Below the pieces are notes generated by a model. It was not told where the DNA came from. It made no database searches and worked only from the letters and a program-made list of their open reading frames with translations. This document shows positions 1 through 27,854 of a stretch of DNA of 27,854 nucleotides, piece by piece. Origin of the DNA: a virus; IMG/VR virus record IMGVR_UViG_3300032241_002426, positions 1-27,854 of that record. One strand, 5' to 3'. A program made the translations under genes and the position numbers. Position 1 is the first letter of the stretch. Each line of letters begins with the position of its first letter.

Positions 1-2
1 AA

Positions 3-329
3 GATGGTAATCCTGTGTTGATTATGGCTGATCCTAAATATTCTCAAGAATTTGGTTCAGAATTAAGCAAATTAGGTTTCAAACATGCTGTACCTAGAAC
101 CACTAAAAAGACAGAAGGCGCAACTATTACATATGGATTTCCGTTAAGTCGTGCAGATGTATCAAAATATGGATTAATACCAAACGGACGTTACACACTT
201 GATCATCTTAGAGATGACGAAGACAAAATTGTATTCAAGATGGAATACGACAGTACAACAGAAAATCCACAAGATATCAAACGTCTTGGAGAACCAGGAT
301 CAACAATTGCAGCATGGTTAAAAAGGTAG
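3..329 (+). CDS. 3' end of an unidentified phage gene (partial)
   Basis: The reading frame is open from base 3, so the true start lies upstream of the window; an internal GTG at 15 is unlikely to be the start. About 108 residues are visible. I do not recognise the family. The C-terminal part is mixed charged and hydrophobic (GRYTLDHLRDDEDKIVFKM) and ends in AAWLKR. The next gene begins 4 bases after the stop, so the two are likely co-transcribed. Confidence 0.6.
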   Translation, partial: DGNPVLIMADPKYSQEFGSELSKLGFKHAVPRTTKKTEGATITYGFPLSRADVSKYGLIPNGRYTLDHLRDDEDKIVFKMEYDSTTENPQDIKRLGEPGSTIAAWLKR

Positions 330-332
330 AAG

Positions 333-1142
333 ATGAAGCTTTTTGATTTCTTAGATCACGGTCCAATTGATGAGGTTTATCCTGGTCAAAGTTCTGGCCG
401 TTTAAAAAATTATATCAAACGCAAGTATGGTGGCGAAATTTCTTGCAGAAAAGCAGGTAGTGTACTTAATGATCCTGATGCTGGCAATTTTTACAAAAAG
501 CGAGCAAAATGGTACCAAAGTTTACATTGTAAGGGTCGCCGTCAGGTTCGCGAAGATGATCAAGGAGCAGCTCTTACTATATTTGATATTGACGACACAT
601 TGATGAAAACCTCAGCAACAGTTATGGTTAAAAAACCTGACGGGACATCTCGAGAGTTATCAGCAGCAGAATTCAATCAATATCAGCTACAACCAGATGA
701 GGAATTTGATTTTAAACAATTCAAAGATGCGAAATTGTTTCGCTCTACTAGTAAGCCTATTGAAAATTTATGGAGTACCGCTCAAGAAATACTCAGTAGT
801 ATAGGTAAACGTTCTGGTTCTAGAGTCGTCATAGTTACGGCACGAAGTGATATGGACGACAAAGATGAATTTTTACAAACCTTTCGAGATCATGGATTAG
901 ATATAGGTAAAATACACGTTTTCAGAGCAGGCAATTTAAATACAGGTAATTCAGCAGAAAACAAAAAAATTATAATTCGTAAATTGTTGAGCAACGGCCA
1001 ATTTACTGAAACACGTTTATTTGACGACCATATCGACAATTTACGTGCATTTTTGTCTCTCAAAGAAGAATTTCCTGATATAACATTTGAGGCATATCCG
1101 GTAAGTTCATCTGGAAAAATTGGTCATCCAATTATTGTGTGA
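333..1142 (+). CDS. HAD-superfamily phosphatase-like phage protein
   Basis: Likely a haloacid-dehalogenase-fold hydrolase acting on a phosphorylated small molecule or nucleic-acid end; the substrate is unknown. Motif I is FDIDDTL (residues 84-90, nucleophile Asp85, general acid Asp87), motif II is VIVTARS (around 165-171) and the acidic motif IV is LFDDHIDN (around 229-236). A Lys-rich segment before motif IV could supply the motif III lysine. The first 75 residues form a separate basic domain with C-x-K and KKRAKWY elements, a pattern I associate with phage HAD-like proteins. The 269-aa length fits a HAD core plus this extension. It starts 4 nt after the preceding stop, with an AAGG-type ribosome site. 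The fold is confident; the function (such as T4 Pnkp-like end healing) is not. Confidence 0.75.
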   Translation: MKLFDFLDHGPIDEVYPGQSSGRLKNYIKRKYGGEISCRKAGSVLNDPDAGNFYKKRAKWYQSLHCKGRRQVREDDQGAALTIFDIDDTLMKTSATVMVKKPDGTSRELSAAEFNQYQLQPDEEFDFKQFKDAKLFRSTSKPIENLWSTAQEILSSIGKRSGSRVVIVTARSDMDDKDEFLQTFRDHGLDIGKIHVFRAGNLNTGNSAENKKIIIRKLLSNGQFTETRLFDDHIDNLRAFLSLKEEFPDITFEAYPVSSSGKIGHPIIV

Positions 1143-1188
1143 ACATGATCAAATCAGTTATTGTGTGTAAAATATATCGGAGGTTTCA

Positions 1189-1677
1189 ATGCCACTATTA
1201 ATTGCACACAGAGGATTGCTCAATGGACCAGACAAGGATAAAGAAAATACACTGTCTGCTATATTAACAGCTAGACAGCAAGGTTACGATGTCGAAATTG
1301 ATCTATGGTTTAATAACGATGGGTGGTGGCTAGGACATGACTCGCCACAATATAAAATAGATTTTGATTGGTTACGCATAATAGATAAAAAAAGTTATTT
1401 TGATGTACACCATGTGTGGATACATGCCAAAACTATTCAAACCTTATATCAATTGAGAAAAATGAGATGGGAAGGTCATGTGTTTTTTCACGAAAAAGAC
1501 CCAACAGTTCTTACTAACACAGGATATCTTTGGACCTATCCAGGGCAAGAATTAACTCCGTTGAGTATCTGTGTAATGCCAGAATATACAGATGCAATCT
1601 TACGTTGCAAAGATTTGCAGGTTTACGCATTTTGTTCAGATTGGATATATCGTATAGAACAAGAGATGAAATCCTAA
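1189..1677 (+). CDS. Compact glycerophosphodiester phosphodiesterase-like protein
   Basis: The N-terminus carries the GDPD active-site pattern: IAHRG (His7, Arg8), ENT (19-21), EID (Glu36, Asp38) and GHD (His50). These are the residues that bind the metal and cleave the phosphodiester in glycerophosphodiester phosphodiesterases. At 162 aa it is much shorter than the usual roughly 240 aa TIM barrel, so it may be a minimal viral form or lack later strands. A strong GGAGG lies at 1180-1184, five bases before the ATG. No signal peptide is seen, so it should act in the cytoplasm or be packaged in the virion. Position before a probable tail or surface protein leaves open a virion role. The family is likely; the substrate is unknown. 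Confidence 0.72.
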   Translation: MPLLIAHRGLLNGPDKDKENTLSAILTARQQGYDVEIDLWFNNDGWWLGHDSPQYKIDFDWLRIIDKKSYFDVHHVWIHAKTIQTLYQLRKMRWEGHVFFHEKDPTVLTNTGYLWTYPGQELTPLSICVMPEYTDAILRCKDLQVYAFCSDWIYRIEQEMKS

Positions 1678-1715
1678 ACTTAAACTGGTAAATAATAGTA
1701 CCATTAATTAGGATT
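1670..1715 (+). promoter_or_regulatory. Hairpin covering the stop of the GDPD gene and the RBS of the next gene
   Basis: AATCCTAA (1670-1677), TTAA (1680-1683) and TGGTA (1686-1690) pair with the uninterrupted run TACCA (1699-1703), TTAA (1704-1707) and TTAGGATT (1708-1715). This gives about 17 base pairs with two 2-nt bulges and an 8-nt loop. The right arm contains the AGGA ribosome site of the ATG at 1720. There is no U-tract, so translation control fits better than termination. TAAATA at 1689-1694, at the top of the left arm and in the loop, resembles the core of a T4 late promoter; this part is weak. Confidence 0.5.
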
Positions 1716-1719
1716 AAAA

Positions 1720-2703
1720 ATGCAACCCATCCTTGTAGCAGGAGTGTTAAATCAGCCATTTGGTAGCTGGCCAGGTGCAAGTCAAAGCAGTGACGGTATA
1801 ACATGGACAGAAATTACAAATCCGTTTTCGGTTAATGATTATGTTACAAGTCTTGCAACAAATGGACAGATAGCAGTTATATCCAATGCGCGAGGTTATG
1901 TATCTGTAACATCTGATATGGTTAATTTTAATCAAATACCGATTAACGATGGATTTGGTACTACATCAATATACCAAGGTAATAATAATTGGATAGCAGT
2001 TGGTAGTTACAATTATATTGATAGCTATGGACCTTATCCGCCAGATACTCAAGTTGGCCAAATATATAAATCAATATATGGTTCTTCTGATTGGGCAATG
2101 GTATGGACTCATCCAAACAACAACAGCATATTTTATCAAGTTTCATATTTTGAAAATGCACCTATATCTGCAGATGAAACAGCCAACGTATGGGTTACTG
2201 TTGGTAATAATGGTTATAATTTTGGAGATATTTGGTATAGTTTGGATTCAGGTATTTCTTGGGAACAAGCAATCATTCCTGCAGGTGTTGGTATCATATA
2301 TAGCGTCAATTTATATCAACTTGACGGGGTTTATACATGGTATTGGGGATGTAAAGGATCAATTTTTATTTCTAGTACATTACAGTCATCTACATGGCAG
2401 GAAATTGAGTTATCTGTTAATGACACAGCGACAGCTATAGCTGTAAACGATACCGGTGCTATAGTTGTTAATGGTGTTAATAATTTATATATAAGTTTAG
2501 ACGGGTTGGTTTTTGTAACTTTCAACCAGCCTGGTTATGTATTCAACAATATAGTAGTGTTCTCATATGCAAACGGATATCGTTGGTTAGCATTTGCTCG
2601 TAGTACATTGAACCAATATACTATGTGGTATACTGACGATTTGATTACATGGATTCCTTGGAATAATGGATTAGAAGTACAGGGTGCGGTAATAAACGGT
2701 TAA
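1720..2703 (+). CDS. Sialidase/BNR-like beta-propeller phage protein
   Basis: The 327-aa protein has repeated short blades of the type S-x-DG-x-x-W, seen at SSDGITW, SLDSGISW, SLDGLVF and TDDLITW. Between them are hydrophobic beta-strand stretches ending in WIAVGS, WVTVGN, WYWGCKG and WLAFARS. This pattern is typical of BNR/Asp-box or photosynthesis-assembly-like propellers and is common in phage receptor-binding or tail-tip proteins. It is rich in Asn, Thr, Tyr and Trp and poor in Lys, as extracellular virion proteins often are. No signal peptide is seen. No catalytic sialidase Arg triad could be confirmed. The most likely role is a virion surface protein that binds glycans; enzymatic activity is unproven. 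Its ribosome site is in the hairpin just upstream. Confidence 0.65.
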   Translation: MQPILVAGVLNQPFGSWPGASQSSDGITWTEITNPFSVNDYVTSLATNGQIAVISNARGYVSVTSDMVNFNQIPINDGFGTTSIYQGNNNWIAVGSYNYIDSYGPYPPDTQVGQIYKSIYGSSDWAMVWTHPNNNSIFYQVSYFENAPISADETANVWVTVGNNGYNFGDIWYSLDSGISWEQAIIPAGVGIIYSVNLYQLDGVYTWYWGCKGSIFISSTLQSSTWQEIELSVNDTATAIAVNDTGAIVVNGVNNLYISLDGLVFVTFNQPGYVFNNIVVFSYANGYRWLAFARSTLNQYTMWYTDDLITWIPWNNGLEVQGAVING

Positions 2704-2760
2704 TTGACTATCAGTAACGTATAATAGCATGCTTGCTTTACACTTTTAAAGGAGTAGATC

Positions 2761-3033
2761 ATGTCTATAGGATCATTATCAAGCGGCGACAAAGCTCGCC
2801 TACAGAGTCTAATCAACGAAGGAGTTCAAGCAATGATGGATATTGCAGCAATGAAAGAAGGACTCAAAGAAACTGTTGAAAATATTGCAGAAGAGCTTGA
2901 TATCAAAAAGACTGTATTAAACAAGGCTATTACAATTGCATTCAAGAATAGTCAAAATAAAGATAAGTTAACAGAAAGTCGTGAGGAACTCGACGAAGTT
3001 GAACAAGTATTAATGGCAGCAGGACGAGCCTAA
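2761..3033 (+). CDS. dsbA: DsbA-like double-stranded DNA-binding protein (T4 type)
   Basis: The 90-aa acidic helical protein has the pattern LKETVENIAEELDIKKTVLN followed by AITIAFKNSQNKDKLTE and an acidic C-terminal helix. This matches the T4 DsbA architecture from memory (89 aa; a helix, a D-E-L-G/D-I-x-x-K turn, then an A/Y-x-x-N/K-x-D segment). In T4, DsbA binds late-promoter DNA and stimulates late transcription. A good AAAGGAG site precedes the ATG. A TATAAT at 2720-2725 lies upstream but has no well-spaced -35. The assignment rests on length and pattern, so moderate confidence is justified. Confidence 0.65.
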   Translation: MSIGSLSSGDKARLQSLINEGVQAMMDIAAMKEGLKETVENIAEELDIKKTVLNKAITIAFKNSQNKDKLTESREELDEVEQVLMAAGRA

Positions 3034-3039
3034 ATCCTT

Positions 3040-4047
3040 ATGAAAAAATGGATTTTCATCACTGGCGGATGTGGCTACATAGGTAGCCACATTGCTGCTC
3101 AGATTAAAGACACTACTGATTATTCTGTGATGTTGATTGATAAACGAGCTAAAGAACTGTCTCATACAGTAAAATATTGCGACATTTACGCTGATGAAGA
3201 TTTTACCAGTAAAATTACACAAGACGCTATACAACAATATCAACCAGAAACTATTATACATCTAGCAGACACTAATGATTTTAGTTCTAGTATGATCAAT
3301 CCTTTCACTACTTGGGAAAATAATGTTGTTAATGTGCAACGTTTATTGATGTGCTGCGAAAGAAACATGATAAAAAATGTGATATTCGCTAGTTCAGGCT
3401 CTGTTTATGCAGAAAATAACATTGCACTAGATGAAAATAGCAAATTGCTGCCTCATAGCCCGTATGATACAACCAAAATTGTTGGCGAAATGATGTTAAA
3501 AGATTGGTATGGAGCGCACGGTATTCGAAATGTTAGTTTCAGAATTTTTAATGTAGCTGGCGCACATACCAAATATGATTTGGGAGAATTAAATGGTAGC
3601 CCTCGTTTGTTAGCTAAAATAATGGAATCTGCAACAATTGGTAAAGATTTTACAGTATTTGGTAAAGATTGGAATACGCCTGATAACACCGCTATACAAG
3701 ATTACATCCATGTTATGGATGTAGCCGAAGCAATTGTTAAATCTATATCTTGGTTGCCAGATAATCCAGGGTCGCATGTTGTAAATCTAGGTAGCGGTCA
3801 AGGGTACAGTGTTCAAACTATCATTGATACAACTGAAATGCTACTAAGCAAAGAGTTGCCGTACCGTTACGGAGATCGCAGAGACGGTGATGTTGGTATA
3901 AGAATTTCAAACAATAAATCGTTGCGTGATTTTTTCAATTGGGAACCTAAGCGCACACTTAATGATATGATCTTAGACGGATACAAATGGTATAACAGCG
4001 AATTGTACAAAATATTAACACAAGTTGGTATACATTACAAATCATAA
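3040..4047 (+). CDS. NAD-dependent UDP-sugar epimerase (GalE/extended SDR family)
   Basis: This is an extended short-chain dehydrogenase. The Rossmann NAD-binding glycines are in GGCGYIGSH (residues 9-17), the catalytic Ser region is SSGSVY (118-123) and the catalytic Tyr/Lys pair is in YDTTK (Tyr142, Lys146). The C-terminal sugar-binding part keeps RIFNVAG, DYIHVMDVAEA and NLGSGQGYSV, all typical of UDP-glucose 4-epimerase (GalE). Length (335 aa) is normal for the family. It could supply a sugar nucleotide for the phage, perhaps for the glycosyltransferase at 11648, but that link is inference. The start lies 6 bases after the dsbA stop; no strong ribosome site is seen, suggesting coupled translation. 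The exact sugar substrate cannot be read from the sequence. Confidence 0.85.
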   Translation: MKKWIFITGGCGYIGSHIAAQIKDTTDYSVMLIDKRAKELSHTVKYCDIYADEDFTSKITQDAIQQYQPETIIHLADTNDFSSSMINPFTTWENNVVNVQRLLMCCERNMIKNVIFASSGSVYAENNIALDENSKLLPHSPYDTTKIVGEMMLKDWYGAHGIRNVSFRIFNVAGAHTKYDLGELNGSPRLLAKIMESATIGKDFTVFGKDWNTPDNTAIQDYIHVMDVAEAIVKSISWLPDNPGSHVVNLGSGQGYSVQTIIDTTEMLLSKELPYRYGDRRDGDVGIRISNNKSLRDFFNWEPKRTLNDMILDGYKWYNSELYKILTQVGIHYKS

Positions 4048-4049
4048 TC

Positions 4050-4068
4050 GTATTGTGTTCAACAATAC
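4050..4068 (+). promoter_or_regulatory. Hairpin in the leader of polymerase gene 43A
   Basis: GTATTGT (4050-4056) and ACAATAC (4062-4068) form a perfect 7-bp stem with a 5-nt loop. It lies 16 bases upstream of the AAAGGAG ribosome site (4085-4091). T4 and RB69 gp43 repress their own translation through an operator hairpin next to the ribosome site, so this could be an analogous operator. The spacing differs and no loop match can be claimed. A weak terminator after the epimerase gene is the alternative. Confidence 0.3.
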
Positions 4069-4100
4069 AACATTGCATAATTATAAAGGAGTTTAAGTGT

Positions 4101-5789
4101 ATGTCATATGTAGATGCGTTTCATGAGAGAGATAAAAATCAAATACTCGTTGTAGAACGCAATAAAGCAGGCAAACGAGTTTATAACGAGTATAACACAA
4201 AATATTGTGCGTATTGGTCTAGTTCTCGCGGAAAGATACCTAACATTTATGGACAGATGTGTGAGAAATTTCAAACCAGCAGATTAAAAGAGTTTACACG
4301 AGAAGTAAGTACCTTACCAAAAAATAGCATACACGAAACTGATATCAATCCAATATTTCGTTGTTTTTATGATAATTACAAAGGTGCAGCAAGTCCCGAT
4401 TTGCACATTGCATTTTTTGACATTGAAACCGATTTTGACCCTTTACGAGGATTTTCTAGTACCGACGATGCGTTTTCTCCAATAACAGCTATTTCGGTTT
4501 ATTTAAATTGGTTAGAAAGAAATTTCACAATGGTTCTTAAACCAAAAGGTATGAAAAATGAAATTGCAGAAGAGATAGTTGAAAAATTTGACGATACTAT
4601 ATTATGCAAAGATGAAAAAGAATTATTAGAGATATTTCTCAGTCTTATTGATGACGTTGATATACTAAGTGGATGGAATTCAGAAGGTTATGATATACCA
4701 TATATCCACAACAGAATCGTCCAAATCCTTGGAAAAGAAGAAACACGCAGATTGTGTTTATGGGGTAAGTTTCCAAAACGTAGAGAATATGAAGCTTTTG
4801 GAAAAACAACAATAACGTATGATCTTATTGGTAGAATACATTTGGATTATCTACAATTATATCGTAAGAATACTTATCACGAAATGCACAGTTATCGTTT
4901 AGATTTTGTAGGCGAATACGAAGTAGGTGATAAAAAGATACATTACGAAGGTAGTTTAGACAGTCTATACAATAACGATTTTGAAAAATTTATTGAATAT
5001 AACCGTCAAGACGTAATGCTGCTTGTTAAGATCGATGCAAAAAATAAGTTTATCGAATTGAGTAATAATTTAGCACATGAAAATTGTGTATTATTACAAA
5101 CCACTATGGGTGCAGTTGGGTTAATTGACCAAGCAATTGTTAACGAATCTTGGGATCTGGGATTTGTTGTGCCTAATCGCAAACACGACAGTCATAGAAA
5201 TGACAGCAGTGTTAACAACGATGATGACTACGATGATGCAAATATCTCAGGTGTTGTTGGTGCATATGTTGCTGATCCAAAGGAAGGTATGCATGATTGG
5301 ATCGGCGGCGTAGATATCAATAGTCTGTATCCAAGTGCAATTCGAGCACTGAATATGAGCCCAGAAACTATTGTAGGACATATTAGACCAGAAGCAACTG
5401 AAAAATTAATTTACAAACGTATAAAAGAAGAAAAGAAAACTTTTGCTGATGCATGGAATGGTATGTTTGGAACCCTTGAATATAATTGGGTTATGGACCA
5501 ACATTTAACACCTATTACAGTAGATTTTGAGGATGGTTCAATTAGTACCATATCTGCAAGTGAACTTTACGATTTTGTGTTCAACAGCGGTAAGAAATTA
5601 ATTTTGTCAGCTAATGGTACTATTTTTAGCAATGAAAAAAAAGGTATTATTCCGGGATTACTTGCACGATGGTATTCTGAACGTAAACAATTACAAGCTA
5701 AAGCCAAAACTGTTAATAATTTCATAGATGGTATAGAAATTCCTCCAGAATTATTAGACAAGGTTCAACAATTATTGAACACAGACTAA
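4101..5789 (+). CDS. 43A: DNA polymerase family B, N-terminal fragment (gp43A): exonuclease and motif A
   Basis: This is the first fragment of a T4 gp43-type replicative polymerase. The 3'-5' exonuclease motifs are present: Exo I in FFDIETDFD, Exo II in DILSGWNSEGYDIPYI and Exo III in YNRQDVMLLVKID. Polymerase motif A is GVDINSLYPSAI, with the metal-binding Asp. The frame stops at 5789 after a segment equivalent to the fingers approach (LLARWYSERKQLQAKAK), before motif B. Motifs B and C are supplied by two later genes. The ATG at 4101 is preferred because AAAGGAG (4085-4091) is correctly spaced; an in-frame ATG at 4053 has no ribosome site. At 562 aa it should fold and associate with gp43B and gp43C. 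Splits of gene 43 with a homing endonuclease between the parts are known in some T4-related Aeromonas phages. Confidence 0.93.
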   Translation: MSYVDAFHERDKNQILVVERNKAGKRVYNEYNTKYCAYWSSSRGKIPNIYGQMCEKFQTSRLKEFTREVSTLPKNSIHETDINPIFRCFYDNYKGAASPDLHIAFFDIETDFDPLRGFSSTDDAFSPITAISVYLNWLERNFTMVLKPKGMKNEIAEEIVEKFDDTILCKDEKELLEIFLSLIDDVDILSGWNSEGYDIPYIHNRIVQILGKEETRRLCLWGKFPKRREYEAFGKTTITYDLIGRIHLDYLQLYRKNTYHEMHSYRLDFVGEYEVGDKKIHYEGSLDSLYNNDFEKFIEYNRQDVMLLVKIDAKNKFIELSNNLAHENCVLLQTTMGAVGLIDQAIVNESWDLGFVVPNRKHDSHRNDSSVNNDDDYDDANISGVVGAYVADPKEGMHDWIGGVDINSLYPSAIRALNMSPETIVGHIRPEATEKLIYKRIKEEKKTFADAWNGMFGTLEYNWVMDQHLTPITVDFEDGSISTISASELYDFVFNSGKKLILSANGTIFSNEKKGIIPGLLARWYSERKQLQAKAKTVNNFIDGIEIPPELLDKVQQLLNTD

Positions 5790-5811
5790 ATACTCTCTAT
5801 ACGGAGGTATT
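5789..5811 (+). promoter_or_regulatory. Hairpin hiding the ribosome site of the HNH endonuclease gene
   Basis: AATAC (5789-5793) plus TC (5794-5795) pair with GA (5804-5805) and GTATT (5807-5811), leaving one bulged G (5806) and an 8-nt loop. The strong GGAGG ribosome site (5803-5807) falls in the loop edge and right arm and would be blocked. The left arm contains TAAATA (5787-5792), resembling the core of a T4 late promoter. A transcript starting a few bases downstream would lack the left arm and be translatable. Confidence 0.45.
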
Positions 5812-5815
5812 GACA

Positions 5816-7018
5816 ATGAATATGAATGAAATAGAATTGATATTCTATAGCAGCAAAAATACACGGTCACAACTACATTTACATAGATATCTTAAATTAA
5901 TGAAATACTATCAAAATAATGCTTGTATAAAAGTAAAAGGGTTAAATGGTGCATATGAGAGACATCATATTTTACCAAGGAAATTATACCCTGAATATAA
6001 AAATTCCAAATGGAATATAATAGTGTTACCGACAAAAGCACATTATTTGGCTCATTATTTTTTATATAAGGCGTTAAGTGACAAATCTTGTGTATATGCT
6101 TTTAATCAAATGCGTAGAATATCCAAAAAGAATGGTAAAACTTTTTGCAGATTGTATGAATCTGTTAGAAAAGAGTTTGCAAAACTAATTAGTGAAAATA
6201 ATACAGGCAAAGAAGTAAGTGAATCGGCAAGGCTCGCATTGAGTAACCATCATAAAAATACAAACATTTATAGAAATAAAAAAACCGGCGAATTAAACAG
6301 GATTACAGTAGGACAGCAGCCAGATGGATGGGAACCTTTTCAAACGGGTAGAATACGAACTGCAGATTCGAAGAATAAAATTCGTGAAGCAATGTCAAGT
6401 AGAATGTGGCAATTCAATGCAGAAACAAAAGAAGTAAAAATGGAAAAAGAGCTATTACCGGGTTTTACTTTGGGATATCCAGACTGGTATGATAATGGCC
6501 GTGGGTTAATAAAAGGATATGTTTGGATACACAATCCAGAAACAAAGGTTCATTATAGAATACCAAAACATGACCAGATACCAGATGGGTTTGTGACAGG
6601 AAGAATTTACAACAATGTAGGATTTGCTAAAATTAATCAGCCAAACTTGCTGCGATTGATTGATTTATCGACAAAATGTTTTGTTATAATTGATAAAAAA
6701 GACTTTGACCCAAAATTACATCTGAAAACAGGACAAAGTTTGGAGAAAACATTTGTGTATGAGTATAAAAATACTGTATATTTATCGTACTTGGACTTAA
6801 TAAACGCTTGTCCTGAAATTCCGGAGTTTGGAAAACGTGACGACAGTTTGAATCACCTAACAGTTCCAAAACCACATTACAATATGAAAGATGCACGAAA
6901 AGAATTTTGCGCAATACATGCAGGAAAAACTATGAACCAAATTGGACTAAAAGTTATAAAAATAGCAGACTATGCATATGATAGGAGGATAATTTATGTT
7001 AGATGCAACAGTGATTAA
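5816..7018 (+). CDS. HNH homing endonuclease, free-standing, between polymerase fragments
   Basis: This 400-aa protein has an N-terminal HNH nuclease motif: ERHHILPRKL (His50, His51), an Asn around residue 67, then KAHYLAHYFLYKAL (His76, His80). The middle and C-terminal parts carry repeats of a DNA-binding module seen in phage homing endonucleases, read as YRNKKTGELNRI...PDGWEPFQTGR and VWIHNPETKVHYRI...IPDGFVTGR. It interrupts the polymerase between motif A and motif B and presumably cuts an uninterrupted gene 43 at that site to spread. The ATG at 5816 is chosen because GGAGG (5803-5807) is 8 bases away; the in-frame TTG at 5810 is too close. Its last 23 bases overlap the start of the next polymerase fragment, whose ribosome site lies inside this gene. 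Confidence 0.85.
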   Translation: MNMNEIELIFYSSKNTRSQLHLHRYLKLMKYYQNNACIKVKGLNGAYERHHILPRKLYPEYKNSKWNIIVLPTKAHYLAHYFLYKALSDKSCVYAFNQMRRISKKNGKTFCRLYESVRKEFAKLISENNTGKEVSESARLALSNHHKNTNIYRNKKTGELNRITVGQQPDGWEPFQTGRIRTADSKNKIREAMSSRMWQFNAETKEVKMEKELLPGFTLGYPDWYDNGRGLIKGYVWIHNPETKVHYRIPKHDQIPDGFVTGRIYNNVGFAKINQPNLLRLIDLSTKCFVIIDKKDFDPKLHLKTGQSLEKTFVYEYKNTVYLSYLDLINACPEIPEFGKRDDSLNHLTVPKPHYNMKDARKEFCAIHAGKTMNQIGLKVIKIADYAYDRRIIYVRCNSD

Positions 7019-7953
7019 TCAGGCTATACAATCTGGTGATGCTGAAACACTTGCTACACTGATTAAGGAACAAAATTTAGAAATAAAAGATGGCAAAGTT
7101 GTCGCCGACCCTGAGATGGTAAAAAAATCTTTTGATTTTTGGGATCAACGCCAATTGATTAAGAAAATTCTACTAAATTCGTAAATATTGCGACGTAAAC
7201 AGGTAACTGTTTGATGAAAACCGCTCTAATTGCTGGAAACTCCTTGTTAAGGACAATCAGCAGCCAAGCATCGAAAGATGAAGGTTCAACGACTAGGTTG
7301 AAAGACCGTAGATCCAAGTGGATCGAAACGGGCGGCATCCAATTTATTTGGATGGTGATATAGTCTCCTCTGCATGGTAACATGCAGCAGCACGTAACGG
7401 TGCGGGATATGGCCTAACGAGCTTATTTGAAGATTTGGTATATGGAGCAGTTGGTAATCCCGGAAGTAGGTGGTATGATCCTCGTGTTGCACAAAGTACC
7501 ACATTAAGCGGGCGTTGTATCGTAAAGCACATGCAAAGCAAAATTAATGAAATTATTGCAGGAGATTACAACCATCTTGGCATTAGCTGTATATATGGTG
7601 ACAGTGTTACTGGAGATACATTAATCAAGACAGACTCCGGAGAAATAACTATTGAGCAACTTTACAACGAATGTTTTGAACACTGTATCTCTAACGGTAA
7701 AGAATATGGATTATGGTCGCAAGCAAAGGTGGTTGGATTTAATTCGTATGAAATGGTACCGTTAGTTAATCCAATCGAGTACGTAATGAGACACAAGACT
7801 AAAAAGAAATTATATCGTATTACTACTGAAAACGGCAAACAGGTAACAGTGACCGAAGATCACAGTCTTATGGTTGATAGGGATGGATATCTTGTTGAAG
7901 TTAAACCAACTGAAATATTAGAAGGCGACAACATCATTACATTTGTAGTATAA
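6996..7953 (+). CDS. 43B: DNA polymerase middle fragment with intein N-half (gp43B), interrupted by a group I intron
   Basis: The mature coding sequence is best read as 6996-7182 joined to 7439-7953 (233 aa). Exon 1 ends in QLIKKILLNS and then meets a stop formed by the intron start. Joining T7182 to T7439 gives a Leu codon and restores motif B as NSLYGAVGNPGSRW, as in T4-type polymerases. Exon 2 continues through STTLSGRCIVKHM to motif C, ISCIYGD. There the intein N-half begins at Ser (7603): SVTGDTLIKT is block A and GKQVTVTEDHSL is block B with the T-x-x-H motif. The N-half is 116 aa and ends at the stop at 7953. The ATG has an excellent AGGAGG (6983-6988) inside the HNH gene. Unspliced RNA would give only a 62-aa fragment. 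Confidence 0.88.
7183..7438 (+). ncRNA. Group I intron (td-like, IA2 type), no internal ORF
   Basis: The 256-nt intron lies within the motif B codons of the polymerase. Landmarks are: P1, UCGU (7179-7182) with GCGA (7190-7193), including the U-G pair at the splice site; P2, AAACAG/CTGTTT (7197-7202/7207-7212) with a GTAA loop; a P5-like TCCTT/AAGGA; and the R element GTTCAACGACTA. P7 is GACTA (7291-7295) with TAGTC (7361-7365). P9 is CTGCATG/CATGCAG (7370-7376/7381-7387), nearly the same as in the T4 td intron. A likely P10 pairs 7185-7188 with 7440-7443. The intron ends in G7438, the usual terminal G. It lacks a homing endonuclease, so it is either immobile or depends on a neighbour in trans. 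Confidence 0.93.
7603..7950 (+). other. Split intein, N-terminal half (IntN), within gp43B
   Basis: The 116-aa half-intein is inserted after YGD of polymerase motif C. The first residue is Ser rather than the commoner Cys, so splicing would begin with an N-to-O acyl shift. Block A reads SVTGDTLIKTDSGE and block B reads QVTVTEDHSLMV, with Thr and His in T-x-x-H. The last readable strand, EILEGDNIITFVV, ends at a stop, as expected for a naturally split intein. Confidence 0.88.
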
Positions 7954-7955
7954 TA

Positions 7956-7963
7956 GATAAATA
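7956..7963 (+). promoter_or_regulatory. Possible late promoter for the Vsr-like endonuclease gene
   Basis: GATAAATA matches the T4 late box TATAAATA at seven of eight positions. It ends directly before the left arm of the hairpin at 7964-7995. Transcription from such a box would begin a few bases later, inside the left arm, leaving the start codon unpaired. Confidence 0.4.
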
Positions 7964-7995
7964 GGCATATGGGGACAGGAGTATCAGCATATGCC
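7964..7995 (+). promoter_or_regulatory. Hairpin enclosing the RBS and start codon of the Vsr-like endonuclease
   Basis: GGCATATG (7964-7971) is perfectly complementary to CATATGCC (7988-7995), giving an 8-bp stem and a 16-nt loop. The AGGAG ribosome site (7977-7981) sits in the loop and the start codon (7991-7993) is in the right arm, so translation from read-through RNA should be weak. The T4 intron endonucleases I-TevI and I-TevII are controlled by the same logic, with a late promoter producing RNA without the left arm. Confidence 0.6.
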
Positions 7996-8932
7996 AAAAT
8001 GTCTTGAATGCGGATTTGAATCATCTAGACTACAATGGACTCATTTTAAGTATAACTGTACAGGAAGATTTAAAAACGGTAAAGAATACATGAATGCATA
8101 TCCATTTGCTAAAGTGGTTGATGACGAACTAGCCAAACGTACGGCGGTAACATTAGTTACATTGATTAACAAATACGGCGAGAAAGACGGAAGAATTAAG
8201 TGGGAAGCATATAGACAGAAACAAGCAAAATCTAACACCTTTGAATATAAACAAGAAAAGTATGGATGGACTGCTGATGAATTTGATCAGTATAATGTGT
8301 CGAGAGCAATTACTGTAGAAAACATGGTAAAAAAGCATGGGGTTGAAGATGGATTACGTAAATGGGAAGAATATTGCGACCGTCAAAAATTTACAAAAAG
8401 CAAAGAATATATTGTTAACACATATGGATTACAATATTGGAATGATCTGTGTCAAAAAAAGAGTGCACCACACAAAGCGGAATTAGTAGCAATTAAGTAT
8501 GACATCACTATTGATGAGGCAGTCGCTAAAATCGCTGCTAGATACCGATCATCATATTCAAGTACTCTAGAATTAGAATTTGTAAAAGAATTAGAGAAAA
8601 CTTTAGGTAAACTTGATAACACAAACCTGACGTCACCTTTTGGTAAATGGAATCATATAAAAAATTCGTATGTAGTATATGATATAAAACACAATGATTG
8701 TATAATAGAATTTAATGGAGATTATTGGCATGCAAATCCAAAAATTTACAGCGCCACTGACCAAATCAGAGGCACGGTTGCTAGCGACATTTGGGAAAAA
8801 GATAGAATTAAGCTTGATATAGCGCATGCCGCAGGATTTAGAACATTTGTGGTATGGGAATCAGATTATCTAACAAATAAAGAAATGATTATTAAGGAAA
8901 TAGTAGAATGGATGCAGACTACACCAAAGTAA
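7991..8932 (+). CDS. Vsr-like (PD-(D/E)XK) homing endonuclease within the split intein
   Basis: A 313-aa homing endonuclease lies between the two intein halves. The N-terminus is a small zinc-finger-like knot, C4-x2-C7-x10-H18-x4-C23. It is followed by two similar repeats, KYGEKDGRIKWEAYRQKQ and KHGVEDGLRKWEEYCDRQ, each leading to a YG element and likely DNA-binding. The C-terminal domain has YDIKHNDCIIEFNGDYWHAN and a downstream D-I-W-E-K-D-R-I-K segment ending AGFRTFVVWESDY. This is the Vsr/EDxHD-type nuclease core known from fractured phage genes with split inteins in ocean metagenomes and from the phage enzyme I-Bth0305I. The AGGAG site (7977-7981) and ATG lie in a hairpin. The 3' end overlaps the next polymerase fragment by 25 bases. 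Confidence 0.85.
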   Translation: MPKCLECGFESSRLQWTHFKYNCTGRFKNGKEYMNAYPFAKVVDDELAKRTAVTLVTLINKYGEKDGRIKWEAYRQKQAKSNTFEYKQEKYGWTADEFDQYNVSRAITVENMVKKHGVEDGLRKWEEYCDRQKFTKSKEYIVNTYGLQYWNDLCQKKSAPHKAELVAIKYDITIDEAVAKIAARYRSSYSSTLELEFVKELEKTLGKLDNTNLTSPFGKWNHIKNSYVVYDIKHNDCIIEFNGDYWHANPKIYSATDQIRGTVASDIWEKDRIKLDIAHAAGFRTFVVWESDYLTNKEMIIKEIVEWMQTTPK

Positions 8933-9033
8933 AATCAATTGAATGTCTCGGAGAGATAGATGAATATGTTTACGATATTTCTATAAAGAATGGTGATCCT
9001 TTCTTTTTTGGTAATGATATACTTTTACATAAC
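8908..9033 (+). other. Split intein, C-terminal half (IntC), within gp43C
   Basis: The 42-aa half-intein has block F in EYVYDISIKNGDPFFFGN and block G in DILLHN, followed by Thr at extein position +1. The penultimate His and terminal Asn needed for Asn cyclisation are present. The site (YGD/TDS) matches the known pol-c insertion point of archaeal family B polymerase inteins. Confidence 0.9.
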
Positions 9034-9891
9034 ACCGATTCCGCCTACTTTTCAGCCTACCCAGTAATGAAGGATTTACTAGAATTTAAAGATTTTGAAT
9101 GGACAAAAGAAAATGTAACTGACCTTTATGATAAAATTGGTGATATAACCAACACTAGTTTTCCAGAATTCATGCGTAAATCATTTAATTGTCCAGAAGA
9201 AAATGGCGAGATTATTCGTGCTGCTCGAGAACTTTGTGCTATTAAAGGTTTGTTTATTACCAAAAAACGTTATGCTGTCCTAATTTACGATAAAGAAGGT
9301 AAACGTAAAGACGTCAACGGCAAGAAAGGTGAGATTAAAGCTATGGGGTTAGATCTCAAACGAGCCGATACTCCAAAAATTGTGCAAGATTTTCTTAGTG
9401 ATATATTGGTAGATGTATTAACAGGCGGCACAGAAACAGACATACAAACTAAAGTGTTAGAATTTCGTAAAGAATTTCGATCTTGGCCAAGTTGGCTAAA
9501 AGGCACACCAAAACGTGCTAACAATATCACTTATTATCAAAATATAATGGAAACACAGAGTAAAAAAGCTACAATACCCGGGCATGTATTAGCTAGTATC
9601 AATTGGAATCGTTTAAAAAAGATTTATAATGATAATTATAGTGCAACTATACAAGACGGATTTAAGGTAGTTGTTTGTAAATTACGTCCAAATCCTAGTG
9701 GTTTAACATCGATTGCATATCCGGTAGATGAATTAACATTACCTCGATGGTTCAAAGAATTGCCGTTTGATGACGATGCAATGGAAACTGCGCTTATAGA
9801 TAAAAAATGTCAAAATTTATTATCGGTGTTAAAGTGGGATTTAGACAGCAACAAAGAAAATAACAGTTTTAACGATTTATTCAGTTTTTAA
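8908..9891 (+). CDS. 43C: Intein C-half plus DNA polymerase C-terminal fragment (gp43C)
   Basis: Residues 1-42 are the C-terminal half of the split intein; residue 43 onward is polymerase. The extein starts TDSAYFSAY, the second half of motif C (YGD joined to TDS), which supplies the second catalytic Asp. It then has KKRYAVLIYDKEG (the conserved KKRY motif) and GLDLKRADTPKIVQ of the palm-thumb region. It ends in FNDLFSF, resembling the T4 gp43 C-terminal peptide that binds the gp45 clamp. The extein is 285 aa; with gp43A (562) and the gp43B extein (117) the enzyme would be about 964 aa, somewhat longer than T4 gp43 (898). The start codon uses AAGGA (8894-8898) inside the endonuclease gene. 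Without protein trans-splicing motif C would stay divided and the enzyme inactive. Confidence 0.92.
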   Translation: MDADYTKVKSIECLGEIDEYVYDISIKNGDPFFFGNDILLHNTDSAYFSAYPVMKDLLEFKDFEWTKENVTDLYDKIGDITNTSFPEFMRKSFNCPEENGEIIRAARELCAIKGLFITKKRYAVLIYDKEGKRKDVNGKKGEIKAMGLDLKRADTPKIVQDFLSDILVDVLTGGTETDIQTKVLEFRKEFRSWPSWLKGTPKRANNITYYQNIMETQSKKATIPGHVLASINWNRLKKIYNDNYSATIQDGFKVVVCKLRPNPSGLTSIAYPVDELTLPRWFKELPFDDDAMETALIDKKCQNLLSVLKWDLDSNKENNSFNDLFSF

Positions 9892-9905
9892 AAGGAAAAA
9901 TATAC

Positions 9906-10121
9906 ATGCAAAAAACAGTAGCGTCAACCAAAAAATTTCATTATACACCAGATGAGCTTAAAACACTTGTTGACGCGCTCAATGGTACTCCTTCATACTT
10001 GTCAAAGCGGTTCGTTCTTAAACATTTATGTGGATGGTCAGATGAGATGATTTCAGAGAATGTAAAAATGAAGCAAGAAGAAGAACAGCAATTAAAGATT
10101 GGAGACAAGACGTGGCGTTAA
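9906..10121 (+). CDS. Small helical protein of unknown function
   Basis: The 71-aa protein lies between the polymerase and the sliding clamp. It is mostly charged helix; the middle reads SYLSKRFVLKHLCGWSDEMI and is followed by KMKQEEEQQLKIG. The pattern is faintly like the C-terminal part of T4-type portal proteins, but this is too weak to use. In T4 this position holds regA and the clamp-loader genes, which it does not resemble. A ribosome site (AAGGA) is present and its 3' end overlaps the clamp start by 10 bases, so the two are probably translationally coupled. Confidence 0.6.
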   Translation: MQKTVASTKKFHYTPDELKTLVDALNGTPSYLSKRFVLKHLCGWSDEMISENVKMKQEEEQQLKIGDKTWR

Positions 10122-10855
10122 AAGATTATATCAAAGATCTTACAACTTATGTAACTCCCACAGGGTTTTTTGATAAGATCAAGATCTCAGCTTCTAATAA
10201 AGAGATTTTAGTAGAAGCTCTAGAAAAAGAAAGGGAAGTAATTCTCAAAGGGAAGTTTTCTCAACCATTGGCAGAACTAGAAGGAGAATTTGGTCTTAGC
10301 AATTTATCTTTGTTGCAGACTATTACTAGTGATCAAGAATTTGCCAATAGCGAAACCAAGATGACAGTTACTTACGAAACTAAATCTGCGGAGAAGGTTC
10401 CTACTGAACTAGCTTATCAAAATAAAAGCAAGAGTCATATCAACTATCGTTTTATGGCCAAGCAATTATTGCCAGATCAACCAAAGTTTCATGATCCAAA
10501 GTGGGATGTGGTTATTACCCCAAGTAAGGCTAGTATTCAACAATTTTCGTGGGCTGCTAATGGTCTCAGTGCATATGAACAGTATTTTATTCCTCGTATC
10601 GTTGACAAGGAATTAAAATTTTTCATTGGTGAAGACAATGCAGCTACACAACGCGGAGGTGTTGTATTCGCTAGTGATCGTACAGAGGTGTTTGACAGCG
10701 ACCATAAGTGGAAGATCGTGCAGATACTAGCAGTATTAAAGACTGCAGATTCGTGTGACTGTGAAATGGCATTTTCAACTAAAGGTGCTATCCAAATTAC
10801 ACTTAATACCGGTGTAGGTACATATCGTTATATTTTCCCTGCAAAGGTAAGATGA
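10112..10855 (+). CDS. 45: DNA polymerase sliding clamp (gp45-like)
   Basis: The 247-aa protein resembles T4 gp45 in size and layout. An N-terminal segment reads GKFSQPLAELEGEFGLSNLS, comparable with the T4 segment around the LNGFLGILSLV turn. The middle has repeated clamp-type beta strands (WDVVITPSKASIQQFSWAAN, LKFFIGEDN) and the C-terminus is a strand pair ending GVGTYRYIFPAKVR. As a trimeric ring it would hold gp43 on DNA through the FNDLFSF-type tail, and in T4 it also activates late promoters. The start is GTG, with GGAGA (10101-10105) 6 bases upstream. Identification rests on position and pattern together. Confidence 0.78.
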   Translation: MALKDYIKDLTTYVTPTGFFDKIKISASNKEILVEALEKEREVILKGKFSQPLAELEGEFGLSNLSLLQTITSDQEFANSETKMTVTYETKSAEKVPTELAYQNKSKSHINYRFMAKQLLPDQPKFHDPKWDVVITPSKASIQQFSWAANGLSAYEQYFIPRIVDKELKFFIGEDNAATQRGGVVFASDRTEVFDSDHKWKIVQILAVLKTADSCDCEMAFSTKGAIQITLNTGVGTYRYIFPAKVR

Positions 10856-10868
10856 TATGATTTTTATA

Positions 10869-10890
10869 ACTTAGGTAATAGGTCCTAAGT
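10869..10890 (+). repeat. Short inverted repeat after the clamp gene
   Basis: ACTTAGG (10869-10875) and CCTAAGT (10884-10890) form a perfect 7-bp stem with an 8-nt loop, 14 bases after the clamp stop. No U-tract follows. It may be an RNA 3'-end structure. Confidence 0.4.
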
Positions 10891-10915
10891 CTTAAAATGT
10901 TTTAGGTTTTACATT

Positions 10916-10955
10916 GAATGAATTGCAAGATATTTAAGAGACTTGCAATTCATTC
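10916..10955 (+). repeat. Perfect 14-bp inverted repeat before the modification cassette
   Basis: GAATGAATTGCAAG (10916-10929) and CTTGCAATTCATTC (10942-10955) are perfectly complementary with a 12-nt AT-rich loop. It lies in the 161-base gap between the clamp and the PTPS-like gene. It has no following U-tract, so it is not a standard intrinsic terminator. A smaller stem, AACATTT/AAATGTT (10967-10973/10977-10983), follows. Possible roles are an RNA 3' end or processing hairpin, or a protein-binding site. Confidence 0.6.
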
Positions 10956-11016
10956 TCGTATATTATAACATTTGAAAAATGTTTTATATACAAAATATTA
11001 ATTATCAGGTGATACT

Positions 11017-11394
11017 ATGACAAAGAAAACATTTGTGTATACCACTTTTCAAAAAGAAGGATATCATTATTTTCCTGGCGCAGGTGCTAACCCATTATAT
11101 GCAACTGGCGATGAATATGATGTATCTCACCTTAGTACACGACACATGCATTACTTTAATTTTAAGGTTTGGGTAGAAGTAACACATGCAAATCGACAAA
11201 TCGAATTTATTCAGATGCGTCGTTGGATAGAAAATTTATATAAAACTGGCACATTAGAATGTGATCATCAAAGTTGCGAAATGTTAAGCGATGCTCTTTA
11301 TGAGAAGTTGTCTGAAAAATATCCCGGCATGGAAATCAGAATAGATATTAGTGAAGAAGGTATCAACGGTTCTTATACTGAATACAAACCTTGA
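11017..11394 (+). CDS. QueD/PTPS-like T-fold protein
   Basis: The 125-aa protein contains FQKEGYHYFPGAG, STRHMHYFNFKVWVEVTH and IEFIQMRRWIENLY. This order of a His/Glu-containing first strand, an H-x-H-containing strand and a Glu-Phe strand recalls 6-pyruvoyltetrahydropterin synthase and QueD folds. A later C-E segment (DHQSCEMLSDALYEKL) follows. It is probably a structural relative found in phages rather than a standard QueD; a better QueD candidate lies at 16854. It opens the modification cassette, so a pterin or deazaguanine role is reasonable inference. A GGTGA-type ribosome site precedes the ATG. Confidence 0.55.
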   Translation: MTKKTFVYTTFQKEGYHYFPGAGANPLYATGDEYDVSHLSTRHMHYFNFKVWVEVTHANRQIEFIQMRRWIENLYKTGTLECDHQSCEMLSDALYEKLSEKYPGMEIRIDISEEGINGSYTEYKP

Positions 11395-11411
11395 TATTGG
11401 AAAATCATATT

Positions 11412-11648
11412 ATGATAAGACATATACGAGAATTAGCCAATCAAGCCGGGTTTGATGCTTCTTCAAACTTTATTATACCTAAACATTCTGGCCATATATC
11501 AGATGAATTGTTAAAATTTGCAGAATTAATCGTCAACGAATGTATTGATATAGTGATAAGAAGCGATCAGTCGACTAAGATGGTGTTGCACGAGCCGTTT
11601 AGAACAATAGCTGACAATATACAAAATCATTTTTACGGAGAAGAATAG
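11412..11648 (+). CDS. Small conserved-type phage protein of unknown function
   Basis: The protein (78 aa from this ATG) reads MIRHIRELANQAGFDA, then KFAELIVNECIDIVIRS. This pattern, a short N-terminal helix followed by F-A-E-L-I-x-x-E-C, is common in small hypothetical phage proteins; no function is known to me. A TTG at 11391 overlapping the preceding stop is an alternative start, but the ATG at 11412 has GGA (11399-11401) at 10 bases. The stop overlaps the GTG start of the glycosyltransferase by one base, indicating coupling. Confidence 0.65.
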   Translation: MIRHIRELANQAGFDASSNFIIPKHSGHISDELLKFAELIVNECIDIVIRSDQSTKMVLHEPFRTIADNIQNHFYGEE

Positions 11649-12784
11649 TGCAAGACATTTATATAGTGCCACTTGAAAAATTAGAAACTCGGTACACAAC
11701 AGGATGGTATTACCACATACCTAAAATGATCGAAAAGGTTGCAGCAGATCGCAATATAGATATTAATATCGTTATTTTAGACGGTGATGATGTACCGCCT
11801 ACCCCGACACCAGGAGCTTTTTTAGATTTTGGCGCAACGAATATTTTTAAAAGTAGTCAATTGATGATTATTGCAGAATTATTCAGACAAGGTAAGATAA
11901 AAGCAGGAAGCAAATTTCTCTATACTGATGCATGGAATCCAACTGTAATACAACTAAAGTATATGAGCGAATTGTTGAATATTCCAGTTGAGATACATGG
12001 TATGTGGCATGCTGGTAGCTGGGATTCTCAAGATTTCCTTGGTAGATTAATCGGAAATAAGCCATGGGTCCGACACTCTGAATTGGCTATGTTAGACTCT
12101 TATGACACCAATTGGTTTGCTACAGAATTTCATATAGATATGTTTATTAGAGAGATGTTTTCTCCATTCTATGAGGACTCATTAGAATATTATAATCCAA
12201 AATTTCAACAAGTTAAAGATCAATTGTTAGAAAGCAAAAAAATTGCTAAAACAGGTTGGCCTATGGATTATTTGTTGGATGTATTGAAACCTTATCAAAA
12301 GTTAATCAAAAAACAGCAGATTTGTTTCCCACACAGACTTGCTCCAGAAAAACAATTAGAGATTTTTAAGGATTTAGCAGCTAGCATGCCTGAATATGAA
12401 TGGGTTGTATGCCAAGAGCGTGAGCTTACCAAACATGAATATCATACTATACTTGGCGAAAGTCAAATTGTATTTTCTGCTAATCTACAAGAAACATTTG
12501 GTATTTCTTGCATTGAGGGACTTATTTGTGGTGCATGGCCAATGGTTCCGGGAAGGCTTAGCTATCAAGAAATGTATGATTCTATTTTCAGATATCCAAA
12601 TGAATGGACTAAAAATTGGCAATCATATCAAAAGAACAAGTCAAAGATGATTGATTTAATCAGAAATACTATGGATAAATTTGAGTTAAACAGTAAATCG
12701 GTAGATGAAGCACTAAGTCGACAGTTTTCTGCTATGGATAATTTTATTAAAGCAACACCATTAATTGACCGTTTAGTAGGTTGA
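11648..12784 (+). CDS. GT-B glycosyltransferase (GT4-like), possible base-modification glycosyltransferase
   Basis: This is a 378-aa retaining-type GT-B candidate. The C-terminal donor-binding half has FPHRLAPEKQLEIF, then VFSANLQETFGISCIEGLIC followed by GAWPMVPGRLSYQEM; this includes the E-x7-E motif and the P-(G/L)-x-Y-x-E segment. By eye this half resembles the queuosine-tRNA mannosyltransferase QTMAN/GTDC1 (PHR near a Lys, then EFFG, LEAVYCGCYPL, and Y-P-E). The N-terminal acceptor half (GMWHAGSWDSQDFLGR, DTNWFATEF) is less familiar. It sits directly before dpdA in the 7-deazaguanine cassette, so glycosylation of a modified base in DNA is a reasonable hypothesis; glycan or protein modification is the alternative. 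The start is GTG at 11648 with GGAG (11637-11640) 7 bases upstream, overlapping the preceding stop. Confidence 0.8.
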   Translation: MQDIYIVPLEKLETRYTTGWYYHIPKMIEKVAADRNIDINIVILDGDDVPPTPTPGAFLDFGATNIFKSSQLMIIAELFRQGKIKAGSKFLYTDAWNPTVIQLKYMSELLNIPVEIHGMWHAGSWDSQDFLGRLIGNKPWVRHSELAMLDSYDTNWFATEFHIDMFIREMFSPFYEDSLEYYNPKFQQVKDQLLESKKIAKTGWPMDYLLDVLKPYQKLIKKQQICFPHRLAPEKQLEIFKDLAASMPEYEWVVCQERELTKHEYHTILGESQIVFSANLQETFGISCIEGLICGAWPMVPGRLSYQEMYDSIFRYPNEWTKNWQSYQKNKSKMIDLIRNTMDKFELNSKSVDEALSRQFSAMDNFIKATPLIDRLVG

Positions 12785-12830
12785 TTATTCGCTAGCAAGT
12801 TAATCATAATGTAATAGAAAGAAGCATACA

Positions 12831-14465
12831 ATGAATCCATTTGAAAATCAGCAAGATTTACATAAACGCGCACTTAATCTAGCAAAGACACAACAAGACT
12901 ATGCAATTTTTTTGCCAAGTATAAGTGCAATCTACGCTAAAATTGTCAGTATGCCCAAATATAAAGTACGAGATCGTTTACCAGACGGGCTTAATAATGA
13001 TAGATTAGACTTAGATTTTCTCAATAAAAACAATAGTTTATTTTATTATCCTGCTGCACTCTATAGTGCGGGTCATGCTTATTTAGATCCTAAAGAAAGT
13101 GATATATACGAGGGTATGGTGCAAAAGAGGGATCGCAGTAGAACTGTAATTCTAGGTGACAGCGGCGGATTCCAAATAGCTACCGGTGTATTGAAATGGC
13201 CGTGGACAGCAAAAAAAGGTCAAGACAATGCAGAATGGGCCCAAGACAAAGACAAGATGCGTATGCAATTGTTAAGATGGCTAGAACACACAGCAGATTA
13301 TTCAATGTCACTGGACGTGCCTACCTATGGTCTAGTAAAGTTTGGGTTTGATCCCGTAACAGGTCAAAGCATGCATCCTGGGATGAAAACCTTTGGTGAC
13401 TGTTTGCGAGAAAGTCTCGAAAATCATAACTTTTTTATAAAGCATCGTGTAGAAGGTGCTACGAAATTCTTGAATGTTTTGCAAGGTCGTAACGAGGCTG
13501 AAGGTGATATATGGTGGGATGCTGTTAAAGATCTACCGTTTGAGACTTGGGCGTTTTCAAACGTTCAAGCATCAAATTTTGCAATCAATCTACGTCGATT
13601 AATTATCATGCGAGATGGCAAATATCTTGACGGTAGAGATTGGCTGCATTATTTAGGTAATGGTAAAATAAAAGCGGGATGTGCATTAACTACACTGCAA
13701 CGCGCCATTAGAAAATATATTAATCCTGATATTACCATTAGTTTTGATGCTGCATCACCTTTTGTAATGACTGCCAAAGGTCAAATGTATCATGGCTATG
13801 AGCTCAGACATAATAGTATGCGATTTAAAGGTGGTTCGATTGTCGACGATAAATCATTAAAAAATAGTACAACATTGTTGAATGACTGGATAGCAGGTAA
13901 TGATCATAAAGGTTTTGTTATACCAACGCAAATAGGTTCAAGATGCACAGTCGGTGATATATGTGTTAGAGGATATGAAGATCTTGATTATAAAAAAGTA
14001 GCGTGGACTAAAAAAGAATTAGAAACAGATTTGTATCTTAATAGTCCTGAAGGTCGCGTGGGAGATAAATTTAAATGGAGTTCTGACTATAAAGATTATC
14101 TAGCGCATAGTAAAGACAACGGCGGATTATTTGATTTTGGTAGCAGTAAATTTGAAAAAGAATATGAAAAATATCAAGTTAAATGGCCCAGCAGTATGGA
14201 TGGATTTTCATATCTTATCGCAATGAATCATAATGTCGAATTGCACATTAGAGCCATACAAGAAGCGTGCATGTGGCAAGATCGTGATTTAGCCGAAGCT
14301 ACATCACATATAACACCAGATTTGCTAGAATTTAAAGATCTTTGTAGCGAAATATTGACCAGCCAAACTCCGATGGATATTATCAATAAACACGAAAAGC
14401 TTTTGCGTAATATCACTGGTATGGACGCTGATAATGCAGTTCCGATAGATTTTGGAGATATATGA
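12831..14465 (+). CDS. dpdA: DpdA-family 7-deazaguanine DNA transglycosylase
   Basis: DpdA relatives of tRNA-guanine transglycosylase exchange guanine in DNA for a 7-deazaguanine. Here the substrate-binding motif is GDSGGFQ (Asp110-Gln115), followed by SLDVPTYG (Asp162), NVLQGR (Gln218, Gly219) and the likely nucleophile region FDAASPF (Asp306). The length (544 aa) is much longer than Tgt, as in phage DpdA proteins, with a C-terminal extension. The position among folE, queD and queE supports a role in modifying phage DNA, probably for protection from host restriction. The ATG follows a GAAAGAAG leader with no strong ribosome site. The stop overlaps the next start (ATGA). Confidence 0.9.
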   Translation: MNPFENQQDLHKRALNLAKTQQDYAIFLPSISAIYAKIVSMPKYKVRDRLPDGLNNDRLDLDFLNKNNSLFYYPAALYSAGHAYLDPKESDIYEGMVQKRDRSRTVILGDSGGFQIATGVLKWPWTAKKGQDNAEWAQDKDKMRMQLLRWLEHTADYSMSLDVPTYGLVKFGFDPVTGQSMHPGMKTFGDCLRESLENHNFFIKHRVEGATKFLNVLQGRNEAEGDIWWDAVKDLPFETWAFSNVQASNFAINLRRLIIMRDGKYLDGRDWLHYLGNGKIKAGCALTTLQRAIRKYINPDITISFDAASPFVMTAKGQMYHGYELRHNSMRFKGGSIVDDKSLKNSTTLLNDWIAGNDHKGFVIPTQIGSRCTVGDICVRGYEDLDYKKVAWTKKELETDLYLNSPEGRVGDKFKWSSDYKDYLAHSKDNGGLFDFGSSKFEKEYEKYQVKWPSSMDGFSYLIAMNHNVELHIRAIQEACMWQDRDLAEATSHITPDLLEFKDLCSEILTSQTPMDIINKHEKLLRNITGMDADNAVPIDFGDI

Positions 14466-14692
14466 TGACAGATTACGATTTAACAATACATCAGAATCCA
14501 AGCGCAGAAGTTTGGACTAATTTTTTCATTGAAACAACTAATAACATGCCAAAAGAAGTTTTTTCTGATTTCGGTTATATGATAGGTTGGTTTTCGAATG
14601 CTATGATGGCTATGCATGATCATCTAATGTTAAACGGTCAGCCGATTAACGGTGATCATGCACAGTATCTGTTAGATAACGGAGATTTTTGA
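14462..14692 (+). CDS. Small protein of unknown function downstream of dpdA
   Basis: The 76-aa acidic protein contains a probable amphipathic helix (SDFGYMIGWFSNAMMAMHDH) and ends in an acidic NGDF. No family is recognised. GGAG at 14452-14455 lies before two possible ATGs (14462 and 14465). The gene overlaps dpdA at its start and the following gene at its end, so it belongs to the same operon and is probably translated by coupling. Confidence 0.65.
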   Translation: MMTDYDLTIHQNPSAEVWTNFFIETTNNMPKEVFSDFGYMIGWFSNAMMAMHDHLMLNGQPINGDHAQYLLDNGDF

Positions 14693-15228
14693 TGAAACGT
14701 GAATACGCAGTTGGTACCAAAGAAAACATTGATTTCTTTTGGGGGACTGAGGTTGAGAATACCCCTGCTACTGGACTTACAACATTATTTGTTGTTGGAG
14801 TACATGATATTGATGAGGTTGTTAAGCAACGAGATAAGACGAAAACACCTTGTCAGCACATTTATTTGGGAGCAAATCAAAGTTTTGACCCAGGTGATTG
14901 GCAACGTGGCGACTTAACAGCAAGCGATTCTTGGGATAGATTTATCAAACAAGTATTAAATTTAGGAGTTCTGACTACACTTGATTTCGATGTTAAACAC
15001 GTCGAATGGGTATTAGAAGGGTGTTATGCAGAAAATAATAATTTTATACCACAAATATCTGTTAAGATACCATATATTGAACAATTGCGATACAACGCAA
15101 CTGTAAAAATCGACGACATAGGTTTTAAGGTTAGTAATCCAGGTGTTTGGTGTCATAGCTTACACGATTTAATGGATAGAAAGACATTTACTGCATGGAA
15201 CGAATACACAAAGGATCTACCATTATGA
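14692..15228 (+). CDS. Conserved-type protein of unknown function in the modification cassette
   Basis: The 178-aa protein has strongly patterned segments: GTKENIDFFWGTEVENTPA, LFVVGVHDIDEVV, HIYLGANQSFDPGDW, TLDFDVKHVEWVLEGC, ISVKIPYIEQLRYNATVKID and NPGVWCHSLHDLMDR. The alternation of hydrophobic strands with conserved Asp, His and Glu suggests an enzyme-like alpha/beta fold, perhaps barrel-like with the acids at strand ends. I do not recognise a named function. It lies between dpdA and folE, so a step or accessory role in 7-deazaguanine metabolism is plausible. The ATG at 14692 (GGAGAT at 14681-14686) is preferred over the TTG at 14689. Start and stop both overlap the neighbours. Confidence 0.75.
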   Translation: MKREYAVGTKENIDFFWGTEVENTPATGLTTLFVVGVHDIDEVVKQRDKTKTPCQHIYLGANQSFDPGDWQRGDLTASDSWDRFIKQVLNLGVLTTLDFDVKHVEWVLEGCYAENNNFIPQISVKIPYIEQLRYNATVKIDDIGFKVSNPGVWCHSLHDLMDRKTFTAWNEYTKDLPL

Positions 15229-15653
15229 GTAATTCAACACTGGAATATTTTAAAGAATACCGTGAAAAACTAGCTGCAATAAATCAAATTAGAGCTGCAA
15301 TACAAGAGCACGAAAAAGCACATGCTAAATTTTCTATCGAGTTAATGGATTTGCAACATGAAATAGTATCTATGCAAAAAATTATCACGGTAATGATCGA
15401 CAAAGGGTGGGATCCAGTTGAAGCGAAATTACGTACAGAAAATAAAGAACGTCATAATTCGTTGTGGAATGATAGCACACGAGAAGAGTTAGCTCTCGAA
15501 AGTTTTTCCAATATCCTTAATAATTATTCATCTTCTAATTTTATGTCGCAGCAATTAATGTCTAATCAAACCGGTGCAATAGGAAACACCTATAATTGCT
15601 CTGCGTATTCGAGACCCGTTGGTATCAACGGAGCCTCTGGTATAACCGAATAA
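15225..15653 (+). CDS. Coiled-coil protein of unknown function
   Basis: From the ATG at 15225 (overlapping the preceding stop as ATGA) the protein is 142 aa. Residues up to about 70 are heptad-like and charged (YFKEYREKLAAINQIRAAIQ, then HEIVSMQKIITVMID), suggesting a coiled coil. The C-terminal third is low-complexity, rich in Ser, Asn and Gly. An upstream ATG at 15195 lies inside the previous gene and has no ribosome site. No function can be assigned. Confidence 0.65.
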   Translation: MSNSTLEYFKEYREKLAAINQIRAAIQEHEKAHAKFSIELMDLQHEIVSMQKIITVMIDKGWDPVEAKLRTENKERHNSLWNDSTREELALESFSNILNNYSSSNFMSQQLMSNQTGAIGNTYNCSAYSRPVGINGASGITE

Positions 15654-15661
15654 TATAGACT

Positions 15662-15687
15662 ATAATATTGCCTTTCGATATTATTTT
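15662..15687 (+). terminator. Weak AT-rich stem-loop with a short T-run
   Basis: ATAATAT (15662-15668) pairs with ATATTAT (15678-15684) across a 9-nt loop, followed by TTT (15685-15687). The stem is all A-T, so it would terminate poorly. It lies just before folE, between two parts of the operon. Confidence 0.25.
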
Positions 15688-15725
15688 GTATAAACTAATT
15701 TATATAAATTTTCAAAGGATACGAC

Positions 15726-16397
15726 ATGACATCAGTTAGTAACAAAATACGAGATCGCATTAAAGCTAACGGTGGAAAATTTTTCTGCAATGACAACATT
15801 TCGGAATACTTAGAGCCTGGTGATTTTGAATCGCTAATAACAGAAGTATCGAGTAAGATGCAAAGTGTATTAGATAGTTTGATAATTGATACAGAAAACG
15901 ATCATAATACAAGAGAAACTGCGCACCGAGTTGCAAAAATGTTTTGTACAGAAGTGTTTTCAGGGAGATATTTACCTCCGCCTAAAATTACTACTTTTCC
16001 AAATGTAACTGAATATGATCAGGTATATGTAACAGGGCCTATTTCAGTACGTAGTACCTGTGCACATCATCTTCAATCAATAAAAGGCAAGGCTTATGTT
16101 GGAGTTTTTCCGGGCAAAAATGTTATAGGACTTAGTAAATTTAATCGAATGGTAGATTGGCTAGCTAGTCGTCCTCAAATTCAAGAAGAAATGACAATAC
16201 AAATTGCAGATCTTATTGAGCAAGAAACACAAGCTGACGGTGTGGCAGTGATCGTCCAAGCAGAACACGGGTGTATGACAATGAGAGGTGTTCGCGAACA
16301 TGAAAGTGATATGACTACAAGTGTTATGCGCGGTGTATTTAGAGCACATCCACATATTAAGCAGGAGTTCTTTGACATTGTAGCAAGGATGAAGTAA
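15726..16397 (+). CDS. folE: GTP cyclohydrolase I
   Basis: The enzyme converts GTP to 7,8-dihydroneopterin triphosphate, the first step to both folate and 7-deazaguanines. Zinc ligands are in STCAHH (Cys112, His115) and EHGCMTMRGV (Cys183), as in bacterial FolE (Cys110, His113, Cys181 in E. coli). Substrate-binding segments VGVFPGKNVIGLSKFNR and the helical N-terminus (RETAHRVAKMF) are present. At 223 aa it is full length. In a phage with dpdA and queE, its job is probably to feed 7-deazaguanine synthesis. AAAGGAT precedes the ATG. Confidence 0.95.
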   Translation: MTSVSNKIRDRIKANGGKFFCNDNISEYLEPGDFESLITEVSSKMQSVLDSLIIDTENDHNTRETAHRVAKMFCTEVFSGRYLPPPKITTFPNVTEYDQVYVTGPISVRSTCAHHLQSIKGKAYVGVFPGKNVIGLSKFNRMVDWLASRPQIQEEMTIQIADLIEQETQADGVAVIVQAEHGCMTMRGVREHESDMTTSVMRGVFRAHPHIKQEFFDIVARMK

Positions 16398-16479
16398 TTA
16401 TTCTTGCAAGGTGGACTTTAGCGCTCATCCCACTCTAAAATTCTGCGTGCTATCAACGTCGTTCAACAGGAGACAAGAG

Positions 16480-16641
16480 ATGGCGAATAAAACAAAGACT
16501 GAAGATTACATTGGGTCCATTAACAGCGACGGTAAAGGAAGCAAGGTAGAATCCTTACCTAACGGCGTTGATTTGGTTAGTGATGATATTGAATACTTCA
16601 AGCGCAAGCTTGAAAAAGCGCAGAAGCAACTTGATCAGTGA
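16480..16641 (+). CDS. Small charged protein of unknown function
   Basis: The 53-aa protein (MANKTKTEDYIGSINSDGKG to KLEKAQKQLDQ) has a polar N-terminus and a C-terminal helix with coiled-coil character. The ATG at 16480 is chosen because AGGAGA lies just upstream; an in-frame ATG at 16411 has no ribosome site and would add an unrelated 23 residues. No family recognised. Confidence 0.6.
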   Translation: MANKTKTEDYIGSINSDGKGSKVESLPNGVDLVSDDIEYFKRKLEKAQKQLDQ

Positions 16642-16683
16642 TCTACAAACTTGAAACGCCTCTGAGGGGCAATGTTCCGGTGA

Positions 16684-16857
16684 ATGGAGATAACAGGGTT
16701 AACATATAGCCAAAAATATAAAAAAGATCAAGCAAAACTAAAAACGGCTAGCGATCAAAGATTTAAGGTTTTTGTGGTAAGATCCAACTTTACAGATGAA
16801 CAGAAAACAAATATAATAACCGAATTTATCAAATATACAAAGGAACAACTGAAATGA
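16684..16857 (+). CDS. Very short gene (57 aa), unknown function
   Basis: An ATG at 16684 opens a 57-residue frame (MEITGLTYSQKYKKDQAKLK, then RFKVFVVRSNFTDEQKTNII, ending TKEQLK) with helical, lysine-rich composition. Its stop overlaps the start of queD in the ATGA pattern used elsewhere in this operon. The frame fills an otherwise empty 212-base gap. The ribosome site is weak (GAGGGG at 16664-16669, 14 bases away), so confidence is moderate. Confidence 0.5.
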   Translation: MEITGLTYSQKYKKDQAKLKTASDQRFKVFVVRSNFTDEQKTNIITEFIKYTKEQLK

Positions 16858-17369
16858 CAACATATCAACCAATAGCGTATAAATTTACATCAACAAAGGA
16901 GTATGTACAAGAATTCCCTTGTGCTTACAAACAATGGAAAGCTGACACCTGGTGTAATCTTAACCATGGTTATTCATTCTCTATTAAATTTTATTTTGGT
17001 GCAAATGAATTAGATAAAAGAGGCTGGGTTTGTGATTACGGAGGACTTAAGGAATTAAAACAAATTCTTAAAGATCAGTTTGATCACCGAACATTGATTG
17101 CCCAAGATGATCCAGATTTGGAAAAATATAAACAACTTGAAAAAGATGGTGTTCTTAAACTTACAATTTTACCAGGCATGGGCTGCGAAATGATTGCTGA
17201 TATGCTCTATAAGTATGTTAACAGTGTTTACATTCCCAATTACTTAGGAAAGGGAGAATCCAAAAGGATTTGGTGCTATCGTGTAGAAGTTCGTGAGACT
17301 GTATCAAACATGGCTTATAGAGAAGGTCATAGAGAATGGAATGAGGACCTTTTTGAAGGTCTAGAATAG
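16854..17369 (+). CDS. queD: QueD-family 6-carboxytetrahydropterin synthase
   Basis: The 171-aa protein has the PTPS/QueD layout: CNLNHGYSFSIKFYFGA (catalytic-type Cys34, His38), WVCDYGGLKELKQIL (the usual M-D-F-x-D-L-K segment), FDHRTL (Asp77, His78) and a C-terminal VEVRET glutamate. It would turn dihydroneopterin triphosphate into 6-carboxytetrahydropterin, between FolE and QueE. Two of the three usual zinc histidines appear changed: HGH is HGY here, and the first His position reads Tyr in FPCAYKQW. I associate this HGY form with phages. The start overlaps the 57-aa gene, and a terminator follows the stop. Confidence 0.82.
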   Translation: MTTYQPIAYKFTSTKEYVQEFPCAYKQWKADTWCNLNHGYSFSIKFYFGANELDKRGWVCDYGGLKELKQILKDQFDHRTLIAQDDPDLEKYKQLEKDGVLKLTILPGMGCEMIADMLYKYVNSVYIPNYLGKGESKRIWCYRVEVRETVSNMAYREGHREWNEDLFEGLE

Positions 17370-17413
17370 ACGTATGACTACTTTTCTAAAATATTGTTTT
17401 AGTAACCTACCTC

Positions 17414-17438
17414 GTGTATTAAAAATACACAGTTTTTT
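17414..17438 (+). terminator. Intrinsic terminator after queD
   Basis: GTGTATT (17414-17420) pairs with AATACAC (17424-17430) over a 3-nt loop and is followed by AG and a run of T (17433-17438). It ends the transcript 45 bases after the queD stop and argues that the next gene starts downstream, at 17461. Confidence 0.7.
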
Positions 17439-17460
17439 TGGTTTGAAAGGTATAAAAACA

Positions 17461-18117
17461 ATGACTTCTGGTACAATAATATCTGATTATTCGACAGAAA
17501 TTGTCAAAGATGATACAACAATTGATAACGGAATAACGATATCTGAAGTTGACACAGATCATAGCAATTGTACAATTCAACAAATTGCTATGCCAAATAA
17601 TGTCAATAATTTGTACGGTGTTCAAATTTCAAAAAATACCACTGGTATTAATTCTTGTTCTAATTTAACAAATACAAATTTAGGAGCATATGCTAACCAA
17701 AATATAGCAATAGGACACGGTGTTAATAATATATATAATACCGGTACTTTAGTAGCAGGGATTGGATTAGGACAGATTAATAATCCTCATCAGCCCAATT
17801 CTGCCATCACTATATCAGCAGAAGGTGGTGTAATGTTAAACATACATCACGACGGTAGAGTAGAATGGACCGGACCGTTAAGCAAAAATGCAACGGCATT
17901 TGTAAATGTTGTAGGTGCATATATTGATAAAGATGCTGCCGGAAAATTAGCGTTAGCTAAAAGTTACAGAAGAGCTATTGAACGCTGTTTGCAACAAATT
18001 AAACAAATGGATAAAGATGAGTTTATTGCTATGCTTGAAAAAGAAGTTGAAATAAGAAAAAGCAAAGCTGTTTGGCAAGAACTTTCTCAAGTAGACGACG
18101 AAGGTGTAGATGAATAA
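17461..18117 (+). CDS. Unknown protein with Asn/Ile-rich repeat region and helical C-terminus
   Basis: The protein (218 aa from 17461) has an N-terminal half rich in Asn, Thr, Ile and Gly (for example NNLYGVQISKNTTGINSC and QNIAIGHGVNNIYNTG), suggestive of a beta-rich or fibre-like segment. It has a charged helical C-terminus (AKSYRRAIERCLQQIKQMDK, EKEVEIRKSKAVWQEL). The middle element SAEGGVMLNIHHDGRVEW resembles a beta hairpin. It may be a virion-associated or structural protein. The ATG at 17461 with AAAGG at 17446-17450 is preferred; the in-frame ATG at 17374 would place the terminator hairpin inside the gene. Confidence 0.6.
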   Translation: MTSGTIISDYSTEIVKDDTTIDNGITISEVDTDHSNCTIQQIAMPNNVNNLYGVQISKNTTGINSCSNLTNTNLGAYANQNIAIGHGVNNIYNTGTLVAGIGLGQINNPHQPNSAITISAEGGVMLNIHHDGRVEWTGPLSKNATAFVNVVGAYIDKDAAGKLALAKSYRRAIERCLQQIKQMDKDEFIAMLEKEVEIRKSKAVWQELSQVDDEGVDE

Positions 18118-18134
18118 TCTTAGCAGAGAATATC

Positions 18135-18374
18135 ATGACAACTGACATTGATCAGCCATTTTTGTTAATGTGGGATCTTCTTGATTTAGATGAAATGCAA
18201 TCTCGTATAGATTGGTTACGAGAAAATCTGACAGCTGGCGACGATTGGGGTTTTTGTCGAGAACAAAAGATTTGTGTACTGAAAAATAGATCAGCAACGG
18301 TCCTGTATCGCCTGAGATGGGTTGAGCCTGGTAAGCAGGTAGATGTAAGTGAAAAGTCTTTTTCGCTTGATTGA
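18135..18374 (+). CDS. Small protein of unknown function upstream of queE
   Basis: The 79-aa acidic protein (MWDLLDLDEMQSRIDWLREN, then WGFCREQKICVLKNRSATVL) has one helix followed by a probable beta pair. No family recognised. It follows the previous stop by 17 bases. Its stop is 49 bases before the queE start, and a short perfect palindrome (TATCTTTTAAAGATA, 18376-18390) lies between them. Confidence 0.6.
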   Translation: MTTDIDQPFLLMWDLLDLDEMQSRIDWLRENLTAGDDWGFCREQKICVLKNRSATVLYRLRWVEPGKQVDVSEKSFSLD

Positions 18375-18423
18375 CTATCTTTTAAAGATACAACACAATT
18401 TAAAAATAATTAGGATATTTTTT

Positions 18424-19302
18424 ATGTTTGGACATAATTCTATAGTTGGGCAATCTTATTTCAAAGATGCTGAAGATAAATTGATGGTAACCTCGATTTT
18501 TTATACCTTACAAGGCGAAGGTCCTTATCGTGGCGAGCCAGCGATATTCGTGAGATTTGCCAAGTGTCAGTTGTCGTGTTCATTTTGTGACACTTTTTTT
18601 GATGATGGTGATTGGTTGACTACACCGCAGATTAATCAACAAATACACACAATAATCGATCAACATTTTGATAGTAACATACCTCTATGGGCAAATGAAT
18701 TATGGGGTATGGAGGAATATCCTCTTAAAAAGAGAAATATGGTTTTAGTAGTAACAGGCGGTGAGCCGATGTTACAAAAAAATATTGGACCGTTTTTAGA
18801 ATATATGAGCAAACGTTTTGACAAGACACAGATAGAAAGCAACGGGCTCTTGGTTCAAGATATACCGTCATCTACTACATTAGTTGTAAGTCCAAAATGT
18901 AGCGAGAAAAATGGTCAACCAACACAATATTTAGCACCTAATCCAAAGATGTTATCTCGCGCAGATTGTTTGAAATTTGTAATGTGCGCTGATCTTAATT
19001 CTCCATATAGTTCTGTACCAGATTGGGCGCATGAATGGCGAGCTAAAACTGGCAAACCAATATTTGTAAGTCCAATGAATATATACAATGAAGAACCACA
19101 AAAGAGCAAACAACTACGAGCAGAAAAGAATCAAATAACCATTGAAGAACGCAGTACCGTAGATGAGGTAATTTCTTGGTGGACTCCTGGGTTGTTGAAT
19201 ATGTCAGAAAATCAAAAAAATCATGAATATGTAGCTCGTTATTGTATTGATCATGGTTTTATTTTCAATATGCAACTACACTTGTTTTCATCGATGGCTT
19301 AA
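18424..19302 (+). CDS. queE: 7-carboxy-7-deazaguanine synthase QueE (radical SAM)
   Basis: QueE contracts 6-carboxytetrahydropterin to 7-carboxy-7-deazaguanine. The radical-SAM cluster motif is in AKCQLSCSFCDT (Cys48, Cys52, Cys55, a C-x3-C-x2-C), with the preceding QGEGPYRGEPAIFVRF typical of QueE and the SAM-binding TGGEPMLQ downstream. The enzyme keeps IESNGLL and SPKCSEKNG, and ends in MQLHLFSSM, as QueE proteins often do. At 292 aa it is somewhat longer than E. coli QueE. The ATG at 18424 has AGGA 8 bases upstream; a frame extending upstream to 18349 overlaps the previous gene without a ribosome site. It completes the chain FolE-QueD-QueE. Confidence 0.94.
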   Translation: MFGHNSIVGQSYFKDAEDKLMVTSIFYTLQGEGPYRGEPAIFVRFAKCQLSCSFCDTFFDDGDWLTTPQINQQIHTIIDQHFDSNIPLWANELWGMEEYPLKKRNMVLVVTGGEPMLQKNIGPFLEYMSKRFDKTQIESNGLLVQDIPSSTTLVVSPKCSEKNGQPTQYLAPNPKMLSRADCLKFVMCADLNSPYSSVPDWAHEWRAKTGKPIFVSPMNIYNEEPQKSKQLRAEKNQITIEERSTVDEVISWWTPGLLNMSENQKNHEYVARYCIDHGFIFNMQLHLFSSMA

Positions 19303-19560
19303 ATGAGTATTCCGGTAAGATTCGATTGGTATGATATGCACGGCAATTTACTTGCTGAAAATAGAGGTTGTTTTACCGTCAGCTACGGTATGAATCCTGG
19401 CGATCTTAGGCTCCTAGCAAACAGATTACGAGAGTGCGATATAGAAAACCATAGAAAATTTATTCATCAGGATGTTAAATATGTTGTACCATATTCTGCC
19501 CCTGATTACATGTTTGATTTAGAAGATCCTCAGGCAATAATACCAAACAGATTTAAATGA
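19303..19560 (+). CDS. Small protein of unknown function after queE
   Basis: The 85-aa protein begins at the base following the queE stop. It has a beta-strand start (IPVRFDWYDMHGNLLAENRG), a conserved-looking GDLRLLANRLRECD helix and a Pro/Asp-rich C-terminus. No family recognised. Coupled translation with queE is likely from the zero spacing. Confidence 0.65.
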   Translation: MSIPVRFDWYDMHGNLLAENRGCFTVSYGMNPGDLRLLANRLRECDIENHRKFIHQDVKYVVPYSAPDYMFDLEDPQAIIPNRFK

Positions 19561-19706
19561 ATGATTATTCTATCTATTTAATTTCAAACAAAAAGAAAAC
19601 TTTTTGCACTACGAATTATCTTCATGTTGGTGCTTTTTTTGATATAGATATTGTGTCAAGCGCACATCTTAGATATAATCGTATTTTACCTTCTGGAGAT
19701 AGATAA
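19557..19706 (+). CDS. Very short gene (49 aa), unknown function
   Basis: An ATG at 19557 overlaps the preceding stop (ATGA) and opens a 49-residue frame (MNDYSIYLISNKKKTFCTTN, then YLHVGAFFDIDIVS, ending LPSGDR). Its stop overlaps the next ATG (TAATG at 19704-19708). Both junctions match the coupled-gene style of the operon, and it fills a 145-base gap. GGAGAT near the end of this frame is the ribosome site of the next gene. Confidence 0.6.
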   Translation: MNDYSIYLISNKKKTFCTTNYLHVGAFFDIDIVSSAHLRYNRILPSGDR

Positions 19707-20302
19707 TGTTTCGTAAACCTTTAATTCCGTTTGGATTCTGGCCGGGCCATTGGGGCCTTAAAGGAAAAACTCGCGATATAGCTAGAGCAGAATATGAGCT
19801 CTCTGGAATAGAGTTGTCTGAAAAATTACTTGAAATAAATTACAGTGACGATCCAACACAATTAGAAATTAAAAAATTAGAATTACGTCGTAAATTTAAC
19901 GAAATACCGTTACATTCGTACGATGTTGGTATAGCAAAATTAACTATTCAAGATGAAAAGCAACGGCAACTTGCAATTTTGGATGCCGATTTGAAATACG
20001 AAAAAATCACACAAAATGATTACGACCGTAAAAAGGCTGATATTTTAGAAGAACCATGGGTAGCTATGCCTAAAATACATTGGAATCCATACGGTAAAGC
20101 TCGTGCATATTTTGAAATGAATTATAATGAATATTTCATTAAACAACTTAAAGAAAATGGATATGAAGGTACCGAGCAGGACATGGTTAACCAATGGATG
20201 AACGATGTTTGCATTGGTATTTTAGAAGAAATAAACGGTATGGAAGCCGAATATGCTACACCGTCGCATAGAATAAGCCAAGAACATGAAGACAATGAGT
20301 AA
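19706..20302 (+). CDS. Conserved-type phage protein of unknown function
   Basis: The 198-aa protein starts MFRKPLIPFGFWPGHWGLKG and continues KTRDIARAEYELSGIEL. It then has two long helices (EKQRQLAILDADLKYEKITQ and the YDRKKADILEEPW segment). A C-terminal helical region contains a GYEGTEQDMVNQWMNDVC segment. I recall similar small proteins in marine T4-like phages but no function. Its GGAGAT ribosome site lies in the 49-aa gene before it. The stop lies 12 bases before the -35 box of the next promoter. Confidence 0.75.
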   Translation: MFRKPLIPFGFWPGHWGLKGKTRDIARAEYELSGIELSEKLLEINYSDDPTQLEIKKLELRRKFNEIPLHSYDVGIAKLTIQDEKQRQLAILDADLKYEKITQNDYDRKKADILEEPWVAMPKIHWNPYGKARAYFEMNYNEYFIKQLKENGYEGTEQDMVNQWMNDVCIGILEEINGMEAEYATPSHRISQEHEDNE

Positions 20303-20313
20303 CACTTAAAAGC

Positions 20314-20341
20314 TTGACAGTTACACCTGTGTCTATATAAT
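20314..20341 (+). promoter_or_regulatory. Sigma70-type promoter for the RNase H gene
   Basis: TTGACA (20314-20319) and TATAAT (20336-20341) are both perfect consensus boxes, separated by 16 bases. Transcription would begin near 20348, giving a leader of about 20 bases. It should be read by host RNA polymerase early in infection. Confidence 0.8.
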
Positions 20342-20369
20342 AAAATATAGAAACTCATTGGATCAAAAA

Positions 20370-21380
20370 ATGCCGCAGACATTTATCATTATAGATACTC
20401 AAAATTTATTTTTCAGAGTAAGACACGGGATTAGAGCACCAGATACCGAACAACAACTGGCTCTGGCTCTCCATATAATCTTTTCAAGCATCAAAAAAGT
20501 TTGGAATCAATTTGATGCAACACATTGTATTTTTGCATTAGAAGGACGTAGTTGGCGTAAAGATATCTATTCTCCGTATAAAGCCAATCGAAAAGTTGCT
20601 GCTGTTAAACGTACCCCAAGAGAAGTCGAAGAAGACAATGTTTTTTTCGAAATAATGGACGAGTTTATTAAATTTGTCAGCGACAACACTAATTGCACTG
20701 TATTGCGCAATCCAGAGGCTGAAGCAGATGATATGATAGCACGTTGGATCAGCTTGCATCCAAATGATACTCATATTGTCATTAGTAGCGATGGAGATTT
20801 TCAACAATTAGTAAACAACAATGTAATGATATATAATGGCATTGCTGGATTACTTTATACTACGCAAGGGATCTACGATAAGGATGGGAATATTGCCAAG
20901 AACAAGCATGGCAAGGAATTGCCAATACCAGATCCAGAATGGTTATTGTTTGAAAAATGCATGCGCGGAGATGATGGCGACAATGTAATGAGCGCATTTC
21001 CCGGCGTCCGCACTAAAAAATTACAAGAAGCTTATTCTGATAGACATAATCGTGGATTTTCCTGGAATAATCTCATGCTGAGTAAATGGACGGATCACGA
21101 TGGCATCGAGCATAGGGTTCGAGACGATTTTGAACGAAATCGTTTATTAATTGACTTAAAGTTGCAACCAGCAGATCTCATAGAAAAGTTTGACAATACT
21201 ATACGCAGTAGTATTAATTCAGTTCCTAAGAAACAAGTTGGCTTGGCGTTAATAAAGTTCTGTAATAGGCACGGGTTAATTAAAATTGAAAAAACTAGCA
21301 ACGAATATAGTAGTTGCTTCAGTTCAGTTTATTCCGGCGAGTTGCTATCTACTTTGTCTAAACAGGATGACATTGAATGA
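20370..21380 (+). CDS. rnh: T4-type RNase H / 5'-3' exonuclease (FEN family)
   Basis: The 336-aa nuclease removes RNA primers and flaps during lagging-strand synthesis. Conserved acidic metal sites appear in order: IIIDTQNLFFR (Asp9), FALEGRSWRKDIYSPYKANR (the DNA-binding Arg/Lys arch), NPEAEADDMIARW, VISSDGDFQQLV and CMRGDDGDNV. This is the signature of FEN/T4 RNase H proteins, and length is near T4 RNase H (305 aa). The ATG at 20370 is preferred over TTG 20358 because GGA (20359-20361) is correctly placed. It lies just after a consensus promoter and works with the gp43 and gp45 products encoded upstream. Confidence 0.88.
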   Translation: MPQTFIIIDTQNLFFRVRHGIRAPDTEQQLALALHIIFSSIKKVWNQFDATHCIFALEGRSWRKDIYSPYKANRKVAAVKRTPREVEEDNVFFEIMDEFIKFVSDNTNCTVLRNPEAEADDMIARWISLHPNDTHIVISSDGDFQQLVNNNVMIYNGIAGLLYTTQGIYDKDGNIAKNKHGKELPIPDPEWLLFEKCMRGDDGDNVMSAFPGVRTKKLQEAYSDRHNRGFSWNNLMLSKWTDHDGIEHRVRDDFERNRLLIDLKLQPADLIEKFDNTIRSSINSVPKKQVGLALIKFCNRHGLIKIEKTSNEYSSCFSSVYSGELLSTLSKQDDIE

Positions 21381-21850
21381 AATATAGTTTGAAACCTTTA
21401 ACCAATAGTAGCTGGTTGTTGCTAGAAGACGGTAATAGGATTGGTCTTGTTAACGAAATAGACAACAGGATTGTAATTATAGGTCGCATCGAACCAAAGG
21501 AATACGAAAATATTGAATCGTTGCGTAACAAATTAGGGGGCAAACTAGATATAGAAGAGGTTGTTGTAACCATAAAAGAACCAGAACTTGGTAATGTTGG
21601 AGGATTTCCTGTTAAACACGCTACGCATTTCAACCCTGTTACAGAACCGATACCTAGTTATACAAGGACTGCCAAAAGTAAGGATCTTTATGCGGCTGGT
21701 TATTATGCGTTGAAATTTTCGCAAGGATGGACTTACAGTTTTTGTCCAAGATTATCAACCTTAGTTGACTACGAATATATTGGCCCGTTTACGACTAAAT
21801 TAGAGATGCAGCATCAAGCTGCAATTAAAAATAGAGAAAAAACATCATGA
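21377..21850 (+). CDS. Unknown phage protein
   Basis: The 157-aa protein overlaps RNase H by ATGA. The N-terminus is beta-rich (WLLLEDGNRIGLVNEIDN); the middle has GGFPVKHATHFNPV and the C-terminus has YAAGYYALKF, YSFCPRLSTLVDY and EYIGPFTTKLEM. This arrangement resembles small hypothetical proteins of T4-like phages; no function is known. It is translated in coupling with RNase H and the next gene. Confidence 0.7.
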   Translation: MKYSLKPLTNSSWLLLEDGNRIGLVNEIDNRIVIIGRIEPKEYENIESLRNKLGGKLDIEEVVVTIKEPELGNVGGFPVKHATHFNPVTEPIPSYTRTAKSKDLYAAGYYALKFSQGWTYSFCPRLSTLVDYEYIGPFTTKLEMQHQAAIKNREKTS

Positions 21851-22071
21851 GCACATCTGCATTAGAAGTTTTCATAAAAAAATATCAAACAGCTAAAAAT
21901 TACAACAGTAAAGAAATACGGTTGTCTATGCAAGATGCCGAAGATCTCAGTATAGCTATAGCATTAATGCTATCGAATAACAATGCATTGAGCGAAAAGG
22001 TTATTAAATTTCAAGATCAATTATTATCTGAAAAATCAGAAATAAATTTATCAGGTGGTTCTTTCTCTTGA
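21847..22071 (+). CDS. Small helical protein of unknown function
   Basis: The 74-aa protein is helical throughout (LEVFIKKYQTAKNYNSKEIR, then QDAEDLSIAIALMLSNNNAL) and overlaps the preceding stop by ATGA. It has leucine-rich amphipathic character compatible with dimerisation. No family recognised. Confidence 0.6.
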   Translation: MSTSALEVFIKKYQTAKNYNSKEIRLSMQDAEDLSIAIALMLSNNNALSEKVIKFQDQLLSEKSEINLSGGSFS

Positions 22072-22102
22072 CAGAATCGTTTTTGTTGTTACATTTACAC
22101 AA

Positions 22103-22756
22103 ATGTTGAACAAATCTATTAATGACAATATAATTAGAGTCGTAGCCGACGCTGTTGGCGGATGTAATTTAGATAGCGGACCTTGGATAGCTGGTGGAAC
22201 CGCAAGAAGATTATGGTTTGATATTCCGTGGTATCAACATGACATTGATTTTTTCTTTAGCAACATGCAATCTTGGCGTTTAGCTGATGAGAAGATAGAT
22301 TCAATTCTAAAAAAACAACAATCAGAGATTGATTCTAAACCATCAACTGATCTTTTTAAAAGGCAAGCGACCTTAATGTCCTCAGATGACGTGAATTTAT
22401 CAAAATATATAACCAAAAATGCTGTTACCTATCGCATCAAGGTCCTCGATCGAATATTAAGTATTCAATTAATACGTAATGAGTTTTACAATACATTGAA
22501 TGATCTCTGGGATAGATTTGATTTTACTGTATGTAAATTTGCTACAAATGGAAAAACAATATTAGCTGACTTACAAGCTGTAGACCATTGCATTGAACGA
22601 AAATTAATTATGAATGATTCAACTCGTACGTTAAGTGCTAGGCGAGTTATAAAATATAGCTTATATGGATTTGATGCTGATCGAGATATTGTTACAGAGT
22701 TGTTGCGTCAATATAACGAAAAAACCATCAATGATAATAGAGATGATTATGAATAA
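22103..22756 (+). CDS. Nucleotidyltransferase-fold protein (polymerase beta-like)
   Basis: The motif WIAGGTARRLWFDIPW followed by HDIDFFF is the G-G...R-R...D-x-D pattern of polymerase-beta-type nucleotidyltransferases (the tRNA CCA-adding/poly(A)-polymerase head and minimal NTases). A third acid and further conserved segments (WDRFDFTVCKFATNG, ADLQAVDHCIERK) follow. At 217 aa from the ATG at 22103 it is a single domain plus a helical tail. It could nucleotidylate RNA, protein or a small molecule; none is indicated by sequence. An in-frame GTG at 22055 would overlap the previous gene and lacks a ribosome site, so the start is uncertain. Confidence 0.65.
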   Translation: MLNKSINDNIIRVVADAVGGCNLDSGPWIAGGTARRLWFDIPWYQHDIDFFFSNMQSWRLADEKIDSILKKQQSEIDSKPSTDLFKRQATLMSSDDVNLSKYITKNAVTYRIKVLDRILSIQLIRNEFYNTLNDLWDRFDFTVCKFATNGKTILADLQAVDHCIERKLIMNDSTRTLSARRVIKYSLYGFDADRDIVTELLRQYNEKTINDNRDDYE

Positions 22757-23087
22757 CGAATTAGAAAATCTAAGAGTTTTTAGTCAATTTAGCGGTTGCT
22801 GCCATTATATAGAGGTTGATAATGAAAAATTTGCATGCATTGGTGGATATGTAATTCAATACAGTGTGGCTATGGCTATAATGACTTGGGTAATGACCAC
22901 TTCTCGATCATATGAGTCTTTGTTATATAATCCTGTTAAAATTGAACTATTAATTGAAATGAATTCACACGATTCTACTCTAACGAGCATGACTGACCCA
23001 GGTTCAATAGTTTTTTATCTATACAATAAGATAGAACTATTGATGCGAGAATGGTCAATAGATGAGTTTGATAAAATAATTCCTTAG
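22749..23087 (+). CDS. Unknown protein downstream of the nucleotidyltransferase
   Basis: From the ATG at 22749 the protein is 112 aa, overlapping the stop of the previous gene by 8 bases. It has beta-like segments (CCHYIEVDNEKFACIGGYVI) and a hydrophobic segment (YSVAMAIMTWVM) that may be a buried helix. The C-terminus is acidic. No family recognised; it may partner the nucleotidyltransferase, given the overlap. A frame extending upstream to 22665 has no ribosome site. Confidence 0.5.
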   Translation: MNNELENLRVFSQFSGCCHYIEVDNEKFACIGGYVIQYSVAMAIMTWVMTTSRSYESLLYNPVKIELLIEMNSHDSTLTSMTDPGSIVFYLYNKIELLMREWSIDEFDKIIP

Positions 23088-23154
23088 TTTTTATGCACCA
23101 TCAATTGGCAGATTTGTACTAGTTTACCAACTGCTGGCTCATTGACATATCTCT

Positions 23155-23162
23155 TATAAATA
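23155..23162 (+). promoter_or_regulatory. T4-type late promoter
   Basis: TATAAATA is a perfect match to the T4 late-promoter box, which uses phage sigma factor gp55 with the clamp. Initiation would lie near 23168, so the ATG at 23164 would not be in the mRNA and the gene would begin at the ATG at 23185. Confidence 0.7.
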
Positions 23163-23184
23163 TATGAGCAAGGAGATTGTTAAT

Positions 23185-23475
23185 ATGAGCCGTCCAAAAC
23201 CTATAGTATTATTAGACCATACTAATCCAGACACTTATAAAAGTGAACAAATTCTTGCAGCCGACGGTATCTATGCGGTTTTTTTTAATGACCATCCGAT
23301 TAATTTACGAAGTTTGAATAAATTACTAGATTATCCTGGGCCTAAATATAGAAAAGTCAGTTTTGCAAATCCGGGCCACGCTCATAATTTAGCAGAAAGA
23401 CTCAATACATTATTCAAGACAGACCAGTTCAAAGTGTATAAGTTAACATCGGGCGAAGTGTGCAACGAACAGTAA
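23185..23475 (+). CDS. Small conserved-type phage protein of unknown function
   Basis: The 96-aa protein reads MSRPKPIVLLDHTNPDTYKS, then IYAVFFNDHPINLRSLNKLL, then DYPGPKYRKVSFANPGHAHN. I associate this pattern with T4-like phages of aquatic origin; no function is known. The late-type promoter at 23155-23162 suggests expression late in infection. AAGGAG (23170-23175) lies 9 bases before this ATG, supporting it over the upstream ATG at 23164. The following intergenic gap contains a candidate promoter. Confidence 0.75.
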   Translation: MSRPKPIVLLDHTNPDTYKSEQILAADGIYAVFFNDHPINLRSLNKLLDYPGPKYRKVSFANPGHAHNLAERLNTLFKTDQFKVYKLTSGEVCNEQ

Positions 23476-23544
23476 ATCGATATTAATTTACAAGTTTTGT
23501 ATTTCTTACAGTCTACAAAGAAAACTGCACACGTTTTTATAGAG

Positions 23545-23572
23545 TTGCAGTAAGTAATATAACGTTTACAAT
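23545..23572 (+). promoter_or_regulatory. Candidate sigma70 promoter
   Basis: TTGCAG (23545-23550) and TACAAT (23567-23572) are spaced by 16 bases. The -35 overlaps a 6-bp inverted repeat (ACTGCA at 23524-23529, TGCAGT at 23546-23551). It would drive the gene at 23584 with a very short leader. Confidence 0.4.
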
Positions 23573-23583
23573 GTTTTGTTCAT

Positions 23584-24012
23584 ATGGCAAAAAAAGCATA
23601 TAAAATACCTAAAGATTTAACCGAATTACCTACAGGTTGGTCAACACGAGAAGAACTAGCGTCTTTAATACTGCAAGACATGGTCGATGCAATTCCTTGG
23701 CAAATTTTACATAGATGTTCGACGATAAATTCTATAGACGATGCCTTACGTTTGTTTTTTATGAAAAATTCGTGGCAATTAACTTCGCTTGGTGCTGAAA
23801 CACTGATACATGTATATAAGAGTTGGTTGTTAGACCATCAAGACAACGCAAAAATAAACGGTAGAGTTCTTATTAATATGAGTAATATAGTTAAATCGCC
23901 GTGGTATAACCACGGCCGCTATACGTATGTTTGGAAAGAAACTGTACATTTCGAAATGATGATGTTCAATGGTAGTATAAAAGATTATGTTGAATTTTAT
24001 CTACCAAAATAG
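23584..24012 (+). CDS. Unknown phage protein
   Basis: The 142-aa protein reads MAKKAYKIPKDLTELPTGWS, a helical IPWQILHRCSTINSIDDALR, then SLGAETLIHVYKSWLLDH and a C-terminal WKETVHFEMMMFNGSIKDYV segment. No family is recognised. There is no clear ribosome site, consistent with a nearly leaderless transcript from the candidate promoter at 23545. Confidence 0.6.
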   Translation: MAKKAYKIPKDLTELPTGWSTREELASLILQDMVDAIPWQILHRCSTINSIDDALRLFFMKNSWQLTSLGAETLIHVYKSWLLDHQDNAKINGRVLINMSNIVKSPWYNHGRYTYVWKETVHFEMMMFNGSIKDYVEFYLPK

Positions 24013-24015
24013 CTG

Positions 24016-24045
24016 TTGACAAAAGTGCGGTATCTATGATATAAG
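24016..24045 (+). promoter_or_regulatory. Sigma70-type promoter for the MoxR-like ATPase
   Basis: TTGACA (24016-24021) is a perfect -35. TATAAG (24040-24045) is a good -10 at 18 bases. It lies just after the preceding stop and about 45 bases before the ATG at 24089. Confidence 0.7.
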
Positions 24046-24088
24046 TGATGTATTAAAACAAATAACTCATAAGGATCATATATACAAA

Positions 24089-25294
24089 ATGGCACCAAAT
24101 TCTCGCAACAAGATTCTAGATACCTCTACAATCAGTCCAAGTCGTTTGAAATTGGCAATAAAACACGCTATTGCACGTAAACGACCGATGTTTATTTGGG
24201 GACAACCTGGTATCGGAAAGAGTGAAATTGTAGCAGAAGTTGCTAGAGAAGAAAATCGACCTTTGATCGACATTCGTTTACCTCTTATGGAACCGACTGA
24301 TATTAGAGGTATCCCTTATCTCGCCGAGGTAAAAGTATATGACAGCAAAGGTAATCTGCTGCGAGATGAAAATGATGTACCGATTACTGACAAAGAATTT
24401 CGATGGAGTACTCCGAGTGATCTTCCAACCGACGAAGAAAGTCGTGCATTGGTGTTTTTTGATGAAATGAGCGCTGCTCCTCCGAGTGTGCAAGCTGCTA
24501 CCTATCAGATCATCCTAAACCGTCGTATTGGCAGCTATGTGATGCCAAAAGAAGCTGCTATTATTGCAGCAGGTAACCGAGTAAAAGACAAAGGTGTTGC
24601 ATATAACATGCCTATGCCTCTTGCAAATCGTTTTGCTCCTCATTTAACTTTAGAAGTTGATAAGGATGACTGGCTAGAATGGGCTAATTTCAATCGAATC
24701 CACAAGGATGTTGTTGGCTATATCAATTTTCAAGGCGGTGATCTAAATCAGTTCAATCCTAACTTAGACGGTTATGCTTTTGCTACACCAAGGAGTTGGT
24801 ATTTTGTTAGTGAGCTACTACAGGAGGTTGATGCACGCGGTAAGCTCGTTGATACAAGTCTTCCTGCAGATGTTCTTAACGATATGGTGAAAGGTACGAT
24901 CGGAGAAGGAGTTGGTGTCAAGTTCCTTAGTTATCGTAGGCAAGCAGCCAACTTACCGCATGCCAAAGATGTTTTAAGCGGTAAAGTTAAGAAGTTGAAC
25001 AACAAAGACATTGATGTAATGTATGCGTTATCAACTGCATTGTGCTACGAGCTGCGAGATGTAGCCGAAGATGCGGTAAAAGCTGAAAAAAGCGGTGATA
25101 AGAAGGCTATGATTGAATTTCATGCACAAGTGGACACATTCATTGAATTTATTATAAATAATTTCAGCGAAGAATTGGCGGTCATGGCTAGTAAAACCAT
25201 TTTAGGTACATACAGACTACCTATTAAAGCTCCGATGTTGAAAAATTGGAATGTCTTTGCTGATCGTTATAGCGAGTTATTGCCAAATGGCTGA
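24089..25294 (+). CDS. MoxR-type AAA+ ATPase
   Basis: The 401-aa AAA+ ATPase has Walker A GQPGIGKS (38-45), Walker B LVFFDEM (121-127) and a sensor 1 AAGN. It also contains LPLMEPTDIRGIPYL, typical of MoxR proteins. A downstream VWA/metallopeptidase gene forms the usual MoxR-VWA pair; such ATPases remodel a partner protein or load a cofactor. The phage target is unknown. The ATG at 24089 is the first in frame after the promoter at 24016; an AAGGAT site lies about 12 bases upstream. Confidence 0.9.
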   Translation: MAPNSRNKILDTSTISPSRLKLAIKHAIARKRPMFIWGQPGIGKSEIVAEVAREENRPLIDIRLPLMEPTDIRGIPYLAEVKVYDSKGNLLRDENDVPITDKEFRWSTPSDLPTDEESRALVFFDEMSAAPPSVQAATYQIILNRRIGSYVMPKEAAIIAAGNRVKDKGVAYNMPMPLANRFAPHLTLEVDKDDWLEWANFNRIHKDVVGYINFQGGDLNQFNPNLDGYAFATPRSWYFVSELLQEVDARGKLVDTSLPADVLNDMVKGTIGEGVGVKFLSYRRQAANLPHAKDVLSGKVKKLNNKDIDVMYALSTALCYELRDVAEDAVKAEKSGDKKAMIEFHAQVDTFIEFIINNFSEELAVMASKTILGTYRLPIKAPMLKNWNVFADRYSELLPNG

Positions 25295-25296
25295 TG

Positions 25297-25341
25297 CAAT
25301 AACTCAACGTAGATGCTAAATCTACGTTGAGTTATTGATTT
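25297..25341 (+). terminator. Strong hairpin between the ATPase and VWA genes
   Basis: CAATAACTCAACGTAGA (25297-25313) pairs perfectly with TCTACGTTGAGTTATTG (25321-25337), a 17-bp stem with a 7-nt loop, followed by ATTTT. It begins 2 bases after the ATPase stop. It could terminate or stabilise the 3' end of the ATPase mRNA, reducing VWA expression relative to the ATPase. Confidence 0.75.
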
Positions 25342-25391
25342 TAACAACAAAATACTATTTTGCTTAAATTTTAAATAGAGGTGTAATATTC

Positions 25392-26687
25392 ATGGCTCAG
25401 ATCGAACCAGCAACAAAACGTAGTCCAGCCGAATTGAAGCTAAAACAAGCTAAAATTAGGCTGCTATTTGATCGTCCATTTTTTGGAGTATTGGTTATGC
25501 AACTACCATTTGTAGATGCAACTGATGCTGGTTGGTGCCCTACTTGTGCAGTAGACGGTCGTTATATCTATTACAATAGGGATTTTTTGAAAAAATTAGA
25601 TGTAAACGAAGTTCAGTTCGTTCTCTGCCATGAGATATTGCATGTTGCATTTGATCATTTAGGTCGTCGCAGCCACCGAGATATAAAATGGTGGAATATG
25701 GCAAATGATTACGTAATCAATGCTACTCTTATCAAAGAGAAAATTGGTAAGATGCCAACTGAGCGAGTACCAGTTGACGATACCGACGATAGTGGCAAAA
25801 AAACCACTTCGCAACGAGTTGGATTATATGATGCCAAATACGAAGGATGGACATCAGAAGCAGTATATGATGATCTAGAAAAACGTAAGGTAAAGAAAGA
25901 ACTTACGCTTGATATTCATCTTGAGCTTGGTAAAGACGGCGGCAACGACAAGGGCAACGACAAGGGTGATAAATTAAAAAATGGCATGCCAGTGATATCT
26001 GAAGCCGAACTCAAAGAAATTAGAGAGTCGATGAAGGCGAAAATTTTACAAGCTGCTAATTCAGCTGCAGGTAGTATGCCGGCTAGTATACGACGTCTAA
26101 TAGACGACATGTCTGAGAGCAAAGTAAATTGGCGAGATCTTCTGCAACAAAGCATTCAGAGTTGTTTGGTTGACGATTTTACGTTTATGCGTCCTAATAG
26201 AAAGCATATGTATAGTGGAATTTTCATGCCAACCCTTAAGAAAGATGAAACCATTGACATTCAAATTGCTATAGATATGAGCGGTTCTATTTCGGATGAT
26301 ATGGCCAAAGACTTTCTTTGCGAAGTCTGGGGTATCATGCAGTCATATAATGATTTTAAGATAGGTATATTGTGTTTTGATACTCTCACATATAACTATA
26401 AAGAATTTACCAAAGACAACGAAGACGAGCTGCTGTCGTATGTTTGCGACGGCGGCGGCGGAACAGATTTTGGAGTTGTTTGGAAATTTTGGAAAGACCA
26501 AGAAATTGAACCAAAACTTGCTGTTTGGTTCACAGATGGCTTCCCGTGTGGCTCCTGGGGTCCGCCAAATTACTGTGATACACTTTGGGTAATCACTGAA
26601 GGTTATAAAACACGAGTTCGTCCTCCTTTTGGTAGATGGGCTTATTACGAGCATGGTAAAGGTGTTGAAGAACTTGGAAATTTCTGA
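25392..26687 (+). CDS. Metallopeptidase-like domain plus VWA domain protein (MoxR partner)
   Basis: The 431-aa protein has an N-terminal zinc-metallopeptidase-like motif CHEILHVAFDH (His80, Glu81, His84, His89). The central region is charged, including a short repeat GNDKGNDKGDK. A C-terminal von Willebrand A domain has a MIDAS motif D-M-S-G-S (Asp295, Ser297, Ser299) and a later GGGGTDF and WFTDGFP. This is the DUF2201-like architecture that pairs with MoxR ATPases. It is likely the substrate or effector of the ATPase at 24089. GAGGTG (25378-25383) precedes the ATG at 25392. The metallopeptidase activity is not established. Confidence 0.88.
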   Translation: MAQIEPATKRSPAELKLKQAKIRLLFDRPFFGVLVMQLPFVDATDAGWCPTCAVDGRYIYYNRDFLKKLDVNEVQFVLCHEILHVAFDHLGRRSHRDIKWWNMANDYVINATLIKEKIGKMPTERVPVDDTDDSGKKTTSQRVGLYDAKYEGWTSEAVYDDLEKRKVKKELTLDIHLELGKDGGNDKGNDKGDKLKNGMPVISEAELKEIRESMKAKILQAANSAAGSMPASIRRLIDDMSESKVNWRDLLQQSIQSCLVDDFTFMRPNRKHMYSGIFMPTLKKDETIDIQIAIDMSGSISDDMAKDFLCEVWGIMQSYNDFKIGILCFDTLTYNYKEFTKDNEDELLSYVCDGGGGTDFGVVWKFWKDQEIEPKLAVWFTDGFPCGSWGPPNYCDTLWVITEGYKTRVRPPFGRWAYYEHGKGVEELGNF

Positions 26688-26703
26688 GACTTAATTTTAT
26701 CAG

Positions 26704-26731
26704 TTGACATCTATATTTTTGTGCTTACTAT
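26704..26731 (+). promoter_or_regulatory. Candidate sigma70 promoter for the membrane-protein genes
   Basis: TTGACA (26704-26709) is perfect. TACTAT (26726-26731), 16 bases downstream, matches the -10 consensus at four of six positions. It lies in the gap between the VWA gene and the membrane-protein gene at 26784. Confidence 0.5.
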
Positions 26732-26783
26732 GCACACATATTGTAATACAACACACAATGCAGAGAAAAAGAAGTTTACATTT

Positions 26784-27080
26784 ATGAATACTCTATCTCG
26801 AGTAACCCTATCTGCGGTAGCAATTGGAGCATACGGATTGTTTAACAGTGTACACGAAGTAGTGTCTCCGTTGATCTCCGGTCCTATGGCAGCACAGCAA
26901 CTGAGTGACAGCAATGCCGCTTATGTTGGAACACAGGTTACTAGCCGACTGTTCAATGGCAGCGGCATCGACGGAACATGGCTAAGTCTTCTAGTAGTCG
27001 TTGTTCTAGTAGGGATTTGGTATCATCCGGTAGCAAACCTATTATGCACCATACATGATGCGAAAAGGGACCGAAACTAA
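26784..27080 (+). CDS. Small membrane protein of unknown function
   Basis: From the ATG at 26784 the protein is 98 aa. It has an N-terminal hydrophobic segment (LSAVAIGAYGLF) and a strong C-terminal transmembrane helix (WLSLLVVVVLVGIWYH), with a polar linker between and a charged cytoplasmic-type tail (HDAKRDRN). Frames extending upstream to 26721 would place the start inside the promoter region. It precedes the SPFH-like gene by one base, so the two probably act together at the membrane. Base composition is less AT-rich than in the rest of the window. Confidence 0.6.
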   Translation: MNTLSRVTLSAVAIGAYGLFNSVHEVVSPLISGPMAAQQLSDSNAAYVGTQVTSRLFNGSGIDGTWLSLLVVVVLVGIWYHPVANLLCTIHDAKRDRN

Positions 27081-27081
27081 T

Positions 27082-27854
27082 ATGAAAAATTTCTTACTTG
27101 GTGCAACCGCACTGATTTCTGCGTCGTTGATGACACCTGCACACGCTTATTACGATACTCGCGATAATCTAGAGTTCGTTATGATACAGGCCAACCAGAG
27201 TGCTTTTGCGATTCCGGTGGTAGGAGACAACAAGAACACACAAACTAGCTTTGGTAGCAAGGCGTTTCTAGATAGCGCCAAAGTGGCCACCAAGCGGTTC
27301 ATGGTTCCCCATGTTCTTGTTCACAATCCAAACTGGGGAACAGCGGATTACTATGTCCCGTCTGTTCTGTTGATTCTTGTTGATCGCACTCCATACATGC
27401 GTGAATGGCGCAGCGATGTCAAAGGCACCAGCAAGGACGATCAGAGGTTTGATTTCCAAAGCAAGGAAGGCATCAACATCGGAACTGGTATCACAATCGG
27501 TGCGATGGTAAAGGAAGAAGATGCTGCTACTTTCCTCTACTGGTTTGGGACCAAGAACCAGCAGTTTACCGATGTTGCTAGTCAGTTCTCTAGTACTGTC
27601 CAAGGCAAGAGCCTAGCTGAAATCATGGATTCCGTCGTACGCGGGTATGTTCAGGCAGCACTGGTTTCACAGTTTACGCGATACGGTTTCGCCGATGCCA
27701 ATGCGCATGCTGGAGAAATTATGGATACTGTTCGGCAGGATGTGATCAAGCATTTTGCTGAAAAAGGTATCACGATTGATTATATTGGTTATAGTGGTCC
27801 TCTTAGCTATAGCGATGCAATTCAAAAGAGCATTGACGACACATTCATCAGCAC
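27082..27854 (+). CDS. SPFH/band-7 (prohibitin-like) protein with signal peptide, truncated by the window end
   Basis: The frame is open to the window end (257 residues seen). A classical Sec signal peptide is present: MKNFLLGATALISASLMTPA followed by HA-YYD. The central and C-terminal part has the band-7 pattern: GINIGTGITIGAMVKEED, LYWFGTKN, then an assembly-type helix (LAEIMDSVVRGYVQAALVSQ) and DVIKHFAEKGITIDYIGY. Such proteins form large ring or cage assemblies at membranes; in bacteria relatives include HflK/HflC and stomatin-like proteins. In a phage the export signal suggests action at the host periplasmic or membrane side, perhaps on superinfection or lysis control, which is inference. 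It follows a small membrane protein by one base and shares its higher GC content. No strong ribosome site is seen. Confidence 0.7.
   Translation, partial: MKNFLLGATALISASLMTPAHAYYDTRDNLEFVMIQANQSAFAIPVVGDNKNTQTSFGSKAFLDSAKVATKRFMVPHVLVHNPNWGTADYYVPSVLLILVDRTPYMREWRSDVKGTSKDDQRFDFQSKEGINIGTGITIGAMVKEEDAATFLYWFGTKNQQFTDVASQFSSTVQGKSLAEIMDSVVRGYVQAALVSQFTRYGFADANAHAGEIMDTVRQDVIKHFAEKGITIDYIGYSGPLSYSDAIQKSIDDTFIS

Follow-up and report, generated by a model that had tools for sequence, protein, structure and literature searches.

A glycosyltransferase linked to a QueC-less 7-deazaguanine gene cassette in a jumbo-phage lineage

A group of genes in the window, by which we mean the whole 27,854-base fragment of a phage record analysed here, very probably forms a 7-deazaguanine DNA-modification cassette to which a glycosyltransferase belongs. 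The cassette is that of a jumbo-phage lineage. Tentatively, we propose that a widespread system of these phages glycosylates 7-carboxy-7-deazaguanine (CDG) in DNA to give a glycosyl-7-deazaguanine, and that related PhiXhv-type clusters may do likewise on another deazaguanine.

Genes of the cassette

The first-pass annotation of the window had recognized folE, queD, queE, and dpdA as a DNA-modification cassette starting at position 11017 and lacking queC. The folE, queD-like, and queE genes were confirmed by Pfam and PHROG matches; the divergent dpdA-like gene was named from its motifs, profile comparison, and the cassette around its relative in Vibrio phage 2.275. All genes described here lie on the plus strand. 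The folE gene for GTP cyclohydrolase I (15726-16397) matched PF01227 (7.7e-50), and the gene for the queD-like PTPS protein (16854-17369) matched PF01242 (8e-17). The queE gene (18349-19302) encodes a radical SAM CDG synthase with the motif CQLSCSFC (phrog_2076, 1.8e-48; PF04055, 4.3e-4), and its true start is probably downstream of 18349. Thus, all three CDG-forming genes are present, with an altered zinc motif in the QueD-like protein. A fifth component had been overlooked: the gene immediately preceding dpdA (11648-12784) encodes a glycosyltransferase with a GT4 fold. The gene at the stated start of the cassette, 11017-11394, lies outside the known pathway and encodes a conserved protein (phrog_17812, 9.6e-23) with a homologue in 23 of 27 dpdA loci. 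Another conserved protein, encoded between dpdA and folE (14689-15228), has a homologue in 17 of these loci and gave no Pfam or PHROG match.

The dpdA product (12831-14465, 544 aa) is probably a very divergent DpdA-like transglycosylase of the TGT superfamily. It matched nothing in Pfam at E 0.01, in PHROG at 0.01, or in NCBIfam at 0.1, so that its naming required further work. The protein contains the TGT-like motif GDSGGFQ (residues 109-115), D162, LQG (217-219), and D306 (in FDAASP), and D110, S111, G112, G113, Q115, D162, G219, and D306 were invariant in 45 of 45 rows of a deep DpdA alignment. In hhalign, the DpdA profile scored 39.9 against 80 bacterial TGTs (P 3.6e-4), with a maximum of 22.1 for 20 column shuffles; comparison of the alignment with the transglycosylases of CAjan, R5C, and X1 was not significant (E 0.54, 0.17, and 0.032, respectively). 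Relatives occur in PA5oct (32%) and Phosso (30%). The structural model was of poor quality (pLDDT 54.7). With this model, Foldseek returned nothing significant from the PDB, an archaeosine TGT standing at rank 5 (E 4.2), and two relatives from BFVD (E 3.5e-12 and 1.2e-8), followed by weak rows for a Vibrio phage nt-1 protein (E 0.43) and the Motura TGT (E 0.65). Nothing convincing emerged when 15 DpdA members were scanned with PADLOC and PHROG, and PDB sequence searches with the DpdA and glycosyltransferase alignments gave no match.

The glycosyltransferase and its linkage to dpdA

The 378-aa product of 11648-12784 is, judged by its AlphaFold2 model (pLDDT 83.8), a GT4 glycosyltransferase of predicted activity with a GT-B fold and an EX7E-like motif formed by E282 and E290. 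VIA-align superimposed the model on GT4 enzymes with Z scores of 19-23 over about 300 residues, and the pattern QE(T/N)xGIxx(x)E was found in all 80 glycosyltransferase sequences.

The gene is strongly linked to dpdA. A tblastn search detected the glycosyltransferase in 20 of 27 dpdA loci. Among glycosyltransferase loci of at least 17 kb, 39 of 39 contained DpdA, 37 QueE, 35 FolE, and none QueC; conversely, the glycosyltransferase was present in all 45 DpdA loci of at least 17 kb, again with QueC in none. After clustering at 90%, DpdA accompanied 36 of 36 glycosyltransferase loci and the glycosyltransferase 31 of 32 DpdA loci. These counts are partly ascertained, because the glycosyltransferase loci were found by similarity to glycosyltransferases already beside dpdA. 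The linkage survives rearrangement: in Phosso the glycosyltransferase adjoins folE and queE at a distance from dpdA, and X1 and ACP17 carry it next to another, distinct DpdA-like protein. Only 19 of 50,697 phage records contained the glycosyltransferase; of these, six were tested, and QueE was present in all six and QueC missing in four. PhiXhv-12 and Ep032 pair a distant glycosyltransferase (25.6%) with a QueC-containing protein, which in PhiXhv-12 is a Gat-QueC fusion, so that the glycosyltransferase is not strictly tied to CDG. The PhiXhv cluster also holds a PIG-L deacetylase. The phage RHph_I1_18 has folE, queD, and queE but neither QueC nor the glycosyltransferase; therefore, absence of QueC is not always accompanied by this glycosyltransferase.

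Absence of QueC in relatives

As annotated, the window contains no queC, and its proteins scanned with Pfam included no match to QueF, ArcS, or Gat-QueC. Because the record is a fragment, this absence is weak by itself, and any statement on the whole phage rests on its relatives. The search for queC or Gat-QueC elsewhere that had been suggested with the annotation was therefore run on 27 whole records bearing the DpdA family, including the complete genomes of PA5oct and Phosso. None of the 27 contained a QueC above the Pfam cut-off (PF06508, which would also show Gat-QueC), whereas FolE was present in 26 and QueE in 25. PA5oct and Phosso gave no QueC match even at E 0.01, and the positive controls, three of three Nanhaivirus and CAjan, were detected. 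Divergent QueC-fold proteins produced weak matches in two of the 27 records. In a wider set, such matches occurred in 8 of 20 records, three of them marginally above the cut-off, and the ORFs examined (from five of the eight records, leaving out G026, G030, and G043) were of a non-canonical QueC-fold type.

We also applied a motif test of five QueC patterns, all of which match in E. coli and CAjan. R5C misses the zinc pattern as written, the PhiXhv Gat-QueC misses two patterns, and the annotated QueCs of Motura and Vibrio phage 2.275 miss some. Since annotated QueCs also partly fail this test, our QueC calls rest on HMM scores. The reading of the genes as a QueC-less DNA-modification cassette is thus well supported, with the absence extending to the whole genomes of relatives; these relatives suggest that the source phage likewise lacks QueC beyond its fragment.

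Proposed pathway and alternatives

The annotation had further suggested that the pathway ends at CDG. This is plausible but incomplete, as the glycosyltransferase is a constant partner of the cassette, and CDG may for this reason be an intermediate. In the pathway that we favor, CDG would be produced by FolE and QueE together with the QueD-like protein or with host QueD, and the divergent DpdA would insert it into completed phage DNA in place of guanine. The GT4 glycosyltransferase would then move a sugar from a nucleotide-sugar onto the modified base, the acceptor being most simply the 7-carboxylate that QueC otherwise consumes. The resulting bulky base might block host nucleases. We infer CDG as the DpdA substrate, the DNA base as the sugar acceptor, and protection as the purpose; the full chemistry, insertion of CDG into phage DNA followed by its glycosylation, is a possibility that we put forward with reserve.

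The main rival is that host QueC turns the extra CDG made by the phage into preQ0, which DpdA inserts, while the glycosyltransferase acts elsewhere or on another base. Host complementation seems to occur: the G010-type sublineage keeps folE, queE, and dpdA with no QueD-like match and so apparently depends on its host for one or more steps. Complementation by the host was proposed for jumbo phages (Iyer, 2021), and host 7-deazaguanine intermediates were proposed to serve phages without biosynthesis genes (Hutinet, 2019). However, the retention of QueE in nearly all of the 27 records with QueC in none above the cut-off is unlike the scatter expected from random step loss, and the nitrile is no obvious acceptor for a linked glycosyltransferase. 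We regard this explanation as rather unlikely. We give still less credence to plain dCDG as the end product, with a glycosyltransferase that serves another purpose, for example, surface sugars. It would agree with the failure to find QueC in the 27 dpdA-bearing records and with the suggestion of CDG in the DNA of Bipper (Hutinet, 2019), but not readily with a linkage to dpdA that is complete in the 39 and 45 long loci and extends across rearranged genomes.

That a QueC-fold protein of non-canonical type, specified by another part of the phage genome, prepares preQ0 or an amide appears improbable. ORFs with PP-loop and zinc motifs do exist in G001, G004, and several wider relatives; they represent a minority, those of G001 and G004 adjoin radical SAM-like genes outside the cassette, and PA5oct and Phosso are without a match at E 0.01. 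A further alternative is that CDG loses its carboxylate, in a step that the QueD-like protein, whose metal motif is altered, might catalyze, and that the resulting 7-deazaguanine enters DNA as dDG; both dDG and a decarboxylase, DpdL, have reportedly been described. The QueD-like protein has CxxxHGY in place of the CxxxHGH of other phage QueDs (CAjan, PA5oct EST35_0254) and scored 37.9 bits against TIGR03367, below the cut-off of 89.25. The variant motif is present in 36 of 38 QueD-like sequences, and PA5oct has both an HGY-type and a canonical-looking QueD. A role as decarboxylase, proposed from this exchange, is weakened by R5C, which possesses QueC and whose sole PTPS match is of the HGY type; this type thus probably acts as QueD, and the dDG route is very unlikely. 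Least probable of all, and hardly to be expected, is a glycosylated pterin instead of a DNA base. The glycosyltransferase fold does match the tetrahydrobiopterin glucosyltransferase 5zes (Z 19.4), yet 5zes is one of many matches with similar or higher scores, and neither queE nor a TGT-like protein is known to be involved in pterin glycosides.

Comparison with known systems

The cassette shares with the CAjan-type preQ0/dADG cassettes (FolE, QueD, QueE, QueC, DpdA) the neighborhood of FolE, a QueD-like protein, QueE, and a probable TGT-superfamily transglycosylase, but differs in the lack of QueC, the extra glycosyltransferase, and a DpdA that the Pfam, PHROG, and NCBIfam models miss. Vibrio phage 2.275 shares the DpdA family (6.5e-68), FolE, and QueE; there, the DpdA relative adjoins these two genes together with QueF, QueC, and a PF02592 transporter, and the phage gave no glycosyltransferase match. 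Some phages reportedly carry dCDG, as a 2023 paper in Nucleic Acids Research is said to describe. In phage T4, hydroxymethylcytosine in DNA is glucosylated after replication by a GT-B enzyme. The order proposed here, base modification followed by sugar addition by a GT-B enzyme, would be analogous, except that a guanine analogue introduced by transglycosylation would replace the modified cytosine and that the enzyme is GT4-like. To our knowledge, known 7-deazaguanine DNA bases bear small groups. If the proposal is correct, a deazaguanine bearing a sugar would bring together two separate strategies of phages, replacing a base and glycosylating it, and would provide a new guanine-modifying enzyme pair; QueC would be missing because the carboxylate of its substrate is needed for the sugar, and the decorated base could shield phage DNA. 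The PA5oct group, which grows on PAO1, and Phosso are phages cultured on laboratory hosts, which makes this reading directly testable.

Mycobacterium phage Bipper likewise has all genes but queC, and CDG was raised for it as a possibility only (Hutinet, 2019). Bipper is a single mycobacteriophage in that study, whereas the cassette described here spans a wide lineage of jumbo phages and is accompanied by a linked glycosyltransferase. The deazaguanine system of PA5oct (Iyer, 2021) has the same DpdA family, glycosyltransferase, and QueE, and also FolE and QueD; the accessible portion of that article mentions neither the absent QueC nor a glycosyltransferase. A limited literature search, covering its sources in part, found no link between glycosyltransferases and deazaguanines.

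The QueE proteins vary in their cysteine pattern. Cx3Cx2C was present in 41 of 113 QueE-like ORFs, and the three displayed of the 72 without it had CNFNC, with the next cysteine only after a long interval.

Cassette genes and identity of the dpdA-like protein

The first-pass annotation had described a 7-deazaguanine DNA-modification cassette with folE, queD, queE and dpdA but without queC. Pfam and PHROGs searches bore out folE (15726-16397), a queD-like gene (16854-17369) and queE (18349-19302), and QueC was absent from this IMG/VR virus record of 27,854 bases. The finding was real, and its reading was right in part. A further cassette component had been missed, namely a gene (11648-12784) directly upstream of dpdA, encoding a predicted GT-B, GT4-type glycosyltransferase (GT) of 378 residues.

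The so-called dpdA (12831-14465), a putative transglycosylase with tRNA-guanine transglycosylase (TGT)-like motif residues, matched nothing in either Pfam or PHROGs (E 0.01) and nothing in NCBIfam at E 0.1; its AlphaFold2 model was poor and found no significant PDB match. Jumbo phages carry relatives (11 Pseudomonas phage records from the PA5oct group, plus Phosso and Vibrio phage 2.275), as do 25 IMG/VR loci, and a wider scan added hundreds of candidates, of which 79 loci were retained. The TGT-like motif residues D110, S111, G112, G113, Q115, D162, G219 and D306 were invariant in a 45-row alignment. Compared with 80 bacterial TGTs, the DpdA profile scored 39.9 (P 3.6e-4), aligning on the DSGGFQ motif only; the controls reached 15.9-22.1 (20 column shuffles) and 16.1-18.3 (four other families). 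Against E. coli TGT alone (P 0.0015, probability 16.7%), LQG of the window fell on IIQG and FDAASP on FDCVMP, the stretch that holds the TGT nucleophile. The family member of Vibrio phage 2.275 (6.5e-68) adjoins QueF, QueC, FolE, QueE and a transporter of PF02592, to which the preQ0 transporter YhhQ belongs. This genomic context is the strongest functional support for the DpdA identity.

Search for QueC in relatives

The first-pass annotation had left room for a queC beyond the window. Whole-record searches of 27 relatives bearing the window-type dpdA revealed none over the Pfam cut-off (0/27; weak matches in two); PA5oct and Phosso among them are described as complete genomes, and the IMG/VR records may be fragments. 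FolE was present in 26 of these records, QueE in 25 (the two records without it are fragments, 16 and 4.7 kb long), and 15 had a PTPS/QueD-like gene. The search recovered its positive controls (Nanhaivirus phages, 3/3, and CAjan), gave no match in RHph_I1_18 and ACP17, and matched X1 below threshold only. Among 20 further IMG/VR records, eight had weak matches and three passed the cut-off marginally. YxQxHxxE, VPxRN and YPDC, given as canonical QueC motifs in PMC13329287, were missing from the ORFs examined in relatives G001 and G004 and in five of those eight records, a test that is imperfect because the annotated QueCs of Motura and Vibrio phage 2.275 fail parts of it too.

Two loci of relatives, L033 (7650-10681, with two such proteins) and L034 (9036-9695), encode QueC-fold PP-loop proteins with a zinc motif and without the canonical motifs, next to radical SAM-like genes. 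In the phage QueD-like subfamily (16854-17369 and relatives), CxxxHGY was found in 36/38; PA5oct has this type plus a second, canonical-looking QueD.

Fold and linkage of the glycosyltransferase

The GT model (pLDDT 83.8) matched BshA with a Foldseek E of 8e-8 and gave GT4-type VIA-align Z scores of 19-23 across about 300 residues; an EX7E-like pattern occurred in 80/80 GT relatives. By tblastn, the gene was found in 20/27 first-set loci. With profiles, GT loci of at least 17 kb contained DpdA in 39/39, QueE in 37, FolE in 35 and QueC in 0; when short loci were counted as well (80 GT loci in total), 67 had DpdA and 56 had QueE. Conversely, DpdA loci of at least 17 kb contained GT in 45/45, FolE in 43, QueE in 31 and QueC in 0. 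After 90% clustering, 36/36 GT loci had DpdA and 31/32 DpdA loci had GT. The loci were collected by similarity, and the linkage in this set is thus partly ascertained. In a less biased phage collection, GT was found in 19/50,697 records. All six examined (PA5oct, Phosso, ACP17, X1, PhiXhv-12, Ep032) had QueE; QueC exceeded the cut-off in PhiXhv-12 and Ep032 and in none of the other four. The QueC-bearing CAjan, R5C, R26L, Pan1, Motura and Vibrio phage 2.275 were not among these 19 records.

Gene order varied. In PA5oct, dpdA adjoins GT with queE nearby, and folE and two PTPS genes lie ~50 kb away. The Phosso dpdA locus lacks GT because GT there adjoins folE and queE instead, ~170 kb from dpdA. 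In X1 and ACP17, GT abuts another type of transglycosylase (38% to each other across 279 residues), without meaningful BLAST similarity to the window DpdA. In PhiXhv-12, a PIG-L deacetylase separates a distant GT (25.6%) from a nearby Gat-QueC fusion, and Ep032 shows the same GT and QueC signals at similar spacing. The PhiXhv-12 cluster (L057, 1277-9701) comprises GNAT, Gat-QueC, PIG-L deacetylase, glycosyltransferase and GFO/IDH oxidoreductase, which is suggestive of an aminosugar-decorated deazaguanine.

Proposed pathway and host QueC

In the established pathway, FolE provides a pterin precursor, and QueD and QueE produce 7-carboxy-7-deazaguanine (CDG) (Hutinet 2019, PMC6884629). By homology, the window's FolE would do likewise, and QueD (the phage HGY type or the host's) and QueE would yield CDG. 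Without QueC, the DpdA substrate would be CDG or a host-made derivative, an insertion step to which distant homology and context point. Fold and linkage suggest that GT may then decorate the inserted base, with the 7-carboxylate, the group that QueC would use up, as the obvious acceptor. Action of host QueC is still the main rival, given that in one sublineage a QueD-like match is missing as well.

Hutinet 2019 (PMC6884629) lists phages that have QueC and phages that lack it, and suggested CDG for Bipper; its main text contains neither 'glycosyl' nor PA5oct. The PA5oct deazaguanine system and host complementation were noted by Iyer 2021 (PMC7824862). A DpdA-glycosyltransferase link was not found in the literature searched. 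Phages reportedly contain dCDG and dDG, according to work from 2023. The cassette is probably a variant of known deazaguanine systems, and its product can be tested and may prove striking.

Insertions in the polymerase and queE genes

A Group I intron (RF00028, 102.4 bits; 7173-7387), flanked by KKILLNS and GAVGNPGSRW, lies within the family B DNA polymerase gene. A 402-residue ORF (5810-7018) inserted in the polymerase region has an HNH-like stretch by eye and no Pfam match. The polymerase is also split at its YGDTDS-type site (7435-9891). One end, within 7435-7953, is N-intein-like, and a C-intein-like start (PF14890) follows at 8908; ORF 7991-8932 stands separately between them, an arrangement resembling a fractured split-intein gene. 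QueE matches contained in-frame TAA or TAG codons in four relatives (G017, G031, G033, G044), PhiXhv-12 and Ep032, and the QueE of locus L018 (12207-14021) carries an intein-like insert of ~300 residues inside its CxxxCxxC iron-sulphur motif.

Follow-up and report, generated by a model that had tools for sequence, protein, structure and literature searches.

Gene content of the window

The window, the whole 27,854-nucleotide stretch of viral DNA that was analysed (IMG/VR record IMGVR_UViG_3300032241_002426), carries a predicted glycosyltransferase (GT) gene among genes assigned to 7-deazaguanine synthesis and base exchange. The features considered here are the following:

3040..4047, plus strand, GalE-like nucleotide-sugar epimerase
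11017..11394, plus strand, QueD/PTPS-like protein of 125 aa (phrog_17812; hhalign to QueD with a probability of 89, E = 2.4e-6)
11391..11648, plus strand, 85-aa open reading frame flanked by the QueD-like and GT genes, seen only in the window
11648..12784, plus strand, QTMAN-related GT-B glycosyltransferase of 378 aa, GTG start (assigned from motifs, profiles, tree and AlphaFold)
12831..14465, plus strand, TGT/DpdA-superfamily transglycosylase (type I) of 544 aa, putative DNA base exchanger (DSGGFQ, FDAASP and profile matches)
14692..15228, plus strand, core cassette protein of 178 aa with no assigned function (AF2 pLDDT of 91.7; weak QueE resemblance)
15726..16397, plus strand, FolE, GTP cyclohydrolase I (Pfam, E = 7.7e-50)
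16854..17369, plus strand, QueD, 6-carboxytetrahydropterin synthase (Pfam PTPS, 8e-17; phrog_2389, 8e-34)
18349..19302, plus strand, QueE, 7-carboxy-7-deazaguanine synthase, radical SAM motif CxxxCxxC (phrog_2076, 1.8e-48)

As judged by family assignment, FolE, QueD and QueE, the 7-deazaguanine synthesis set, are encoded together in the window and its relatives. The 178-aa protein has its best fold match to a STAS domain (Z-score of 7.3 over 91 residues), with QueE at a Z-score of 5.8 over 131 residues, and no Foldseek match below E = 0.17. The gene of the 125-aa QueD-like protein lies near the GT gene in nearly all loci; the protein was rejected as a GT-specific partner because it also occurs beside FolE in phages without the GT. 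The epimerase had been proposed, in an earlier reading made from the sequence only, to supply the sugar donor. This role was dropped, as the epimerase lies near the GT gene in 3 of 37 fully flanked loci and is not a specific partner. A PIG-L deacetylase, carried only by PhiXhv, was likewise rejected as a general part of the cassette.

The transglycosylase gene begins 46 bp downstream of the GT gene. Its product contains the motifs DSGGFQ and FDAASP, and has no direct sequence match in Pfam or the PDB. The type I family matches a second phage transglycosylase family (type II; probability of 93.8, E = 1.8e-7), which in turn matches bacterial TGT (probability of 94.5, E = 8e-8), and the transglycosylase of ACP17 matches TIGR00449 at 4.6e-7. 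Compared directly, type I and TGT match weakly (E = 8e-4). Single-sequence hhalign of type I with CAjan DpdA gives E = 0.12–0.15, a comparison in which the same query likewise reaches only E = 0.1 with TGT. On these profile and motif grounds the product belongs to the TGT/DpdA superfamily; in view of the weak match to TGT and of the CAjan comparison, DNA is a putative substrate. Such phage transglycosylases, with PA5oct named among their carriers, have been interpreted as DNA-modifying (Iyer 2021, PMC7824862).

The glycosyltransferase and its kinship to QTMAN

The AlphaFold model of the GT (pLDDT of 80.7) has a predicted GT-B fold, with Z-scores of 20–23 to retaining GT4 enzymes in the PDB; these fold neighbours are diverse, and the absence of QTMAN among the PDB fold matches listed excludes nothing. 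Sequence and model together indicate a retaining, GT4-like GT-B enzyme, with the fold, the active-site histidine, the Arg/Lys pair and the E-x7-E motif all present. The three motifs named in the sequence-only reading were all located: PHR at residues 228–230, E-x7-E at E282/E290 and CG-x-x-P at C294–P298. Residues H121, R230, K235 and E282 are invariant in alignment A6, and E290 is conserved in at least 90%; in the GTs of loci L023–L025 and of BUCT-ZZ01 the first glutamate of E-x7-E is replaced by aspartate. The E-x7-E motif is a general GT4 hallmark, found in 23 of 26 GT4 controls. Two other motifs discriminate: HR..[DE]K occurs in 82/88 phage GTs, 17/21 QTMANs and 0/26 GT4 controls, and P.R[L].[YF].E in 82/88, 18/21 and 0–1/26, respectively.

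Used alone as a query, the GT has no significant match in Pfam, PHROG, NCBIfam or the PDB sequences, and the kinship to QTMAN, the tRNA-queuosine alpha-mannosyltransferase that transfers mannose from GDP-Man to queuosine in tRNA-Asp, emerged only from the family profile. The QTMAN_N domain (PF12038) had no match in 14 control genomes, and QTMAN-bearing genomes were therefore sought in a phylum sample. The phage-GT profile was run against six-frame translations of 34 bacterial genomes, with no prior selection of proteins. In each of the 21 genomes that bear QTMAN it identified the QTMAN gene (E = 1e-7 to 1e-14); the next matches elsewhere had E of at least 0.1, apart from the GT itself, which lies on contigs of four assemblies. 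QTMANs score 34–58 bits against this profile and control GT4 enzymes at most 11.7; with the reciprocal QTMAN profile, phage GTs have a median of 37.8 and controls at most 17.3. In the tree, phage GTs and QTMAN are split from 24 GT4 controls at 100/98. Among everything tested, the nearest cellular relative of the GT is QTMAN, as judged by sequence.

The claimed likeness to QTMAN/GTDC1 stands for one half of the protein. The C-terminal, donor half matches QTMAN in hhalign (E = 8e-15), and the N-half profile does not (E = 0.46). The QTMAN_N domain was found neither in the GT at E ≤ 10, nor in the window by profile search, nor in the relatives of the GT. The kinship is confined to the donor half, and these two results indicate that the GT is a relative of QTMAN rather than a member of its family. 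For the N-terminal, acceptor-binding half, relatives were found in phages only, and homology therefore does not indicate the acceptor. The profile comparison proposed earlier matched QTMAN (probability of 98.3, E = 2e-14) and not the DNA glucosyltransferase families: 27 GTs searched against Pfam gave no match to the T4 alpha-GT or beta-GT families, only to generic GT4 models, besides isolated matches attributed to chance. Matches were not confined to lipopolysaccharide or teichoic-acid transferases.

Linkage to 7-deazaguanine genes in related phages

Deazaguanine genes lie near the GT gene in 80/80 viral contigs picked by the GT alone. Of 50,697 phage records, 392 have FolE and 248 have QueE, and against this background the pairing is far above chance. 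In the 37 fully flanked loci, DpdA is present in 35, FolE in 32, QueE in 34, the QueD-like protein in 37 and the 178-aa protein in 35, and all 335 of 335 cassette genes are co-oriented. The placement of the GT immediately before dpdA, noticed in the window alone, recurs in 22/22 type I loci with enough upstream sequence. In PA5oct, the GT is EST35_0317 and the transglycosylase EST35_0316. The GT gene also adjoins the very different type II transglycosylase in ACP17, X1, BUCT-ZZ01 and L003. The collection scans used the core GT alignment, the broader one being too diverse, and the GTs of X1 and PhiXhv as queries found no relatives among viral_contigs.

Among the complete relatives PA5oct, Phosso, ACP17 and X1, no QueC was found above the cut-off of a search that matched 12/14 controls, and QueF was found neither in these phages nor in BUCT-ZZ01; the window itself is a fragment. 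The lack of both enzymes suggests that the phage itself makes only 7-carboxy-7-deazaguanine (CDG). A host QueC could substitute for the absent phage enzyme. The scanned stretches of PA5oct yielded no FolE. Vibrio phage 2.275.O has DpdA with QueC and QueF, and no GT in the 25 kb examined; in CAjan, whose modification is known, no GT was found. In PhiXhv-12, the GT gene lies beside gat-QueC, with no DpdA or FolE recognised there.

A putative glycosylated 7-deazaguanine and its comparison with known systems

We consider it likely that the window carries a 7-deazaguanine DNA-modification cassette that includes a glycosylation step by a retaining GT; the sugar, the linkage, the timing and the DNA target of that step are what we infer. 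By family, FolE, QueD and QueE would convert GTP to CDG, and the TGT/DpdA-like enzyme would replace guanine in phage DNA with CDG or a derivative of it. The GT4-type GT would then move a sugar from a host nucleotide-sugar to the 7-substituent, with GDP-mannose as the first candidate donor because of the kinship to QTMAN. More speculatively, the lack of QueC and QueF in complete relatives points to a likely handle in the 7-carboxyl, or in a product that the QueD-like 125-aa protein and the 178-aa protein would derive from it. As CDG has no hydroxyl, an unusual glycosyl ester or a further intermediate step would be needed. Like known 7-deazaguanines and glucosyl-hydroxymethylcytosine, the sugar would protect phage DNA against restriction enzymes.

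The constant presence of FolE and a QueD/PTPS-like protein beside the GT, and a weak PDB profile match (E = 0.21) to the tetrahydrobiopterin glucosyltransferase 9v0l, would fit an enzyme whose acceptor is a pterin or a free precursor of deazaguanine rather than DNA, like the cyanobacterial pteridine glycosyltransferases. We regard this as improbable: QTMANs score 34–58 bits against 13.7 bits for 9v0l, QueE and the transglycosylase are equally constant neighbours, and some phages have FolE and the QueD-like protein yet no GT. Distinctly improbable is a viral queuosine-tRNA glycosyltransferase with a tRNA-acting transglycosylase beside it. The kinship to QTMAN and the membership of both transglycosylase types in the TGT superfamily favour it, but QTMAN_N is absent, QueC and QueF are missing from the complete relatives, which would make no queuosine themselves, and such phage transglycosylases have been interpreted as acting on DNA.

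A different base could be the acceptor, such as a hydroxylated pyrimidine occurring alongside 7-deazaguanine in these phages, since the known phage DNA glycosyltransferases act on pyrimidines. This is very unlikely given that the window has no recognised pyrimidine hydroxymethylase, that the GT is linked to 7-deazaguanine genes and that its kin modifies a 7-deazaguanine nucleoside. The least probable reading is that the GT decorates a host surface polysaccharide or a virion protein, and lies in a replication and modification region by coincidence. Many phage GT4 enzymes are so employed, and the GT4 fold neighbours are diverse; against this stand the 80/80 linkage and 335/335 co-orientation across divergent phages, the association with two very different transglycosylase families and a window in which no cluster of glycan genes was seen.

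A glycosylated 7-deazaguanine in DNA would join two defence strategies in one base, and would make the correspondence of tRNA queuosine with DNA modification reach as far as the sugar step. We tentatively propose, with less confidence than for the cassette itself, that at least 586 viral stretches, some of them from jumbo phages, may share this undescribed hypermodification, in which CDG is built without QueC or QueF and inserted in DNA. A QTMAN-related enzyme would then glycosylate its 7-substituent, and the QueD paralogue and the 178-aa protein would contribute a chemical step that is new. If so, hypothetical genes of jumbo phages would be explained, including those of Paride, killer of dormant Pseudomonas, a means of restriction resistance in such phages would be suggested, and a new enzyme for DNA labelling would be at hand. 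The prediction is testable on existing phage isolates. The known sugars of phage DNA are all on pyrimidines. The phage 7-deazaguanines known so far carry small groups only (Hutinet 2019, PMC6884629; Cui 2023, as cited in PMC12783734). In the part of the journal literature that was searched, no published case of a glycosylated 7-deazaguanine in DNA was found, nor any paper that connects a glycosyltransferase with DpdA, and term searches of the papers on MIJ3 and Paride gave no reference to DNA modification.

With QTMAN/GTDC1, its sister group in the tree, the phage GT shares the C-terminal donor half with both discriminating motifs, and QTMAN modifies a 7-deazaguanine nucleoside within a nucleic acid, as proposed for the GT. 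The phage enzyme differs in lacking QTMAN_N, in being viral and in its pairing with DpdA-like genes; its acceptor would be DNA, not queuosine. BshA, MshA and other GT4 enzymes have in common with it the GT-B fold and the retaining active-site residues (Z-scores of 20–23), but in sequence QTMAN is much closer to it than the GT4 controls are. T4-type hydroxymethylcytosine glucosyltransferases likewise place sugar on a modified phage DNA base, as the GT would, although no sequence-family match links them and the predicted acceptor of the GT is a purine analogue. Phage 7-deazaguanine systems with DpdA, FolE, QueD, QueE and QueC, such as those of 9g and CAjan, have FolE, QueD, QueE and a TGT-superfamily transglycosylase in common with the group of the window. 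By contrast, QueC is absent from the complete relatives of the window and the GT from CAjan, and the window's group combines divergent transglycosylases with the additional GT, QueD-like and 178-aa proteins.

Fold and kinship of the glycosyltransferase

The glycosyltransferase (GT) and the reading frame that follows it lie where the sequence-only reading had placed them, within a cassette of deazaguanine genes.

11648–12784: GT, GTG start, 378 aa
12831–14465: TGT/DpdA-like open reading frame directly after the GT, 544 aa
Downstream of both: FolE, QueD and QueE (Pfam and PHROG)

Single-sequence searches with the GT gave no significant match. Its AlphaFold2 model, computed from a 10-sequence alignment of viral relatives (pLDDT 80.7), has a GT-B fold and resembles GT4 enzymes of the retaining type, sucrose-phosphate synthase and BshA among them, over approximately 300 residues (Z 20–23, VIA-align; top rows tied); the nearest predicted viral structure is that of the homologue from Acidovorax phage ACP17. 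The motifs that had been recognized by eye are present, with PHR at residues 228–230, E-x7-E at E282/E290 and CG-x-x-P at 294–298. In a 27-sequence alignment, H121, R230, K235 and E282 are invariant and E290 is conserved in at least 90%. We take these five residues to be catalytic and donor-binding positions, as in GT4 enzymes; their conservation is what a catalytically active retaining enzyme would show, the activity being predicted.

Kinship to QTMAN, the tRNA-queuosine mannosyltransferase, was assessed with the bacterial QTMAN genes (PF12038) of 21 genomes and with 26 GT4 proteins from 4 genomes as controls. The phage-GT profile scored 34–58 bits for 20 of the 21 QTMANs and at most 11.7 bits for all controls, and the QTMAN profile scored a median of 37.8 bits for phage GTs and at most 17.3 bits for controls. 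The proposed comparison of hidden Markov models bore out the relationship (hhalign probability 98.3, E 2e-14). When 34 genomes were searched in six frames, so that proteins were not preselected, the phage-GT profile matched the QTMAN gene in 21/21 QTMAN-bearing genomes (E 1e-7 to 1e-14); the next match had an E of 0.1, setting aside the GT itself on contigs of four assemblies. A maximum-likelihood tree split phage GTs and QTMAN from 24 controls (100/98), each group forming one side of the branch.

This similarity is confined to profile positions ~173–340, which fall in the C-terminal donor half. For the N-terminal half there was no match to QTMAN (E 0.46), and Pfam and profile searches did not find PF12038 in the GT, the window or the GT relatives. 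On these grounds the GT is, as judged from sequence, a relative of QTMAN with a common donor half and a different acceptor half, rather than a QTMAN; the family resemblance first proposed holds for the former half and not for the latter.

Linkage to 7-deazaguanine genes

Linkage between the GT and 7-deazaguanine genes is near-total. At least 586 viral stretches encode GT relatives, compared with 6 among 84,980 genomes of bacteria and archaea, for the most part on MAG contigs. Isolates with the GT are PA5oct-like Pseudomonas phages, Sinorhizobium phage Phosso, Acidovorax phage ACP17, Xanthomonas phage X1, cyanophage BUCT-ZZ01 and PhiXhv-type phages with Ep032. Each of the 80 retrieved loci encodes one or more of DpdA, FolE, QueD and QueE. 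Among the 37 loci flanked on each side by 6 kb or more of sequence, a QueD-like protein is present in 37, a type I transglycosylase in 35, a 178-aa protein in 35, QueE in 34 and FolE in 32; the background in the collection that includes the above isolates is 392/50,697 records for FolE and 248/50,697 for QueE. As near-copies occur among the contigs of these loci, the locus count is not one of independent events. All 335 cassette genes in GT-selected loci share the strand of the GT. The epimerase at 3040, earlier suggested as a source of the sugar donor, occurs in only 3 of the 37 loci and loses its standing as a specific partner.

The GT partners belong to two lineages of the TGT superfamily, which we label type I (window, PA5oct, Phosso) and type II (ACP17, X1, BUCT-ZZ01 and the relative locus L003); the labels are coined here and are not published DpdA subfamilies. 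Type I had no direct match in Pfam or PDB sequence searches. Type II matches bacterial TGT (probability 94.5, E 8e-8), type I matches type II (probability 93.8, E 1.8e-7) and, at E 8e-4, TGT, with alignments spanning the DSGGFQ and FDxxxP region; the ACP17 protein matches NCBIfam tgt_general (4.6e-7). Kinship to the characterized CAjan DpdA was not demonstrated by a single-sequence query, which missed TGT too. Searching from the transglycosylase, a GT of the family described here was directly upstream in 22/22 IMG/VR contigs with enough upstream sequence, three of these GTs being of a divergent subtype; in GT-selected loci the transglycosylase is mostly some kilobases away, and within 300 bp in 7. 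A deazaguanine synthesis and incorporation system was already listed for PA5oct by Iyer et al. 2021 (PMC7824862), whose passages on PA5oct deazaguanine do not tie a GT to it.

The divergent subtype, adjoining a type I transglycosylase, has D for the first E of E-x7-E (relative loci L023:2528–3703, L024:8778–9965 and L025:8151–9326), as does the BUCT-ZZ01 GT. The cassette of this Synechococcus phage (L042:5370–9524) holds two GTs, one of this family and another GT4, and a xanthine-guanine phosphoribosyltransferase.

Elsewhere in the window, a family B DNA polymerase gene is split in pieces (4053–9891). It contains a group I intron match (7173–7387, Rfam E 8.5e-26), preceded by an open reading frame at 5810–7018, and, at the YGD/TDS site, a split intein with halves in 7435–7953 and 8908–9891 (Pfam Intein_splicing); between these lies a free open reading frame (7991–8932) with a Vsr-like 'IEFNGDYWH' motif. 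The arrangement resembles the 'fractured genes' described in the literature.

The predicted base and the proposed sugar step

FolE, QueD and QueE together yield 7-carboxy-7-deazaguanine (CDG; PMC13329287). Because the window covers a 27.9-kb fragment of a virus, a gene missing from it means little, and absences were judged on complete relatives: PA5oct, Phosso, ACP17 and X1 have no QueC above cut-off and no QueF. Vibrio phage 2.275.O (L187) encodes a type I transglycosylase, QueF, FolE, a vitamin-uptake transporter and, annotated as queuosine biosynthesis, a putative QueC by position and size; the 25 kb read contain no GT, QueD-like or 178-aa protein. From these genomes, the GT goes mostly with a route ending at CDG, on which a host QueC could act. 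The Vibrio phage is a naturally occurring counterpart against which the sugar step may be compared.

PhiXhv-12 differs, in that gat-QueC and a PIG-L deacetylase adjoin the GT. This Xanthomonas phage cassette (L037:20040–29997) comprises these two, the QTMAN-related GT, a MocA-type oxidoreductase, a Leu/Phe-tRNA-protein transferase-like protein and GNAT domains, which suggests a base decorated with an amino sugar and an amino acid. A QueF-family protein lies ~16 kb from the cassette on a 519-kb GT-bearing phage contig (G003, IMGVR_UViG_3300017917_001342, 457835–458062).

We infer that the target is DNA, the acceptor CDG-derived and the role protective. The GT would attach a sugar at the 7-substituent once the base has entered DNA or, less probably, earlier. 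As the donor half is the QTMAN-like one, GDP-mannose is a first guess for the donor. Since CDG has no hydroxyl, the product may be a glycosyl ester, or another step may create the acceptor. Candidates for such a step are the 125-aa QueD relative (hhalign probability 89, E 2.4e-6) and the 178-aa protein (14692–15228). The former is not a GT-specific partner, as it adjoins FolE in phages without the GT; the latter is found among isolates in 13 records only, all with the GT. Its confident model has no clear fold match; a weak one to QueE (Z 5.8, 131 residues, among the longest aligned lengths) means that it is perhaps a shrunken QueE relative.

The strongest alternatives to DNA as the target are glycosylation of a pterin or free base and glycosylation of tRNA, the substrate of QTMAN; each is made less likely by the sequence. 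Neither a glycosylated 7-deazaguanine in DNA nor a paper tying a GT to DpdA was found in the published papers searched; either may have been predicted or discovered before. Substitution by 7-deazaguanine and glycosylation of DNA are each known; their combination would be new.
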